Of a stretch of DNA of 64,000 nt, positions 1 to 64,000 are shown in pieces. The stretch is from Archangium primigenium. GTDB lineage: Bacteria > Myxococcota > Myxococcia > Myxococcales > Myxococcaceae. A program made the translations under genes and the position numbers. The notes below the pieces were generated by a model. That model was not told where the DNA came from. It worked only from the letters and a program-made list of their open reading frames with translations, and ran no database searches. Each line of letters starts with the position of its first letter. Within the stretch, counting starts at the first letter, position 1. The stretch spans positions 5,642,001 through 5,706,000 of the forward strand of contig NZ_JADWYI010000001.1 of assembly GCF_016904885.1 (NCBI RefSeq), read 5' to 3'.

Positions 1-412
1 TGATGCCCAGGCGCACCTCGGTCAGCCCCAGCTCCGCCGCGGGCGCCGCCACGCGCAGGTCACACGTGAGCGCCAGCTCCGTGCCGCCGCCGAGCGCCGC
101 GCCGTTGAGCGCCGCGATGAACACGCAGTCGCTCTTCTCCAGCGCCCGGAGCGTGTGCCGCAGCCCCTCGAGGAAGGCGCGCACCTCGGCCTCGCTCATG
201 GTGCCGCGCTCCTTGAGGTCCGCCCCCGCGCAGAAGGCCTTGTCCCCCGCGCCGGTGAGGATGACCACGCGCGTGTCGTGCCCCTGGGACACCCGGGCCA
301 CCATGCCCTGGAACTCCGCCAGCATCGCCCGGCTGATGGCGTTGCGCCGTCCCTCGCCGTCGATGGTCCAGATCTCGATGGGCCCGCGTGCGTCGACCTT
401 GAACTCCGCCAT
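1..412 (-). CDS. Enoyl-CoA hydratase/isomerase family protein (N-terminal part)
   Basis: Crotonase-fold enzyme that hydrates trans-2-enoyl-CoA esters in beta-oxidation or amino-acid carbon degradation. The gene runs off the left edge, so only the first 137 residues are seen, against about 260 in the family. The start ATG gives [15 protein letters not shown], a normal crotonase N-terminus. The oxyanion-hole stretch [10 protein letters not shown], the loop [10 protein letters not shown] with the first catalytic Glu, and the second Glu in TEVRLGI are all present, which argues for a true hydratase rather than a degenerate crotonase. It is divergent from the Tim44-like gene with about 170 bp between them. 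The exact substrate cannot be told. Confidence 0.93.
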
Positions 413-579
413 GTACCCGCTCCTCCCGGTCCGACCCTCGCGGGCCGTCGCTCGAACGTGGCCCAGCCTGCGGTGTGTCCGGGGACCTGACAAGCAGGAA
501 GCACTTGGACTCCGGGGAGAATCGAAGACCGCACTTCCCGCGGGCCCGGGGCCGCGACAGGGGTTACCCTGAGGACACC

Positions 580-2571
580 ATGCGGACCTCGTTCAATCGC
601 CTCGTCTCGTGGACCCCCTGGCTGCTCGGAGGCCTGGGGCTCGTGCCGCTGCTCCTGCCCCTCGTGGCCGAGGCCCGGGGCGGCGGCGGAGAGCACTACA
701 GCTCGGGTCGGGACCGGGACTCCGGAGGGGGCGGCGGCGGTGCCCTCCCCATCGAGCTCGTGTACTGGCTGGTGCGGCTCGTCATCTCCTACCCGCACAT
801 CATGCTGCCCCTCGTCGGAGCGGGCGCCGTGGCCTGGTACTTCTACCGCAAGAACCTGCACCCCACGGGCGCCACCCAGCGCGCCCTGGATCAGCGCGAC
901 GCCGAGCTGCAGACCGTCGTCTCCGCGCGGGACGTGGACGGTTGGGTCCAGGCGCTCCAGCGCGCGGATCCCCAGTTCCAGCTCGAGCCCCTGCTCGACC
1001 GCACGCGGCGGCTGTTCCTGGCGGTGCAGGACGCCTGGTTCAAGCGGGACATGGCCCCGGTGCGGCCCTTCCTGTCGGACGCCACGTCCCAGCGCTTCGG
1101 CGTGCAGCTGCGGCTGATGCAGGCGCAGGGCGTGCGCGACGCCCTCACCGACATCCAGGTGCTGGACGTGGGGCTCATCGGGCTGGAGCAAAGCGAGTGG
1201 TTCGACACGGTGCACCTGCGCGTGCGCGCGCGCATGCGCGACACGGACGTGCCCGCCACCGCCTCGGATGCCGAGGCGCTCCAGGCCGCCCGGAGCGCCC
1301 GGATGGAGACCTTCACCGAGGTCTGGTCCTTCGTGCGCAAGCCCGGCGTGGGCACGCGCATCGGCGCGGATCTCTTCCAGGGCAAGTGCCCCCACTGCGG
1401 CGCGCCCTACGACGGCGGCGCCAGCAACCAGTGCGGCTACTGCCAGGCGATCGTCAACTCGGGCAACTACGACTGGACGCTCTCGGAGATCACCCAGGGC
1501 GTGGAGTACACGCGCCACGCCCTCCACGTGGACCGGCTGGACGAGGCGCGCGAGGCGGACCCGGCGCTCAACCTGGAGATCCTCGAGGATCGCACCTCGC
1601 TCCTGTTCTGGAAGTGGGTGGACGCCCAGAGCCGCGCCAGCACCCAGGGCCTGCACAAGGTGGCCACCCCGGACTTCATCGCCGGACTGGACGAGGAGCA
1701 GGCCCGGCTGCGCGAGCGCCAGTTGCGGCGGGTGTTCCTCGAGTGCGCCGTGGGCGGGGTGATCGTGCGCGGCTTCGATCAGGAGCCCGGCGGCTTCGAC
1801 CGGGTCCACGTCGAGGTGCGCTGGAGCGCGCGCACCGGCCAGGGCCCCGCGAACGAGAAGCCCCCCGCCCTGCCCACCGTGCCCCAGCGCTGGGTGTTCA
1901 CGCTGCGGCGCCAGCACGGCGCCACCACCAACACCTCCAACGGCATGTCCACGGATCGCTGCGCCCAGTGCAACGCGCCCTTGACGGACTCGGCCGCCAC
2001 CACGTGTGACTTCTGCGGCACGCGGCTGGGCACGGGCGAGCGCGACTGGGTGCTCGTCTCGGCCGAGCCCGTGGAGTCCTGGCGCGCCGGGGCCCGGCGT
2101 CCCGAGCGCCCCGCGTCCAGAGCGCGGCCCCTGGCCCCGCCGCCCGTCGCCGCGCACGCGGAGGCGCCACCGGCCGCCGCCCGGGGAGACGACATCCGGG
2201 GCGACGACGTCCGGGGAGACGACGTCATCGCGGATCCCCAGGAGCGCCAGCGCCTGCTGTTCATGATGGCCGCGCTCGCCACCGCGGACGGCCAGGTGGA
2301 CGCCGCCGAGCGCAAGCTGCTGGAGGACTGCGCCCGGCGCTGGAGCGTGCCCTGGAGTCAGGTGCAGATGGCCATCAACACCGGCCCGAGCCTCTTCACC
2401 AAGCTCGTGCAGCGCGGCACGCCCGCGGCGGAAGTCTTCCTCGCGCGGCTCGTGGAGATGGCGCTGGTGGACGGCCGCATCGACCGCAAGGAGCGGCGCA
2501 TGCTGGAGTTCGCCGCCGCCCACTTGGGGCTCGAGGCGAAGCTCAACCAGCTGCTCGCGGGGCGCGGCTAG
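580..2571 (+). CDS. Tim44-like / double zinc-ribbon / TerB-like membrane protein
   Basis: Predicted membrane-anchored protein of 663 residues with three recognisable parts. An N-terminal signal or anchor (about residues 10-30) is followed by a Gly-rich stretch and a second transmembrane segment (about 55-85). Two Tim44-like lipid-binding segments follow, each ending in a zinc ribbon: [11 protein letters not shown]...CGYCQ, then CAQCNAPL...CDFCG. A low-complexity linker leads to a C-terminal TerB-like helical domain (about 560-660) with the acidic, helix-rich pattern [18 protein letters not shown] and [17 protein letters not shown]. The first in-frame ATG with a hydrophobic N-terminus was taken as the start. 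Function is unknown; Tim44-like domains bind membranes and TerB domains are linked to metal or stress responses. Its stop codon overlaps that of the convergent chaperone gene. Confidence 0.85.
2182..2226 (+). repeat. Three 15-bp tandem repeats encoding [10 protein letters not shown]
   Basis: Three consecutive 15-bp units (starting at 2182, 2197 and 2212) in the linker of the Tim44-like protein encode [15 protein letters not shown]. The units differ by one or two bases, so they look like a recent in-frame duplication between the second zinc ribbon and the TerB-like domain. Confidence 0.85.
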
Positions 2572-3770
2572 CGCAGGGGCTTGCCCGAGCCGGAGAAGCG
2601 GCCGGGCACGCCCTCGAACTCCACCTCCGCGTGGCGCATCACGTGGCGCACCGCCACCACCTGGAGCGCCGAGTGGCGGATGGTCTCGGCCAGCGCGGGA
2701 TCCGCCAGCGCGCTCCGTGCCTCCTCCAGCGACAGGCCGAACGGGATGATGGCCTCCTGCAGCACCTCCTCGAGCGACTCGGGGGTGAGCGTCACGCCGT
2801 CGCGCTCGATGATGGCCCGGAGCGCGTACGCGATGCGCAGGCGCCGGTCCGTCTCCAGACGGGTGTTGGGGTCCATCATCCAGCCGTCGAGCGACTCCTG
2901 CATCTCGTCCGGCCCGAAGTTCTTGCTCACCAACAGGGGGGCCTCGCCGGTGTTCCAGTTGCGGCGGATCTCCTCGTCCACCAGCTCCGGGGTGATGGCC
3001 ACCTCGGTGCGCAGGATGACTTCGTCGAGCACGCGCTCCTGGGCCTCCAGCCACGCGTCGTCCGCGCGCTCGTCGGCGATGTCCGAGGCGAGCGCCTCCA
3101 TGAGCGCCTCGAGCGTGTCGCCGCGGCCCAGCTTGCGCACGAAGGCATCGCTCTCGGCGTCCTTGGGCACCTTCACCTCGCGCGCGGACACCACGTCCAC
3201 GAGGAAGGTGGCGGGCGTGCCGCGCAGCGCCTCCACGGGGTAGCTGTCCGGCAGCACCACGTCCACCTGCGTGCTGCCGCCCACGGGCGTGCCCTCCAGG
3301 CCCTCGCACAGGCCGGGCAGCAGATCCGAGGGCGCCATCTCCAGCTCCAGGCCCGTGCGGGCGCTGAAGGGAATGAGGCGGCCCTGGGCGTAGCCGAGCG
3401 TGTCCAGCTCCACCTGGTCCCCCATGCGCACGGGCTCCCCGGCCTTGCGCGGACGCGAGGGCGAGTGGGCGCGCACGAGCTCGTGAAAGCGCATCAGCAG
3501 CTCGCCCTGGGAGACGCCCAGGTCGTTGGGCACGGTGACCTTGAGGTTCTCCAGCGAGGGGGCCACGACGTCCTCGAGGCCCTCCACCAGGGCCTTGGCC
3601 CCGGGGTCGGTCCCCTCGTCACCCAGATCCTGGACGTCGGCGGGCGGCGCCGCCGCGGCGGGCCCCTTGCGCGCCGACTCCAGCTTGCGCAGGAGGTGAT
3701 CGCCCTCGAAGGAACCCGTACTCGTGCGGGTAGGACCCGCGCCCCCGACAGTCTTGCGAGCAGACACCAT
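2568..3770 (-). CDS. Trigger-factor-like peptidyl-prolyl isomerase/chaperone
   Basis: Protein of 400 residues resembling trigger factor. An N-terminal segment (about 65-110) is followed by an FKBP-type isomerase domain with GDQVELDTLGYAQGRLIPFSA (about 120-205), then a long helical C-terminal chaperone domain (about 215-390) with PELVDEEIRRNW and an ERDGVTLTPESLEEVL-like pattern typical of TF_C. The ribosome-docking GFRxGKxP signature of canonical trigger factor is not visible, and the N-terminal domain looks shortened, so ribosome binding is doubtful. The start is ATG 3770 or GTG 3767; AAGGAG lies 2 nt from the ATG and 5 nt from the GTG. A terminator hairpin separates it from the upstream repeat-protein gene. 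It may be a second, specialised paralogue. Confidence 0.8.
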   Translation of the reverse strand: MVSARKTVGGAGPTRTSTGSFEGDHLLRKLESARKGPAAAAPPADVQDLGDEGTDPGAKALVEGLEDVVAPSLENLKVTVPNDLGVSQGELLMRFHELVRAHSPSRPRKAGEPVRMGDQVELDTLGYAQGRLIPFSARTGLELEMAPSDLLPGLCEGLEGTPVGGSTQVDVVLPDSYPVEALRGTPATFLVDVVSAREVKVPKDAESDAFVRKLGRGDTLEALMEALASDIADERADDAWLEAQERVLDEVILRTEVAITPELVDEEIRRNWNTGEAPLLVSKNFGPDEMQESLDGWMMDPNTRLETDRRLRIAYALRAIIERDGVTLTPESLEEVLQEAIIPFGLSLEEARSALADPALAETIRHSALQVVAVRHVMRHAEVEFEGVPGRFSGSGKPLR

Positions 3771-3781
3771 GACTCCTTGAC

Positions 3782-3820
3782 GAAAAAGACACCGGGGGGA
3801 GGGAGCGGCCCTCCCCCCGG
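3782..3820 (-). terminator. Intrinsic terminator after the Ala/Arg-rich repeat protein gene
   Basis: A perfect 12-bp GC stem (3792-3803 with 3809-3820, 5-nt loop) is followed, read on the minus strand, by TGTCTTTTTCG. Stem plus T-run just past the stop of the 645-aa repeat protein is a classical rho-independent terminator. It implies that the downstream trigger-factor-like gene has its own promoter or depends on read-through. Confidence 0.8.
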
Positions 3821-3840
3821 GAAACGGATGGGACTGAAGC

Positions 3841-5778
3841 CTAGAAGAAGCCGCCGATGAAGTCGGACACCATGGAGACGCCGGCGCCCACCTGGCTGAC
3901 GATGGGGATGTTGGTGGCCGAGGCGATGGAGCCCAGCGCGGTGATGCCGCTGGTGATCTTCGTGCCCAGGCTGGCGTTGGGGTCGCGCAGGTTCTTCACG
4001 AAGGTGGCCGAGTCCACGATGGCCATGCCCACGTTGGCGCCCGGCACGAAGCGGGCCGCGGACTTGGCGGCCGTGCGCAGGCCGGAGCGGGCCGCGGCCT
4101 CGCCCACGCTCTCGGCGGCGCGCGCGGCCATGCGGGCCGGCGCGGAGTGGGTGACGGCCTGGGCGGCACGGCCCGCCGCGCCCGCCACGCGCGCGCTCAC
4201 CGCCGGCGCCACGCGCTGGGCCACGTTGCCCACGGTGTTCAACGCGCCGCGCACGCCGGGGATGGCCTCGAACACGCCGCGGCCGGCCTGGACGGCGCTC
4301 TTGGTGGAGTCGATCGCCTTGGAGATGTCCGCCGGGTTGAAGCCGCGCACGGCCTTGCCGATGTCACCCAGGGCGCCGCCCACGGTGCTGGCCGTGCTGC
4401 GCACGTTGCGGCCGAAGTCCACCAGCGTGTTCACCGCGCCGCCCAGGCCACGGGTGTTCTGCCGGAGGGTCTGCAGGCCCCGCGCCACCGGCGTCTGGGC
4501 CGCGCGGGTGAGCAGGCGGCTCGCGCCGTCCTTCACGCGGTCCAGGCCCAGGCGGTTGGCCACGTTGCCCGCCGTGGTGGCGGCGCGCTGGAACGTCTGG
4601 CCCACGCGGGCGGCCGCCCGGGGGAACGTCTTGGAGAAGTCCTGGCCGATGGCGCGCACGGCGTCGCGCGCCTCGCGGCCCGCGGTGACCACGTCCCCGA
4701 CGGAGCGCGCGGCGTTGTAGCCGGAGTTGAGCGCGCTGCCCACCGACTCCAGGCTGGGGTTGCGGATGGCCTCGCGGACATCGCGCATCGCGGTGCCGGC
4801 GTTGGTGGCCACGTCGCGCACCTTCTCGCCCAGGCCGAGCACCTTCTCGGCGTTGCCCAGGCTCCGGGCGGCAAATCCCGCGGTGCGCCGGAACGCTTGT
4901 GCGGCGGGGTTCTGGGTGACGCGCGTGGCAAGTCGCTGGGCGGTGTCCGCCACGCGGGTCAGTCCGGTGCGCTGGGCCACCTGGTTGGCCACGCCCGCGG
5001 CGCGCTGGTACGTCTGACCGAGGCGCTGGGCGGCGCGGGGGAAGGTGCTCTGGAAGTCGTTGCGCAGGGTGCGCGCCGCGTCCCGGACGCCAGCGGCCTT
5101 GGCGACGACCTCGCCGCCCGCGCGCACGGTGTCCGCCACGGAGCGAGCCGCCGTCAGGCCCTGGCCGAGGTCCCGGTTGCGCACGGCGTCGCGCACGTCG
5201 CGCACGGCCGTCCGCGCCTGGGTGGACACCTTCTGGACGCTCTGCTTGAGCTCCTGGACGGGCTTGGCGCGCTCGAGCGCGCGCTGGGCGAGGCCCCCCG
5301 CGCGCGAGAGCGTCTGGGTGACGGGGTTGTCGAGGGCGCGCGTGGCCACCTTGGAGGCGGTCTGCTGCACGCGCTGGGTGGCGACCTGGGCGGCGGCCCT
5401 CGCCACCGGCGCGGCGGCCTGCGTCACGGCGCGAGCGGCCGGGGCGATCCGGCTCGCCTGCTGCCGCGCCACGTTGGCCACGCGGTTGGCGATGCCACCG
5501 AGCACGCCGCCCGCGGAGGCCGCCGCCGCGCGGGGCGCCGGACGGGCCACGGCCTTGGCGGTGGTGCTGGCCACGCGCGCGGCGGTGCGGCCCACGGCCG
5601 CGGCGGTGCGGCCCAGGTTGGCCAGCGGGCGCGGCGCGGCGGCCTTCGGGGTGAAGGTGCTGGCGGCGCGCGCGGCGATGGGGTTGGCGCGCGCGGCGGG
5701 CCGGGGCGGCGGCGGGGGCGGAGGCGGCGGACGGAACAGACGGCGGGTGAGGTTGCGACCGATTCCGAGCAGGGACAT
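3841..5778 (-). CDS. Ala/Arg-rich amphipathic repeat protein, 645 aa
   Basis: Not recognised as a known family. A short basic N-terminus (MSLLGIGRNLTRRLF) with a run of nine prolines is followed by an Ala/Arg/Val-rich body predicted to be almost entirely amphipathic helix. At least three repeats of roughly 130 residues are visible, marked by AVRDVRDAVRN / AMRDVREAIRN, then FPRAAQRLGQTYQRAA / FPRAAARVGQTFQRAA, and NPVTQTL / NPAAQAF / TPVARGL at unit starts. The last 60 residues are different: a Gly/Ala/Ile-rich hydrophobic tail (GMAIVDSATF...GAGVSMVSDFIGGFF). AGGTGG 5 nt before ATG 5778 favours this start over GTG 5787. Upstream on the same strand lies a SUKH-family gene; a terminator follows. 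Possible roles are a structural or DNA-coating protein, a tape-measure-like protein or a polymorphic-toxin carrier; none is proven. Confidence 0.8.
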   Translation of the reverse strand: MSLLGIGRNLTRRLFRPPPPPPPPPRPAARANPIAARAASTFTPKAAAPRPLANLGRTAAAVGRTAARVASTTAKAVARPAPRAAAASAGGVLGGIANRVANVARQQASRIAPAARAVTQAAAPVARAAAQVATQRVQQTASKVATRALDNPVTQTLSRAGGLAQRALERAKPVQELKQSVQKVSTQARTAVRDVRDAVRNRDLGQGLTAARSVADTVRAGGEVVAKAAGVRDAARTLRNDFQSTFPRAAQRLGQTYQRAAGVANQVAQRTGLTRVADTAQRLATRVTQNPAAQAFRRTAGFAARSLGNAEKVLGLGEKVRDVATNAGTAMRDVREAIRNPSLESVGSALNSGYNAARSVGDVVTAGREARDAVRAIGQDFSKTFPRAAARVGQTFQRAATTAGNVANRLGLDRVKDGASRLLTRAAQTPVARGLQTLRQNTRGLGGAVNTLVDFGRNVRSTASTVGGALGDIGKAVRGFNPADISKAIDSTKSAVQAGRGVFEAIPGVRGALNTVGNVAQRVAPAVSARVAGAAGRAAQAVTHSAPARMAARAAESVGEAAARSGLRTAAKSAARFVPGANVGMAIVDSATFVKNLRDPNASLGTKITSGITALGSIASATNIPIVSQVGAGVSMVSDFIGGFF

Positions 5779-5884
5779 GGCTTCCACCTTGGAAGTTGAG
5801 AGGAAGTTCCATTATCGCCTCCCCCCTCCCGAAGTTTCCTTGGGAAGCGAGAAGTGGGGAGGATCCGGGTCTTGGCGCGTCGCG

Positions 5885-6535
5885 TCAGGCGCGGACGGAC
5901 AGGTCCGCGCCGAGGATCACGTCCTCGAGCCAGTCCGCGTACCAGGTGAGGAAGTCCGGCGCGGCGTGCACCCGGGGGGTCTGCCACACCTCGCACAGCT
6001 GGCACAGCCGCCCGCGCAGGGGGCCATTGAGGATGAGGACGATCTCCTCGCCACAGCCCACCTGGACGAGCGGCAGCGTGCCCTGGGAGGGGGACCAGAC
6101 ATCCTGATCGAAGCGCGCCTCCCAGTCCGGCCCGCCCATGAGCTCCAGCCAGCGCGTGTCCTCGGCGTCTCCGGGGGGCAGCTGCTCGAGCACCGGACAG
6201 GGCGCCCGCATCCACCGCCCGTAGTCGGCGCGGGCCTCGGCGCTCTTGCGCGACAGGCCCCAGGGGCTGTCCAGCCCATAGAAGGGCCCCGCGCCCTGCA
6301 CGCCCAGTTGGGTCAGGAACGTGCGGTAGGCCCCGGGCAGCTCCACCTGGAACGCCGCCTCCCACTGGTGCACGGCCTCCTCGGACACCGGGGGCGACAG
6401 CTCGAAGCGGTGCTTGCGCGCGCCGAAGAAGTGGCCCCGTGCCGCGCCGCCGCGCGCGTCGCTCGCGCGCCACACGTCCCGCGCCACGCCGAGCCGGGTG
6501 CGGATGTGTCGAACGAGGGCGCGGGAGTCTTCCAT
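5885..6535 (-). CDS. SMI1/KNR4 (SUKH superfamily) protein
   Basis: Cytoplasmic protein of 216 residues with a SUKH domain in about residues 35-170: an opening helix (VSEEAVHQWEAAF), the LPGAYRTFLTQLGVQGAGPFYGL core and a later acidic strand region (GCGEEIVLIL). In bacteria SUKH proteins are often immunity proteins of polymorphic toxin systems, though some are solitary. No signal peptide is visible. It lies about 100 bp upstream of the Ala/Arg-rich repeat protein on the same strand, the reverse of the usual toxin-then-immunity order. The start is the ATG giving MEDSRALVRHIRTRLG. Assignment to the superfamily is good; the immunity role is inference. Confidence 0.8.
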   Translation of the reverse strand: MEDSRALVRHIRTRLGVARDVWRASDARGGAARGHFFGARKHRFELSPPVSEEAVHQWEAAFQVELPGAYRTFLTQLGVQGAGPFYGLDSPWGLSRKSAEARADYGRWMRAPCPVLEQLPPGDAEDTRWLELMGGPDWEARFDQDVWSPSQGTLPLVQVGCGEEIVLILNGPLRGRLCQLCEVWQTPRVHAAPDFLTWYADWLEDVILGADLSVRA

Positions 6536-6597
6536 AGGGAGGCGGGATTCTTGCCCGAGCGCGTCCGGGTTGCCATCCCCCCCCTCCCCCCTCCCGC

Positions 6598-7407
6598 TCA
6601 CGCCCGGGACACCCCGGGGCCCGTGCTCGTATTGATGTAGCGCGCCATGCGCACCTGGAGCGGCCGGGGCAGCAGCCGCATGAACCACGTGCCGAGCACG
6701 CCCCGCAGGCCGGGCACCACCTGGGCCTGGTTGCGGCGCACGGCCCGCCACCCCACCTCGGCCACCACGCGCGGCTCGCTCCGGCCGAACGAGCCCTGGA
6801 AGAGCCGGGGCCGGCTGTCCTCGGCCGCCCGGGCGGCGAACTCCGTCTCCGTGTAGCCCGGGCACAGCGCCGTCACGTGCACGCCCGTGCCCCGCATCTC
6901 CTCGTGGAGGGCATGGGAGAAGGACAACACGTACGCCTTGGTGGCGTAGTAGACGGCCATGAGCGGCCCGGGCTGGAAGGCGGCCATCGACGCCAGGTGC
7001 AGCACGTACCCGCGCCGCCGCGTCACCAGCGCGGGCAGGAAGGCATGGGTGAGCGCGGTGAGCACCCGGACGTTGAGATCGATCATCGCCAGTTGCGGCT
7101 CCACGGACAGCGAGGTGAAGGCCCCCGCCAGGCCACTGCCCGCGCTGTTCACCAGCACCTCGACGTCCAGCCCGCGGGTGCGCACCTCGCGCACCAGCTC
7201 GTCCACGCCCTCGGGCGTCACCAGGTCCACCCCCACCACCACCGAGGGCGTGCCGTGCGCTTGCAGCAGCGCGTCCGCCAGCTCGCGCAGCGCCTCGGTG
7301 CGCCGGGCCACCAACACCAGCGCATAACCCTCGCGCGCGAGCACCTTCGCCAGCTCCCGGCCAATCCCACTGGAGGCCCCCGTCACCACCGCGTATGCGC
7401 GTCTCAT
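6598..7407 (-). CDS. Short-chain dehydrogenase/reductase
   Basis: Classical SDR of 269 residues with a Rossmann fold. The NAD(P)-binding motif is TGASSGIG (about residues 9-16), the NAG-type motif is NSAGSG, and the catalytic tyrosine/lysine pair is YYATK with the upstream serine in LASMAAF. Arginines after the second strand (VARRTEAL) suggest NADP(H) preference. The start is the ATG giving MRRAYAVVTG, which puts the coenzyme motif at the usual distance; an upstream in-frame extension has no homologous look. The C-terminal helix RLLPRPLQVRMARYI may touch the membrane. Substrate unknown. Confidence 0.92.
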   Translation of the reverse strand: MRRAYAVVTGASSGIGRELAKVLAREGYALVLVARRTEALRELADALLQAHGTPSVVVGVDLVTPEGVDELVREVRTRGLDVEVLVNSAGSGLAGAFTSLSVEPQLAMIDLNVRVLTALTHAFLPALVTRRRGYVLHLASMAAFQPGPLMAVYYATKAYVLSFSHALHEEMRGTGVHVTALCPGYTETEFAARAAEDSRPRLFQGSFGRSEPRVVAEVGWRAVRRNQAQVVPGLRGVLGTWFMRLLPRPLQVRMARYINTSTGPGVSRA

Positions 7408-7501
7408 GGGGCGCACCCTTTCCCGGCGCCAAGGGGCCGTCAAGGGAGTGACGCGGCGCTTCCCGGAGCGCACTCCGGGTGCTGGCGCGGCCCGGGGACT
7501 G

Positions 7502-9160
7502 CTACCCGCGGTCGAGAATCCGCTCCACCGCCTCGCGCACGGGCGCGGCCAGCCGCTGGTAGTCCGGGCCGATGTCCTCGGCGAAGTCCACCCGGTAGCC
7601 GCTCGTGCGCGCGCGCGCCTCGGGCAGCCACGCCGTGTGCAGGGTGTAGGGCAGCCGGAAGCCCTCCGCCCCCAGGCGCGCCACCGGGCCCGCCGAGAGC
7701 CGGTCCGCGCGGAACAGCCACACCTCGGTGTCCTGCTCGCTCCACACGAGCGCCTGCAACCACCCCTCCCCGTCGCCGGGAATCCACGTGGGCGAGGAGG
7801 CCACCCGACCCCCGCCCAGCGCGTACCCGTCCGTCACCTCCATGCGCCCGAGCTCCACGCGCACGAGCGCCGAGGACTTGCGCTCGCGGGGCAGCTGCGC
7901 CGGGGGCACCACGCGGTGCGGGTGGTTGCCATAGAGCGCCATCATGCGCCGGGTGAGCGCGCCGGGCTCGAAGCCCGAGTAGGCGACCCAGGCCGTGTGG
8001 TGACGGCCGAGCGCCTGGGGCCGCTGGTCGCGCGCGAACAGGCCCAGGCCCCACAGCTCGGGGCTGAGCACGCGCGTGTGCGACTCCACCTCGCCCGAGT
8101 CCACGTGGAGCACGTAGCGGCCGAAGGGGTTGAGGTCCGCCTGGGTGGGCAGGCCATACAGGGCGGGATCCACGGGCTCGCCGGTGAGGTACTGCACGTC
8201 ACCGGGGGCCACCACGGTGGGCAGCTCGATGGCGTTGGCGTGCGCGAGCCAGAGCGTGAGCCGCTCGCCATCGTCGTCGTAATCCGCGAAGATGTGGGCC
8301 CCCTCCAGGGGCACGCGGATGACCCGCGCCTCGACCTCGCGCGCCCCGTCCACGAGGTCGCGTTTGCGCACGATGGCGATGTCCGTGTACGGGTTCTGCG
8401 GCAGCGCGCGCGGCAGGCCCCAGCGCTCGCCGGGCTCCTGCGGGTAGACGGCCGAGTCGGTCCACACGAGGAACGAGCGCGTGGCGAGCACCTCGTGGAT
8501 GTACTGGGAGAACGGCGCGCCGTTCACGTGCCAGCGCTGGAGGGCGCCCTCCCCGTCCCAGCGGCACACCCAGGTGTCCAGCGCCTTGCGCGACAGCGAG
8601 GTGCCGTGCAGCGGCTGGCTCGTGGTGTTGGTGGTGTACAGGCGCGACTCGAAGGGATCGAAGAAGGGGTGCGCCGGCGACATGACGAGCGGCTGGACCA
8701 CGCCCGGGGCGGTGATCTTCCACTCGCTGAGGGCGCCCACGGGGGTGACGTACGCGAGCGCGCGGGGATCCACCTCCACGGGCCGACCCGCGTCGAAGGT
8801 GGCCAGCAGCCGCCCGTCCTGAATCGGCACCAGGGCGGTGTTGGCGGCGTTGGGCACGGGCCCGAACATCGGCAGGAAGCGGGGATCCTGGAAGAGCTCG
8901 CGCGGCAGTTGGGAGAGGACCTGGAGGCCCTCGGTCATCACCCGACCCGTGTGCCAGTGCAGGCGGCCCTCGACGGGCGCCAGGTCCAGGCGGTGCAGGG
9001 CCCCGGGCCCGAAGAAGAAGGGCTGACCCGGCAGGGGCGTGGGCCCGATGACGAACGTGTGCCCCGGGAGCCCCTCGGGCCAGCGCCCCTCGCGCACCTC
9101 GAGCCGCAGGGTGCCCGGCGGCAGGCCGGGCGCGCGCATCATCCCACCGGATACGGACAT
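7502..9160 (-). CDS. Carotenoid oxygenase family protein (RPE65/CCD type)
   Basis: Predicted non-haem iron dioxygenase of 552 residues that would cleave a double bond in a carotenoid, apocarotenoid or stilbene. Four histidines expected to hold the iron sit in family-like contexts: SPAHPFFDP, QYIHEV, AHIFADYDDD and YTLHTAWLP near the C-terminus. The N-terminal GPTPLPGQPFFFGPGALHR matches the family pattern of a Gly/Pro-rich first blade. AGGAGG lies 5 nt before ATG 9160, which settles the start over GTG 9166. It is transcribed away from the next gene. A prenyl diphosphate synthase sits 46 kb away in this window, but no carotenoid cluster is seen nearby. Confidence 0.88.
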   Translation of the reverse strand: MSVSGGMMRAPGLPPGTLRLEVREGRWPEGLPGHTFVIGPTPLPGQPFFFGPGALHRLDLAPVEGRLHWHTGRVMTEGLQVLSQLPRELFQDPRFLPMFGPVPNAANTALVPIQDGRLLATFDAGRPVEVDPRALAYVTPVGALSEWKITAPGVVQPLVMSPAHPFFDPFESRLYTTNTTSQPLHGTSLSRKALDTWVCRWDGEGALQRWHVNGAPFSQYIHEVLATRSFLVWTDSAVYPQEPGERWGLPRALPQNPYTDIAIVRKRDLVDGAREVEARVIRVPLEGAHIFADYDDDGERLTLWLAHANAIELPTVVAPGDVQYLTGEPVDPALYGLPTQADLNPFGRYVLHVDSGEVESHTRVLSPELWGLGLFARDQRPQALGRHHTAWVAYSGFEPGALTRRMMALYGNHPHRVVPPAQLPRERKSSALVRVELGRMEVTDGYALGGGRVASSPTWIPGDGEGWLQALVWSEQDTEVWLFRADRLSAGPVARLGAEGFRLPYTLHTAWLPEARARTSGYRVDFAEDIGPDYQRLAAPVREAVERILDRG

Positions 9161-9312
9161 GGACACCTCCTGGGGCGATCAACTTCTTCACCCCCGCCTC
9201 CGTTCCCTCCGGGGCGCCGCCCGCCCGGCTCCCGCCCGTCCAGCGGAGTTCAGGCTCCGAGGGCAACGGAGTCGATGACGCGGACGTGACTCGAAAAGGC
9301 ACCCTTCCCTAC

Positions 9313-9341
9313 TTGACTTTAAACATCCCGTCCGGTTGATT
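9313..9341 (+). promoter_or_regulatory. Possible sigma70-type promoter for the Cys-rich tail protein
   Basis: TTGACT (9313-9318), 17 bp, TTGATT (9336-9341). It is located 27 bp upstream of the GTG start at 9368. The -35 is close to consensus and the -10 is weak. Confidence 0.4.
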
Positions 9342-9367
9342 GGATGGTGACTCGGGAGGGAACACAC

Positions 9368-10129
9368 GTGGCGGACGAGAAGCGCGGCGGACAGGACGAG
9401 GGCGTGGGGCCGTTCGAGTTGGGTCGGAGCTACGACGAGGTGGGACCCGACCTCGGACGTCTCCATGAGGCCTGGCACGCGCGGACGGGCCGGCCGGCCC
9501 TGCGGCTCTACCTCACGGAGCAGATGGACTGGAGGCCCTCGGGGCGGTGGGCGGTGCGGATCGCCTGCCAGCCGCCACCCGGAGACACCTCGGCCGCGCC
9601 CATCACCCTCCAGGTGGATGAAGCGCCTCCGGGCGTGCCCACGAAGGAGTTGGCGAACGTGCTGGTGCTGACGTCCGCCGCGCTCACCCGCGTGGAGGGC
9701 AATGCCCGGCTCGGCGCCCACCTGGGCTCGGGACGCGATGGCGGACCTTCCTCATCGAGGCGACTCCGGGGGCGCCTGCCCCTGGCACTCGCCCTGCTGG
9801 CGGGAGGAACCCTGTTGGCGCGGCCGCACATGTCTCAGGTCTGGGAACACAGGGCGGGCGGAGAGGCGCTCCGGGATGAGCACAGGTTGATGTACCTGGG
9901 GAACGCGGACCCGCTGGCAACGCTCGGCTATCCCATGCCGGACAAGCCCTTCCGCCATCAGGCCGTGCCGCCTTGTGTGCGCAGGAAGGTGGTCGTGGAG
10001 ATCAACGGCGGATGCTGGGTGGAGGTCGCCCAGAAGCCGCCCTGCGACGAGGACCAGGCCGAGCACCAGGGCAAGTGCTACATGCCCAAGGCGAAGCCGC
10101 CCGCCGAGCCCCGTGCCGTGGAGCCCTGA
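9368..10129 (+). CDS. Membrane protein with the Cys-rich tail of myxobacterial kinases but no kinase domain
   Basis: Protein of 253 residues. The first 125 residues form an uncharacterised soluble domain, followed by a Ser/Arg-rich linker, one transmembrane segment (PLALALLAGGTLLA) and an extracytoplasmic tail. The tail (PPCVRRKVVVEINGGCW...PPCDEDQ...GKCYMPK) has four cysteines in a pattern I associate with the C-termini of myxobacterial Hanks-type Ser/Thr kinases. No kinase motifs are present. The GTG start has GGGAGGG 7 nt upstream; an alternative start 24 nt earlier lacks such a site. Role unknown; it could be a regulatory partner of a kinase. Confidence 0.75.
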   Translation: MADEKRGGQDEGVGPFELGRSYDEVGPDLGRLHEAWHARTGRPALRLYLTEQMDWRPSGRWAVRIACQPPPGDTSAAPITLQVDEAPPGVPTKELANVLVLTSAALTRVEGNARLGAHLGSGRDGGPSSSRRLRGRLPLALALLAGGTLLARPHMSQVWEHRAGGEALRDEHRLMYLGNADPLATLGYPMPDKPFRHQAVPPCVRRKVVVEINGGCWVEVAQKPPCDEDQAEHQGKCYMPKAKPPAEPRAVEP

Positions 10130-10304
10130 CGACGGTGCCTCCCGCTCCTGTCCTCGCGTTCCCCGCGATGCTCCACGGCTCCATTGGTGCCATCCGGCGT
10201 CAGGTGAGAACGCAGGGCCAACAATGGGCGAGGGCGTATCTCGAGACCGGGGGTTTCACCCTTCCCCGGCGATGGTCCAGGTGCCATCTGAAGAGCCCTT
10301 GGTG

Positions 10305-10934
10305 ATGCATTCGGCGGCCGAGTTCGAATTCATGGACCGTCCGAGTTGGCGGCTCCACATGTTCGTCGACGTCTTCATGGAACTGGCGGAAGGCGTTCCG
10401 GACAATCAGCGGCAGCGTGTCGAGGAATCCTTCGAGACCTTCTGCCTGGGAACACCGTGGGGCGCGCTCTACCATGCCATCTCCCCTCCCCCGCAACGAG
10501 ACGCGGAGCACATGGCCACGCGTCTCGCCGCGCTGCTGCGCTTCTGGGACGTGCTCCAGGGGCCCCGCTACGCGTACAGGGTTCCCGACACCCACCACAC
10601 CCTCGATGCACTCATCGCGTACATCTACGGCCTCACCCTGGAGGCGTGGTGCCCTCGCGAATCGGCCTCGGTGCGCGAGCACCTGGCGCGGACCGTGGAG
10701 CACATGGCCCGAGCGACCCGTGAGGACTGCTTGGAAGCCATCCTCCGGGTGGCGCCCTCCTTGGTCCGGATGAACACGGACCTCCAGAACCGCGAGCGAC
10801 TCACCGATCCCGTCTTCCTGCGCGAGGGGCTCGCCGCGCTCTCGCCTGGAGACTTCGCCTCGCTCTCCAGCGCCGACCGCTACGCGGTGAACGGACAGCT
10901 CTACGCCTGGGACAGGGCCCTGGGACGGCGTTGA
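10305..10934 (+). CDS. Hypothetical protein, 209 aa
   Basis: Not recognised. A soluble, mostly helical protein with many acidic and aromatic residues (MDRPSWRLHMFVDVFMELAEGVP; DVLQGPRYAYRVPDTHHTLDAL) and no signal peptide or membrane segment. It follows the previous gene by about 175 bp on the same strand and has codon use typical of the high-GC genome, which supports it being real. The start is uncertain: ATG 10305 is given, but in-frame ATG 10272 is possible and neither has a strong ribosome-binding site. Confidence 0.65.
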   Translation: MHSAAEFEFMDRPSWRLHMFVDVFMELAEGVPDNQRQRVEESFETFCLGTPWGALYHAISPPPQRDAEHMATRLAALLRFWDVLQGPRYAYRVPDTHHTLDALIAYIYGLTLEAWCPRESASVREHLARTVEHMARATREDCLEAILRVAPSLVRMNTDLQNRERLTDPVFLREGLAALSPGDFASLSSADRYAVNGQLYAWDRALGRR

Positions 10935-11010
10935 CCCCGCGCGCATCGGGTTGCGCCAGGACGCCTCCGGGTCTTATGAGCATGGGCGCGGTGAACCCGG
11001 GAGCGCGTGA

Positions 11011-11643
11011 ATGAAGCCCGTGAAGATCGACATTTTCTCCGACGTCGTGTGCCCGTGGTGCCTCATCGGCACCGAGCGGCTGAACAAGGTCCTCGTGTCC
11101 CAGGGCCTGCGGGAGACGGCCCAGGTGCGCTACCACGCGTTCATGCTGCGGCCGGATGCTCCCGAGGGCGGCACCCACCTGCGCGAGGAGCTGCGGGCCA
11201 AGTACGGCGCGGATCCCCAGGCCATGTTCGCCCGGGTCGAGGCCGCCGCGCGCGAGAGCGGCCTCGCGCTCGACCTGTCCCGGCAGACCATGAGCTACCC
11301 CACCGTGCGCGCCCACACGCTCCTGCGCCACGCCCACGCCAAGGGCACCCAGGAGGCCCTGGCCCGCGCGCTCTTCGAGGCGCACTTCCACGACGCGCTC
11401 GACATCTCCTCGCCGGACGTGCTCCAGCGCCTCGCGCGCGCGCACGGCTTCACCGACGAGGAGACGCTCCGGATCCTCCAGGACACCGAGGAGCTGGCCA
11501 CCACCCGCGCCGACGCCGACGAGGCCCGTCAGCAAGGCATCCAGGGCGTGCCCTTCTTCATCTTCAATGATCGCCTCGCCCTGTCCGGGGCCCAGCCGGA
11601 GAACGTCTTCCGCGAGGCCCTGCGGCAAGCGCTCCAGGAATAA
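11011..11643 (+). CDS. DsbA family oxidoreductase (FrnE-like)
   Basis: Cytoplasmic thioredoxin-fold protein of 210 residues. The redox motif CPWC is at residues 14-17 (IDIFSDVVCPWCLIG), followed by a long helical insertion and the cis-proline loop GVPFFIFNDRLALSGAQ, as in the FrnE/2-hydroxychromene-2-carboxylate isomerase branch. There is no signal peptide, so it probably acts in the cytosol as a disulfide isomerase or in redox stress rather than in periplasmic folding. GGGAG is 7 nt upstream of the ATG. Substrate not predictable. Confidence 0.92.
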   Translation: MKPVKIDIFSDVVCPWCLIGTERLNKVLVSQGLRETAQVRYHAFMLRPDAPEGGTHLREELRAKYGADPQAMFARVEAAARESGLALDLSRQTMSYPTVRAHTLLRHAHAKGTQEALARALFEAHFHDALDISSPDVLQRLARAHGFTDEETLRILQDTEELATTRADADEARQQGIQGVPFFIFNDRLALSGAQPENVFREALRQALQE

Positions 11644-11774
11644 GGCGAAATCGCCGCGCCTCGGAGGGCATGCGGCCACTCGGGCCCGCGCGGAGGCCTG
11701 GGCGGACGGTGGCTACCTTGGCTCCCACCACCGGACGATGCCCGCGCACGTCCGGCCACGAGGGGGGCGCACGG

Positions 11775-12641
11775 ATGAACGGGCTCGGCCACAAGGCAGC
11801 GCGACTCAAGGAGCAAGGCGATCAACTCGGGGAGCGGGCCTTGCGCCACCCCTGGGTGGAGAAGCTCGCCCGCCTGGGTTACCTGGCCAAGGGCGTGGTG
11901 TACGCCGTGGTGGGTGTCCTGGCGCTCCAGGTCGCCTTCGGTCAGGGCGGAGAGATGACGGACACGCGCGGGGCACTGGCCTCGCTGGCGCGGGAGACCT
12001 GGGGCTCGGTGCTGCTCGCGGTGCTCGCGGTGGGGCTGATGGGCTACGTGCTCTGGCGCGTGGTGCAGGCGTGGATGGACCCGGATGACAAGGGCACGGG
12101 GCCCAAGGGGATCGCCGTCCGCGTGGGCTACCTGGTGAGCGCGGGCATCCATGCCTCGCTCGCGCTGGCGGCGCTCAAGCTCGCGGTGGGCGCGGGCGGC
12201 GTGGGCAAGCACGGAGACCAGAGCGCCCAGTCGTGGACGGCGCGCCTGCTGTCGGAGCCCTTCGGTCAGGCGCTCGTGGCGGTGGTGGGCCTGGTCATCG
12301 CGGGCGTGGGGGTGTGGCAGGTGCGCAAGGCGTGGACGGAGAAGTTCCGCGACAAGCTGCGGCTGGGCGAGCTGGACGCCCGGCACGCCGCGTGGGTGAT
12401 GCACGTGTGCAAGGGCGGCATCATGGCCCGGGGCGCCGTGTTCGTGCTGATGGGCGTCTTCTTCCTGCTGGCGGCGCTGCGCTCCAACCCGCGCGAGGCG
12501 CGGGGCCTGGATGGCGCGCTGGCGGCGCTCGCCGAGCAGCCCCATGGCACGGTGCTGCTGGCGATCGCGGCGGCGGGACTCGTGGCCTACGCGGTGTACA
12601 TGGCCGTGGTGTCCCGCTACCGCCGCTTCGTCGACGCCTAG
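11775..12641 (+). CDS. DUF1206 family integral membrane protein
   Basis: Protein of 288 residues built from three copies of a two-helix DUF1206 unit. Each copy opens with a basic amphipathic stretch followed by the pattern RxGYLAKGVVYAVVGVLAL / RVGYLVSAGIHASLALAAL / KGGIMARGAVFVLMGVFFL, giving six transmembrane helices. The start follows AGGGGGG. Function is unknown in the family. Its TAG stop overlaps the stop of the convergent VWA gene in a shared CTAG. Confidence 0.9.
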   Translation: MNGLGHKAARLKEQGDQLGERALRHPWVEKLARLGYLAKGVVYAVVGVLALQVAFGQGGEMTDTRGALASLARETWGSVLLAVLAVGLMGYVLWRVVQAWMDPDDKGTGPKGIAVRVGYLVSAGIHASLALAALKLAVGAGGVGKHGDQSAQSWTARLLSEPFGQALVAVVGLVIAGVGVWQVRKAWTEKFRDKLRLGELDARHAAWVMHVCKGGIMARGAVFVLMGVFFLLAALRSNPREARGLDGALAALAEQPHGTVLLAIAAAGLVAYAVYMAVVSRYRRFVDA

Positions 12642-13861
12642 TACTTGAGACCAAAGGCCGCGGCCTTGGCCTTCACGCCGCTCATGACGCTGGCGTCGAA
12701 GGCGTCGTCCTTGTCCGCCACGTTCTTGGCGCGCCAGCTGTCGCGCTGCTCGGCGAGCGTGGCCGCGCGGGCCTCCAGCGCCTTGCGCTCCTCGGCGAGC
12801 TGCTGGACCTTCTGCTGGCGGGCCGGGGCGTCCAGGGCGCGCAGCTCGGGCGGCAGCTCGTCGTCCTTGACGCCCGCGAGCGCGTCGGGCCGCGCCGTCA
12901 GGTCCACCGCGCCGCCCACCGCCGCGGGTGCGCTGCTCACCGCCGCCGGGGCCGCCGCGCCCCCGCCCTCGCTCGCGCCGCGCGTCTTCTTGAGGAACTG
13001 GATGCGCTCGGCCGCGGCCTCGGGGGCCAGGGTCGCCATCTGTTCGGCGCGGGCCGCGTTCATCGCCCGCACCTCGCGCCGCCCGGCGTAGAGCACCTTG
13101 CCGGCCAGCTCCGCGTTCACCTTGGCCAGCTCGGCGTCATAGGGCGTCGCCACCGCCACCATGCCGCCGGACTGCGCCAGCGACTCGTAGCGCCCGTCCG
13201 TCGTCTTCGCGGCGTACTTCCACGCCGTCTCCGTCTCGCCGTCGTCGCCGCAGCGCACCGTGTTCACCACGATGTGCTTGTCCGCCGCCTTCTTCACCCA
13301 CGTCTTGAAGTCCCAGCCGTCCTGGCGCGCGGCGGGAGGCGCATCGCCCACCAGGAAGAGCAGCTTCATGGTCTCGCGGCGCTCGTCCCAGGACAGCTTG
13401 GACACGGCCTCGCCGAGCCCCCGCCCCACGTGCTCGGGCGTGTCGCCGCCGCCGTCCGCCTCGAGCTTGCGCAGCTCGGTGAACACGCTGTCCAGATCCT
13501 CGGTGAGCTCGAAGCGCCGGGTGACGTAGGTGTCTCCCTCGTCCCGGTAGGCCACCAGGCCCACGCGCACCCGGGGGGTGGGCTTGCCCTGGGCGATGCG
13601 CGAGGCGATGGAGAAGATCTTCTGCTTGGCGCCGTCGAGCAGCCCGCCCATGGAGCCCGTGGTGTCCAGCACGAAGACCAGGTCGATGCGCGGCCGCGAG
13701 TCCTGCGCGGGCTGTTGCGGCGCCTTGGGGAGCACGGGCTTCTTCATGGGCTCGGCCACCGGGGCGGGCTTGGGCGTCTCCGCGAAGGCCAGAGGAAGGG
13801 CGAGCGTGGAGAGGGCGAGCGCGGCCCCGGCGAGGGGGCGCGAGAAGGGCTTCAAGGTCAT
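12638..13861 (-). CDS. Secreted von Willebrand factor type A domain protein
   Basis: Protein of 407 residues with a signal peptide (cleavage near ALPLAFA-ET), a Pro/Lys-rich spacer and a VWA domain in about residues 58-250. The metal-ion-dependent adhesion site is intact: DTTGSMGG, a later threonine in GGGDTPEHV, and VGDAPP. The C-terminal third is Ala/Glu-rich and likely coiled-coil (RQQKVQQLAEERKALEARAATLAEQRDSW). A periplasmic or outer-surface adhesion/assembly role is plausible. The start ATG gives MTLKPFSRPLAGAAL, a normal signal sequence. Confidence 0.88.
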   Translation of the reverse strand: MTLKPFSRPLAGAALALSTLALPLAFAETPKPAPVAEPMKKPVLPKAPQQPAQDSRPRIDLVFVLDTTGSMGGLLDGAKQKIFSIASRIAQGKPTPRVRVGLVAYRDEGDTYVTRRFELTEDLDSVFTELRKLEADGGGDTPEHVGRGLGEAVSKLSWDERRETMKLLFLVGDAPPAARQDGWDFKTWVKKAADKHIVVNTVRCGDDGETETAWKYAAKTTDGRYESLAQSGGMVAVATPYDAELAKVNAELAGKVLYAGRREVRAMNAARAEQMATLAPEAAAERIQFLKKTRGASEGGGAAAPAAVSSAPAAVGGAVDLTARPDALAGVKDDELPPELRALDAPARQQKVQQLAEERKALEARAATLAEQRDSWRAKNVADKDDAFDASVMSGVKAKAAAFGLKY

Positions 13862-13953
13862 GGTGGGAGGTCCGGGTCGAGCCGCCAGCCGTCAGGGCCG
13901 TCAGCGGGAGTGAGGGCTGTAACGGACGGGCCGCGCGGCGGATCTACCGCCGG

Positions 13954-13983
13954 TTGACGAAAAGACACCCGGGGGTTTATAGG
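13954..13983 (+). promoter_or_regulatory. Possible promoter of the MFS transporter gene
   Basis: TTGACG (13954-13959), 18 bp, TATAGG (13978-13983), in the intergenic region 16 bp before ATG 13999. No clear Shine-Dalgarno site follows, so the mRNA leader would be very short. Confidence 0.4.
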
Positions 13984-13998
13984 TCGCTTGACCAACTT

Positions 13999-15237
13999 AT
14001 GAAGACCTCGCTGACGACGCCCCGGAAGCTCGGCCTGCTCACGAGCCTCTACCTCTCGCAGGGGTTGCCCTATGGCTTCTTCACCCAGGCGCTGCCGGTG
14101 CTGTTGCGCGAGCAGGGCCTGTCCCTGCCGGCCATCGGGATGACGCACCTGTTGGCCCTGCCCTGGGCGCTCAAGTTCCTCTGGGCGCCGTGGATGGACC
14201 GGTACGGCTCGGAGACGTGGGGGCGGCGGCGCGGCTACATCCTGCCCTTGCAGGCGCTGTCGGCGGCGTTGCTGCTGGGGCTGGGGCTGTCCGAGGGCAC
14301 GGTGGGCATGCCGGTGTTGATGGGGGCGGTGCTGCTCGTCAACCTGCTGGCGGCCACGCAGGACGTGGCGACGGACGGGCTGGCGGTGGAGCTGCTCGCG
14401 CCGGCCGAGCGGGGCTGGGGCAACGGCATCCAGGTGGCGGGCTACCGCGTGGGGATGATCCTCGGGGGCGGGCTGATGCTGCTCGTCTTCGCGCGGCTGG
14501 GCTGGCGCCCCACCCTGTGGAGCCTGGGCGCGATGCTGCTCGTCGCCACGGTGCCGGTGGCGCTCTTCCGCGAGCCACGCGGCCCACCGCCCGCCGCCCG
14601 CGCCGCGAGCGCGTGGCGCTGGCTGGGCGAGTCGCTGGCGTACTGGGGCCGTCGGCCCGGCATGGGGGCGTGGTTCACCCTGCTCGTGCTCTTCAAGGCG
14701 GGCGAGAGCATGGCGTCGGGCATGGTGCGCACCTTCCTGGTGGACGTGGGGCTGGGCCTGGAGCAGGTGGGCTGGATGCTCGGCTTCGTGGGCTTCACCA
14801 CGGGGCTGCTCGGGGCACTGGGCGGCGGCGCGCTGGTGAACCGGCTGGGCCACCGGCGGGCGCTGCTCGTCTTCGGCACCTTCCAGGCGGTGGCCGTGGG
14901 CCTCTATGCCCTGGCGGCGCGGGGGGGCGCGTCGCTGCCGGTGCTCGCGCTCGTGTGCGGCGTGGAGCACCTGGCCAGCGGCATGGCCACCGCCGCGCTG
15001 TTCACCGGGATGATGGACCTGTGCCGCCCGGAGCACGCCGCCTCGGACTACACGCTCCAGGCCTCGCTGGTGGTGCTGGCCACGGGCAGCGCGGCGGCGG
15101 TGAGCGGCTGGAGCGCCGAGGCGCTGGGCTACGCGGCGCACTTCACGCTCGCGGCGGCGGTGTGTGCCCTGGCGGTGGCGTGGGTGGCGGCGACGGTGCG
15201 GCCCGGGACATTGGCGCACCCGGACGTGGCGCCCTGA
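13999..15237 (+). CDS. MFS transporter (AmpG / RhtX-FptX-like)
   Basis: Inner-membrane carrier of 412 residues with 12 predicted helices in two halves. The opening LYLSQGLPYGFFTQALPVLLREQGLSL, the ALPWALKFLWAPWMDRYGS segment and the loop NLLAATQDVATDGLAVE are the signature of the AmpG muropeptide permease / RhtX siderophore-import branch. It would import a cell-wall turnover product or a small metal chelate by proton symport. The start at MKTSLTTPRKLG matches the family N-terminus; the upstream in-frame extension overlaps the candidate promoter. No siderophore or peptidoglycan-recycling gene is adjacent to tell which. Confidence 0.87.
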   Translation: MKTSLTTPRKLGLLTSLYLSQGLPYGFFTQALPVLLREQGLSLPAIGMTHLLALPWALKFLWAPWMDRYGSETWGRRRGYILPLQALSAALLLGLGLSEGTVGMPVLMGAVLLVNLLAATQDVATDGLAVELLAPAERGWGNGIQVAGYRVGMILGGGLMLLVFARLGWRPTLWSLGAMLLVATVPVALFREPRGPPPAARAASAWRWLGESLAYWGRRPGMGAWFTLLVLFKAGESMASGMVRTFLVDVGLGLEQVGWMLGFVGFTTGLLGALGGGALVNRLGHRRALLVFGTFQAVAVGLYALAARGGASLPVLALVCGVEHLASGMATAALFTGMMDLCRPEHAASDYTLQASLVVLATGSAAAVSGWSAEALGYAAHFTLAAAVCALAVAWVAATVRPGTLAHPDVAP

Positions 15238-15318
15238 TATGAAGCACATGAAGTGACGGAGAGCCACGTCAGCGGATCAATCCCACTCTAGATGCTGGCC
15301 GTGCTCCTGCGGCTATGC

Positions 15319-15702
15319 TCAAAACGTTCCGGCGTCCATATCCTCCAGGGCCATTTCTGCGCGGCCACGGTAGAAGGGCACGACCTCCACGGAGAGAACG
15401 TCACGCATTTGTTGACGTGCTCCATCGAGGTTCCCTTGATCCCGCAGGCGGTAGGCTCGGTGCAGAGCATCCCCATACCGAATCCCCCCGTCCCGGATGC
15501 GCTGGCGGATCTCCCGGAGCAACGTCGTAGCGGTGGATCGACTGTACAGAGCGCTTTCAGCGTCCCGCTGGCAGATGGCCACTTGCAGCCCGGTCCGAGT
15601 AAGAAGGGCGCGCGTTTCGTCTGTGAGTTCTAACGGGGTGCCCCGATCAAGAACCTGCTGCGCCAATGCTCGCAGATCATCCCAGTCTGTTTCTTCCGTC
15701 AT
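15319..15702 (-). CDS. DUSAM (DUF2379-type) protein
   Basis: Cytoplasmic protein of 127 residues, opening MTEETDWDDLRALAQQVLDRG and continuing LELTDETRALLTRTGLQVAI...TTLLREIRQRIRDG, a layout I recognise as the DUSAM domain, a myxobacteria-specific family of unknown function. GGAGGAG lies 8 nt before the ATG. It starts 4 nt after the stop of the upstream Cys-rich lipoprotein, so the two are almost certainly co-transcribed and perhaps translationally coupled. GC content is lower than in flanking core genes. An immunity or antitoxin-like role for the lipoprotein partner is possible but unproven. Confidence 0.78.
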   Translation of the reverse strand: MTEETDWDDLRALAQQVLDRGTPLELTDETRALLTRTGLQVAICQRDAESALYSRSTATTLLREIRQRIRDGGIRYGDALHRAYRLRDQGNLDGARQQMRDVLSVEVVPFYRGRAEMALEDMDAGTF

Positions 15703-15706
15703 GCGC

Positions 15707-16114
15707 CTATCTCCTCCTGCGCCGGTCACACCTATTGAAGGGCCAATCACCCTGTTGCCCCTCGCAGTATCGCAGGCAATCATCACATCTACCCGACCAC
15801 CCCTCTTGCTGGCAGTCGTAGTAGTACCGCATGCAACGCTGTTTCCACTCCGGCAGGGAAGCGTTATTGGCGAAGTCGTCTTCGTCCTCGTCCACATCGG
15901 AGCGCACGGCTCTCAGCACCTGCTCGACCTCGGAGGGAGAGGCGCCACAAGCCCCCAACGGCTCATAGGGGTGTTTCTTGATACAGCACACCATCGTGGA
16001 GTCTCCCGGTCGGCAGTCTGCTGGGCCCAAGGCAGCAGTCCCAGCCGAGCAACCCGACGCGAGCACCCCCCACACCACTACCCCGAGGCGAAAGGCAAAA
16101 TGCAAGTTTTCCAT
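15707..16114 (-). CDS. Cysteine-rich lipoprotein, 135 aa
   Basis: A lipoprotein signal peptide with lipobox VLASGC is followed by a small domain with many cysteines: CRPGDSTMVCCIKKHPYEPL, then CMRYYYDCQQEGWSGRCDDC and LRYCEGQQGDWPFNRC. Paired CxxC-like spacings suggest disulfides or a metal site. The start MENLHFAFRLG gives a proper signal; an in-frame ATG 27 nt earlier would spoil it. It is directly upstream of the DUSAM gene. Small polymorphic lipoproteins beside a cytosolic partner recall the SitA/SitI toxin-immunity cassettes of Myxococcus, but no toxin domain is recognisable here. Confidence 0.75.
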   Translation of the reverse strand: MENLHFAFRLGVVVWGVLASGCSAGTAALGPADCRPGDSTMVCCIKKHPYEPLGACGASPSEVEQVLRAVRSDVDEDEDDFANNASLPEWKQRCMRYYYDCQQEGWSGRCDDCLRYCEGQQGDWPFNRCDRRRRR

Positions 16115-16234
16115 GCCGCCAAGGCTAAGGCAGTCAACCATGGGACGCCAGAACCGGACAGGGGGTGACGGGCTGGCCGCAGTGGGATTCGGGAAGCATG
16201 GTTCAACCGATGTAGACGCCCCCAACTCCATTCG

Positions 16235-16579
16235 TCACTCGACGCGCGACCCGGATGCCTCGAGGATGTTTTGAATCCAGTACTCCACCCCCGGGCGGCT
16301 CTTCGTCTCACGGCAGATGGCATCGAGGCCGGCGAGGATTTGCCTGGCTTCTGACTCCAACGCATCGAGCTCCGCCGCTCCTTCAGCCCATACCTCCCCG
16401 TGATGGAGGAGCGGCAACAGGCGAAGACCCCGGCGCTCAAGTGCCAACGAGCCCCAGAAGAGCTGGCGGGCCGTTTCGGGTCCCGCAAGCTCATTGAACG
16501 GCGGAGCCATCCCCTCATCGAGGAAGGTGGGCGGACTTTCCGGATCCTCACGCCGGTAGGCAGAGACATTGAGGCTCAT
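16235..16579 (-). CDS. Hypothetical protein, 114 aa
   Basis: Not recognised. A soluble, helical protein opening [17 protein letters not shown] with FLDEGMAPPFNELAGPETARQ and an acidic second half (EGAAELDALESEARQILAGLDAIC). Its ATG overlaps the stop of the beta-lactamase-fold gene (ATGA), so it is translationally coupled to that gene. A gap of 120 bp separates it from the Cys-rich lipoprotein. Lower GC than the genes upstream suggests it belongs to the same accessory islet as the lipoprotein/DUSAM pair. Confidence 0.7.
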   Translation of the reverse strand: MSLNVSAYRREDPESPPTFLDEGMAPPFNELAGPETARQLFWGSLALERRGLRLLPLLHHGEVWAEGAAELDALESEARQILAGLDAICRETKSRPGVEYWIQNILEASGSRVE

Positions 16580-17664
16580 CGGTACAACAGCTCCAGGAGC
16601 GCCGCGCCGAGCGTATTGATCACATCCAGGTCGGCGCGGGTGTTGTTGAGCAGCACCACGCTCTTGCCGTCCTCGGTGTGGACCGACAGCGTCTTGTAGG
16701 CGCCGTTGGAGCCGGTGTTCCAGAACACGCGCCGCGCCCGGCCCCCGAGCGTCCGCGTGCGCACGCGACCGCCGTAGGCATAGTCTTCCTCGGGGACCAC
16801 CACCGTGCCCAGCCGCTCGCGCGAGGCCCGGCTCAACACGTCCCCCCCGATCACGGCCTCCATCAGCCGCAGCAGGTCCGGCGCCGTGGCGTAGAAGCCC
16901 CCCACGCACGTAAGGATGTCGGGCATGGGCGAGACCCGGCTCGCGGGCGTGCGCGTGGGCGTGGGCACGAGGGTGCCGTAGCCCTGGGCCATGCCGGGCA
17001 GCCCCAGGATGTCCCCGTGCAGGATGCCGCTGTCCTCCAGCCGCAGCGGGGCGAACAGCCGCGCGGGGACCGCCTCGCGGTAGGGCTGGTGCGTGACCCG
17101 CTCAAGGATGGCCTGGACCAGGAGCCAGTTGGAGTGCGCGTAGTCGAACCGGGTGCCCGGCTCGAAGACGAGGTCGCCGCTCGCGTACCGGGCCACGGCC
17201 TCGTCCAGTCCGACATCCATGAAGGCCGCCAGCTCCGGCGTCTCGCGCAGGGCGACCGCCAATGCGTTGGGCACCCCGCTGGTGTGCGACAGCAGGTGGT
17301 GCAGCGTGAGCTTCGCGCCCGTGTCCCGCCGGTAGTCCGGCAGGTAGTCCCCGATGGGCGCCGTCAAGGACAGCACGCCCGCGTCCACGAGCTGGAGCAC
17401 GACGATCGACGCGATCCACTTGGACAGCGAGCCCATCTGGTACTTCGTCCCGGGCGTCGAGGGCACGCCCGCCTCGAAGTCCGCCATGCCCTCGCCCCAG
17501 GCGTGCACGACACGGTCGCCCTCCCCCAACAGCACGACGCCGTTGAAGGCCTGGGCCCGGACCAGGGCCTCGGCCTCGTGCCGCGCCCGGCCCCGCCGCG
17601 ACGAACAGGCCGCGCCGGCCAGTCCGAGGGTCCCCACCAGCACCGCGCGCCTCGAGACGCTCAT
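16576..17664 (-). CDS. Serine hydrolase, beta-lactamase/class C-like lipoprotein
   Basis: Protein of 362 residues of the beta-lactamase/DD-peptidase fold. The N-terminus [20 protein letters not shown] carries both a twin-arginine pattern and a lipobox, so it is probably a lipoprotein. The nucleophile motif is S79-L-S-K82. The second motif position reads YAHSN where YSN is common, so the usual Asn is His. The third motif region is [12 protein letters not shown]. Such proteins are esterases or peptidases more often than true beta-lactamases. Both ends overlap neighbours by 4 nt (ATGA), so it sits inside an operon between the acyl-CoA synthetase/GNAT gene and the 114-aa gene. Confidence 0.88.
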
Positions 17665-20387
17665 GACAGCACCTTGACGGCCTTCACCATGTCCGCGCCC
17701 AGCTCGCCCGTGTGGATGCGGAAGCCGCGCTTGCGGCAGACGTGCTGCATGGCGCCGTTCTGCGAGAGGATGTCCGCCACGATGCAGCGCAGGCCCCAGT
17801 CGCGGCCCACCTGCTCCAGCCGACCGAGCATCTCCGTGCCCAGGCCCTGGCGCTGCACGGTGTCGCTGATGAGCATGGCGAACTCCGCGTCCTCGGTGCC
17901 CGGCAGGCGCGTGAGCCGCCCCACCCCGAGCACCGTGCCGTCCGCGCGCGTGGCCAGGAGCGCCATCTCCCGCGCGTAGTCGATGAAGCAGATGCGCGCG
18001 AGCCGCTCGTGCGCCACGCGTTGATCCAGCTTCATCATCCCCGCGTAGCGCAGGAACACGGACTGCTCGGAGAGCGTCTGGTGGAAGTCCACCATGCGCG
18101 GCTCGTCCTCGGGGCGGATGGGGCGGATGAACAGCTCCTCCCCGTCCCGGGCGCGCCAGCGGTCCACGTACGCCTGGGGGTACGGGAGGATGGCGAGCCG
18201 GGGCAGCTCGGCCTCCGTCACCTCGGGGCCGTGCAGCACCACGCGCGCGTCCAGCGCCACCAGCCGCTCGTCCGAGGCGAGCAGCGGGTTGATGTCCACC
18301 TCCTTGATGAAGCGCTGCTCCACCACGAGCTGGCTGAAGCGCACGAGCAGCTTCTGCAGCGCCGCCAGGTCCACCGGCTTGCGCCCGCGCACGCCGCGCA
18401 AGGCCTCGTGGATGCGCGTCTGCTCCATCATCCGCCGCGCGAGCGTGGTGTTGAGCGGCGGCAGCCCCAGCGCCCGATCCTTGAACACCTCCACCAGTGT
18501 GCCCCCGGCGCCGAACAGCAGCACCGGGCCGAACTGCGCGTCCAGGCTGCTGCCGAGGATGAGCTCGTAGCCGTCCAGCCGCACCATGGGCTGCACCGTC
18601 ACGCCCTGGAAGGCGTCCGCCTGGCCCAGCTCCTCCAGCCGCTGGCGGATGCCCGCGAAGGCCGCGCGCACCGCCTCCTCGGTCCCGAGGTTGAGCCGCA
18701 CCCCGCCCACGTCCGTCTTGTGGGTGACGGTGAGCGAGTGCAGCTTGAGCACCACGGGCAGCCCCAGGGCGAGCGCCTCGCGCACGGCCTCGTCCGCGCT
18801 CGTGGCCAGGCGCGTCTCCACCGTGGGGATGCCATAGGCCGCGAGCAGGCGCTTGGACTCGAGCTCCGTGAGCAGCGTGCGGCCCGCGCTGCGCGCCTCG
18901 TGGATGAGGGTGCCCGCCTCCTCGCGGCGCTCGGGCGCCTCGGTGAGCACGGGCGTCTCGTACAGGGCGGCCACGTTGTAGCTGTAGCGCCACATGTAAT
19001 TGAAGATGCGCGCGGCCGTGTCCGGATAGCCGAAGGTGGGGATGCCCGCGTCGTTGAGGATGCGCTCGCCGGCGGCCACCTCCGAGCCCCCCATCCAGCT
19101 GGCCAGCACGGGCTTGCCCAGCTTCGCGTAGGGCTTGAGCCGGTCCGCCGTCTGCGTGGGCTCGGTCATGTCCTGGGGCGTGAGGATGACGAGCAGGCCG
19201 TCACTGTTCTCGTCCGCGCCGGCCACCTGGAGTGCCCGGGCGTAACGCTCGGGGTCCGCGTCGCCGAGGATGTCCACCGGGTTGGCGTGGCTCCACGCCG
19301 TGGGCAGGAAGGTGTCCAGCTGGGCGCGCGTGGCGTCCGACAGCTTCGCCAGCTCGCCTCCGCCCGTCACCAGCGCGTCCGTGGCGAGCACGCCCGGGCC
19401 GCCCGCGTTGGTGAGCACCGTGAGGCGTCGGCCCTCGGGACGCGGCTGGCGGGCGAGCACCTCGGCCATGTGGAAGAGGTCCGCGATGCTGTCCACGCGC
19501 AGGACGCCCGCGCGCCGGAACGCCGCGCTGAGCACCTCGTCGCTGCCCGCGAGCGAGCCCGTGTGCGAGGCCGCCGCCGCCGCCGCCTGCGCCGTGCGCC
19601 CCGCCTTGATGACGATGATGGGCTTGTGCTGCGCCACCTCGCGCGCCGCGGACAGGAAGGCCCGCGCGTCCCCGATGGACTCCATGTAGATGAGGATGCT
19701 GCGCGTGCGCGGATCATCCCCCAGGAAGTCGATGAGATCGCCCCACCCCACGTCCATCATCGAGCCCAGCGAGACGATGGTGCTGAAGCCCACGCCCTCG
19801 CGCATGCTCCAGTCGAGGATGGCGGTGAGCAGCGCGCCGCTCTGGCTGATGAAGGCCACGTTGCCCGGGCGCGCCATGGCCCCCGCGAAGGTGGCGTTGA
19901 GCCCCGTGGGCGGCCGCATGACGCCCAGGCAGTTGGGCCCGATGACCCGGATGCGCGCCGCGCGGGCGATCTCCATCACCTCACGCTCCAGCCGCGCGCC
20001 CTCGGCCCCCACCTCCTTGAAGCCCGCGGAGATGATGATGACGTTCTTCACCCCCACCTCGGCGCACTCGCGCATCACCTCGGGCACCGTGGCCGCGGGC
20101 GTCACGATGACCACCAACTCCACGGGCTCGGGCAGGGCGCGCAAGGACGGCCACGCGCGGATGCCCAGCACGTTGGTGCGCTTGGGGTTGATGGGGTAGA
20201 CGGTGCCGCCAAACGGGCTGCTGATGAGGTTCCACAACAGCGTGCGGCCCACGCTCCCCGGCCGCTCGCTCGCGCCCACCACCGCCACGCTGCGCGGGGC
20301 GAACAGGGCCTCCAGCGGGTGGCGCCCTTGCTGGTGCGGCAGGTCATAGGACGGATCGCTGGGCGAGGGACGCGGGGGCTGGGCCAT
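17661..20387 (-). CDS. ADP-forming acyl-CoA synthetase / GNAT acetyltransferase fusion (Pat-like)
   Basis: Protein of 908 residues. The N-terminal part is a CoA-binding domain ([22 protein letters not shown]), followed by the succinyl-CoA-ligase-like domain with IGPNCLGV and SQSGALL, then the ATP-grasp domain ([35 protein letters not shown]). About residues 745-905 form a GNAT domain with the acetyl-CoA loop [10 protein letters not shown]. This is the architecture of Pat/YfiQ protein lysine acetyltransferases, which inactivate acetyl-CoA synthetase. H196-type phosphorylation cannot be judged by eye, so catalytic ADP-forming activity is open. It would link acyl-CoA level to enzyme acetylation, which fits the acyl-CoA genes nearby. 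Confidence 0.9.
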
Positions 20388-20538
20388 GGCCCCCCGTTGT
20401 CGTCCGACCGGCCCGCCCGATTCAAACCCCCTTCGCGCGCGCTCCGGCTCCTGTCCACCAGCCGTCACTCCAGGGCGACACGCGGGTTTCACACCTCGTG
20501 CGGATTCCTAGGTTGTCCGCCAACGAGGAGGCCTCGAG

Positions 20539-21057
20539 ATGATGCGTCGTGGTGCATTCCATCCAGGGTGGACCGCCGCTTGGATGGTGCTGGTGCTCGC
20601 GAGCGGAGGGTGCGTGGACTTCGACGAGGAACTGCGGCGGTCGGAATGTGTCCGCGAGCCCTCGACGTGTACGCCACCGGCACCCGAGGCCCACCCGGAG
20701 ACCGGCACGGACGCGGGCACGGACACGCCCGTCGCCGACGGGCCGCCGATCATCGAGGAGGTGCACCAGTCGGCGACCATGGCCAATCCCGGGGAGGACG
20801 TCACCCTGCGGGTCAAGGCGCGGATGCCCCGGGAGGATCCCAGGTCCGTCCCCCTGGTCTTCATGTGGTTCTCGCCCGAGGGCGCGTTGAACAAGCAGGC
20901 CAATACGCCGCATGAAAGCCAGGTCACGTGGACGGCGCCCCCGTGCTGGTTCGGCGGAAGCATCCACGTCATCGTGGTCTCCGTGATGGATGGCCAGGGC
21001 CGCACGACGGATCAGGAATTCCTCGTCACGGGGCCGCCCACCTGCGCTCCTCGGTGA
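20539..21057 (+). CDS. Lipoprotein with an Ig-like domain, 172 aa
   Basis: Lipoprotein signal peptide with lipobox LASGGC, a Thr/Pro/Asp-rich spacer, then one beta-sandwich domain (PPIIEEVHQSATMANPGEDVTLRVKA...VTWTAPPCW...VVSVMDGQGRTTDQEF), the pattern of PKD/cadherin-like Ig folds. GAGGAGG lies 7 nt before the first of two adjacent ATG codons. Probably outer-membrane or surface bound. No partner is evident; it is divergent from the acyl-CoA synthetase gene. Confidence 0.8.
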   Translation: MMRRGAFHPGWTAAWMVLVLASGGCVDFDEELRRSECVREPSTCTPPAPEAHPETGTDAGTDTPVADGPPIIEEVHQSATMANPGEDVTLRVKARMPREDPRSVPLVFMWFSPEGALNKQANTPHESQVTWTAPPCWFGGSIHVIVVSVMDGQGRTTDQEFLVTGPPTCAPR

Positions 21058-21142
21058 GCGCCGGGCGACGCCCCGCGTCACGGGCACGTGTCACCCAATC
21101 CGCTGGTTGCCCCGCCGCGGCATTGCGCCTATGGGAGAAGGC

Positions 21143-22950
21143 ATGTCGCGAGAGCCTCTCCCCATCGCCAAGGACTTCCCCGCCCCCTCCGAGGAGGCGT
21201 GGCGCAAGCTCGTGGACAAGGACCTGAAGGGCAAGCCCTTCACGTCGCTCCAGTCCCCGCTGGAAGGCGGCCTGTCGCTCCAGCCGCTCTACACCCAGCG
21301 GGACGCGGCCAGCACCCCGCCCCCGGAGCCCCCGGGCGTCGCGCCCTACGTGCGCGGCAACCACCCCCTGGGTCACACCGAGGGCGGCTGGCTGCTGTGC
21401 CAGGAGTACCGCGAGCCCGACGTGGCCCGCGCCGCCGAGGCCCTCCGGGTGGACCTGGAGCGCGGCACCCAGGGCGTCTGGCTGCACCTGGGCGAGCGCG
21501 GCATCCCCGTGAAGGACGCGGCCGACCTGGAGCGGCTGCTCGCCCACGTCCCCCTGGATCGCACGCCCGTCTACCTGGAGCCGGCGTCGGAGCCGCTCGC
21601 CTTCGCGCCCTTCCTCATGCGGGCCGCCGATCAGGCCCGGGTCCCGCGCTCGGCCCTCCGGGGCTGTCTCGGCATCGATCCCCTCTCCGCCCTGGCCGAG
21701 GCCGCGCCGCTCGTCACCCGCCTGCGCCAGGAGGCGCCGGGCCTGCGCGCGCTGCTCGTGTCCACCCGTCCCTGGGCGGACGCGGGCGCCACCGCCGTGC
21801 ACGAGCTGGCGTGGGCCATCGCCACGGGCGTGGAAGCCCTGCGCGGCCTGGAGCGCGCGGGCGTGTCCCCCGAGGACACGGCGCGCTCGCTCCAGTTCGC
21901 GCTCTCCGTGGGCGGCCAGTTCTTCCCGGAGATCGCCCGGCTGCGCGCCGCGCGGCTGCTCTGGTCCAAGGTCGTCGCCGCGTCAGGGGGCTCGCCCGAG
22001 GCCCAGGCCATGGCGCTGCACGCGCGCACCGCGAGCGCGAACAAGACCCAGCGCGACCCGTGGGTGAACATCCTGCGCGCCACCGCCGAGTCCTTCGCGG
22101 CCGTGGTGGGCGGCGCGGACAGCGTGAGCACCGCCCCCTTCGACGAGCCCCTGGGCGCGCCGGACGAGGGCTCCCGGCGCCTGGCGCGCAACACCCAGCT
22201 CATCCTGCGCGACGAGTCGAGCCTCAACCGGGTGGCGGACCCGGCGGGCGGCAGCTACTACCTGGAGCGGCTCACGGACGAGCTGGCCCGCGCGGCCTGG
22301 GCGGAGCTGCGGCGCATCGAGTCACTCGGTGGCATGGCCCGCGCCCTGGCCGAGGGCGACGTGCGCCGGGTGCTCGACGAGACGCGCGCGGCGCGGGACA
22401 AGGCCGTGCGCACGCGCAAGCTGCCCATCGTGGGCGTGAGCGAGTTTCCCCACCTGGGCGAGGCCCCGGTGCGCCGCGAGGGCCCCGCGCCCCAGGCCAC
22501 GCGGGTGGCCGCGGGCTTCGAGGGCCTGCGGGACGCGAGTGACCGGTACCTCGCCGCGCACGGCACCCGGCCGCTCGCCTTCATGGCGAACCTGGGCACG
22601 GTGGCCGAGCACACGGCGCGCGCGACGTGGATCGCCAACGTGCTGGCGGTGGGCGGCATCGAGGGGCGCGAGCACCAGGGCTTCGCGGACGTGGAGGCCG
22701 CGGCGGCGCTCTTCGCCGCGTCGGGCGCCCCGCTCGCGGTCATCTCCGGCCCGGACGCGCTCTACCCCGAGTGGGTGCCCGCCTTGGCCCAGGCGCTCAA
22801 GGCCCGGGGGGCGCGCGCGGTGGCCGTCGCCGGACGTCCCGGGGAGCACGAGGCCGCGTTCCGCGCGGCGGGCGTGGACCTCTTCCTCTTCGCGGGCGCG
22901 GACGTGTTCGCGCTCCTGTCCTCGCTGCACCAGCAGCTCGGAGTGGCCTG

Positions 22951-22951
<1 letters not shown>
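21143..22951 (+). CDS. mutA: Methylmalonyl-CoA mutase small subunit
   Basis: Protein of 602 residues, the non-catalytic partner of the B12-dependent mutase. It keeps the TIM-barrel core (GGAD...[35 protein letters not shown]) but its C-terminal half lacks the cobalamin DxHxxG motif, as in other small subunits. GGAG lies 5 nt before ATG 21143, favoured over ATG 21131. Its TGA overlaps the mutB ATG by one base, so the subunits are translationally coupled and made in equal amounts. It structures the heterodimer that converts (R)-methylmalonyl-CoA and succinyl-CoA. Confidence 0.95.
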
Positions 22952-25133
<2,182 letters not shown>

Positions 25134-25137
<4 letters not shown>

Positions 25138-26117
25138 AACCCCTGCCCGCGGACACCTATGTGCAAGGTGTGCGGGCGGGCGATCGCGCCCTGCTCGCGC
25201 GCGCCATCACCCTGGTGGAGAGCGAGCACCCGCGCCACGCCGCGCTCGCGCAGGAGGTGCTCGCGCGGCTCTTGCCCCACACCGGGGGCAGCCGGCGCGT
25301 GGGCATCAGCGGCGTGCCCGGTGTGGGCAAGAGCACCTTCATCGACGCGCTGGGCATGCACCTGGTGGACACGGGCCGGCGCGTGGCGGTGCTGGCCATC
25401 GACCCGTCCAGCACCCTCACCGGCGGCAGCATCCTCGGGGACAAGACGCGCATGGCCCGGCTGGCACGCGAGCCCTCGGCCTACATCCGGCCCAGCCCCT
25501 CGGGCGGGACGCTCGGCGGCGTGGCCCGCAAGACGCGCGAGACGCTGCTGCTGTGCGAGGCGGCCGGCTTCGACGTGGTGCTGGTGGAGACGGTGGGCGT
25601 GGGCCAGTCGGAGACGGTGGTCGCGGACCTGGTGGACTTCTACCTCGTGCTGATGCTGGCGGGCGCGGGCGACGAACTCCAAGGCATCAAGCGCGGCATC
25701 CTCGAGGTCTCGGACATGCTCGCCATCAACAAGGCGGACGGCGACAACGCCCCGCGCGCGCTCCGGGCCCAGGCCCAGTACCGCGCCGCCCTGCACCTGA
25801 TGCGCCCGGGCGCCGAGCCCGAGGTGCGCACGTGCAGCGCGCTGGAGGGCGTGGGCATCGACACGCTCTGGGCCTCGCTCGAGCGACAGCTCGGCGAGCG
25901 CCGGGCCTCGGGCGCGCTGGAGCAGCGCCGGCGGGCCCAGCAGGTGGAGTGGTGGTGGAACCTCGTGGAGGACGGCGTGCGAGCGGCCATGCGGGCGCAC
26001 CCCGAGGTGGCGGCCCTGCTGCCCACGCTGGAGACGGACGTGCGCGAGGGGCGGGCCACGCCCACCGCGGCCGCACTGCGCGTGCTGCGCGCGTTCCTGC
26101 CGGGCCCGGGGGCTTGA
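25134..26117 (+). CDS. meaB: MeaB GTPase, methylmalonyl-CoA mutase chaperone
   Basis: G-protein of 327 residues of the MeaB/ArgK family. It protects MCM from inactivation and gates cofactor loading. The P-loop is GVPGVGKST (about residues 59-67), switch regions include [18 protein letters not shown] and ETVGVGQSE, and the base-recognition motif is NKADG. The GTG start forms a GTGA overlap with the mutB stop and is preceded by GGAGGAGGC from the end of mutB, so translation is coupled. It is the third gene of the mutA-mutB-meaB operon. Confidence 0.96.
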
Positions 26118-26193
26118 CGGGCCGCGTCGAGGCCGAAATCCCCTCGTCGCGATCCCTTGCCTCGGTCTTCACCCGGCTCTTACTGTAGGTGGC

Positions 26194-29100
26194 GTGAGAG
26201 TCCTTCAGCCCACCGTCCCCTCGCCCTACAAGCCCCGCTTTCACGTCCGGATCGTCACGGCCGCCTCGCTCTTCGACGGCCATGACGCGGCCATCAACGT
26301 CATGCGCCGCCTCATGCAGGCCTCGGGCGCGGAGATCATCCACCTGGGCCACAACCGCTCGGTGGCGGAGATCGTCGACTGCGCCATCCAGGAGGACGCG
26401 CAGGGCATCGCCATCACGTCCTACCAGGGCGGCCACGTCGAGTTCTTCAAGTACATGATCGATCTGCTGCGCGAGCGCGGCGCGAACATCAAGGTGTTCG
26501 GCGGCGGCGGCGGCACCATCCTCCCCTCGGAGATCGAGGAGCTGCACCGCTACGGGGTCAGCCGCATCTATTCCCCGGACGACGGCCGGGCCATGGGCCT
26601 GCAGGGGATGATCGACGATCTCATCGCCCAGTGTGACTTCGAGAAGCGCTCGGAGGACTTCGCGCCCTTCATGGGCACGTCCGCGCCGCGCGAGTCCTCG
26701 CGCCTCGCCTCGCTCATCACCATCGCGGAGAACTTCGCCCCGGTGGGCGAGCAGCTGCGCGCGGCGCTCGCCCGCGCGGACGTGCAGGGCCCCCGGGTGC
26801 CCGTGCTCGGCATCACCGGCACCGGCGGCGCGGGCAAGTCGAGCCTCGTGGACGAGCTGGTGCGGCGCTTCCTCGCGGACTTCCCGGACAAGACGCTCGC
26901 GGTGCTGTCCGTGGATCCGTCCAAGCGCAAGTCCGGCGGCGCGCTGCTGGGCGATCGCATCCGCATGAACGCCATCCACCACCCCAACGTGTACATGCGC
27001 TCCATGGCCACGCGGCAGAGCAACCTCGCCCTGTCCAAGCACGTGGGTGACTCGATCGAGATCTGCAAGGCCGCGGGGTTCGATCTCATCGTGGTGGAGA
27101 CGTCGGGCATCGGCCAGTCGGACACGGAGATCACCGAGCACTCGGACGTGTCGCTCTACGTGATGACGGCCGAGTACGGCGCGGCGACCCAGCTCGAGAA
27201 GATCGACATGCTCGACTTCGCGGACGTCATCGCCATCAACAAGTTCGACAAGCGCGGCTCGCTGGACGCGCTGCGCGACGTGCGCAAGCAGTGGAAGCGC
27301 AACCACAACGCCTTCTCCACGCCGGACGACGCCCTGCCCGTCCACGGCACCATCGCCTCGCAGTTCAACGACCCGGGCATGAACCAGCTCTACCGGGCGC
27401 TCATCGACGCCATCGCGAAGAAGACGGGCGCGCCGCTCACGTCCGGCTTCGCGCTCACCCCGGGCATGAGCGAGAAGAAGTGGATCATCCCCCCGGACCG
27501 CACGCGCTACCTCGCGGAGATCGTCGAGACGTGCGAGGGCTATGATCGCTCGGTGCGCGCCCAGGCGGCGATCGCGCGGCGCATGTACCAGCTGCACGGC
27601 ACCATCGAGGCCCTGCGCGCCAACGTGGGCAAGAAGCGCCTGGAGATCGTCGAGCCCAAGGACACCTCGGGCGTGGTGCACGTCACCGAGCGCGTGGAGG
27701 GCGAGCCGGCCTACCTGAGCGAGCTGGTGGAGCTCTACCGCGACCTGGAGTCGCGCCTGCACCCGGACTGCCGGCGGCTGCTCGCGGAGTGGCCGGCGAC
27801 CAAGCGGCGCTACGCGGCGAGCAAGTACCAGTTCCAGGTGCGCGACAAGGTGATCGAGCTGGACCTGTACACCGAGACGCTCTCGCACCTGCGCGTGCCG
27901 AAGATCGCCCTGCCCCGCTACGAGGACTGGGGCGACATCCTCACGTGGCTCCTGCGCGAGAACGCCCCGGGCGCCTTCCCCTTCACCGCGGGTGTCTTCC
28001 CGCTCAAGCGCGAGAACGAGGACCCGGCGCGCATGTTCGCCGGCGAGGGCGGTCCCGAGCGCACCAACAAGCGCTTCCACTACGTGTCGCGCGGCATGCC
28101 GGCCAAGCGCCTGTCCACGGCGTTCGACTCGGTGACGCTCTACGGCGAGGATCCGGATCCCCGGCCGGACATCTACGGCAAGGTGGGCAACTCGGGCGTG
28201 TCGATCGCCAGCGTGGACGACGCCAAGAAGCTCTACTCGGGCTTCGACCTGGCGGACCCGTCCACCTCCGTGTCGATGACCATCAACGGCCCGGCGCCCA
28301 TGCTGCTCGGCTTCTTCCTCAACGCCGCGGTGGATCAGCAGTGCGAGAAGTGGATCCGCGCCCAAGGCCAGGTGGAAGCGGTCGAGAAGAAGATCGACGC
28401 CCTCTACCAGGAGAAGGGCGTGCCCCGGCCGCGCTACCAGGGCGAGCTGCCCGCGGGCAATGACGGCCTGGGCCTGCTGCTGCTCGGCGTGTCCGGCGAC
28501 GAGGTGCTGCCGCGGGACGTGTACGAGCGCATCCGCGCGAGCACGCTCCAGGCGGTGCGCGGCACGGTGCAGGCGGACATCCTCAAGGAGGATCAGGCGC
28601 AGAACACGTGCATCTTCTCGACGGAGTTCGCCCTGCGGATGATGGGCGACATCCAGCAGCACTTCATCGACAAGAAGGTGCGCAACTTCTACTCGGTGTC
28701 CATCTCCGGCTACCACATCGCCGAGGCGGGGGCGAACCCCATCTCCCAGCTGGCCTTCACGCTGGCCAACGGCTTCACCTTCGTCGAGTACTACCTGTCG
28801 CGGGGGATGAACATCGACGACTTCGCGCCCAACCTGTCGTTCTTCTTCTCCAACGGCATGGACCCCGAGTACACGGTGCTCGGCCGCGTGGCGCGCCGCA
28901 TCTGGGCCAAGGCGATGCGGGACAAGTACGGCGGCAATGACCGCTCGCAGAAGCTCAAGTACCACATCCAGACGTCCGGTCGGAGCCTGCACGCGCAGGA
29001 GATCGCCTTCAACGACATCCGCACCACGCTGCAGGCCCTGCTCGCGCTCAACGACAACTGCAACTCGCTGCACACCAACGCCTACGACGAGGCCATCACC

Positions 29101-29658
29101 ACGCCCACCGAGGAGAGCGTGCGGCGCGCGCTGGCCATCCAGCTCGTCATCAACAAGGAGTTCGGCCTCAGCAAGAACGAGAACCCGAACCAGGGCTCCT
29201 TCGTGGTGGAGGAGCTGACGGACCTGGTGGAGGCGGCGGTGCTCGCGGAGTTCCGCTCCATCTCGGACCGCGGCGGCGTGCTCGGGGCGATGGAGCGCAT
29301 GTACCAGCGCTCGAAGATCCAAGAGGAGTCGCTGTACTACGAGACGCTCAAGCACGACGGCTCGCTGCCCATCATCGGCGTGAACACCTTCCTGGATCCC
29401 AAGGGCTCGCCCACCATCACCCCGCCCGAGGTCATCCGCGCCACCCAGGAGGAGAAGGACTACGCCATCGCGTCGCGCGACGCCTTCTGGAAGCGCAACG
29501 CCCAGGTGGCGCCCCAGACGCTGGAGGCCGTGCGCCGCGCGGCGCTCGACAACGGCAACGTCTTCGCCGCGCTGATGGAGGCCTGCAAGGTGTGCACGCT
29601 CGGGCAGCTGTCGCGCGCCCTGTACGAGGTGGGCGGCCAGTACCGGCGCAACATGTAG
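26194..29658 (+). CDS. icmF: Fused isobutyryl-CoA mutase (IcmF)
   Basis: Protein of 1154 residues that isomerises isobutyryl-CoA and n-butyryl-CoA with adenosylcobalamin. Order of parts: B12 domain ([16 protein letters not shown], histidine 30 in the DxH motif), a MeaB-like G domain with P-loop GTGGAGKSS near residue 208 and NKFDKRGS, then the substrate TIM barrel. Where MCM has Arg the sequence reads [11 protein letters not shown], so Gln replaces the carboxylate-binding Arg, consistent with ICM specificity. It begins 77 bp after meaB with GTG behind AGGTGG, so it may be co-transcribed. The role fits branched-chain acyl-CoA metabolism, which matters in organisms with iso-fatty acids. Confidence 0.95.
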
Positions 29659-29670
29659 AGCGGATTTGAC

Positions 29671-29694
29671 GGGCCCTCGTCCGAGCGAGGGTCC
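29671..29694. terminator. Hairpin after icmF
   Basis: A 9-bp stem with one G:T pair (29671-29679 with 29686-29694, 6-nt loop) lies 13 bp past the icmF stop. No T-run follows on either strand, so it is a weak terminator or an mRNA-end stabiliser. Confidence 0.4.
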
Positions 29695-29695
29695 G

Positions 29696-30083
29696 TCAGT
29701 AGCTCGAGATGTCGACCTCCTCTAGGAAGGCGCGCTTCACGGCGACCTTCTCCCTCTTCGAGGAGATTGTGACGTCCTTGTCCTTCTTCTCGTCGTAGCG
29801 GAGCTTCTCGGTGATCTTGAGCCCCGTGAGCAGATTGGTGCTCACCTTCTTGAGCTCATCGTGCCCGTGCAGGTGGATCAGTAGAGCATGCTCGCGGCCC
29901 CCGCGAAGCGCAGCGTGTCGTCCATGTTCAGGTCGCCCTGAATCGTCGAGCATCCGACTCGAGGGGATGAAGTCCTTGGGAATTATCCTAGTCAGGACCC
30001 ATTCCCTGGACTCCGGAAACACGGATGCGGTGACGTATTCAACAGAAGCGAATTCCAGGTCACACTTGCAACCGCTCTAAGTC
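29696..30083 (-). pseudogene. Remnant of a lower-GC coding region with frame shifts
   Basis: The minus strand holds good-looking protein segments that do not lie in one frame. One frame reads ...CKCDLEFASVEYVTASV..., then IIPKDFIPSSRM, and later HGHDELKKVSTNLLTGLK through to EEVDISSY and a stop. Between 29880 and about 29965 the more natural reading is the neighbouring frame, STIQGDLNMDDTLRFAG followed by AASMLY and a stop. An in-frame TAG lies at the upstream end. Two compensating indels, or decay, would explain this. There is no signal for a start codon, and the family is not recognised. It sits at the edge of a lower-GC island. Confidence 0.5.
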
Positions 30084-30322
30084 CTTGACTAACCTCAGCT
30101 GCCTTCAAATCCATCGTGGAATCGACCAGAGGGGGGGCAAATAAGCCATCCGCACAAGAACGTGGCGCCAGTCAATCTTGGGGGCCGTGGCCGAGTAGTG
30201 AGTGAGTTGCAGCGGCACGTCATCTTGCTTCGATACGATACGGTCGGACTAAACGGCCTCCTTTGGCCAGAAATCATGGGTAACAGCGACTCGCTAACGT
30301 GGCTCACTAGAAGGAACGTTCC
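30084..30322. other. Non-coding stretch upstream of the caspase-like gene, with a palindrome at the start codon
   Basis: No convincing gene. It is less GC-rich than the core genome. GGAACGTTCC, a perfect 10-bp palindrome at 30313-30322, touches the ATG at 30323 and contains the AAGGA ribosome-binding site, so a bound repressor or hairpin could control translation. A promoter is expected here but no strong -35/-10 pair was found. Confidence 0.5.
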
Positions 30323-31063
30323 ATGAAAAATGCAGAGGAAGGTTGCGTCATCCTGTACGGCCGTGGTGCGGAATTGGGTGACTTTGGGGTTTTTGCTCAG
30401 CACTTGGCCAAGTCCCTTGAGACAACGTTTCCGCGAGAGCGGATGTTGGTTCAGTCCATCGAACGAAAGAAAGACTTCTTCGATTTCTTCAGCAAGACAG
30501 TGAAAGGTAAATTCAAAATCAAGCAGTTGCACGTATTCTCACATGCGTATGGGGCCGCGTTGTCGCTCGGCTACCATGATCCGGACATTGGGCGGCATAG
30601 GGTCGCCGTTGCAGCAGAATACGACGAAAAAAAGAACAGGATTCCCATGGAGAAGGTGTTGGCGACAGAAGTCGGTACCATTTTCACCGACGACCTGTTG
30701 ACCCAACTCTTGTCCGTCAAGCAGACCGTCCGAAACACATTCGCGAGCAAGGGCACATCTATCAAGCTCTGGGGCTGCAACGCTGGAGTGGCAAACTGGG
30801 TCTACTCAGACAGCGAGGGCACCTATTACTGGCGTGCCTTGAACACCAAGAATACGCCTAAGCCGAGCATCGCCCAAGGAATCGCTACGTTCTTCAACGT
30901 TGAGACTTACGGCGCGTTAAGCGGATCGCATGTTGAGGTGAAAGTTGGTGGGAGATGGATTACGTCGGATGTCTACAAATTAAAGCATGGCAAATACCCG
31001 CCTCCCAGCATTCAAACCAGGCTTCATCCAGACAAGGGTGACTATGTCAAGTTCAAGCCGTGA
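30323..31063 (+). CDS. Putative caspase-like (DUF4347/CHAT-like) protein, 246 aa
   Basis: No firm family match. It opens MKNAEEGCVILYGRGAELGD with no signal peptide. Two motifs stand out: HVFSHAYGAALSLGY (His74) and SIKLWGCNAGVANW (Cys152), followed by IAQGIATFFNVETYGALSGSHV. A histidine after a hydrophobic strand in an SHxxG context, then a GCN cysteine after a second strand, then a small-residue strand ending in GS, is the layout of DUF4347/caspase-fold cysteine peptidases. Base composition and codon use are unlike the surrounding genes (many AAG/GAA/AAA and TTC/TTT), suggesting transfer. The next gene overlaps its end by 20 nt. Catalysis is inferred only from the pattern. Confidence 0.65.
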   Translation: MKNAEEGCVILYGRGAELGDFGVFAQHLAKSLETTFPRERMLVQSIERKKDFFDFFSKTVKGKFKIKQLHVFSHAYGAALSLGYHDPDIGRHRVAVAAEYDEKKNRIPMEKVLATEVGTIFTDDLLTQLLSVKQTVRNTFASKGTSIKLWGCNAGVANWVYSDSEGTYYWRALNTKNTPKPSIAQGIATFFNVETYGALSGSHVEVKVGGRWITSDVYKLKHGKYPPPSIQTRLHPDKGDYVKFKP

Positions 31064-31466
31064 TTGGCGGTTGTTGTGTTTGGCATTGAGCCTGTGTGGT
31101 TCTCTGGCTTGGTCGGATGCGAAGCATGAAACGCGCCGGGATGTAACCTGCTTTTCGCTCAGGGGAACCACCTATCTCACGTCCAAGATGGACATCCGTG
31201 CTCCTGGAGTAGAGATTGTTGCGGTTCATGAGAGCAATCCAGAAAAGCAGGAGAAGGTTGTTTCGGATGCCCGAGGGCGCTTCAAGCTGTCATGTTTGAA
31301 GAAGGGGCGGTATGAGTTTCGAGTCCAGAAGAAGCTGACTCGGTCGGATGCCCAAAAGCTGCCTGCCCACTTGGCGATGGAAAAAGGCAGGGTTGTGCGG
31401 TCTGTGCTTGATTACGTCGTGGAAGAAAGTTCAAGTTTCAGCTTCGGGTTGATCAGCGATCCGTGA
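31044..31466 (+). CDS. Exported small protein with carboxypeptidase-regulatory-like domain
   Basis: Protein of 140 residues. A signal peptide (MSSSSRDWRLLCLALSLCGSLAWSDA) is followed by a single beta-sandwich like carboxypeptidase regulatory/CnaB domains: VTCFSLRGTTYLTSKMDIRA, PGVEIVAVHESNPEKQEKVVSDARGRFKLSCLKKGRYEFRVQ. The C-terminal tail ends SFSFGLISDP. The ATG lies inside the end of the previous gene (20-nt overlap), with AAGGGTG upstream. The tight overlap of a cytosolic enzyme-like gene and an exported partner resembles effector/periplasmic-immunity pairs, which is inference. GC is lower than in the genome around it. Confidence 0.7.
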   Translation: MSSSSRDWRLLCLALSLCGSLAWSDAKHETRRDVTCFSLRGTTYLTSKMDIRAPGVEIVAVHESNPEKQEKVVSDARGRFKLSCLKKGRYEFRVQKKLTRSDAQKLPAHLAMEKGRVVRSVLDYVVEESSSFSFGLISDP

Positions 31467-31605
31467 ACGCCGAGTGTGCGCTGGGTGGGTTGGATACGCT
31501 GACGTGGCGCTCCCGCCCTTTGTGTGCTCGCTCCTTCCACCGTGATATCTCCAGGAGAAGACCGGGGATCGCTCCTGGGCGGGCTGAACGCCCCTGGAAA
31601 CAAGA

Positions 31606-31657
31606 CGGTTCACCGACGCCTGGGGCCGGTTCACCGCGCGGGGGGAGCGCTTCACGG
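31606..31657 (+). repeat. Three direct repeats at 21-bp spacing (LytTR-box-like)
   Basis: CGGTTCACCG at 31606-31615 and at 31627-31636 are identical, and CGCTTCACGG at 31648-31657 matches 8 of 10. The starts are exactly 21 bp apart, two helical turns. LytTR regulators such as AgrA and VirR bind similar direct repeats (core near CNGTTNAC) separated by about 12 bp, which gives a 21-bp period. A LytTR protein is encoded 750 bp downstream. The repeats lie about 30 bp upstream of a -10-like hexamer for the lipoprotein gene. Confidence 0.7.
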
Positions 31658-31688
31658 AACACCGGCCGACGGGTCGCGAGGGCCTCGG

Positions 31689-31694
31689 TAGGGT
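31689..31694 (+). promoter_or_regulatory. Candidate -10 element of the lipoprotein gene
   Basis: TAGGGT, matching the TA...T core of a -10 hexamer, sits 32 bp past the third repeat. No -35 consensus is present, as expected for an activator-dependent promoter. The start codon at 31755 would give a leader of about 55 nt. Confidence 0.3.
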
Positions 31695-31754
31695 GCCGTT
31701 CGTGGCCGGGACACCCCCGGTCCGTGGCACCCTTCCCCTCTCCAGGAGCCCTCC

Positions 31755-32333
31755 ATGTTCTCGTCCGCCAAGACCCTCGTCCTCCCCATGCTCGCGCTCG
31801 CCCTGGGGGCCTGTGGGGGTGAAGCCCCCGAGGTGTCGGAGTCCGCCGCCGAGCCCACCGCCACCACGGCGCAGGGCCTCACCTCGGTGACGATCGGTCG
31901 CTACAACATCCCCTTCTACGTTCCGCCCCGGGTCGCGGGGGACGCCGACTTCGCCGGCCACGGCCCCGACATGGACATCGACTTCGAGATGGAGCTGCGC
32001 AACGGCGACACCGAGCTGTGGGTGGGCATGTACGTCTTCGGGCAGGAGGTGGGCGGCACCACCCGCGTCGAGGGCGGCGTGTGGCACAAGGTCTTCACCG
32101 CCCCCTCCGCCATCGTGTCCGTGGCGCCCCAGCCCGTGGTCGCCTCGGGGCCGGAGTTCCACCACGGCTTCAGGAACTACGGCCATGCCACCAAGACGTA
32201 TCAGTTCCCCCAGCTCAACCCCGCCAGCCGTCTGGTGTGGCAGATCTCCTGCGTGGCGGACACGGACGGCAACGAGGCCGGCTCCAAGACGGGCTGCAGC
32301 TCCATCCTCCACGAGATGACCCTCACCTTCTGA
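31755..32333 (+). CDS. Lipoprotein, 192 aa
   Basis: Lipoprotein signal MFSSAKTLVLPMLALALGAC, Glu/Ala/Thr spacer, then a beta-rich domain (VTIGRYNIPFYVPPRVAG, DIDFEMELRNGDTELWVGMYVFGQE, LVWQISCVADTDGNEAGSKTGC). Two cysteines in the second half could pair. No family recognised. It is preceded by three 21-bp-spaced repeats and followed by a LytTR regulator gene, so regulated surface expression is likely. Confidence 0.8.
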   Translation: MFSSAKTLVLPMLALALGACGGEAPEVSESAAEPTATTAQGLTSVTIGRYNIPFYVPPRVAGDADFAGHGPDMDIDFEMELRNGDTELWVGMYVFGQEVGGTTRVEGGVWHKVFTAPSAIVSVAPQPVVASGPEFHHGFRNYGHATKTYQFPQLNPASRLVWQISCVADTDGNEAGSKTGCSSILHEMTLTF

Positions 32334-32401
32334 CGCCCCGTCACGCCGCCATCACGCGGGCCCCATACACCCCTCCCTCGCACCTGCTCGCGGAGGCGTA
32401 C

Positions 32402-32803
32402 GTGGACGTGACATCGAGGATTCCGACACCCCCTGGCCTTGCCTGGACGGACACCGCTCCGCCGCCCCGGCCCCTGGAGCGCCTGGTCATCAAGGAGATT
32501 GGCCGGGTGCTCTTCGTGCCGGTGAGCGAGGTGGACTGGCTGGAGGCCGAGGACGACTACGTCCAGGTGCACGCGGGCCGGAGCACCTACCTGCTGCGCC
32601 AGTCGCTCCGGGTGCTGGAGAGCCGCCTGGATCCCCACCACTTTGTGCGCATCCACCGCTCCACCATCGTCAACGTGCAGCGCATCCACGAGATGCGGCC
32701 CCTCTTCCATGGCGAGTACCAGGTGCTGCTCCGGGACGGCACGGGCCTCAAGCTCAGCCGGGGCTACCGCGACCGGGCGAGGCACCTGCTGGACATGGCG
32801 TGA
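32402..32803 (+). CDS. LytTR-type DNA-binding regulator without receiver
   Basis: Protein of 133 residues. After about 25 residues of Pro-rich leader comes a LytTR domain: LVIKEIGRVLFVPVSEVDWLEAEDDYVQVH, then YLLRQSLRVLESRLDPHHFVRIHRSTIVNVQRI and GTGLKLSRGYRDRARHLL. The receiver domain of two-component members is absent, so control must come from another protein, from its own level or from a redox/ligand signal. The GTG start has GGAGG 5 nt upstream, and a second GTG two codons later is less favoured. It lies 69 bp after the lipoprotein gene. Confidence 0.9.
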   Translation: MDVTSRIPTPPGLAWTDTAPPPRPLERLVIKEIGRVLFVPVSEVDWLEAEDDYVQVHAGRSTYLLRQSLRVLESRLDPHHFVRIHRSTIVNVQRIHEMRPLFHGEYQVLLRDGTGLKLSRGYRDRARHLLDMA

Positions 32804-32848
32804 GCGGGAGTGCTGGCGTGTCGTGGCGCGCGGCAGCAAGCTTCGGGC

Positions 32849-34192
32849 ATGAACCCGTCCCGCGCCCCCCGTCCTCCCGGTCCCCGCGCCCTGCCGATCA
32901 TCGGCCACATGCTCGACTACACGCGCGACCCCCTGGGCTTCATCGAGTCCTGCCCCAGGGACCATGGCGACGTGGTGTGCGTGAACATGCTGGGCAACCG
33001 CGTCTACGTGCTCCAGCGCCCCGAGCACATCGAGCACGTCCTGGTCACCCGCCACCGCAAGTACGCCAAGGACGCCTTCCAGCGCGAGGTGATGGGCGGC
33101 CGGCTGCTCGGCCGGGGCCTGCTCACCAACGACGGTGAGCCCTGGCTGCGCCAGCGGCGGCTCATGCAGCCCGCCTTCCACCGCCAGCGCCTGGCCGCCT
33201 ATGGGCGCATCATGACCACGCACGCGCGGCGCCAGGTCGGCCTCTGGCGCGACGGCGAGGTGCGTGACGTCAACGCGGACATGATGGAGCTGACGCTCGC
33301 CATCGTCATCCAGAGCCTGTTCGGCCTGTCCCTGGACGACGGGGCCGACACCGTGGGTCCCGCGCTGGCGCGGATCATGGAGCACTTCGCCCGGCTGCAG
33401 GCGCTCATCTTCCCCGAGTGGCTGCCCACCCCGGAGAACCTCGGCTACCGGGCGGCGATCGATCAACTGGACACGCTGGTGGCGGGCCTCATCCGGCGGC
33501 GGCGCGAGGCGGGCGGCGAGACGGACGACCTGCTGTCCATGTTGCTCAACGCCCAGGACGAGAACGGCCAGGGCATGAGCGATCAGCAGCTGCGCGACGA
33601 GGTGTTGACGCTGATGCTCGCCGGACACGAGACGACGTCCATCAACCTGGCCTTCTGCTTCTACCTGCTGGCGCGCCACCCGGAGGCCGAGGCCGCGCTG
33701 CACGCGGAGCTGGAATCGGTGCTCGGGGGACGGGCGCCGGCGCTGGAGGACCTGGCCGCCCTGCCCTTCACCGAGGCCGTGGTGAAGGAGGCCCTGCGGC
33801 TCTACCCGCCCGCGTGGTCCATCGGCCGCGAGGCGCTGGAGGCGGACGAGCTGGACGGCTGGCCCATCGCCAAGGGCTCGGTGATGATGATGAACCCGTG
33901 GACGGTGCACCGCGATGCGCGCCTGTACGAGGAGCCGCTCGCCTTCCGGCCCCAGCGCTGGCGCGACGGCCTGGAGCAGCGCCTGCCGCGCTTCGCGTGG
34001 TTCCCCTTCGGCGGCGGCCCCCGGCTGTGCATCGGCATGAGCTTCGCGCTGATGGAGGCCCGGCTGGTGCTGGCCACGCTCGCCCAGCGCTTCCGCTTCG
34101 AGCGCGCGCCGGACGACGCGGTGGAGCTGCTGCCCTCCATCACCCTGCGGCCCCGCCACGGGGTGAAGGTCCGGGTGCGCGCCCGGGAGTGA
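32849..34192 (+). CDS. Cytochrome P450
   Basis: Soluble bacterial P450 of 447 residues that hydroxylates or otherwise oxidises a lipophilic substrate with electrons from ferredoxin. The I-helix oxygen-activation motif is AGHETTS, the K-helix is EALR, and the haem-binding loop is FGGGPRLCIG with Cys394 as the ligand. It opens with PRPPGPRALPIIGHMLDYTRDPLGF as in the CYP51/CYP102-like bacterial groups. No ferredoxin or reductase gene is nearby, so redox partners are unlinked. Downstream, a convergent BNR-propeller gene begins 5 bp after its stop. Confidence 0.96.
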   Translation: MNPSRAPRPPGPRALPIIGHMLDYTRDPLGFIESCPRDHGDVVCVNMLGNRVYVLQRPEHIEHVLVTRHRKYAKDAFQREVMGGRLLGRGLLTNDGEPWLRQRRLMQPAFHRQRLAAYGRIMTTHARRQVGLWRDGEVRDVNADMMELTLAIVIQSLFGLSLDDGADTVGPALARIMEHFARLQALIFPEWLPTPENLGYRAAIDQLDTLVAGLIRRRREAGGETDDLLSMLLNAQDENGQGMSDQQLRDEVLTLMLAGHETTSINLAFCFYLLARHPEAEAALHAELESVLGGRAPALEDLAALPFTEAVVKEALRLYPPAWSIGREALEADELDGWPIAKGSVMMMNPWTVHRDARLYEEPLAFRPQRWRDGLEQRLPRFAWFPFGGGPRLCIGMSFALMEARLVLATLAQRFRFERAPDDAVELLPSITLRPRHGVKVRVRARE

Positions 34193-34197
34193 GCGCC

Positions 34198-35313
34198 TCA
34201 GGGCCGCACGAAGCGCACGAGCTGGTAGCCCCAGCCCCCCGGCCCGAAGCCCTGGACGTTCTGCAACTGGAGCACCAGCAGGCCCGAGGGCAGCTCGTCG
34301 TACACGTCGGCGCGCACGTTCTCGTTGGGATCCAGCCGGGGGTACTGGAGCACGTCCAGCCACTCCACCCCGTCCAGGCTCGCCCAGACGTGGGCCTGGG
34401 TCTCGGCGGGATCATACGCATCCCCCAGGGGCTCCCGGGCGATGCCCGCCACGAAGCCGCCCGCGCGCACCGCGTACGTGGAGTAGGCCGCGCCCGAGAG
34501 CGCCTCCAACTGGACGTAGGTGCCATCCGGCGCGAGCTGGACGATGTAGGGCCGACCCGGCAGCCAGTTGATGTCCTGGGCATAGAGCAGCGAGCCATCG
34601 GGGAGCACCGCGCTGGTGACGACGAGTCCGTTCTGCCCGGAGATGACGCGCTTCCACGCGCTGCCCGCCTGGGTGGAGCGGAGGATCGCCGACTGCTGGA
34701 TGTTGTCGCCGAAGAAGGCCCAGAGCGCGTGGTGCGCCGGGTCCGCGGCCAGCCCGTGGCCGTGCCGGTGGCCCTCGAAGGTCTGCTTCACCCGCCAGGT
34801 GCGGCCCCGGTTGCCGCTCGCGTACAGGCGGATGGGGGCGTTCTGGGCGGTGAAGGCCTGGTACTCGAGGAGGTACACGGTGCCGTCGAGCTCCGCGATG
34901 TTGCGCGAGGTGAGCAGGCGGTAGTTGCCCAGCGAGAGCACCTCGGTCCACGTGGCGCCGCCGTCACTGGAGCGGGCGAGATAGTGGGCGCCCGAGCGCT
35001 CCGTGTCGGCCAGCAGCGTGCCGTCCGCGAGCACGGTGACGACGTGGAAGGAGCCCCCGAGCGGCGTGCGGCCCTTGTAGCTCCACGTCCGCGCCCCGTC
35101 CGTGCTCACGTAGAGGTTGCGGCTGGAGTCATCCAGCTTCAGGGCGTACGCCGTGCCCGAGGGCGCCACGGCCAGGAAGCGGTGGGTGGTGTTGGTGTGG
35201 ACCACTTCCAGGCCCGGGGCCTGCTGGGCGAGGGCCCCCGAGGAGAGCAACAGCGTCGAGAGCAACAGACAGGAGAGCAGCAGCGCGGCGGGCGCGCGGA
35301 CGCGGGGAAGCAT
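34198..35313 (-). CDS. Secreted BNR/Asp-box beta-propeller protein
   Basis: Protein of 371 residues with a signal peptide (cleavage near GALA-QQ) and several Asp-box repeats: STDGARTW, SSDGGATW, SGNRGRTW and STQAGSAW, spread through a six- or seven-bladed propeller. Such folds occur in sialidases, VPS10 domains and photosystem assembly factors; the catalytic Arg triad of a sialidase is not obvious, so the activity is open. The start ATG gives MLPRVRAPAALLLSC, a normal signal sequence. It shares the strand with the prolyl hydroxylase-like gene but is separated by about 90 bp. Confidence 0.85.
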   Translation of the reverse strand: MLPRVRAPAALLLSCLLLSTLLLSSGALAQQAPGLEVVHTNTTHRFLAVAPSGTAYALKLDDSSRNLYVSTDGARTWSYKGRTPLGGSFHVVTVLADGTLLADTERSGAHYLARSSDGGATWTEVLSLGNYRLLTSRNIAELDGTVYLLEYQAFTAQNAPIRLYASGNRGRTWRVKQTFEGHRHGHGLAADPAHHALWAFFGDNIQQSAILRSTQAGSAWKRVISGQNGLVVTSAVLPDGSLLYAQDINWLPGRPYIVQLAPDGTYVQLEALSGAAYSTYAVRAGGFVAGIAREPLGDAYDPAETQAHVWASLDGVEWLDVLQYPRLDPNENVRADVYDELPSGLLVLQLQNVQGFGPGGWGYQLVRFVRP

Positions 35314-35405
35314 GGAAGGCCTCGTTTCTCCGAAAGGACTCGCGTCGGGGAAACACCGGCGCGAAAGCCCGAATTTCGGGAGGCCATACGACGGGTGCGA
35401 GTGGC

Positions 35406-35948
35406 TCAGGGTCCATAGAGCACGTCCGACCGGAGGACGTACTTGGTGCCCGACGTGAGCGCGCTGCCCTCGTGCCAGGTCTCGTGCACGAACAGCAGCG
35501 CCGAGCCCTGGCGGGGCGCGACGGCGAAGGTCTTGAAGGTCGTCTCGCCGCCCGCGCAGTCGTCGTTGAGGTAGAGCAGGAACGTCAGGCGGCTCTCCAG
35601 GCCGTCCTCCTGGAGCCGGCCGTCCTTGTGCATTCGGAAGCGCTGGCCGGGCACGTAGCGGTAGAAGCGGAACCACGAGGACAGGGCGCGCGCCCGGTGC
35701 CCCTCCACCTCCGGCAGGCCCAGGCCCTCGAGCTGGCGCCAGAAGCGCGCGGCCCACGCCGGCTCGCGCAGCTCCAGCCGATCGTTGTTGCGGATGTGGC
35801 TCAGGGCTTGCGGCCCGGACGCGGTCCGCACCGCCGCGGCGGAGAACCCCCGCGCCTCCGCGAGTGAGATCAACTCCGCGCAGGCGTCCGCCGACAGGAA
35901 GCCCTCCAGGGTGAAGACGCCCTCGGCGAGGGGCTGTTTCTCGATCAT
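35406..35948 (-). CDS. 2OG-Fe(II) oxygenase, prolyl 4-hydroxylase-like
   Basis: Jelly-roll dioxygenase of 180 residues that uses 2-oxoglutarate and oxygen. Iron ligands are readable as H107-K-D109 and H159, with the 2OG-binding Lys at about 169 in SGTKYVLRSDVLY. The C-terminal pattern LLFVHETWHEG...KYVLRSD matches the P4H family. The start MIEKQPLAEG was preferred because a GTG 18 nt earlier has no ribosome-binding site. Substrate unknown (peptidyl proline or free amino acid). Confidence 0.9.
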   Translation of the reverse strand: MIEKQPLAEGVFTLEGFLSADACAELISLAEARGFSAAAVRTASGPQALSHIRNNDRLELREPAWAARFWRQLEGLGLPEVEGHRARALSSWFRFYRYVPGQRFRMHKDGRLQEDGLESRLTFLLYLNDDCAGGETTFKTFAVAPRQGSALLFVHETWHEGSALTSGTKYVLRSDVLYGP

Positions 35949-36120
35949 GGTCGGTCCCTGTCCCACGCGGGTGTTGGGTTGCGGCGGGTTGTCAGCACGA
36001 AAGCCAATCTAAACATGTAATTCGAAGGGAATGACGCAATGCATTTCAAGACACACCCCCTTTGGAGACCAAACGCCCTGTGTAAAGTGGACAGTCCCTC
36101 GGTCGAAAGGGCAGTCCCCC

Positions 36121-37401
36121 ATGAAGCGTCGCGCCGCGCGGTCCCCGTGGTTCGTTTCCCGCCCGCAGCTCACCCTCCCCACCGTGCTGTTGCTGGCCAC
36201 GTCCGCCTGCGGCCCCTCGGCGGAGACCGCGTCTGAGCAGGCCGAGGTGTCGGCCAGCGCGCTGCGCACGGAGGAAGGCGCGATGCCGGTGCCGGTGCCC
36301 ACGGGCGAGCTCGAGATCCCCGAGCAGGCGCTCGCGCAGACCACGGTGGTGCTCGAGCCCGTGGCGGACACGTTCGTGCGCGCCGACTCCCCCACCCTCA
36401 ACTTCGGCACGACGACGTCCTTCTCGGTGTGCCCCCTGTGGCCCTCGTGGAGCGTGCAGCCGCAGGAGGCCTTCCTGCGCTTCGATCTCGGCACGCTGCC
36501 GGCCAACGCGCGGGTGCTCTCCGCCACGCTCCAGGCGACGGCCCATGGCGGCTTCGCGTACGGCGGGGACGGCAACGTCTACACCCAGCTGGTGAAGGAT
36601 GACACCTGGAACGAGTCGACGCTCACCTGGAACAACCGGCCCGCCGCCGAGGAGGCCCGGCTGGGCTTCTGGTGGCTCTGGTACGACACCCTGCCCAGAG
36701 AGCAGGTCGGCATCAACACCGAGCCCGCGCTGGCCAGCGTCGTTCAGGCAGAGCTTCAGGGAGACCGCAAGATCAGCCTGCGGCTGAGCTCGGGCGGGTA
36801 CAAGACCCACTACTACTCGCGCGAGCACGCGGACACCTCGCGGCGCCCGAAGCTGGAGATCACCTACGAGCTGCCGGGCAACGCCTGCGTGGACGAGAAC
36901 AAGCCCACGCTCGTGCTCACCGGCAGCCGCGAGGTGACGCTCGAGTGCGGCGTGGACACCTGGAAGGAGCCCGGCGCGCGGGCGTGGGATGCGTGCGGCC
37001 CGGTGGAGGTGCACTCCTTCAACTCGGGCAGTGACGCGCACGGCCCGGGCCCGAACACGTCCCAGGCCGGCTCGTACCAGATCCAGTACATCGCCTGGAA
37101 CCGCCCCGGCTACACGGTGGACACGCTGCGCACGGTGAACGTGCTGGACCGCAACGCGCCGACGCTCAAGCTCAAGGGCAGCGCGACCATCACGCACACC
37201 TGTGGCAGCCAGTGGGTGGATCCGGGCGTGGAGTCGCGCGATGCGTGCGCGGGCGACCTGAGCGCCACCGTGACGCGCACGGGCGACATCAACAGCTGGG
37301 CGCCAGGCACGTACACCCTGCGCTACGACGTGCGCGATGACTCGGGCAACAAGGCCCCGACCGTGACGCGCACCGTGAACGTGGTCAACTGCCCCTGGTA
37401 G
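36121..37401 (+). CDS. Lipoprotein with DNRLRE/CBM96-like and two Ig-like (DUF5011) domains
   Basis: Lipoprotein of 426 residues, lipobox TSAC. Residues about 75-250 form a DNRLRE (disaggregatase-type) beta-sandwich: VADTFVRADSPTLNFGTTTSFSV, FLRFDLGTLPANARVLSATL and RRPKLEITYEL. Two DUF5011/HYR-like Ig domains follow: CVDENKPTLVLTGSREVTLECG and DRNAPTLKLKGSATITHTCG, each ending GxYxIxY or GTYTLRYDVRD. Likely binds surface polysaccharide or acts as an adhesin. Its end faces the phospholipase-like gene across a strong terminator. Confidence 0.85.
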   Translation: MKRRAARSPWFVSRPQLTLPTVLLLATSACGPSAETASEQAEVSASALRTEEGAMPVPVPTGELEIPEQALAQTTVVLEPVADTFVRADSPTLNFGTTTSFSVCPLWPSWSVQPQEAFLRFDLGTLPANARVLSATLQATAHGGFAYGGDGNVYTQLVKDDTWNESTLTWNNRPAAEEARLGFWWLWYDTLPREQVGINTEPALASVVQAELQGDRKISLRLSSGGYKTHYYSREHADTSRRPKLEITYELPGNACVDENKPTLVLTGSREVTLECGVDTWKEPGARAWDACGPVEVHSFNSGSDAHGPGPNTSQAGSYQIQYIAWNRPGYTVDTLRTVNVLDRNAPTLKLKGSATITHTCGSQWVDPGVESRDACAGDLSATVTRTGDINSWAPGTYTLRYDVRDDSGNKAPTVTRTVNVVNCPW

Positions 37402-37422
37402 TTGGCGCGGGCGCGTGAGGCC

Positions 37423-37460
37423 AGGGGCGACGGTCTTGGACCGTCGCCCCTGTTTCGTTT
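37423..37460. terminator. Strong terminator between two convergent genes
   Basis: A perfect 13-bp stem (37423-37435 with 37439-37451) has a 3-nt loop and is followed by GTTTCGTTT on the plus strand. It ends transcription of the CBM/Ig-like lipoprotein gene and may also act on the minus-strand gene whose stop is at 37460. Confidence 0.8.
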
Positions 37461-40400
37461 CACAGGTCTCCCTCGGTCGTGGTGAGCGGCTTCACCTGGG
37501 GGGCGGGCGGCGCCGGGGGCAGGTCCACGCGCAGCGCGTCCGTGTCGTGGAAGCCCTTGGCGCTTACCTCGCCGCCCTTGAAGAGCGCCCAGCCCTGGAG
37601 CTTTCCCGGCTGGAAGGCGCGCGTCATGTGCCACAGCTCCAGGCCGCTGTTGGCCAGGTACAGGTAGAGCGTGCGCCTGGCGTTGTAGGGGTTGGGCAGC
37701 GCCACCGCCAGGCCATCCTCGGGACTGCCGTACGTGCGGCCCCGCCACTTGAAGAAGCGCAGGCCCGCCTCCACGGCCAGCTTCTTGTCCGCCACCAGGC
37801 GCGCCACCAGCGCGTTGTCCTCCAGGCTCCCGAGCACGAACAAGTCCTTGGAGGCCAGCTCCGCGTCCGTCACCTCGGCGTCCGTGCGCAGCGGGGCCAC
37901 CTGATCCGTCGAGGCGTCCGCCACCACGTCCCGGAAGTTCAGGCTCAGCGTGCGCGCCGCCTCCACGCCCCGCGCCGTGCCGTGCACGAAGAGCAGGTGC
38001 TCGAAGTCGTCCAGCGCGTTGGACAGCACCTGGAAGCGCTCGCGCGGCACGGGGATGTCGTTGGTGGGGTTGAACACCACGCGCAGGGGCCGCTCGGCCA
38101 CGGAGAAGGTGAACGTGTCCTTCGGGCCCTTGACCTCCACGCGCTCGAGCGTCGAGCCCTTGGCGCTCACCAGCTCCACCGTGGTGACGAAGTGGTAGGG
38201 CGTGCCGCCCTGCTCCACCGTGAGCGTCACGTCCTCGCCCTTCGGGCCCGGGGCCACGCTGGCCGTCACGCGCGGCGCGGGCAGCCCGCTCCGCTCCACC
38301 CACTGCTTCACGAAGGGCGCCAGGTCCCGGCCCGCCGCCTCGGACGCGGTGCGGATGAAGTCCTGGGTGGTGATGTCCTTCTGGGCGAAGCGCTCGTGCA
38401 CCGCGCGCATCACCTTGGAGAAGGCCGTGTTGCCGAGCAGCAGCCTCATCTGGTGCAGGAGGAAGGTGCCCTTGATGCGCGGGAGGGCGTAGGCGCCGTA
38501 GCGGTCATACGCGGTGCGCGCGGCCACGGGCACCACGTCCGGCTCGCGCGCGGTGAGGTACAGGTAGCGGGCGTTGAGCTCGGCCAGGGCATCGCGCTGG
38601 GCGTCCAGGGCCTTGTCGGGCGTGGCCGGCAGCGCCTGGAGCTGGTGCCAGTAGGCCGCCGTGCCGCTCACCAGCCAGTTCTCCCCGTCCGAGGCCGGGA
38701 AGACGGTGTTGGCCCACAGGGCCTTCTTGTCGAAGCTCAGCGCCTCCTTGAGCTTGGTGGCGTCGCGCTTGGGCTCGGACGCATTGGCGGCCTCCGCGGC
38801 CCGCTTCGCCCGGGCGGCCTGGAGCTTGTCCGTCACGTAGAGCGGGCTGAACGTCGTGTAGCCGAGCGTCAGGTGGGGCGTGGCGCCGGGCAGGTCCGCG
38901 ATGTAGCGGCTGCCCACCCACTTCTCGCGCTGGGTCGTCTTGCCGTAGTGCGCGAGGAACATGAGCTGGCGCGCCATCTCCTCGGTGGTGAGCTTGCCGT
39001 CGCAGGCGTGGGGCCGGTTGATGGGGCTGGAGGCCAGCATGCGGATGGCGTTGTCCAGGTCGATGCCGCCCTGGCCGTGCTTCTCGAAGTACTGCTGGAA
39101 GGCGATGTCGCGGTTCCACGTGTTGAAGGCCAGGTCCACGGGGGCGTTGAGCGGGTTGGCGACGGACTCCTTGCGCACCTCCAGGTCGCGGTTGTTGTTG
39201 TTGGCCCAGATGAAGTCCACGAGCTTGCCGGGCGTGTCCGAGGCGTGCGTGGCGTCACCGGTGCGCCACATGCGCGACGTCTTGGTGCCCAGCGTGAAGC
39301 AGGCGCCCTCCCCCGTCTTCGTGTCCGCGAGCGTCCAGTCGTTGGAGTACAGGCCGTTGTTGTTCTCCTGGAGGATGCGCGCCACGTCGTCGATGGACCC
39401 GGCGTACTGGGCGGCCTTGCGGATGCGGTTGCTCTGCGGCGTGCCGTCCGGATCGAAGGGCGTCTGGCCCACGGTCGTCTCGCCCATCACCACGCCCGCG
39501 TCGTTGAGGTACCAGTCCGCGCCGCTGTGGATGCCGCCGGGGAACGTCTGCATGACGAAGCGGTGGCCGCGCGTGGGCTTGACGTCCAGCATCACGTCCC
39601 AGTGCACGCCCGTGTAGCCGTTCCACATGAAGATCTGCCCCATGATGAGGCGGCCATCCTTGGTGGCGGACTTCGTGGCCACGAAGGACGAGCAATGGTC
39701 CCCCTCGCCCGCGCGCGCCGCCTCGTCCTCGGCCTTGAGGAAGGTGCGACCGGAGAGCGCCGTGGCGCTCACGCGGTTGGCGGACTCGAGCTGGCCCAGG
39801 TCCACCGCCGAGTTGAGCGCCACGATGTCCAGGAGGTCCAGCTCCCGGTCCTTGAACTTCACGCCCGCCTGGTTCACCCCGTCGGCGATGCCCCGCATCT
39901 CCTCGAGGAACTCGGGCTCGTACTTGCGCAGGAAGAGCGAGTCGGTGAGCAGCCGCGTCTGCGCCCAGCCGTTGGCCGCGTCCTGCTTGTTCTTGAGCGT
40001 GCCGAGCTTCTCCATGTAGCGCACGACGTCGTCCGCCACGAGCTCGCCGTACTGCATGCCCCGCTCGTGGGGCTCGCCCTCGATGTGGATGTACTTCCAG
40101 CCCCCGTCGTCGTAGCGAAAGCCCTTGCCCGCCCAGCGCACGGACTCCAGGGGGATGTACTCGGTGATGTCGTCCACCTCCTCCAGGCGCACGTCGTCGA
40201 ACCACGCCGAGCCCGTGGCCGCGCCGTTGCGGCCCAGGTGCAGGCGCACCGTGTCCTCGGACTGGATGGCGAAGAAGAGCACCGACACCCGCCCCTCCTG
40301 CTCGGCGCCGGGCGACGGCGAGCAGTTGGTGAAGGGAAAGCTCTTCATGGACAGACACGCGCCAATCGCCGTGGGGTAGCGCGCCTGGGCGTCCGCGTGC

Positions 40401-40729
40401 ACGCCCCGGGTGCGCACCCACGCGCTGAGCCGGTAGAGCCGACCCACCTGGAGCTTCACCGGCTGGGACTCCACCGTCGTCTCGGCGCCCGCGGCCGGGT
40501 GCTCGATGACGAGGCCCCGCGCGCCCTCGCTCTTGCCGTCCGTGCTGGAGATGACCCGGCCCGTGCCCGCCACGCTCCACTGCGTGGGCAGCCCCGCCGC
40601 GGCGCGCTCCTCGAAGCCCGCGTTGGGCAGGGCCACGGCGCCGCCCGCGTGGGCCGCGATGGGCAGGAGCGCTCCGGTGGACAGCAGCCAGGCGGTGAGC
40701 AGGGACGACGACGGAGGGAAGGAACGCAT
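37460..40729 (-). CDS. Secreted phospholipase-B-like Ntn hydrolase with C-terminal peptidase-like part, 1089 aa
   Basis: A signal peptide (ALLPIAAHAGG) is followed by a carbohydrate-binding-like domain (PNAGFEERAAAGLPTQWSV; about residues 30-190) and a catalytic core like phospholipase-B/C45 acyltransferases. Cys346 in GDHCSSFVATKSATKDG is the expected autocatalytic nucleophile, and MQTFPGGIHSGADWYLN and VMGETTVGQ follow. The last 350 residues resemble the C-terminal helical part of M1 aminopeptidases (KGTFLLHQMRLLLG...KDITTQDFIRTASEAAGRDL). No HExxH is visible, so that part is probably structural. Unusual length; the family core is about 550. It could degrade prey lipids. Confidence 0.8.
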   Translation of the reverse strand: MRSFPPSSSLLTAWLLSTGALLPIAAHAGGAVALPNAGFEERAAAGLPTQWSVAGTGRVISSTDGKSEGARGLVIEHPAAGAETTVESQPVKLQVGRLYRLSAWVRTRGVHADAQARYPTAIGACLSMKSFPFTNCSPSPGAEQEGRVSVLFFAIQSEDTVRLHLGRNGAATGSAWFDDVRLEEVDDITEYIPLESVRWAGKGFRYDDGGWKYIHIEGEPHERGMQYGELVADDVVRYMEKLGTLKNKQDAANGWAQTRLLTDSLFLRKYEPEFLEEMRGIADGVNQAGVKFKDRELDLLDIVALNSAVDLGQLESANRVSATALSGRTFLKAEDEAARAGEGDHCSSFVATKSATKDGRLIMGQIFMWNGYTGVHWDVMLDVKPTRGHRFVMQTFPGGIHSGADWYLNDAGVVMGETTVGQTPFDPDGTPQSNRIRKAAQYAGSIDDVARILQENNNGLYSNDWTLADTKTGEGACFTLGTKTSRMWRTGDATHASDTPGKLVDFIWANNNNRDLEVRKESVANPLNAPVDLAFNTWNRDIAFQQYFEKHGQGGIDLDNAIRMLASSPINRPHACDGKLTTEEMARQLMFLAHYGKTTQREKWVGSRYIADLPGATPHLTLGYTTFSPLYVTDKLQAARAKRAAEAANASEPKRDATKLKEALSFDKKALWANTVFPASDGENWLVSGTAAYWHQLQALPATPDKALDAQRDALAELNARYLYLTAREPDVVPVAARTAYDRYGAYALPRIKGTFLLHQMRLLLGNTAFSKVMRAVHERFAQKDITTQDFIRTASEAAGRDLAPFVKQWVERSGLPAPRVTASVAPGPKGEDVTLTVEQGGTPYHFVTTVELVSAKGSTLERVEVKGPKDTFTFSVAERPLRVVFNPTNDIPVPRERFQVLSNALDDFEHLLFVHGTARGVEAARTLSLNFRDVVADASTDQVAPLRTDAEVTDAELASKDLFVLGSLEDNALVARLVADKKLAVEAGLRFFKWRGRTYGSPEDGLAVALPNPYNARRTLYLYLANSGLELWHMTRAFQPGKLQGWALFKGGEVSAKGFHDTDALRVDLPPAPPAPQVKPLTTTEGDL

Positions 40730-40894
40730 GGGGTGAGGGTTTTCGCGTCCCCGCCCCGGGACGTCAACCCGACCCGTCTCACCGCTGGGATGGGTCAGGC
40801 CTCGCTCCGGGTATGGCCCGCTTGCCTGGGTGCCCTGCCCCCGAGCACGCTTTGCTTTGTTCCGCACGAAATTTCGAGCCATGCTGCGCGCCCA

Positions 40895-42364
40895 GTGCGT
40901 TCTTCCTCCTGGCTCCCCCTCCTGCTGTGCGTCGGTTGCACCGCGCACGTGGCTCCCACCGTCTCCGCGCCGCGCGTTGCCCGGGAGGCCCCGGCGCCGT
41001 CCGCGGTGGCCCCCGCGCCCGTGACATCGGAACCGGTCGTGGCGACCCTGGCGCCCCCCGCCACCGAGGCCCTCGCCGAGGGTCCGGGTCCGGTGGTGCC
41101 CGAGGGTGAGCCCGAGGAGGACGACGAGTCCGCCGAGGGAGGCGATTCGCCCGAGGGCGAGGAGGAAGTCGAGACCGCCACGGGCGAGGCCGCGGTGACG
41201 GGGCCCGTGTACACCACCGAGTGGACGGACGAGGCCCTCACCGAGATGTGGAAGAAGGAGCCCAAGGCGCTCGGCTCCGTCTCGGTGGGCTTCGTGCACA
41301 GCGGGCGCATGGTGAACGCCGTGCAGTTCCCACCCGGCGAGCAGTGGATCGTCGTGTCCCCGGAGCTCACCTGGGCCACCCAGGAGACGATCGACGCCGT
41401 CACCACCGCCATCCGCGAGGTGAAGGCCGCCCACCCCAAGGCGCCCCGGCTGCGCGTCAACCAGATCAGCTCCAAGGACGGCGGCTACCTGCGGCCGCAC
41501 AAGAGCCACCAGGCCGGCCGCGACGTGGACCTGGGCTTCTACTACCCCACCGAGGAGCCCATCCGGGTGCGCGAGCGCGAGCGCCACATCGATCTGGAGC
41601 TCAACTGGGGCCTCATCAAGGCGCTCGCGGTGCACACCGACGTGCAGATGATCCTCGTGGACAAGCGCGTGCAGAAGGTGCTGCGCGAGTACGCGCTCGG
41701 GCACGGCGAGGACGCGAAGTGGGTGGACTCGCTCTTCCTGGGCGATCGCGCCCTCATCAAGCACGCGCGCGGCCACCGCGACCACTTCCACGTGCGCTTC
41801 TTCAACGCCCGGGCGCAGGAGCTGGGCTGGCGCATCGCGCCGCTGCTCGCGCTGCAGCCGGACCACAACATGATGATGCACCGGGTGCGCTCGGGCGACA
41901 CGCTCGGGGCCATCGCGCTGCGCTATGGCTCCGGGGTGAAGGCCATCCAGAAGGCGAGCCGGATGCGCAACACCTTCCTGCGGCTCGGTCAGGTGCTGGC
42001 CGTGCCCCTGCGCGGCCCGTGCACGCGCTGCCCGGTGCCGCCGCACGTCGTGCTGCCGCCCCGGCGGCTGCCCCCGGGCCTGGAGCCCCTCGCCCCCGAG
42101 GCCCCCGCGCTGGCCACCACGCCCGCCGCCCCCACCGAGAGCGCGCCCGTCGCCGCCGAGGCCGAGAGCGTGCCCGTCGCCACCGAGAGCGCGCCCGCGA
42201 TCGTGGAGGCCCCGAAGCCCCCGGCCCCCGAGGCGCCCGTGCAGGCGGTCACCGCGACCGAGCCCGCGCCGGAGCCCGTTCCGGTGGCGCCGGCCTTGCC
42301 GCCGGAGGGCGGGGCCGCGAGCCTGCCCGCCACGGCGGACACCTCGCCCAGCACCGTGCAGTGA
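40895..42364 (+). CDS. Murein endopeptidase (MepA/M74-like) with LysM domain
   Basis: Protein of 489 residues. A lipoprotein signal (LLCVGC) and a long acidic, Pro-rich spacer lead to a penicillin-insensitive murein endopeptidase domain: SSKDGGYLRPHKSHQAGRDVDLGF holds the His and Asp zinc ligands and HRDHFHVRF the third. A LysM repeat follows (HRVRSGDTLGAIALRYGSG). The C-terminal 120 residues are Ala/Pro/Glu-rich. It cuts D,D cross-links in peptidoglycan, for cell-wall remodelling or killing prey. The start is the GTG before RSSSWLPLLLCVGC; no ATG in frame gives a usable signal peptide. No clear ribosome-binding site. Confidence 0.88.
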   Translation: MRSSSWLPLLLCVGCTAHVAPTVSAPRVAREAPAPSAVAPAPVTSEPVVATLAPPATEALAEGPGPVVPEGEPEEDDESAEGGDSPEGEEEVETATGEAAVTGPVYTTEWTDEALTEMWKKEPKALGSVSVGFVHSGRMVNAVQFPPGEQWIVVSPELTWATQETIDAVTTAIREVKAAHPKAPRLRVNQISSKDGGYLRPHKSHQAGRDVDLGFYYPTEEPIRVRERERHIDLELNWGLIKALAVHTDVQMILVDKRVQKVLREYALGHGEDAKWVDSLFLGDRALIKHARGHRDHFHVRFFNARAQELGWRIAPLLALQPDHNMMMHRVRSGDTLGAIALRYGSGVKAIQKASRMRNTFLRLGQVLAVPLRGPCTRCPVPPHVVLPPRRLPPGLEPLAPEAPALATTPAAPTESAPVAAEAESVPVATESAPAIVEAPKPPAPEAPVQAVTATEPAPEPVPVAPALPPEGGAASLPATADTSPSTVQ

Positions 42365-42383
42365 GTCGTGTCCGGCGGCGCGA

Positions 42384-43355
42384 CTAGGGCCGGGCCCGGC
42401 GGGCCGCCTTCTCGCGCTCGCCCAGGGCGGCCTGGAGGAACTTGCCCGCCAGCTTCCGGCCGATGAGCTGCTGGGCCACCATGCCCGCCTCGACGAGCTT
42501 GTCCAGGTGGATGCCCGTGTCCACGCCCATGCCGCGCAGCATGTAGACGAGGTCCTCGGTGGCCAGGTTGCCCGCGGCGCCCGGCGCGTAGGGGCAGCCC
42601 CCGAGTCCGCCGATGCTCGCGTCGAACGTCGTCACGCCCATCTGCAGGCCCACCAGGGCGTTGGCCAGCGCCGTGCCGCGCGTGTCGTGCAGGTGCAGCG
42701 CCAGGGCCTCCACCGGCAGGTGCTCGAGCAGCGCGGAGAGGATGGCCTCCGTCTGCCGGGGCGTGCCCACGCCGATCGTGTCCCCGAGGCTCAGCTGGTA
42801 GATGCCGTCCGCGTAGAGCGCCCGGCTGATCTCCACCACGCGCTCCACGGGCACGTCGCCCTCGTAGGGGCAGCCCCACACGGTGGACAGGTAGCCGCGC
42901 ACGCGCATGCCGGCCTTGAGCGCCGCCTCGCTCGTCTCGCGCGCGGCGTCCACCGCCTCGGCGATGCTCTTGTTGATGTTCTTGCGCGAGTGGGCCTCGG
43001 ACGCGGAGATGAACACCGCGGCCTCCTGCAGGCCCGCGGCCCGCGCGCGCTCCACGCCCTTGAGGTTGGGCACCAGCGCGGAGAACGTGACGCCCTCGCG
43101 CCGCCCCACCAGACGCATGAGCTCCTCCGCGTCCGAGAGCTGCGGAATCCACTTGGGGTGGACGAAGGACGTCACCTCGATGCGCTTCTCGCCCGCGGCG
43201 ATGAGCGCCTCGATGAGCCGGGCCTTGTCGCGCGTGGGCAGGGTCCGCAGCTCGTTCTGCAGGCCGTCCCGAGGTCCCACCTCGTACACGTCCACCCGCT
43301 GGGGAAGGTTGCCGAGCCCTGTGACGCGCGGGCCGCGATGTTGGTTCGAATGCAC
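42384..43355 (-). CDS. Hydroxymethylglutaryl-CoA lyase
   Basis: TIM-barrel enzyme of 323 residues that splits HMG-CoA into acetoacetate and acetyl-CoA, the last step of leucine degradation. The first strand carries VGPRDGLQNE (metal and CoA contacts), then ISASEAHSRKNINKS and the flexible-loop signature GLGGCPYAPGAAGN with the catalytic cysteine. The start is the GTG giving HSNQHRGPRVTGLGN; no closer start preserves the family N-terminus. It may also work in the mevalonate-linked isovaleryl-CoA route known from myxobacteria, which is inference. No other leucine-degradation gene is adjacent. Confidence 0.92.
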   Translation of the reverse strand: MHSNQHRGPRVTGLGNLPQRVDVYEVGPRDGLQNELRTLPTRDKARLIEALIAAGEKRIEVTSFVHPKWIPQLSDAEELMRLVGRREGVTFSALVPNLKGVERARAAGLQEAAVFISASEAHSRKNINKSIAEAVDAARETSEAALKAGMRVRGYLSTVWGCPYEGDVPVERVVEISRALYADGIYQLSLGDTIGVGTPRQTEAILSALLEHLPVEALALHLHDTRGTALANALVGLQMGVTTFDASIGGLGGCPYAPGAAGNLATEDLVYMLRGMGVDTGIHLDKLVEAGMVAQQLIGRKLAGKFLQAALGEREKAARRARP

Positions 43356-43429
43356 GTGTGTGATGTCCCGCGTCGAGCTGCGACTGCTACCCTTCTACAT
43401 GTCCGTCACACCCGCTCCGCGCAACGTCC

Positions 43430-44179
43430 TCACCGGCGGATGTCCGCCCCCACGATGAGATCCAGGGAGTCCTCCGTCAGGGGGCTCCCGTCGGGCCCCC
43501 CGTGCACCCAGCGCACGGAAAACCCCGTGAATTCGAGCAGTTGCGTCAGTTCGTCCAGCGGATAGTACCGGATGGCGTACCGGCCGGAAAGCAAACGCCC
43601 ATCGGGCAGGGTCAATCGCCGGTGGCCCATGTCCCGGCCACGCACCGCGTCGAAGTGGCTGTCCTCCTCCAACAGGCTCCCGTCGGGCAGTCGGGTGGAG
43701 AACGACGCCGGGCCCTGGGCGGCGATGCGGGCGTGGGGCACCGTGTGGAGGACCAGGCGCCCGCCCGGCCGCACGCACCGCGCCACCTGCCGCAGGAGCG
43801 CCACGTGCTCCGCGTCCGAGAAGACGAACAAGGTGGAGTACCAGGCGTAGGCGCCCGCGAGCGCGCCCGTGCGGAACGGCGGCGCGCGCAGATCCCCCTG
43901 GACGACGGGGAAGCCCGGCAGGCGCTCGCCGAGGGACAGCGCGTCACGCTCCAGGCCGAGGATGCGCCCGGCCAGGGGGCCCTCGGTGTTGAGGGGCGCC
44001 GCGTGCCGGCCGTGGCCGCAGCCCAGGTCCACGACGGGCCCGGGCGCGGGCAGATCTCCCAGACAGCCGCGCAGGTAGTCCACCTCGCGCGCCGTCGTCG
44101 CCGCGGACAGGAAGGGCCGCGTGGAGCGCAGGTACAGCTCGCCGAAGAAGTCCGAGTCCGCCGGGGGCGGTGCGCTCAC
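43430..44179 (-). CDS. SAM-dependent methyltransferase, class I
   Basis: Protein of 249 residues with motif I VVDLGCGHGRH, motif II-like LVLHTVPHARI and the post-motif CVRPGGRL region. The C-terminal beta part (TLPDGRLLSGRYAIRYYPLDELTQLLEFTGF) resembles methyltransferases of the UbiE/type 11-25 group. The GTG start overlaps the stop of the aminotransferase gene (GTGA), so the two are translationally coupled. Substrate unknown. Confidence 0.88.
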   Translation of the reverse strand: MSAPPPADSDFFGELYLRSTRPFLSAATTAREVDYLRGCLGDLPAPGPVVDLGCGHGRHAAPLNTEGPLAGRILGLERDALSLGERLPGFPVVQGDLRAPPFRTGALAGAYAWYSTLFVFSDAEHVALLRQVARCVRPGGRLVLHTVPHARIAAQGPASFSTRLPDGSLLEEDSHFDAVRGRDMGHRRLTLPDGRLLSGRYAIRYYPLDELTQLLEFTGFSVRWVHGGPDGSPLTEDSLDLIVGADIRR

Positions 44180-45366
44180 CGGAGTCCGGCCTCCAGGCGC
44201 CGCGCCGCCTCGTCCAGCACCGCGTCGCTCTTGCAGAAGGCGAAGCGCGCCAGGCCCCGGCCCAGGTGCTTGTGCTCGGGGGGGTAGAAGACGCTGGGCG
44301 GAATGGCGGCCACCCCCACCCGCGTCACCAGGTGCCGGCAGAAGGCCAGGTCGTCCCCCAGGCCCTTCTGGGAGATGTCCGCGAGGAGGAAGTAGCTGCC
44401 CTCGGGGGCCTGGGCCGACAGACCCGCCCGGGCGAGCCCCGCGAGCAGGCGCTCGCGCCGGGCGTGGTACTGGGCCCGGAGGCCCTCGAAGTAGGCGTCC
44501 GGCAGGCGCAGCGCCACGGCCATGGCGGCCTGCAGGGGCGAGGCGGTGGCGAAGGTGACGAACTGGTGGGCGCGCTGCACGGCGTCGCGCAGCGCGGGCG
44601 GCGCGATGATCCACCCCACCTTCCACCCGGTGAGGCTGAACGTCTTGCCCCCGCTGCTCACGGTGACGGTGCGCCCGGCGAGCTCCGGCACCGTGGCCGC
44701 GCGCACGTGCCACGCCGGGGCGAAGACGATGTGCTCGTACACCTCGTCGGACAGCACGTAGGCGTCGTGCTCGGCGCACAGCGTGCCGAGAAAGGCGAGC
44801 TCCTCGCGGGTGAACACCTTGCCGGTGGGGTTGTGGGGCGTGTTGAGCAGCAGCAGGCGCGTGCGCGGGCCGAACGCGGCGCGCGCCTCGTCCGGGGAGA
44901 ACCACCACGTGGGGTGCGCGGCGTCCGGCGGCCTCAAGGGGATGTGGCGCGCCCGGGCCCCCACGAACGCGATGTTGGCGTCATACGAGTCGTAGACGGG
45001 CGCGAACACCACCACCTCGTCCCCCGGATCCACCAGGCCCAGCAGCACGCAGAGGATGGCCTCGGTGGCGCCGCTCGTCACCGTCACCATGGTGTCCGGA
45101 TCGATGCCCGTGTGGCCGTGGAAGCGCGCGCCGTGCTCGGCGATGGCCTCGCGCAACACCTTGAGGCCCGTGCTGGGCGCGTACTGGTTGATGCCCGAGA
45201 CGATGGCCTGGTGGGCGGCTTCCTTCACGGCGTCCGGCCCGTCGAAGTCGGGGAAGCCCTGCCCCAGGTTGACCGCGCCATGCTGGAGGGCCAGGGCGCT
45301 GAACTCGGAGAACACGGTGGTGCCCAGCGGCGCGACCCGCTGGGCGAGGATGGACCTGCCGCTCAT
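44176..45366 (-). CDS. Class I aminotransferase (methionine/DAP-type)
   Basis: Fold type I PLP enzyme of 396 residues. Lys241 in SSGGKTFSLTGWKVG binds PLP, with NTPHNPTGKV for the phosphate/pyridine contact and SDEVYEHI for the pyridine nitrogen Asp. It belongs to the group of YbdL methionine aminotransferases and succinyl-DAP aminotransferases (VNLGQGFPDFDGPD). AAGGGAGC lies 4 nt before the ATG. It overlaps the methyltransferase start. A combined role of the two is not clear. Confidence 0.93.
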   Translation of the reverse strand: MSGRSILAQRVAPLGTTVFSEFSALALQHGAVNLGQGFPDFDGPDAVKEAAHQAIVSGINQYAPSTGLKVLREAIAEHGARFHGHTGIDPDTMVTVTSGATEAILCVLLGLVDPGDEVVVFAPVYDSYDANIAFVGARARHIPLRPPDAAHPTWWFSPDEARAAFGPRTRLLLLNTPHNPTGKVFTREELAFLGTLCAEHDAYVLSDEVYEHIVFAPAWHVRAATVPELAGRTVTVSSGGKTFSLTGWKVGWIIAPPALRDAVQRAHQFVTFATASPLQAAMAVALRLPDAYFEGLRAQYHARRERLLAGLARAGLSAQAPEGSYFLLADISQKGLGDDLAFCRHLVTRVGVAAIPPSVFYPPEHKHLGRGLARFAFCKSDAVLDEAARRLEAGLR

Positions 45367-45383
45367 GCACGCTCCCTTGCTGC

Positions 45384-46325
45384 TCAGGAGCGCACGATAA
45401 CGTCCCACGGCACCTGGCGCGCCAGGGATCCCCGCGCCCACCGGCTCCAGACGGCGGCCACCGCCACGGCGCCCACCACCAGCGGCACCGCGCACACGAG
45501 GTCCGTCGCGTAGTGGAAGCGCCCCACCAGCGTGGCCGCGATGAGCCCGAGCACCGGCAGGAACGCCACCCGGAAGACGCGCCGCTCGAAGCGCCAGGCG
45601 TACACCAGCACCAGGAGCGCCGCGCCCGTGTGCCCCGAGGGGAAGCAGTCCCGCACGAAGGTGGGCTGGAGCATGGCCGACTCCAGGTAGGGCGTGAGCC
45701 ACAGGCCCTGGAGGCTGCCGGGGAAGGCCGCGTGGAGGAAGAAGCGCGGGCCGATGGCCGGCACCCAGGTGTAGAAGACGAAGTTGCAGGCGAAGAACAG
45801 GCCGAGCGCCAGCAGGTACTCGTCGAAGGCCTCGCGGCGCTGGGCGAAGTACAGGGCGCAGCCGAGCGCCAGCGGCCAGAGGAAGTGCCCGTAGTAGCAC
45901 ACCAGCAGCACGTCCATGAGCCAGCGCGGCGTCCACTCCCCGAGCACCACCGACGCCTGGGCGCCGAACAGGTGCTGATCCAGGGCGACGATGCGCGCGT
46001 CCTTGAGCCCCGGGGTGACGGCGCTCACGAGCGGGCCGAGCATGCCGTGGCCCACGCTCACCACGGGCAGCATCCAGAAGTCCGCGATGAAGGACACCAC
46101 GCGCTTGCGGGGCCCATACGTCTCCAGCGTGCGGAGCAGGAGCGGGCCGAGCGCGAACACCGCGAAGACGAACGCCGAGGAGCCGGCACCGGGCGCCCAG
46201 CGGAACGGCCCGAGCAACAGCAGGGCCGCGCAGGCACACGAGAAGACGACCACCAGGTCCACCGCTCGCAGCTCCACCAGGGGAGTGTCCTGATGAAGCG
46301 CCTGCTCCGCTCGCTCGTCGTTCAC
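45384..46325 (-). CDS. PAP2/Aur1-like phosphatase or phosphotransferase
   Basis: Integral membrane protein of 313 residues with six or more helices. The PAP2 active site is split over PAIGPRFFLHAAFP, DCFPSGHTGAALL and GRFHYATD. This set, with a GPR motif and a CFPSxHT block, is the style of inositol-phosphorylceramide synthase (Aur1) relatives within PAP2. It overlaps the MMPL transporter stop (GTGA), so the pair is co-expressed. Next to a serine palmitoyltransferase gene it could add a head group to, or dephosphorylate, a sphingolipid. The substrate is not proven. Confidence 0.88.
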   Translation of the reverse strand: MNDERAEQALHQDTPLVELRAVDLVVVFSCACAALLLLGPFRWAPGAGSSAFVFAVFALGPLLLRTLETYGPRKRVVSFIADFWMLPVVSVGHGMLGPLVSAVTPGLKDARIVALDQHLFGAQASVVLGEWTPRWLMDVLLVCYYGHFLWPLALGCALYFAQRREAFDEYLLALGLFFACNFVFYTWVPAIGPRFFLHAAFPGSLQGLWLTPYLESAMLQPTFVRDCFPSGHTGAALLVLVYAWRFERRVFRVAFLPVLGLIAATLVGRFHYATDLVCAVPLVVGAVAVAAVWSRWARGSLARQVPWDVIVRS

Positions 46326-48811
46326 GCCGATTTACGCTCCCCTGGCTCCGCGGCCCCTCCCTTCGAGGACGAGCCGACTTCCAGGCGCTGGACCCCACCC
46401 GCCGCCACGCCCTTCCCCGTGAGTCGCTCCAACAACGCGAGCAGGGCCGGAAAGAACACCGTGGTGCCCAGGAAGGTACACACGACGCCCAGAAGTGCAA
46501 TCTGGCCAATGGAACGCAGGCCCGCGTGGTGGGAGATCAACAGCGCGCCGTACCCCGCGGCGTTGGACAGGGTGGCCACCACCGCCGCCAGCCCCGTGTG
46601 CCGCACCACGTGACCCAGCGAGCCGGGCCCCTCCTCCTCATACCGGTGGTAGAGGTGGACCGAGTTGTCCACGGCGATGGCCAGGAGGTTGGGCAGCACC
46701 ACGGCATTGATGAAGTTGAGCTGCACGCCGAACAGGTGCATGCCGCCGGCGAGGCACAGCATGCCCAGGAAGAGCGGCCCGGCGACCAGGCAGGCGCGCT
46801 TGAAGCTGCGCAGGCTCAGCAGGATGGTGAGGAAGACGACGCCCGCGGCGGCCGAGAGGATGAAGGGCCCGTCCATCTTCACGAGCGAGAAGATGCGCGC
46901 GGCGAGCCGGTTGCTGTCGAGCAGGGCCAGGTTCACGCCCCGCGCCTGGGCCTTGGCGACCACCTCGTCGAGCTGGGCGGCCCAGGCCGACAGCTCGCGC
47001 GTGTCGTGGTTGGACACCGAGGGGAAGAGCAGGAGGAACATGCCCTGGCCATCGAGCGCCTCGAAGCGGCGGCGCACCTCGCGCGGCAGTTCGTCCACGC
47101 CGTAGGGTTGGGCGGCGAGCATCCGGCTCACCTGGGCCACGCGGGGATCCTTCAGGGCCTCCTCGGGCAGGTTCTCCAGGGTGGTGCGCAGCGCGGCGAT
47201 GTGGGCCTCGTGCCCGGGCACGTCCTGGGGCAGCAGATCATTGAGCGACGCGGAGCGCTGGAAGGTCGACGCGTCGCCGTGGCCCGCCTTCACCTCGCGG
47301 ATGACCTCCTGCACGATGCGCGCCTGCGCCAGGTCGTCCACCAGCAGGATGGCGGGGTTGAGCGGCATGCCCGTCTGCTGGGTGATGTGGTCGTCCAGGC
47401 GCATCGTGGGCGAGTCGCCCCGGAGGCTGCGCATGTTCGTCTCGAAGCCCACCTGGGGCAGGACGTAGAGCGACCACCCCGCGAAGCCGAGCACCGCCAG
47501 GAGGATGCCGACGAGGGCCGGGGTGGGCCAGCGCCCTCCCCCACCCGGGAGCCCCTCGGGCGCCACCTCCGCGGGCCGGGCCTCCACGGGGCGCTCGCCG
47601 CGCGTGCCGCGCATGCGCTCGAAGATCATCAACAGCGCGGGGCCCAGGCCATAGGCCATGAGCACCGCGAGCAGCACGCCCACGCCCGCGAGCAGGCCGA
47701 ACTGCCGGAACGCCTCGAACTGGGCGAACACGAGCACGAAGAAGGCCGCGGCGTTGGTGAGCGCCGAGGTGAGGGCCCCGGCGAAGGTGCCGCGCACGGC
47801 GCGCGCGAGCGCCTCGGCGGCCGGGTGCGCGCGCCGCTCCTCGGCGTAGCGCATGGTCAGGTGGATGCCGTACTCCAGGCCCAGGCCGATGAGGATGGCC
47901 ACGAGGAAGCCCGTGACGATGTTCAGGTGGCCGATGGCGAGCTGGGCGAAGGCGAACGTGAGCGACACGCCGAAGATGACGGGCACGCCCACCACGGCCA
48001 GCGCCCACAGCCGCCGCGTGGCCAGCAGGATGATGCCCACCGCCATCACCGCCGAGAGCAGGCCCGCGCGCGTGAGGTCCTCGCGCATCGCCCGGTCCTC
48101 GTCCAGGCGCGCCGCGAACGCGCCCGCGTAGTCAAGCTGGACGCCAGGCCACTGGGCGGCCTCGGCCTGGGCCATGCCCTGCACCGCGCCCACCAGCTTC
48201 TGGGCGAAGGCGATGTCGCCCGCGGTGCCGGCCGGCTTCACCATCAGGTACATCTCCGTGCCGTCCTGGCTGCCCAGGTCCGCGCGCATCGGGGCCTCGG
48301 GGGTGTACTTCTTCACCAGCGCATCGAAGTCCGGCGGCGCGCGATCCGCGCCGAGCAGATCCATCCCGATGGCCTTCTGCTTCTCGTAGCGCAGCCGCGC
48401 CTCCACGTCCTGGCGCAGCGCCCCGAGCTGCTCGGTGGGCAGGAGCCACAGGCCGCGCTCCTGGAAGAAGCCCACGTCGAAGTGGTGCTCGACGTAGCGC
48501 ACCTCGGGCAGCGTCTCGAGCTGGGCGGACAGCTTCTGGGAGAAGGCCTGGAGCCGCTCGGTGGTGTCCCCGCGCACGCGCACCACGAGGTAGCCGTCAC
48601 CGCCGGCCTTCTGCGACACGCGCTGCAGGTCCTGCACCTCGGGGGCGTCCCGGGGCAAGAGCTCCACGAACGAGCCGCGGAACTCCAGGCGCCCGGCGAG
48701 CAGCGCGCTGCCCAGCCCCAGCAGCACGAAGGCGAAGAGCACCCGCCAGGGCCGCGCGAGCGAGGTGTGGAGGAAGGACTTGAACCACCGCTCTCGGAAA
48801 GACTCTGCCAC
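46322..48811 (-). CDS. MMPL/RND family lipid transporter (HpnN-like)
   Basis: Inner-membrane protein of 829 residues in two repeated halves, each with one helix, a large periplasmic domain and five helices: LFAFVLLGLGSALLAG, GLLSAVMAVGIILLATRRLWALAVVGVPVIFGV, then LVGILLAVLGFAGWSLYVLP and FILSAAAGVVFLTILLSL. Hydrophobic periplasmic loops fit lipid export, as in hopanoid transporter HpnN and mycobacterial MmpL3. It overlaps the PAP2 gene. The start is the GTG before AESFRERWFKSF; ribosome-binding site weak. Divergent from the serine palmitoyltransferase gene. Confidence 0.88.
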   Translation of the reverse strand: MAESFRERWFKSFLHTSLARPWRVLFAFVLLGLGSALLAGRLEFRGSFVELLPRDAPEVQDLQRVSQKAGGDGYLVVRVRGDTTERLQAFSQKLSAQLETLPEVRYVEHHFDVGFFQERGLWLLPTEQLGALRQDVEARLRYEKQKAIGMDLLGADRAPPDFDALVKKYTPEAPMRADLGSQDGTEMYLMVKPAGTAGDIAFAQKLVGAVQGMAQAEAAQWPGVQLDYAGAFAARLDEDRAMREDLTRAGLLSAVMAVGIILLATRRLWALAVVGVPVIFGVSLTFAFAQLAIGHLNIVTGFLVAILIGLGLEYGIHLTMRYAEERRAHPAAEALARAVRGTFAGALTSALTNAAAFFVLVFAQFEAFRQFGLLAGVGVLLAVLMAYGLGPALLMIFERMRGTRGERPVEARPAEVAPEGLPGGGGRWPTPALVGILLAVLGFAGWSLYVLPQVGFETNMRSLRGDSPTMRLDDHITQQTGMPLNPAILLVDDLAQARIVQEVIREVKAGHGDASTFQRSASLNDLLPQDVPGHEAHIAALRTTLENLPEEALKDPRVAQVSRMLAAQPYGVDELPREVRRRFEALDGQGMFLLLFPSVSNHDTRELSAWAAQLDEVVAKAQARGVNLALLDSNRLAARIFSLVKMDGPFILSAAAGVVFLTILLSLRSFKRACLVAGPLFLGMLCLAGGMHLFGVQLNFINAVVLPNLLAIAVDNSVHLYHRYEEEGPGSLGHVVRHTGLAAVVATLSNAAGYGALLISHHAGLRSIGQIALLGVVCTFLGTTVFFPALLALLERLTGKGVAAGGVQRLEVGSSSKGGAAEPGERKSA

Positions 48812-48975
48812 GCATGACCCCGGTCGAGAGGAGACCCGCCAGAAAGCAGAATTCTGGACACCTGTCACGGCTCCTCGGAATCCCGCTGCAACACCGGGCG
48901 TCCGGGCGGACTTCCGCCGGGGGTCGGACAGGCGGAACGTCCACCAGCCAGGGGATCCGCCCCCAGGCCGATGCC

Positions 48976-49004
48976 TTGACACCCGGGAAGTGACTCAATA
49001 TGGA
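48976..49004 (+). promoter_or_regulatory. Sigma70-type promoter of the serine palmitoyltransferase gene
   Basis: TTGACA (48976-48981), 17 bp, TATGGA (48999-49004). The -35 is perfect and the -10 keeps TAT. The transcript would start near 49011, about 95 nt before ATG 49107. The 295-bp divergent region 48812-49106 otherwise holds no gene. Confidence 0.65.
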
Positions 49005-49106
49005 CCGCCCACGCCGAGTCACGACCAGCGGACGAGCGCGTCACGGCCTCCGGGCAGCCCCGCCCACCCCGGTCCCGGACGCGAGCCCGCGCAGAGAGAC
49101 AAGCAC

Positions 49107-50648
49107 ATGAGTGACGTATTCGAGAAGTGCAGCAGCTGGAAGGACTACCGCATCGCCAAGGCCACGGGGCTCTACCCGTACTTTCGCGCCATCGAGGAGT
49201 CCTTCGGGGCCACGGAGGTCCAGATCGAGGGCCGCCGCGTCATCATGGTCGGCTCGAACAACTACCTGGGCCTGAGCGCGGACCCGCGCGTGAAGGAAGC
49301 GGCCATCAAGGCGGTGGAGCGCTTTGGCACCACGTGCTCGGGCTCTCGGCTGCTCAACGGCACGCTCGCCCTGCACGAGGAGCTGGAGCACGCCTTCGCG
49401 CGCTTCCTCAACCGCGAGTCGGCGCTCGTCATCTCCACGGGCTTCCAGACGAACCTGGCGCTCGCTTCCATCCTGGGCCGCCACGACATCGTCTTCTCGG
49501 ACCGGCAGAACCACGCCTCGCTCGTGGACGGCATCCGCCTGTCCTTCGCCACCGAGCGCAAGTTCCGCCACAACGACCTGGGGCACCTCGAGCAGCTGCT
49601 CCAGCAGGCCACGGAGAAGGAGCCCAACGCGGGGAAGATCATCGTCACCGACGGCGTGTTCTCCATGGAGGGGGACATCTGCGATCTGCCGCGCATCGTG
49701 GAGCTGGCCAAGAAGTACAACGCGCGGGTGATGACGGATGACGCGCACGCCATGGGCGTGCTGGGCGAGCGCGGCCGGGGCACGTCCGAGTACTTCGGGC
49801 TGGAGGCGGAGACGGACCTGGTGATGGGCACGTTCTCCAAGAGCTTCGCGTCGCTCGGCGGCGTGATGGCCGGCCCCAAGGACGTCATCAACTACATGCG
49901 CCACAAGTCGCGCTCGGTCATCTTCTCCGCGTCCATGACGCCCGCCTCGGTGGCCTCGGCGCTCAAGGCGCTGGAGATCATCCAGGCCGAGCCCGAGCGG
50001 CGCACGCGCCTGCTCGACATCGCGGAGAAGATGCACAATGGCTTCCGCGCCATGGGCTTCGACACGGGCGTGTCGGTGACGCCGGTGGTGCCGGTGCACA
50101 TCGGGGATCAGGTCAAGTGCTTCCGCTTCTGGAAGGCGCTGCACGAGGCGGGCGTGTTCGCCAACCCCGTGGTGCCGCCCGCGGTGGAGCCGGGCCACGC
50201 CCTCATCCGCACCAGCTACATGGCCACGCACACCGACGAGCAGCTCGACCGGGTGCTCGACATCTTCGAGCAGATTGGCAAGAAGCTGGACGTCCTCCCC
50301 CAGACGCGGCCCTCGAGCTTCACGCCCGTTCAAATCGCCCGTCCCCACACCGCCGTGCGCGGCAACCAGGCCTCGGAGAAGTGGGCCGCGGCGAGCGCCG
50401 GCGCGCTCGCGGGCCAGGGCTTCTCGCTCGACGAGCTGTCGCGCCTGTCCAAGCGCGAGGTGGCCGACCGGCTCTTCGACGCGGTGGAGACGCTCACCTG
50501 GCGCGCCGCCAACCTGCAGCCCAAGGACATCCGCGAGCTCGGGCGGATGCCCCAGAAGCTCTGGGCCAAGCGCGGCAACCTGCCCGGCATGCTCCTGGAG
50601 AAGGGCGCCAACCTCTTCATCCGCAATGGCCGCGAGGACAGGAGCTGA
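49107..50648 (+). CDS. Serine palmitoyltransferase-like alpha-oxoamine synthase with C-terminal extension
   Basis: PLP enzyme of 513 residues that would condense serine with palmitoyl-CoA to 3-keto-sphinganine, the first step of sphingolipid synthesis. The core (about 1-400) has SNNYLGLSADPRVKEAA, the PLP-stacking His in RQNHASLVDG, TDDAHAMGVLG, and PLP Lys245 in GTFSKSFASLGG. About 110 extra C-terminal residues (FTPVQIARPHTAVRGNQ...) have no match in ordinary SPT or KBL. The start is the ATG at MSDVFEKCSSW; upstream in-frame sequence is the divergent non-coding region. 2-amino-3-ketobutyrate ligase is the main alternative, but the neighbours favour SPT. Confidence 0.82.
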   Translation: MSDVFEKCSSWKDYRIAKATGLYPYFRAIEESFGATEVQIEGRRVIMVGSNNYLGLSADPRVKEAAIKAVERFGTTCSGSRLLNGTLALHEELEHAFARFLNRESALVISTGFQTNLALASILGRHDIVFSDRQNHASLVDGIRLSFATERKFRHNDLGHLEQLLQQATEKEPNAGKIIVTDGVFSMEGDICDLPRIVELAKKYNARVMTDDAHAMGVLGERGRGTSEYFGLEAETDLVMGTFSKSFASLGGVMAGPKDVINYMRHKSRSVIFSASMTPASVASALKALEIIQAEPERRTRLLDIAEKMHNGFRAMGFDTGVSVTPVVPVHIGDQVKCFRFWKALHEAGVFANPVVPPAVEPGHALIRTSYMATHTDEQLDRVLDIFEQIGKKLDVLPQTRPSSFTPVQIARPHTAVRGNQASEKWAAASAGALAGQGFSLDELSRLSKREVADRLFDAVETLTWRAANLQPKDIRELGRMPQKLWAKRGNLPGMLLEKGANLFIRNGREDRS

Positions 50649-50653
50649 TGGTC

Positions 50654-51835
50654 ATGGCCGCCGCCGCCCAACCGATGACCGCCGGGTCACCCTCCCCCAC
50701 CCCGTCCGCCCGCGTGGAGGTGGCGCCCGTGCGCACCTCGGCCGAGCGCACGGCCTTCATCCGCTTCCCGTACACCATCTATCAGGGGGACCCGAACTGG
50801 GTGCCACCCCTGGAGATGGAGCGCCGGGACTTCATGGACCCGCGCAAGAACCCCTTCTTCCAGTTCGGCGAGGTGGAGTTCTTCCTCGCGCGGCGCGAGG
50901 GCGAGGTGGTGGGTCGCATCGCCGCGGTGAACAACCCGCGCTACAACAGCTTCCAGAAGACGAACGTGGGCTTCTTCGGCCTGTTCGAGTGCGTGAACGA
51001 CACGGCGGTGGCCGGGGCGCTGTTCGACGCGGCCTCCGAGTGGCTGCGCGCCCGGGGCTTCACGTCGGTGCTCGGGCCCATGAGCTACTCCACCAACCAC
51101 GAGGTGGGACTGCTCGTGGACGGCTTCGGCACCCCGCCGTCCATCATGACGACGTACAACCCGTCCTGGTACGCGGCGCTGCTGGAGGCACACGGCTTCA
51201 CCAAGGCCAAGGACTTGTACGCCTGGGAGCTGTCCGCGGCCACCCCGCCGCCGGAGAAGGTGGCGCGCGTGGCGGAGAAGATCCGTCAGCGCGAGGGCGT
51301 CACCGTGCGCACGGTGAACCTCAAGGACTTCGATGCGGAGGTCAAGCGCATCAAGACCATGTACAACGCGGCGTGGGAGAACAACTGGGGCTTCGTGCCG
51401 ATGACGGAGGCCGAGTTCGACCACCTGGCCCAGGAGCTCAAGCAGATGGTGCGCCCGGAGCTGGTGCTCATCGCCGAGGTGAAGGGCGAGCCGGTGGGCT
51501 TCGGGCTGACGATCCCGGACGCGAACGAGGCGCTCAAGGCGGCCAACGGCCGGCTCACCACGTTCGGGCTGCCCATTGGACTCGCGAAGCTGCTGCTCGC
51601 CTCGCGCCGCATCCGCCGGCTGCGGCTCGTGCTGCTGGGCACGGTGGCGGGCTACCGGCGCCGGGGCCTGGACGCCATCCTCTACCTGGACACCCTGCGC
51701 AAGGCGCGCGAGCTGGGCTTCGAGGGCGGGGAGATCTCCTGGACGTTGGAGGACAACCACCTGGTCAACCGCGCCATCGAGTCCATGGGGGGCCAGCGCT
51801 CCAAGACGTTCCGCGTCTACGAGCGGCCCCTGTAG
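50654..51835 (+). CDS. GNAT-fold acyltransferase, candidate bacterial ceramide synthase
   Basis: Protein of 393 residues with two GNAT-like halves: IRFPYTIYQGDPNWVPPLEMERRDFMDP, FFQFGEVEFFLARREGEVVGRIAAVNN, GFFGLFECVND, then VLIAEVKGEPVGFGLTIPD and the CoA loop LLGTVAGYRRRGLDAILYLD. This long GNAT type is found beside spt genes in other Gram-negatives, and I recall that the bacterial ceramide synthase of Caulobacter is a GNAT-type acyltransferase. It would add a fatty acyl chain to the sphingoid base. AGGAG sits 9 nt before ATG 50654; an upstream ATG at 50648 overlaps the SPT stop (TGATG). Confidence 0.75.
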   Translation: MAAAAQPMTAGSPSPTPSARVEVAPVRTSAERTAFIRFPYTIYQGDPNWVPPLEMERRDFMDPRKNPFFQFGEVEFFLARREGEVVGRIAAVNNPRYNSFQKTNVGFFGLFECVNDTAVAGALFDAASEWLRARGFTSVLGPMSYSTNHEVGLLVDGFGTPPSIMTTYNPSWYAALLEAHGFTKAKDLYAWELSAATPPPEKVARVAEKIRQREGVTVRTVNLKDFDAEVKRIKTMYNAAWENNWGFVPMTEAEFDHLAQELKQMVRPELVLIAEVKGEPVGFGLTIPDANEALKAANGRLTTFGLPIGLAKLLLASRRIRRLRLVLLGTVAGYRRRGLDAILYLDTLRKARELGFEGGEISWTLEDNHLVNRAIESMGGQRSKTFRVYERPL

Positions 51836-51868
51836 CGCGGCGCCCCCCACCCCGCCCGGGGAGGCCGC

Positions 51869-52438
51869 TCAGGGAATGGCGGCCTTCTCGAGCTGGGCGC
51901 GCTTGGACTTGAGCGTGGCGAGCAGGCCGTCGAAGCCCTTGGTCGCGAGGATCTTCCGGAACTGCTCCTGGTAGGTCGTCAGCAGCGACACCTCGTCGGT
52001 GATGACGTCGTAGATGCGCCAGTCGCTCTTGTCGTTCGCGCGGTAGAGCTTGTAGTCCACGGGGAAGGCCTCGCCGCGGTTGATCTTCACCGTGGTGGCG
52101 ACGCGGGCGTCATTGCCCGCGATGGACTGCTCGCCGTAGCGCACCTGGGACTTGCCCTGGCCGATGGCGCGCTGGGCGTAGGAGGCGCGCAAGAGGCCCT
52201 CCATGGTGGCCGAGAAGTCCTGGCGCTGGGCGGGGGTGAGCTTGCTCCACGTGTCCCCGAGCGCGCGCCGCGACAGCTCCCCGAAGTCCACGAAGCGATC
52301 CACCGCCTCGGACAGCTGCGCCACGGTGGCCCCCTTGCTCGCGGCGATCTTCTGGACGTCCGCGCTGCCCGTCTTGACGACGTCCAGGGGACTGGGCGCG
52401 GCGGAGAGCAGCACGGCGGTGACGAGGGTCAGGAACAT
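51869..52438 (-). CDS. MlaC/Ttg2D-like periplasmic lipid-binding protein
   Basis: Protein of 189 residues with a short signal peptide and the MlaC (toluene tolerance, HpnM) fold: SEAVDRFVDFGELSRRALGDTW, AQRQDFSATMEGLLRASYAQRA, then IYDVITDEVSLLTTYQEQFRKIL. It shuttles phospholipids or other lipids across the periplasm. No MlaFEDB genes are nearby. Set beside the MMPL transporter and TolC-like gene, it could carry the sphingolipid made by this locus. It is the second gene after the TolC-like gene on this strand, 73 bp later. Confidence 0.9.
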   Translation of the reverse strand: MFLTLVTAVLLSAAPSPLDVVKTGSADVQKIAASKGATVAQLSEAVDRFVDFGELSRRALGDTWSKLTPAQRQDFSATMEGLLRASYAQRAIGQGKSQVRYGEQSIAGNDARVATTVKINRGEAFPVDYKLYRANDKSDWRIYDVITDEVSLLTTYQEQFRKILATKGFDGLLATLKSKRAQLEKAAIP

Positions 52439-52510
52439 GACGGGGGGCTCCGGGGGCGTGACGAGGGGTGGAACGACTGCCGGGGGAACAAGACACCGCG
52501 CGGGGCGAAG

Positions 52511-53965
52511 TTATTCATGTCCCAGGGGCGCGGCGCCCGTGGCCCGGGCCAGGGCCGCCCGGGCCACCTGGACGTCATGCCAGCTCTGGGCCCGTTCGGC
52601 CGAGGCCTGGGCGAGGGCCGTGAAGGCCTCGATCATGTCCCGCGTGCCGCTGGTGCCCAGGTCGAACGCGCCGTAGGCGGCCGTGGCCCAGCGCCGGGCC
52701 TCGCGCTCGGCCAGGCTCTGGGCGCGGGCCCGTCCGAGCGCCATCACCAGCTCGCCGTGCACCTTGGTGACCTCCAGCCGGATGGCCGCGGCGATCAGCT
52801 TCTGCTGGGCCTTGAGCTTGTCGAGCTCCGCGCGGGATTGGTCCAACTGGGCCTGCTTCACCGGGAAGTCGAAGGTGTAGCGCGCCACCAGGCCCACGCC
52901 CGCCTCGCGATCGTTGTAGGGATCGAAGGCGAAGGGATCGCGCTGCCGGGTGGCGCTCGAGGTGTAGCGCAGGGTGAGGAAGCCCGCGAGGCCCAGGTCC
53001 GGCAGGAAGCCGCGCTCGCGGATGAAGACCTCCTTCTCCCGGGCCCGCACGCCCGCGGCGACGCCCACCAGTTCGGGCCGCTTCTCCTCGGCGGTGGACA
53101 GGGCGGCCTCCAGCGCGGGCGGCGTCACTTCCTCCTCCGGCTCCAGCTCCACCTCGACCACCGGGACGGGCTCTCCCTCGGGGATGCCCGCGAGCAGGCG
53201 GATGGCGGCGAGCGCCAGCTGACGGCCCTGCTCGGCCTGGGCCTGGCGCGCCTCCAACTGGTTGCGGAAGTAGCCGACCTTGTAGAGATCCATGCGCGAG
53301 ACCTGCTCGGACTTCGCGTCGAGCAGCGCGCGCACCTGCTCGCCCGCGGCCTCCAGCCGCTTCTTCGTCTCCGCGAGCTGGACGAGCCCCGAGCGCGCCA
53401 GCTGGTAGCCGTAGAACGCCTGGGTGGCCTGGAAGCCGGCCTCGTCCTCGGCGCGGGTCTGCAGCGCGCGGCCCACGCGGGGCCCCTCGCGCGCGGCGTC
53501 CTCCAGGGCCTCGAGCTTGCCGAAGGTGAAGAGCGGCAGCACGGCGGTGGACTCGACGAAGGCCGTCACGCCCATGCGGCCGAAGTTGAAGTCGCCCTCC
53601 AGCGAGGCCTCGGTGGTGGGCGGGCCGCCCAGGCCGTCGTTGCGCGCCTCGGGCACGGGGCCACCAAAGCCCACGCGCGTCTCGAACTTGGGGAACCACG
53701 CCCAGCTCGCCTGACGCAAGAGCGCCTCCAGCCGGCGCAGCTCGGCGCGCGCCTCCTCCACGCGCGCATCCCGGGAGCGGGCCCTCCAGATGAGCTGATC
53801 CAGGGTGAGGGGCTCGGCGCCGGCGGGCACGGCGTCGGCGTCGGTGGCGAGCGCTGGGGACGGGAGGGGCTCGGGGGGCGGCGGGGGCTCCTGGGCGGCC
53901 ACCCGTGTGGCCAGAAGCACCCCACCCCAGGCGATGACACGTCGCGTCTTCTTCCCGATCACCAC
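52511..53965 (-). CDS. TolC family outer-membrane protein
   Basis: Outer-membrane efflux protein of about 484 residues with two repeated halves of long helices plus strands: LTLDQLIWRARSRDARVEEARAELRRLEALLRQ and ALEAALSTAEEKRPELVGVAAGVRAREKEVFIRERG. The signal peptide MIGKKTRRVIAWGGVLLATRVAAQ is complete when GTG 53965 or 53962 is used, with AAGGGGAG 8 nt upstream; ATG 54001 would add a non-signal leader. A periplasmic adaptor gene is missing. Helical barrels of this family exit lipids, drugs or toxins. Confidence 0.9.
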   Translation of the reverse strand: MVIGKKTRRVIAWGGVLLATRVAAQEPPPPPEPLPSPALATDADAVPAGAEPLTLDQLIWRARSRDARVEEARAELRRLEALLRQASWAWFPKFETRVGFGGPVPEARNDGLGGPPTTEASLEGDFNFGRMGVTAFVESTAVLPLFTFGKLEALEDAAREGPRVGRALQTRAEDEAGFQATQAFYGYQLARSGLVQLAETKKRLEAAGEQVRALLDAKSEQVSRMDLYKVGYFRNQLEARQAQAEQGRQLALAAIRLLAGIPEGEPVPVVEVELEPEEEVTPPALEAALSTAEEKRPELVGVAAGVRAREKEVFIRERGFLPDLGLAGFLTLRYTSSATRQRDPFAFDPYNDREAGVGLVARYTFDFPVKQAQLDQSRAELDKLKAQQKLIAAAIRLEVTKVHGELVMALGRARAQSLAEREARRWATAAYGAFDLGTSGTRDMIEAFTALAQASAERAQSWHDVQVARAALARATGAAPLGHE

Positions 53966-54135
53966 GTCGGCGTCTCCCCTTGCCACGAGCGGCGAGAGCA
54001 TCCCCTGTCCCGCTCACCCATGGACGAAAGAAATGCCACGAACTGCTTGGTCCGCTGCCAGTGCGTGGGCAGAATCCGCGCCGCATGAGTTTCCGCACCG
54101 GGGGCACTGCCGCCCCGGTCTTCGAGGAGCCCCCC

Positions 54136-55059
54136 ATGGCGTACACCGATCGCGTCAAGCAGATCCTCTCGTGGTACCCGTCCGACAACCCCGGCACGCT
54201 GACGAACCTGGCGCGCCTGCTCAACACCGGCACGCTCGCGGGCACCGGCAAGCTGGTCATCCTCCCGGTGGATCAGGGCTTCGAGCACGGCCCGGCCCGC
54301 TCCTTCGCGCCCAACGCCGCCGGGTATGATCCGGACTACCACATCCAGCTCGCCATCGACTCGGGCTGCAACGCCTACGCCGCGCCCCTGGGCTTCCTGG
54401 AGGCGGTGGCCGGCAAGTACCTGGGGGAGATCCCCCTCGTGCTCAAGCTGAACAACTCGGACACGCTGGCCAAGCCCGACTACCCCATCTCGGCGGTGAC
54501 CTCGTCGGTGCGCGATGCGGTGCGCCTGGGCTGCGCGGCGGTGGGCTACACCATCTACCCGGGCTCCGCGGCGCGCAACCAGATGTACGAGGACCTGCGC
54601 GACATCATCGAGGAGGCCAAGTCCTACGGCCTGCCGACCATCCTCTGGGCCTACGCGCGCGGCAACATGTCCAAGCAGGGCGAGACGGCCATCGACGTCA
54701 TCTCCTACGCGGCGCAGATCAGCGCGCAGCTCGGCGCGCACATCATCAAGGTCAAGCCGCCCTCGGACTTCCTCGAGCAGGCCGAGGCCAAGAAGGTCTA
54801 CGAGCAGTACGGCATCCCCACCAAGACGATGGAGGACCGCATCCGCGACGTCGTGAAGTCGGCCTTCAACGGCAAGCGCATCGTCATCTTCTCCGGCGGT
54901 GAGTCGAAGAAGACCGAGGACCTGCTCGAGGAGATCAAGCAGATCGCCGCCGGCGGCGGCTTCGGCTCCATCATGGGCCGCAACGCCTTCCAGCGCCCCC
55001 ACGCGGAGTCCGTCAAGCTGCTCGAGGACGTGATGGCCCTCTTCAAGAACGCGCCGTGA
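54136..55059 (+). CDS. fbaB: Class I fructose-bisphosphate aldolase (FbaB/DhnA type)
   Basis: TIM-barrel enzyme of 307 residues that splits fructose 1,6-bisphosphate. It belongs to the archaeal/FbaB class I group: VILPVDQGFEHGPARSFAPN near the N-terminus, the Schiff-base Lys in HIIKVKPPSDF, and FSGGESKKTEDLL with GRNAFQR for phosphate binding. GAGGAG is 6 nt before the ATG; an in-frame ATG 51 nt earlier has no such site. Divergent from the TolC-like gene. A hairpin follows the stop. Confidence 0.95.
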   Translation: MAYTDRVKQILSWYPSDNPGTLTNLARLLNTGTLAGTGKLVILPVDQGFEHGPARSFAPNAAGYDPDYHIQLAIDSGCNAYAAPLGFLEAVAGKYLGEIPLVLKLNNSDTLAKPDYPISAVTSSVRDAVRLGCAAVGYTIYPGSAARNQMYEDLRDIIEEAKSYGLPTILWAYARGNMSKQGETAIDVISYAAQISAQLGAHIIKVKPPSDFLEQAEAKKVYEQYGIPTKTMEDRIRDVVKSAFNGKRIVIFSGGESKKTEDLLEEIKQIAAGGGFGSIMGRNAFQRPHAESVKLLEDVMALFKNAP

Positions 55060-55090
55060 GTCCCCGCGCGTAGGTCCGAGTGTCGGAATG

Positions 55091-55125
55091 CGGCCGGTCC
55101 TCCCCGAGGAGAACCGGCCGTCTTC
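55091..55125 (+). terminator. Likely terminator after fbaB
   Basis: An 8-bp GC stem (55091-55098 with 55113-55120) has a 14-nt loop that itself can pair, followed by TCTTCC. Confidence 0.6.
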
Positions 55126-55177
55126 CTGCCGGGAGAACCCCAAACGTCTCCCGGTCAAACAAGTGCGCGGGGTGGTG

Positions 55178-55193
55178 CGTGACCCAGGTCACG
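55178..55193. promoter_or_regulatory. Perfect 16-bp palindrome, possible operator
   Basis: CGTGACC-CA-GGTCACG, 7-bp arms with a 2-bp centre, about 160 bp upstream of the prenyl synthase start. It could be a dimeric repressor or activator site. No cognate regulator is visible nearby. Confidence 0.5.
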
Positions 55194-55265
55194 TTTTCCG
55201 GTTTCGCCCCTTCCCCCCGTTCTCGGACGGCAGTATTTCTGATGTGAGCGAAGCTGTTTGCTCGA

Positions 55266-55278
55266 AGAAAATTTTTCT
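55266..55278. promoter_or_regulatory. AT-rich inverted repeat in the prenyl synthase promoter region
   Basis: AGAAAA-T-TTTTCT, 6-bp arms about one nucleotide, in a rare AT-rich patch (55255-55300) 75-90 bp before ATG 55353. It may be a second operator or part of an UP-element/promoter. Confidence 0.4.
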
Positions 55279-55352
55279 GGTAGTAAAAATGGGGAGAATA
55301 TCCGTGGGGCACGCCTGACCCCCCTTAAGCTGTCCCGCCCCGGAGGTTCGTC

Positions 55353-56525
55353 ATGCTGACATTGGTCGCCGCAGTGCAGGATACAATGCCGACGCGCGGA
55401 ACCACGGGTACCCCCTATTCTGTCATGAAAGAGCGGAAGTCGACTCAGGCCGGACTTCCGGCGGCAGAGCAGCAGCAGGCGCCGGCGCCCGTGGACTTCA
55501 CGTCCTGGTCGAAGACGGTGCAATACCAGACGCAGGTCGTGCTGCATCAGATCCTCGAGCTCGAGGACGAGCGGCACCTGGACCCCGCCTGGAACAAGGT
55601 GCTCGAGCAGGTGCGCAGCTACAGCCTGCGGCCCTCCAAGCGCATCCGTCCGGCGCTGGTGCTCGTGGGCTACGCCCTGGGCCGGGGCGACACGCGCGCC
55701 CCCTCGGGGCTGTGGCGCTTCGCCGCGGCGACGGAACTGCTGCACACCTTCATGTTGATCCACGACGACGTCGCGGATCAGGCGGACACGCGGCGCGGGG
55801 GCGCCGCGCTCCACAAGATGCTCGGCGAGGGGCGGCTGGGTGAGAACCTGGCGATCGTGATCGGCGATCACCTCTACGGGCGCTCGCTGGAAGTGATGCT
55901 CGGCTGCAACCTGCCGGAAGCGGACGTGGCCACGCGCTACTTCCTCAAGGTGTGCCGCTACACCGCCGCGGGGCAGTACATGGACATCCGGCTGCCGCAC
56001 CAGCCCCTGAGCGAGCTGTCCATCTACCACTCGCTGCGGGTGGCCTACCTGAAGACGGCGCTCTACGGCTTCACCGCGCCGCTGGTGTGCGGGGCGATGC
56101 TGGCCGGCTCGGATCCGGAGATCATCAACAAGCTGGAGCGCTTTGGCCGCTACGTGGGCACGGCGTACCAGCTGCGCGACGATCTGCTCGGGCTCTACGG
56201 CCAGTCGTCGGTGGTGGGCAAGCCCACGGACTCGGACCTGGCCCAGGGCAAGCGCACCTTCCCGCTGCTGGCCGCCTACCTCCGGGCCACGCCCGAGGCG
56301 CGCCAGGAGATGGAGACGCTCTGCATCCCCGGCCCCAAGGACGAGACGATGCTGCAGCGGGCGCGCGAGCTGGTGGAGCAGCACGGGGGCCGCGGCGCCA
56401 CCGAGCGCCTCATCGAGCGCTCCACCAACGCCGCCGCGCGCATCCTGCAGACCCTGCCCGAGGCGGGCGGTCTCAAGCAGATGCTGCGTGACCTCTTGCA
56501 GATGCTGATGATCCGCGAGGCCTGA
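55353..56525 (+). CDS. Polyprenyl (geranylgeranyl-type) diphosphate synthase
   Basis: Head-to-tail prenyltransferase of 390 residues that joins isopentenyl diphosphate units to make a C15-C20 or longer chain. The first Asp-rich motif is DDVAD (D138-D142), the second DDLLG, with KRIRPALVLVGYALG upstream for diphosphate binding. The extra 50 residues at the N-terminus (MLTLVAAVQDTMPTRG) are unusual but the ATG has GGAGG 6 nt upstream. Chain length cannot be set by eye; GGPP for carotenoids is likely in a myxobacterium. A terminator ends it. Confidence 0.9.
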   Translation: MLTLVAAVQDTMPTRGTTGTPYSVMKERKSTQAGLPAAEQQQAPAPVDFTSWSKTVQYQTQVVLHQILELEDERHLDPAWNKVLEQVRSYSLRPSKRIRPALVLVGYALGRGDTRAPSGLWRFAAATELLHTFMLIHDDVADQADTRRGGAALHKMLGEGRLGENLAIVIGDHLYGRSLEVMLGCNLPEADVATRYFLKVCRYTAAGQYMDIRLPHQPLSELSIYHSLRVAYLKTALYGFTAPLVCGAMLAGSDPEIINKLERFGRYVGTAYQLRDDLLGLYGQSSVVGKPTDSDLAQGKRTFPLLAAYLRATPEARQEMETLCIPGPKDETMLQRARELVEQHGGRGATERLIERSTNAAARILQTLPEAGGLKQMLRDLLQMLMIREA

Positions 56526-56556
56526 GCGGCCCGCGCGCCGGGCCCGTGGCACCCCA

Positions 56557-56589
56557 CCCCGCGTCGCTCACCGAGCACGCGGGGTTTTT
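56557..56589 (+). terminator. Rho-independent terminator of the prenyl synthase gene
   Basis: CCCCGCGT (56557-56564) pairs with ACGCGGGG (56577-56584) and is followed directly by TTTTT. Confidence 0.85.
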
Positions 56590-56652
56590 CACGTCCGCGC
56601 CCCGCCCCTCACGCCCTTGCGGGGGAGCCGATGCCGAGCCGATGCGAAGCCC

Positions 56653-56694
56653 GCAAAGACAAACGGCCCGTCAGGCGAGAAACCTGACGGGCCG
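56653..56694 (-). terminator. Terminator of the tRNA-Ala pair
   Basis: A perfect 12-bp stem (56664-56675 with 56683-56694) lies just past the last tRNA on the minus strand and is followed by TTTGTCTTTG. Confidence 0.8.
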
Positions 56695-56703
56695 GATGTG
56701 TTG

Positions 56704-56776
<73 letters not shown>

Positions 56777-56806
56777 TTGAACCACGGGTGTTTTCGAAGG
56801 TGAGGG

Positions 56807-56840
56807 ACGAGGCCCGCCCCCTGTTTCAGGCGGGCCTCGT
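56807..56840 (-). terminator. Hairpin between the two tRNA-Ala genes
   Basis: A 12-bp stem (56807-56818 with 56829-56840) lies in the tRNA spacer. No T-run follows on the minus strand, so it may be a processing signal or a leaky terminator rather than a full stop. Confidence 0.45.
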
Positions 56841-56852
56841 CTTCTCTGTCTG

Positions 56853-56925
<73 letters not shown>

Positions 56926-56980
56926 ACAACTCGGTGGCCACCTGGGCAGTGGCTGCCGTCCGTCGAAAGCGGCGCGATTT

Positions 56981-57379
56981 CTATAACTTCTTCGCCCGGG
57001 GCGCTACTCCCGAATTCGGGGGGCCTGCGTTTTTCTGCTTCATCCGCTGCGCCGTCTCCTCCCCCTCCATGAGCAGATCGGTGATCTCCCGCGCCTGGGC
57101 CTCGGCCTTGTGGTGCACCTGCTCGATGGCCTTGAGCAGCGGCGCGAACGAGGCGGGCAGCTCCAGGCGGCCCTTCTGGGCCAGCTTGAACACGGCCTCG
57201 CCCAGCTCGCGGAACACCCGTTCCTTCTCCCGCTGGAGCAGGTCACCCTGCGCCTTGGCCTTGGCGAGCGAGGAGTGCTTCTCCACCTGCTGGCGCAGCT
57301 CGGCCAGCTGGGCCTGGGAGGCCTCGAACGCCGCCTGGATCTGACGAAGGGTCTCGGACTGCTTGGGGTCGGCTGCCAC
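56981..57379 (-). CDS. Coiled-coil protein, 132 aa
   Basis: No family recognised. Nearly all helix with heptad-like spacing: SETLRQIQAAFEASQAQLAELRQQVEKHSSLAKAK, then LLQREKERVFRELGEAVFKLAQKGRL and an Ala/Lys-rich end. The GTG start (VAADPKQSETL) has GAGG about 9 nt upstream; an in-frame extension to 57427 looks non-coding. It lies between the tRNA pair and the rRNA methyltransferase gene on the same strand. Possible ribosome or cell-envelope scaffold, unproven. Confidence 0.65.
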   Translation of the reverse strand: MAADPKQSETLRQIQAAFEASQAQLAELRQQVEKHSSLAKAKAQGDLLQREKERVFRELGEAVFKLAQKGRLELPASFAPLLKAIEQVHHKAEAQAREITDLLMEGEETAQRMKQKNAGPPNSGVAPRAKKL

Positions 57380-57439
57380 CGGGCGCAACCTCGCGGAAAG
57401 AGGACGTCCCTGCTGGGTAGCGTGCACGCGCCCGGACTG

Positions 57440-58825
57440 TCAACCCGCGGGGGGGTTCTTGCGCAGACGGGCGGCGAAGAAGCCCCCGCCGGGCACCCGC
57501 GACGGCAACGCCCGGAGGAAGGGGCCGTCGCACAGCATGGCCGCCCGCTCGGCGCCGTAGACGGGCCCGAGCGGCTCCACCTGGAAGCCGGGCACGCGCG
57601 CGAGGAAGTCGCGCACCACGTCGTCGTTCTCCTCGGGCAGCAGCGAGCACGTGGCGTACACCAGGAGCGCGCCGGGCTTCACCTGGGGTGCCAGCTCCAC
57701 GAGCAGCTCCAGCTGCGTGGTGTGGAACTCCTCCACCGCCTTGGCGCTGAGCTTCCACTTCTGATCCGGCTCGCGCGCCAGGGAGCCCGTGCCGCTGCAC
57801 GGCGCGTCCACCAGCACCACATCCGCGCTCTCCAGGGTCAGCGGATGGGGAAAGGACACGTGGCGCAGCGACAGCTCGCGCGCCCGCTCGCGCGCCTGGG
57901 CCAGCCGCCGGCGAGAACGGTCTCCCGCCAACACCCGACCCGAGCGCCCCACCGCGTCCGCCAGGGCGAGCGTCTTGCCCCCCGCCCCCGCGCACACGTC
58001 CGCCACCGTGCAGCCCGCGAGCGAGCCCGTCAGGGGCCGGCACGCCTCGGCGATGAGCTGGCTGCCCACGTCCTGCACCTGCAGCCGGCCCTCGCGCATG
58101 ACCTTCGTCTCGAAGACCCGGTGGCTCGAGTCGGTGATGCGCACCGCGTCCAGCGCCACGTCCACCGGGGCCGCGGCCACGCCCTCCTCCAGCAGTCGCG
58201 CCAGCACCGCGTCCCGCGTGCCCGTGGGGCGCACCCGGAAGTGCAGCGAGGGCTCCTCGTCCAGCGCCGCCAGGATGGGCTCCAGCACGGTGTCCGGATG
58301 CAACTGCGCCAGGCGCTGCACGAGCCAGTTGGGAAACGAGTAGCGCGTCGCCAGACGCTCCGCGCCCGCCTCCGGCACGGCCGGCTCGCTCAGCGGCGTC
58401 TCCACCACCCGCGCGAGCAGATCGTCCTTGATGGTGCGCGGCCGGATGGGCCCGGGCAGCTTCACCTCGGGGCCGATGCGCGACCACGGCGCGCCACAGA
58501 AGAGCCGCCGCCAGAGCACGTAGCGCACGAGCGCCTGATCCTCCAGCAGCCCGATCTTGCTCGGGGCGTGGCCCAGCGTGCGCGCGGCCAGGTCCAGGAG
58601 CCGCTGGTGGCGCGACAACTCCCGCACCGCCAGCGCGGCGAAGCGCCGCTCCTGACCGCCCAGGCCCTCGGCGTCCTTGAGGGCCTCGGCGAGCGAGAGC
58701 TTGAGGGGCTCGCCCTTGAGCACGGACAGGTGGGCTTCGAGGGCCGCGGTGGCGGCGCGTCGGGACGGGCGCCCCAGGCGCTCGTCGTCCAGGAAGGTTT
58801 CGGGCCAGAGGGTCTTCACGCTCAC
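57440..58825 (-). CDS. 16S rRNA cytosine-C5 methyltransferase, RsmB/NOL1-NOP2-Sun family
   Basis: Protein of 461 residues. An N-terminal NusB-like/ferredoxin-like region is followed by the methyltransferase core. It carries VADVCAGAGGKTLALADAVG for SAM binding, and the two cysteines typical of the family in DAPCSGTGSLAREPD and YATCSLLPEEN. It methylates a cytosine in rRNA. GTG 58825 is given as the start, although GTG 58819 also fits. The response regulator gene ends 24 bp upstream. Confidence 0.9.
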   Translation of the reverse strand: MSVKTLWPETFLDDERLGRPSRRAATAALEAHLSVLKGEPLKLSLAEALKDAEGLGGQERRFAALAVRELSRHQRLLDLAARTLGHAPSKIGLLEDQALVRYVLWRRLFCGAPWSRIGPEVKLPGPIRPRTIKDDLLARVVETPLSEPAVPEAGAERLATRYSFPNWLVQRLAQLHPDTVLEPILAALDEEPSLHFRVRPTGTRDAVLARLLEEGVAAAPVDVALDAVRITDSSHRVFETKVMREGRLQVQDVGSQLIAEACRPLTGSLAGCTVADVCAGAGGKTLALADAVGRSGRVLAGDRSRRRLAQARERARELSLRHVSFPHPLTLESADVVLVDAPCSGTGSLAREPDQKWKLSAKAVEEFHTTQLELLVELAPQVKPGALLVYATCSLLPEENDDVVRDFLARVPGFQVEPLGPVYGAERAAMLCDGPFLRALPSRVPGGGFFAARLRKNPPAG

Positions 58826-58849
58826 GTCACGGCACTCGCGTGGCCTGGA

Positions 58850-59506
58850 CTACGCCCTCAGGGGCAGCGAGACGGCCAGGCACCCTTCCTGGGTGCGCAC
58901 CTCACGCGGTCCGGCCGACAGAAAGAGGTACTGCTCCCGCCCGCGCGACTCGCCTTCCACTTCCAGCGAGCCCTCGAGCAACATCATTCCCAGGCGCGGA
59001 TCGCGGGCGCACGGCGCGTGCGCCGCCCCGGGCGCCAGGCGCAGCCACTCGCCCCCGTCCGCCCCCTGGGCCAGCCGCACGCCCGGCGTGGCCGCCTCGG
59101 TCCACGCCGACTCGGCCGGCACCGGCCCCGCGGCCCGCCGCGCCACCTCGCGCCGCAGCGCCACGAAGCGCTCCACCAGGGCGAGCATGTCCTCGAGCTG
59201 GAAGGGCTTGGTGAGCACCGCGTCCGGCACGTGGGGCGCGAGCATCTTGAGCACCTCCTCGGTGGCCGACGCGCTGACGATGGCCACCGGGAGCAGCCGC
59301 TTGCGCGCCGCCTCGAGGATCACCCGACCCCCGCTGCCCGTGTCCCCGATGCGCAGGTCCGTGAGCACCAGCGCGAAGAGCTCCTCGCCCAGCGCGCGCT
59401 GCGCCTGGGCGACGCTGCTCGCCTCGCGCACCTCGACCAGCTCGGAGATGAGTTCGGCCATTCCCTCGCGCAGCCCGGCGTCATCCTCCACCAGCAACAC
59501 CTTCAT
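58850..59506 (-). CDS. Response regulator with a cupin-like output domain
   Basis: Protein of 218 residues. Residues 1-118 form a complete receiver: acidic pair VEDDAG, phospho-acceptor Asp50 in LVLTDLRIGD, Ser/Thr in IVSASAT, and Lys100 in LTKPFQ. A short Ala/Arg linker leads to about 80 residues (VRLAQGADGGEWLRLAPGAAHAP...MMLLEGSLEVEG...LSAG) with the strand spacing of a small cupin. No DNA-binding helix-turn-helix is visible. The start is the ATG with MKVLLVEDD. Output could be ligand sensing or protein binding; the histidine kinase is unlinked. Confidence 0.82.
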   Translation of the reverse strand: MKVLLVEDDAGLREGMAELISELVEVREASSVAQAQRALGEELFALVLTDLRIGDTGSGGRVILEAARKRLLPVAIVSASATEEVLKMLAPHVPDAVLTKPFQLEDMLALVERFVALRREVARRAAGPVPAESAWTEAATPGVRLAQGADGGEWLRLAPGAAHAPCARDPRLGMMLLEGSLEVEGESRGREQYLFLSAGPREVRTQEGCLAVSLPLRA

Positions 59507-59590
59507 CGAGGACCTCGCGCCTGGCATGTCGGCGGCTCATCGGGCCCGGGAGTGCCCACCCGCCTGGACGGGGACGACTCCTGGGATTCT

Positions 59591-59676
59591 TGGCCCTCCC
59601 CGGACTCGAACCGGGACGCGGGGTCAGCCGCAGCGGATTTTGAGTCCGCCTCGTCTACCAATTTCGACAGAGGGCC
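59591..59676 (-). tRNA. tRNA-Leu (anticodon CAA)
   Basis: An 86-nt class II tRNA: acceptor GGCCCTC/GAGGGCC, D arm with AATTGGTAGACGA, anticodon stem GCGGA/TCCGC and loop CTCAAAA (anticodon CAA, reads UUG), a long variable arm, and T arm CCCGG-TTCGAGT-CCGGG. CCA is not encoded. Confidence 0.93.
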
Positions 59677-59769
59677 CCTTGGGGGCGGAACGAGCACCCG
59701 TATACATCGATGCCGCGCGGGACGCATCCGAAGATTGCGGTCCCCCGTGCTGATCGCTAAACGGGCGCC

Positions 59770-60516
59770 ATGTACAACCTCCTCATCGCCCTCGGCGTGG
59801 GCCTCGCCATTACCCTCGGTGTCAAGCTCACCAACCTCGGGCCCCTCTGGGCGGGCATCATCCCGGGCACCATCGCCTTCCTGGCCACCTACTTCCTGCT
59901 CGCCCAGCGAGTGGGCAAGGAACTGCAGAAGTTGATGCTCGCCGTGCAGAAGGAGCTCCAGGGCCAGCCCACCAGCCAGAAGGACGCCCAGGGCCGGCTC
60001 GAGCGCGCCATCAAGATGCTCGAGGGCGGCCTCGTCTACGAGAAGCGCCAGTTCCTCGTGGGCCCCGAGGTGCACGCCCAGATTGGAATGTTGAAGTACA
60101 TGTCCAAGGATCTGGACGGCGCCCAGCGCCACTTCGCCCAGGCGAGCAGCCGCAACTACATGGCCAAGGCCATGGAGGGCGCCCTGCACTTCCAGAAGAA
60201 GGACTTCGCCGCCATGAAGAAGGCCTTCGAGGCCGCCGCGGCCGCCGGCAAGAAGGAGTCCATTGTCTGGGCCGTGTACGCCTGGTGTCTGGTGCAGAAC
60301 AAGGAGAAGGACGAAGCGCTCAAGGTGCTGGGCCGGGGCGTGGACGCCAACCCGAGCGATGACAAGCTCAAGAACAGCCTGTCCGCGCTGCAGAACGACA
60401 AGCGGCTCAAGATGAAGCCCTACGAGCCCTTGTGGTGGCAGTTCGGTCTGGAGGCCCCGCCCCCGCAGATGATCGGCGGCGGCGGCCGGCGGGTTCAGTT
60501 CACCCCGCGACGCTGA
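59770..60516 (+). CDS. Membrane-anchored TPR-like protein
   Basis: Protein of 248 residues. Two helices at the N-terminus (NLLIALGVGLAITLGVKL and PLWAGIIPGTIAFLATYFLL) anchor it. A helical solenoid follows with TPR-like pairs (QIGMLKYMSKDLDGAQRHFAQASS, AMEGALHFQKKDFAAMKKAFEAAA, AVYAWCLVQNKEKDEALKVLGRG). The C-terminus is short and basic. TPR proteins bind partner proteins; the partner is unknown. The ATG follows the tRNA-Leu gene divergently. Confidence 0.82.
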   Translation: MYNLLIALGVGLAITLGVKLTNLGPLWAGIIPGTIAFLATYFLLAQRVGKELQKLMLAVQKELQGQPTSQKDAQGRLERAIKMLEGGLVYEKRQFLVGPEVHAQIGMLKYMSKDLDGAQRHFAQASSRNYMAKAMEGALHFQKKDFAAMKKAFEAAAAAGKKESIVWAVYAWCLVQNKEKDEALKVLGRGVDANPSDDKLKNSLSALQNDKRLKMKPYEPLWWQFGLEAPPPQMIGGGGRRVQFTPRR

Positions 60517-60854
60517 CCCCTCCCTTCCGGGAATTCCTACCGGTCTCCATTCCCGAGAATACTGCAAGTCTTGCCTATCCGGGCGCGCGCTTCCCGCCCG
60601 GCTGATCGCAAGCCCCTGGAATCAGGTCTCTCTCGGGAGACGGTCTCCCGGGCACGTGGCTTGCTACTGGGCAAGGCGTCGTCCTGGGAGGGTGTTCCTA
60701 GGGACGAGGCGGCCGGGGGTCTCGGGTGGCGGAGGACATGGGGAGCTCGCCAGCGATGGCGGCGAAGGATGGGCCGGAGGGGGAGACCTCCCGGCGGGAC
60801 GGCACCCGGGAACTCCGAGTGGCCACGAGCGGCCCGGACGAGGGAGCGGAGCGG
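60517..60854. other. Leader region before the GGDEF gene, with inverted repeat
   Basis: About 340 bp with no separate gene. It contains CGGGAGAC-G-GTCTCCCG (60634-60650), a 17-bp inverted repeat that could be an operator. The GGDEF reading frame stays open back to a GTG at 60726, so some of this stretch may encode a longer N-terminus. No strong promoter is evident. Confidence 0.45.
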
Positions 60855-61820
60855 ATGATGCAGCGTCAGGACCGCCACGGCGAGAAGCCCTTGATCCTGG
60901 TCGTGGACGACGACCCGGGCACGCGCGAGAGCTTGTTGGAGCTGCTCTCGGCCCGCTTCGACGTGCTGGGCGCCGACAGCGGCCGCTCCGGGGTGGAGCT
61001 GGCGCGCGAGCGCCACCCGGACCTCGTGCTGCTCGACCGCTTCCTGTCCAACGAGGACGGGCTCACGGTGCTCGAGTGCCTGCAGCATGACCGGAGCACG
61101 GAGGCCGTGCCGGTCATCTTCCTCACGGGGGACTCGGACGAGGCCACCCTGGAGAAGTGCCTGGAGATGGGCGCGGTGGACTTCGTGCACAAGCCGGCCA
61201 GCACGCGCGAGCTCGTGGCGCGCATCGACCGCGCGCTGCGGCAGAGCGAGCAGCAACAGCGCCTGCAGCAGATGGCCCAGACGGACGCGCTCACGGGCCT
61301 GGCCAACTTCCGCGCCCTGTCCGCGCGCCTGGAGGAGGAGTTCAAGCGGTCCAACCGCTACGACTACCCCCTGTCCGTGGTCGTCATCGACCTGGATCAC
61401 CTCAAGGCCATCAACGACGGCATGGGCCACGACGTGGGCAACCGCGCCATCCTGGCGCTCGCCAACCTCTTGCGCACCAACCTGCGCGAGGTGGACTTCG
61501 CGGCGCGCTTCGGCGGGGACGAGTTCGTCGCCCTGCTGCCCCACCAGACCGCCGCCGAGGCCGCCGTGCTCGCCGAGCGCATCCGCACGGGCCTGCGCGG
61601 CGTGAAGATCACCCGGGCGGACGGCCGCCCCGCGCCCTTCGGGCTGAGCGTGAGCGTGGGCATCGCGGATCACTCGCTGAGCAACCCGCGCGAGAGCACC
61701 GACGAGCTGCTGCGGGCCGCCGACGCGGCGCTCTACGAGGCCAAGCGCGAGGGGCGCGACCGGGTGGTGGTGCAGCACCCGGCGGAGCTCGCGGCTCCGC
61801 GCTCGGCACAGCGGCACTAG
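60855..61820 (+). CDS. Receiver-GGDEF diguanylate cyclase
   Basis: Protein of 321 residues. A receiver domain (about 11-128: VDDD at 17-20, phospho-acceptor Asp61, Lys113) is followed by a GGDEF domain with catalytic GGDEF at 220-224, so it should make c-di-GMP. The inhibitory I-site RxxD is present at 211-214 (REVD), five residues before the active site, so product feedback is expected. GGGAG lies 8 nt before ATG 60855; the longer GTG/ATG alternatives upstream (60726, 60738) have poorer spacing. It precedes a flavoprotein-receiver fusion on the same strand. Confidence 0.92.
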   Translation: MMQRQDRHGEKPLILVVDDDPGTRESLLELLSARFDVLGADSGRSGVELARERHPDLVLLDRFLSNEDGLTVLECLQHDRSTEAVPVIFLTGDSDEATLEKCLEMGAVDFVHKPASTRELVARIDRALRQSEQQQRLQQMAQTDALTGLANFRALSARLEEEFKRSNRYDYPLSVVVIDLDHLKAINDGMGHDVGNRAILALANLLRTNLREVDFAARFGGDEFVALLPHQTAAEAAVLAERIRTGLRGVKITRADGRPAPFGLSVSVGIADHSLSNPRESTDELLRAADAALYEAKREGRDRVVVQHPAELAAPRSAQRH

Positions 61821-61854
61821 CTTCAAGCAGGACACACACCCCCAAGAGGTCCCG

Positions 61855-63597
61855 ATGGACGGCGGCGGAGCGAGGGCGAGGATGAACGGTGGCAGGCTGG
61901 CGAGCGGCTCACGGGTGGCCATCATCGGGGGAGGCATCGCCGGGGTGGGCATGGCGACCTCCCTGCTCTTCAATGCCCGGGCCCGCGGATGCACCGTCGA
62001 CGTGCGCGTGTATGACGGCGGCGACCCGAGCGCCATCGCGCCCCCCGCCGTGCTCACGCCCGAGTGCCGCTCGCGCCTGGCGGCGCTCGGCTGCCGGATT
62101 CCCCTGGAGTGGCGCGCGCACGAGTTGCGCGGCGTGGAGGTGATCTCCCACGGCCAGCGCGAGGTGGTGCCCGGCACGCCCGGCGGCCTGTGGGTGGTGG
62201 ACGGCTGGCCCCAGGGCCAGGGCGGCGTGGCGCTCGTGCGCGAGATGCTCGCGGGGGCGGCCACCGCCCAGGGGGCCAAGTTCATCCAGCGGCGCGTGGA
62301 GCGGGTGGAGAACCAGCCCTCCGCGCCGGACGCGCCCGCGGCGGTGCGCAAGTGTGGCCCGCTCATCGTGCGCGCCCAGGGCAGTGGCGAGCGCTTCCAC
62401 GCGGTGGCCCTGGCCACGGGCGCGGGGCCCTCGCTGGGCGACGCCTTCTTCCCGGGCTTCCAGCCGGCGCCCACCGTGGCCGCCGTGCAGGCGCGGCTGC
62501 GGCCCGCCTCGCTCCAGGCCCCTACCCCGCTCGCCCGGCTGTGGCTCTCGCCCCTGCCCACCGTGGACGGCCTGTGGCTCTTGCCCGGGGCCCAGTCGGT
62601 GTACGCGCTCGCCTTCGGCCCCGCGGTGACGCCCGCGGACCTGTGCCAGGCCCTGATGATGGCGGCCCGGGACGGACTCGTGGAGGAGGGCTTCGAGCTC
62701 ACCGCCGTGGAGACCACGCGCCTGCCCTACGGGCCGGGCCGCACCCTCGTGGCCCCCGGCCAGCTCGCCGTGGGCGCGGTGGCGCTCGGCCACCCGCTGC
62801 AACTCGGCCTCACCGAGACGCTCGCCTCGTGCAGCCGCGCCGCCGTGGCCCTGCTCGACGCGGGACTGGAGAAGCCCGCCCTGGAGCGGCGCTACGTGCG
62901 CGACGGCCTCGCCGAGCTGCTCGAGGACGCGACGGCCGGGGCCCGCTGCATCCCCTGGCTGCGCCGCGCGGGCCGCCAGGCGCCTCGTGCCTTCCTCACC
63001 GCCCGCCTGCGCGGCACGTCCGGGGGCATGGGGGGCGGCGGCGTGCTCGGCCTGTCCGCGCCCACGCCCCTCGCCCTGCTCTCCAGCCTGCGCTGGGCCG
63101 GCATCCGCGAGACGCTGGCCTCCTGGGTGCACACCACCCTGGAGCCCCTGCCCACGACGATCCCCGCCATGGAGCCGGACCTCTACTACATCGTGGATGA
63201 CGACCCGGAGCAGCGCGAGGCGATGACGCAGCTGCTGGAGTCCACGGGCGCGCGGGTGGTGGCCTTCGCGGACGAGCTCGCCCTCTTCTGCGCGGTGGCC
63301 CGCCGGCCGCCCACCGCCATCCTCCTGGACGTGGTGCTGCACTGGGTGGACGGCCTGCGGCTGTGCGAGGGCCTCAAGCAGCACCCGCTCACCCGCGACA
63401 CCCGCGTGGTGGTCATGAGCGGCCTCAACCGGCCCCACGTGCGCCAGCGCGCGCTCGACGCCGGCGCCGAGGCCTTCCTGCCCAAGCCCGTGGAGCCCGA
63501 GCGCCTCCTGCGCCAGCTGCTCGGTCTGGTGCCCGCGGCCCCGGCCGTGCCGGCCCCGAGCGCGCTCACCGAGGAGTCGGGGCGCTACGCGTCCTGA
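61855..63597 (+). CDS. FAD/NAD(P)-dependent oxidoreductase fused to a receiver domain
   Basis: Protein of 580 residues. The N-terminal dinucleotide-binding motif is IIGGGIAGVGMA (about residues 22-33), and the flavin-pocket region near LAVGAVALGHPLQLGLTETLASC fits the halogenase/geranylgeranyl-reductase monooxygenase group. The C-terminus (about 443-565) is a full receiver: IVDDDPEQ (Asp448-450), phospho-acceptor Asp492 in ILLDVVL, VMSG, and LPKPVEP. AAGAGG is 5 nt before the ATG. It starts 34 bp after the GGDEF gene, so they may be one transcript. Its end overlaps the convergent miaA by 13 nt. Fusion of a redox enzyme to a two-component receiver is rare. Confidence 0.82.
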   Translation: MDGGGARARMNGGRLASGSRVAIIGGGIAGVGMATSLLFNARARGCTVDVRVYDGGDPSAIAPPAVLTPECRSRLAALGCRIPLEWRAHELRGVEVISHGQREVVPGTPGGLWVVDGWPQGQGGVALVREMLAGAATAQGAKFIQRRVERVENQPSAPDAPAAVRKCGPLIVRAQGSGERFHAVALATGAGPSLGDAFFPGFQPAPTVAAVQARLRPASLQAPTPLARLWLSPLPTVDGLWLLPGAQSVYALAFGPAVTPADLCQALMMAARDGLVEEGFELTAVETTRLPYGPGRTLVAPGQLAVGAVALGHPLQLGLTETLASCSRAAVALLDAGLEKPALERRYVRDGLAELLEDATAGARCIPWLRRAGRQAPRAFLTARLRGTSGGMGGGGVLGLSAPTPLALLSSLRWAGIRETLASWVHTTLEPLPTTIPAMEPDLYYIVDDDPEQREAMTQLLESTGARVVAFADELALFCAVARRPPTAILLDVVLHWVDGLRLCEGLKQHPLTRDTRVVVMSGLNRPHVRQRALDAGAEAFLPKPVEPERLLRQLLGLVPAAPAVPAPSALTEESGRYAS

Positions 63598-64000
63598 AGC
63601 CCGGCATAGGGCGGGGGCACGAAGCGCGCCCCCGGCTCCTTGCGAAACCACGTCATCTGGCGCTTGGCGTAGTGGCGCGTCTCCTGGGCCGTCTGGGCGA
63701 TGGCCTCGCGCTCCGTCAGCCGCCCCTCCACCACCGCGCGCGCCTGCACGTAGCCCACGCTGCGCATGGGCGCGGCCTCGCCATAACCCCGCGCCAGGAG
63801 CGCGCGCACCTCGTCCACCAGTCCCCGCGCGTAGAGCGTCTCCGTGCGCGCGTTGATGGCCTGGTAGAGCGCCTCGCGCGGCGGCTCCAGTACCACCATG
63901 CGAAACGGGTAGCGGCCCCCGGAAAAGGCGTGCTCCCGCCGGAACACCGAGGCGGGCTTGCCCGTCTGGGCGTGGATTTCCAGCGCCCGGATGACGCGCA
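63585..64000 (-). CDS. miaA: tRNA dimethylallyltransferase (C-terminal part)
   Basis: The C-terminal 137 residues are in the window and the gene runs off the right edge. The fragment starts RVIRALEIHAQTGKPASVF and contains RTETLYARGLVDEVRALLARGYG, MRSVGYVQARAVVEG and the family end RHYAKRQMTWFRKEPG. MiaA adds an isopentenyl group to A37 of tRNAs that read UNN codons, the tRNA-Leu(CAA) class among them. Its stop overlaps the flavoprotein-receiver gene. Confidence 0.93.
   Translation of the reverse strand, partial: RVIRALEIHAQTGKPASVFRREHAFSGGRYPFRMVVLEPPREALYQAINARTETLYARGLVDEVRALLARGYGEAAPMRSVGYVQARAVVEGRLTEREAIAQTAQETRHYAKRQMTWFRKEPGARFVPPPYAGLQDA

Follow-up and report, generated by a model that had tools for sequence, protein, structure and literature searches.

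LytTR domains that read three direct repeats are already known from RcoM and CoxC; in the accessible part of one account (PMC11347149) the repeats of RcoM1 are given as TTCNNGCA, with 12-13 bp between them, and those of CoxC are 18-21 bp apart. A second group, the LRS (HdrRM, BrsRM and their relatives), has LytTR regulators that lack a receiver and positively autoregulate their own operon, with repeats that lie above the -35 by 4-11 bp in S. mutans and in other species usually by 10 bp (PMC6193735, in the part available). For myxobacteria, two surveys (PMC7694542 and PMC4603909), in the portions accessible, only count LytTR proteins, and in the literature searched, mostly outside subscription journals, we found no description of a triple-repeat, self-regulated lipoprotein-LytTR arrangement.

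The locus considered here lies in a stretch of 64,000 nucleotides from Archangium primigenium (contig 1, 5642001-5706000), hereafter the window; its genome (G000) is 9.49 Mb, and three further genomes of about 12 Mb represent the same genus. Like the operators of RcoM and CoxC, as the accessible account describes them, the window array has three direct repeats that follow one another every two turns of the helix or so, with a period of 21 bp, but those proteins carry CO-sensing domains and have a different repeat sequence, whereas the window protein has just a short N-terminal tail besides its LytTR domain; furthermore, CoxC represses, while the window system is read here as an activator. As in the LRS, again on the part of the source available, the regulator has no receiver, the direct repeats lie just above the -35 position and positive autoregulation is proposed. 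However, the LRS have two repeats and an adjacent gene for a transmembrane inhibitor, while the window has three repeats and an exported lipoprotein; no multi-pass membrane protein lies next to the window LytTR gene, which is flanked by the lipoprotein gene and a cytochrome P450 gene. A further comparison is with two-component LytTR regulators, the close homologues in G010, G016, G017, G031, G082, G083 and G086 being receiver-LytTR proteins with a histidine-kinase motif encoded upstream, but the window has neither receiver nor kinase. Precedents thus exist both for a triple LytTR operator (RcoM, CoxC) and for autoregulation by a LytTR protein without receiver (LRS), but the arrangement in the window appears, on the published text available, to differ from either.

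The repeat array and its promoter

Our reading, which we hold with considerable confidence, is that 31606-31694 is an activator-dependent promoter at which the window LytTR protein would bind the triple repeat and activate the lipoprotein-LytTR unit, and hence itself. The component features are collected in Table 1.

Table 1 Features of the putative LytTR-responsive promoter and of the two genes downstream (window coordinates).
Feature	Position	Strand	Basis
Repeat 1, CGGTTCACCG; putative distal LytTR half-site	31606..31615	+	sequence
Repeat 2, CGGTTCACCG	31627..31636	+	sequence
Repeat 3, CGCTTCACGG; promoter-proximal	31648..31657	+	sequence
-10-like hexamer, TAGGGT	31689..31694	+	TA begins 32 nt beyond repeat 3, a distance shared by most other sites
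AGGAG, RBS-like, lipoprotein gene	31744..31748	+	sequence
Lipoprotein gene, 192 aa, lipobox LALGAC	31755..32333	+	ORF; no Pfam family; beta-rich model
GGAGG, RBS-like, LytTR gene	32392..32396	+	sequence
LytTR gene, GTG start, 133 aa, with FVRIHRS and without receiver	32402..32803	+	ORF, Pfam

The sequence-only reading from which this work started had described three repeats at an exact 21-bp period, upstream of a lipoprotein gene and some 750 bp from a receiver-less LytTR gene. All of this holds: the repeats begin at 31606, 31627 and 31648, and 745 bp separate the end of repeat 3 from the LytTR start codon. It is reasonable to ask whether the repeats might be a chance or compositional pattern, particularly as the lone 10-mer is about as frequent as expected (10 matches with at most one mismatch, against 8.4). 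The periodic arrangement is another matter, since TTCACNG repeated at 21 bp (at most one mismatch) occurs twice in the window against 0.19 expected, both occurrences being steps of the array itself, and an equally similar triple with this period arose in just 2 of 200 first-order Markov windows (1%). Conservation across genera at a fixed distance from the -10, described below, contradicts a chance origin as well, and we regard its probability as negligible. The real window does contain a second 21-bp-period triple (5557-5628, with the match at 5557-5564), which is GC-rich and unlike the LytTR repeats in sequence.

The end coordinate chosen in the sequence-only reading, 31694, is the last base of the -10-like hexamer, an element that reading did not mention. 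From the hexamer, transcription is predicted to start near 31701. Counted from there, the repeats would be centred at about -90, -69 and -48, and the last of them would end about 8 nt above a -35 position set by 17-bp spacing, so that the direct repeats lie just upstream of the operon's own predicted promoter, as in the LRS. The spacing between repeat 3 and the -10 recurs in other sites (their identification is described in the following section): an offset of exactly 32 nt from repeat 3 to TA is seen in 8 of the 11 training sites, in 10 of 14 later matches to the full triple, and in all five Corallococcus sites. The count of 14 drops L155, L161, L167 and L169, with which it becomes 11 of 18 at offset 32, and includes L162, which has no -10 and is omitted from the -35 count. 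A conserved -35, in contrast, was not found among the 29 sites with TA at offset 30-34, the best match averaging 2.17 of 6 positions against 2.14 for random sequence.

This anatomy bears on the direction of regulation. CoxC, whose operator also consists of three direct repeats, is a repressor (PMC11347149, in the part available), and the window LytTR protein might likewise bind the repeats and repress the lipoprotein gene. However, the CoxC operator overlaps the -35, while the window array stops short of that position, and the missing conserved -35 suits an activator, so that we consider repression improbable. Activators, moreover, offer precedents both for triple LytTR operators and for repeats placed just above the -35 (the sources on RcoM and CoxC and on the LRS, in the parts available). 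Under the activator reading, the LytTR protein would bind the three repeats, which, at a spacing of two helical turns, all lie on the same DNA face; with the array ending just upstream of the would-be -35, the bound protein would bring RNA polymerase to a -10 promoter that has no -35 of its own, and the promoter would transcribe the lipoprotein gene and then, as the next gene in the unit, the LytTR gene, giving positive autoregulation.

Two further observations concern the leader. The window has a perfect 8-bp inverted repeat (31690-31697, AGGGTGCC, and 31726-31733, GGCACCCT) that shares bases with the -10 and within whose span the predicted start falls; this inverted repeat is absent in the same-genus genome G003. 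The idea that a leader hairpin acts as an RNA switch was rejected, as the folding is ordinary and no better than that of shuffled sequences (z -0.52).

The two genes and their neighbourhood

The regulator is a near-complete LytTR domain (PF04397; score 90.4 bits, family cut-off 22.6; 2-97 of 98 positions covered). It contains FVRIHRS, which fits the FhRhHRS motif of LytTR proteins as quoted in the accessible part of PMC4227749, and in which F, R, I, H, R and S are invariant in 10 aligned homologues. No match to a receiver domain, and no receiver motif, was seen in the window protein or in its counterpart G003-C66. Its named relatives come from Archangium, Hyalangium and Corallococcus; its matches among solved structures comprise just 3d6w and a weak unrelated match, AgrA not being among them.

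The window lipoprotein has a single N-terminal hydrophobic stretch and no Pfam family at E<=0.01. A first structural model was poor (mean pLDDT 52.4) and a second, beta-rich one reached 72.5; no PDB match to the model was obtained at E<=0.001, the best VIA-align Z being 3.8, though the protein may still have a known fold. When G000 is compared with G003, the LytTR domain has a dN/dS of about 0.21 and the lipoprotein one of about 0.14, from which we conclude that both are maintained. The LytTR gene is the next gene after that of the lipoprotein, on the same strand and after a gap of 69 bp, and no terminator-like site was found in 31300-33000, hence none between the two; the loop is therefore probably autoregulatory, a point the sequence-only reading had missed.

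Some features of the surroundings may be noted separately. A cytochrome P450 gene (32849-34192) follows on the same strand, 45 bp past the LytTR stop codon; it is absent from the G003 loci, but in this genome the unit may include it as a third gene. The stretch 29659-31466, of low GC (0.51-0.57, against 0.71 for the window), holds a 246-aa ORF without a Pfam family and a weak CarboxypepD_reg-like ORF, and may be acquired DNA. Before it, at 26194-29658, B12-binding, MeaB-like GTPase and methylmalonyl-CoA-mutase-type domains are fused in one protein, which resembles IcmF.

The promoter element among relatives

Absence of the repeats upstream of orthologous lipoprotein genes had been named at the outset as grounds for abandoning the proposal, but the array is kept in G003, G010, G061 and G062 and persists in diverged form in Corallococcus. 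Among 145 genomes of the order the lipoprotein gave 16 matches in 15 genomes, and the architecture is found upstream of all 16, diverged in Corallococcus; the exception is in G068, where a shortened piece of the lipoprotein gene adjoins the LytTR gene and most of the array has been lost. G003 encodes, in the same order and with the repeats as in the window, the lipoprotein at 84% identity and, at 77%, a LytTR protein that lacks a receiver. Four neighbouring window genes were not found in the G003 loci, so that what recurs as one block is the array with the lipoprotein and LytTR genes. In G061 and G062 the array, the lipoprotein and a receiver-LytTR regulator follow one another. The pairing is not obligatory, however, since the G010 lipoprotein gene, which has the array, has no LytTR gene within the 6 kb examined, and several Corallococcus copies are likewise not adjacent to one; in several genomes of that genus the gene adjoining LytTR is truncated or divergent from the lipoprotein.

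The Corallococcus promoters deserve separate mention. Upstream of 11 lipoprotein matches in g26 (Corallococcus), belonging to nine whole and two truncated genes, the 21-bp frame is kept in degenerate form, and TA lies exactly 32 nt past repeat 3 in every case. Six of the nine promoters of whole genes were outside the scoring matrix, and these score 14.7-37.8; in 300 random window stretches the 95th percentile is -13.8 (and the maximum, 64.8, is the window's own site). Five promoter stretches of the g26 genomes agree letter for letter with those of named Corallococcus records.

A pattern scan of 96 genomes of the family gave matches in 38, many of them inside repeats or coding-like sequence, and also copies with inter-repeat letters in common. 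Two models were built. R1 describes the repeats only, the -10 being outside it, and was trained on 11 sites from six genomes. The window site served as seed and the G010 site was reached via the lipoprotein, the others coming from the pattern scan; the consensus of the 11 is CGGTTCACnGGCnCnAnAGGCCGGTTCACGGCACCGGnGGAGCGCCTCACGG. R2 describes the repeats together with the -10 and was trained on 27 sites. Sites at E<=1e-6 were found by R1 in 11 of the 96 genomes (matches above E 0.004 were unused, apart from that in G030, which was examined and then set aside), while R2 gave 47 sites at E<=1e-8 in 23 genomes, and sites in 29 genomes at E<=1e-3.

As to what the element controls, 39 of the 47 R2 sites lie upstream of a gene with a signal peptide or lipobox (ORFs judged by eye), many of these being mutually orthologous. 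Of the other eight, two lie before ORFs that have no signal (G062 3054288, G081 C11) and two have no clear gene (G069, G071); three are copies that are broken or truncated (G073 C17, G074 C779, G076 C207), and one is unclear (G083 4110363). Of ten targets scanned against Pfam, five had a family, and these include a matrixin-type peptidase, an FG-GAP protein and an astacin. The ten include L155, whose site is weak and not one of the 47. In several genomes of the genus Corallococcus a second exported-protein family (GYTSVPDGYVLL..) lies downstream of the element (L246, L247, L251, L252, L253, L255). In relatives the element lies mostly upstream of exported-protein genes, together with kinase-linked or orphan LytTR response regulators.

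Within the window genome itself the picture is much simpler. The sequence-only reading had suggested a genome search at 21-bp spacing to define a regulon, but such scans return one strong site: R1 gives 1.2e-12 for it and 0.095 for the next, and the two-repeat pattern with no mismatches finds the window site alone. With up to two mismatches that pattern has 113 matches against 90 in a reversed control. A multi-gene regulon in this genome is therefore rejected at the sensitivity of the scans.

The link between element and regulator can be examined through co-occurrence, taking as reference the 28 of 96 family genomes that have a LytTR protein of at least 60% identity. All 15 lipoprotein genomes are among these 28, as are all 11 R1 genomes at E<=1e-6 (2.4e-7, ignoring shared ancestry). 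At E<=1e-3, 13 of 14 R1 genomes have a close LytTR, the exception being G001. For R2 the figures are 25 of 29 genomes at E<=1e-3 (8.7e-16) and 22 of 23 at E<=1e-8, both of which ignore shared ancestry and are partly circular, because the training sites came from 18 genomes that were later scored and some were found via the lipoprotein. Three genomes with a clade LytTR have no element at E<=1e-3 (G011, G060, G101).

Co-location points the same way, the element lying near the clade LytTR gene in 11 genomes: G000, G003, G061, G062, G016 and G086 by R1, with G032, G070, G074, G076 and G081 added by R2. In G016 and G086 it lies directly downstream of the LytTR stop codon and faces genes for an astacin and a Cys-rich exported peptide, not the lipoprotein gene. 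If some other DNA-binding protein read the array, with the LytTR gene a mere neighbour, one might expect the element without a close LytTR, and at E<=1e-3 it does so occur in G001, G009, G028 and G069. Yet co-occurrence and co-location with the LytTR clade, the different target genes faced in G016 and G086, and the period itself (direct repeats at 21 bp are the known LytTR pattern, as the sequence-only reading had also pointed out) all argue against this, and we judge it very improbable. One of the exceptions is suggestive of the opposite: in G001 the promoter of a 135-aa exported protein can be aligned with its counterparts in G002 and G003, starting in the spacer that precedes repeat 3 and continuing through the leader, and has kept repeat 3 and the -10 and lost repeats 1 and 2. 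It remains a single suggestive case, because at this promoter G003, too, no longer has a good repeat 1 (it is eroded), although its LytTR is kept.

The anatomy of the promoter, its conservation, and its co-occurrence and co-location with the LytTR clade are computational observations. Together with the -10 lacking a -35 they lend support to the original proposal that the LytTR protein activates the lipoprotein gene; from them we infer binding by LytTR, activation rather than repression, and cotranscription.

Regulator ancestry and significance

The relatives differ in how much of a two-component system surrounds the LytTR domain. A PHFLFN kinase motif lies about 1 kb upstream of it in G010, G016, G017, G031, G082, G083, G086b, G009, G087, G095 and G101, while none was seen in the 1.5-4 kb examined in G002, G003b, G061, G062, G086a, G011, G060 and G096, or in the five Corallococcus loci checked over the same range (G032, G070, G071, G076, G078). 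In the orphan receivers the acidic pocket is mostly altered (VDPE, VDSE, VDGE), VDEE being kept in G086a, and the G061 receiver has Gly at the phospho-Asp position; in G000 and G003-C66 the receiver is absent altogether. On these sequences the relatives form a series from kinase-linked regulator, through orphan with altered receiver, to protein without receiver. In a tree of the LytTR domain G000 pairs with G003-C66 (100/99) and a truncated G060 copy with G061 (98/86), deeper forks being weak; because of these two pairings receiver-less copies would have arisen at least twice, although the G060 copy may be a fragment.

It is possible, and we put it forward tentatively, that a two-component system decayed stepwise, the kinase being lost and the receiver altered and then lost, apparently twice, into a positive-feedback switch in which a receiver-less LytTR protein has its own lipoprotein operon as its only strong target in the genome. 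Such a switch may be a bistable, sensor-less control of a surface lipoprotein, or may take its input from the state of lipoprotein export.

For the family as a whole, the analysis would provide a precise and testable promoter code for a myxobacterial LytTR family, and would tie that family to exported proteins, metalloproteases included. The passage from a kinase-linked regulator to a bare DNA-binding domain, with the operator kept, would be a natural example of how a regulator can be cut off from its input and yet retain the DNA site it reads.
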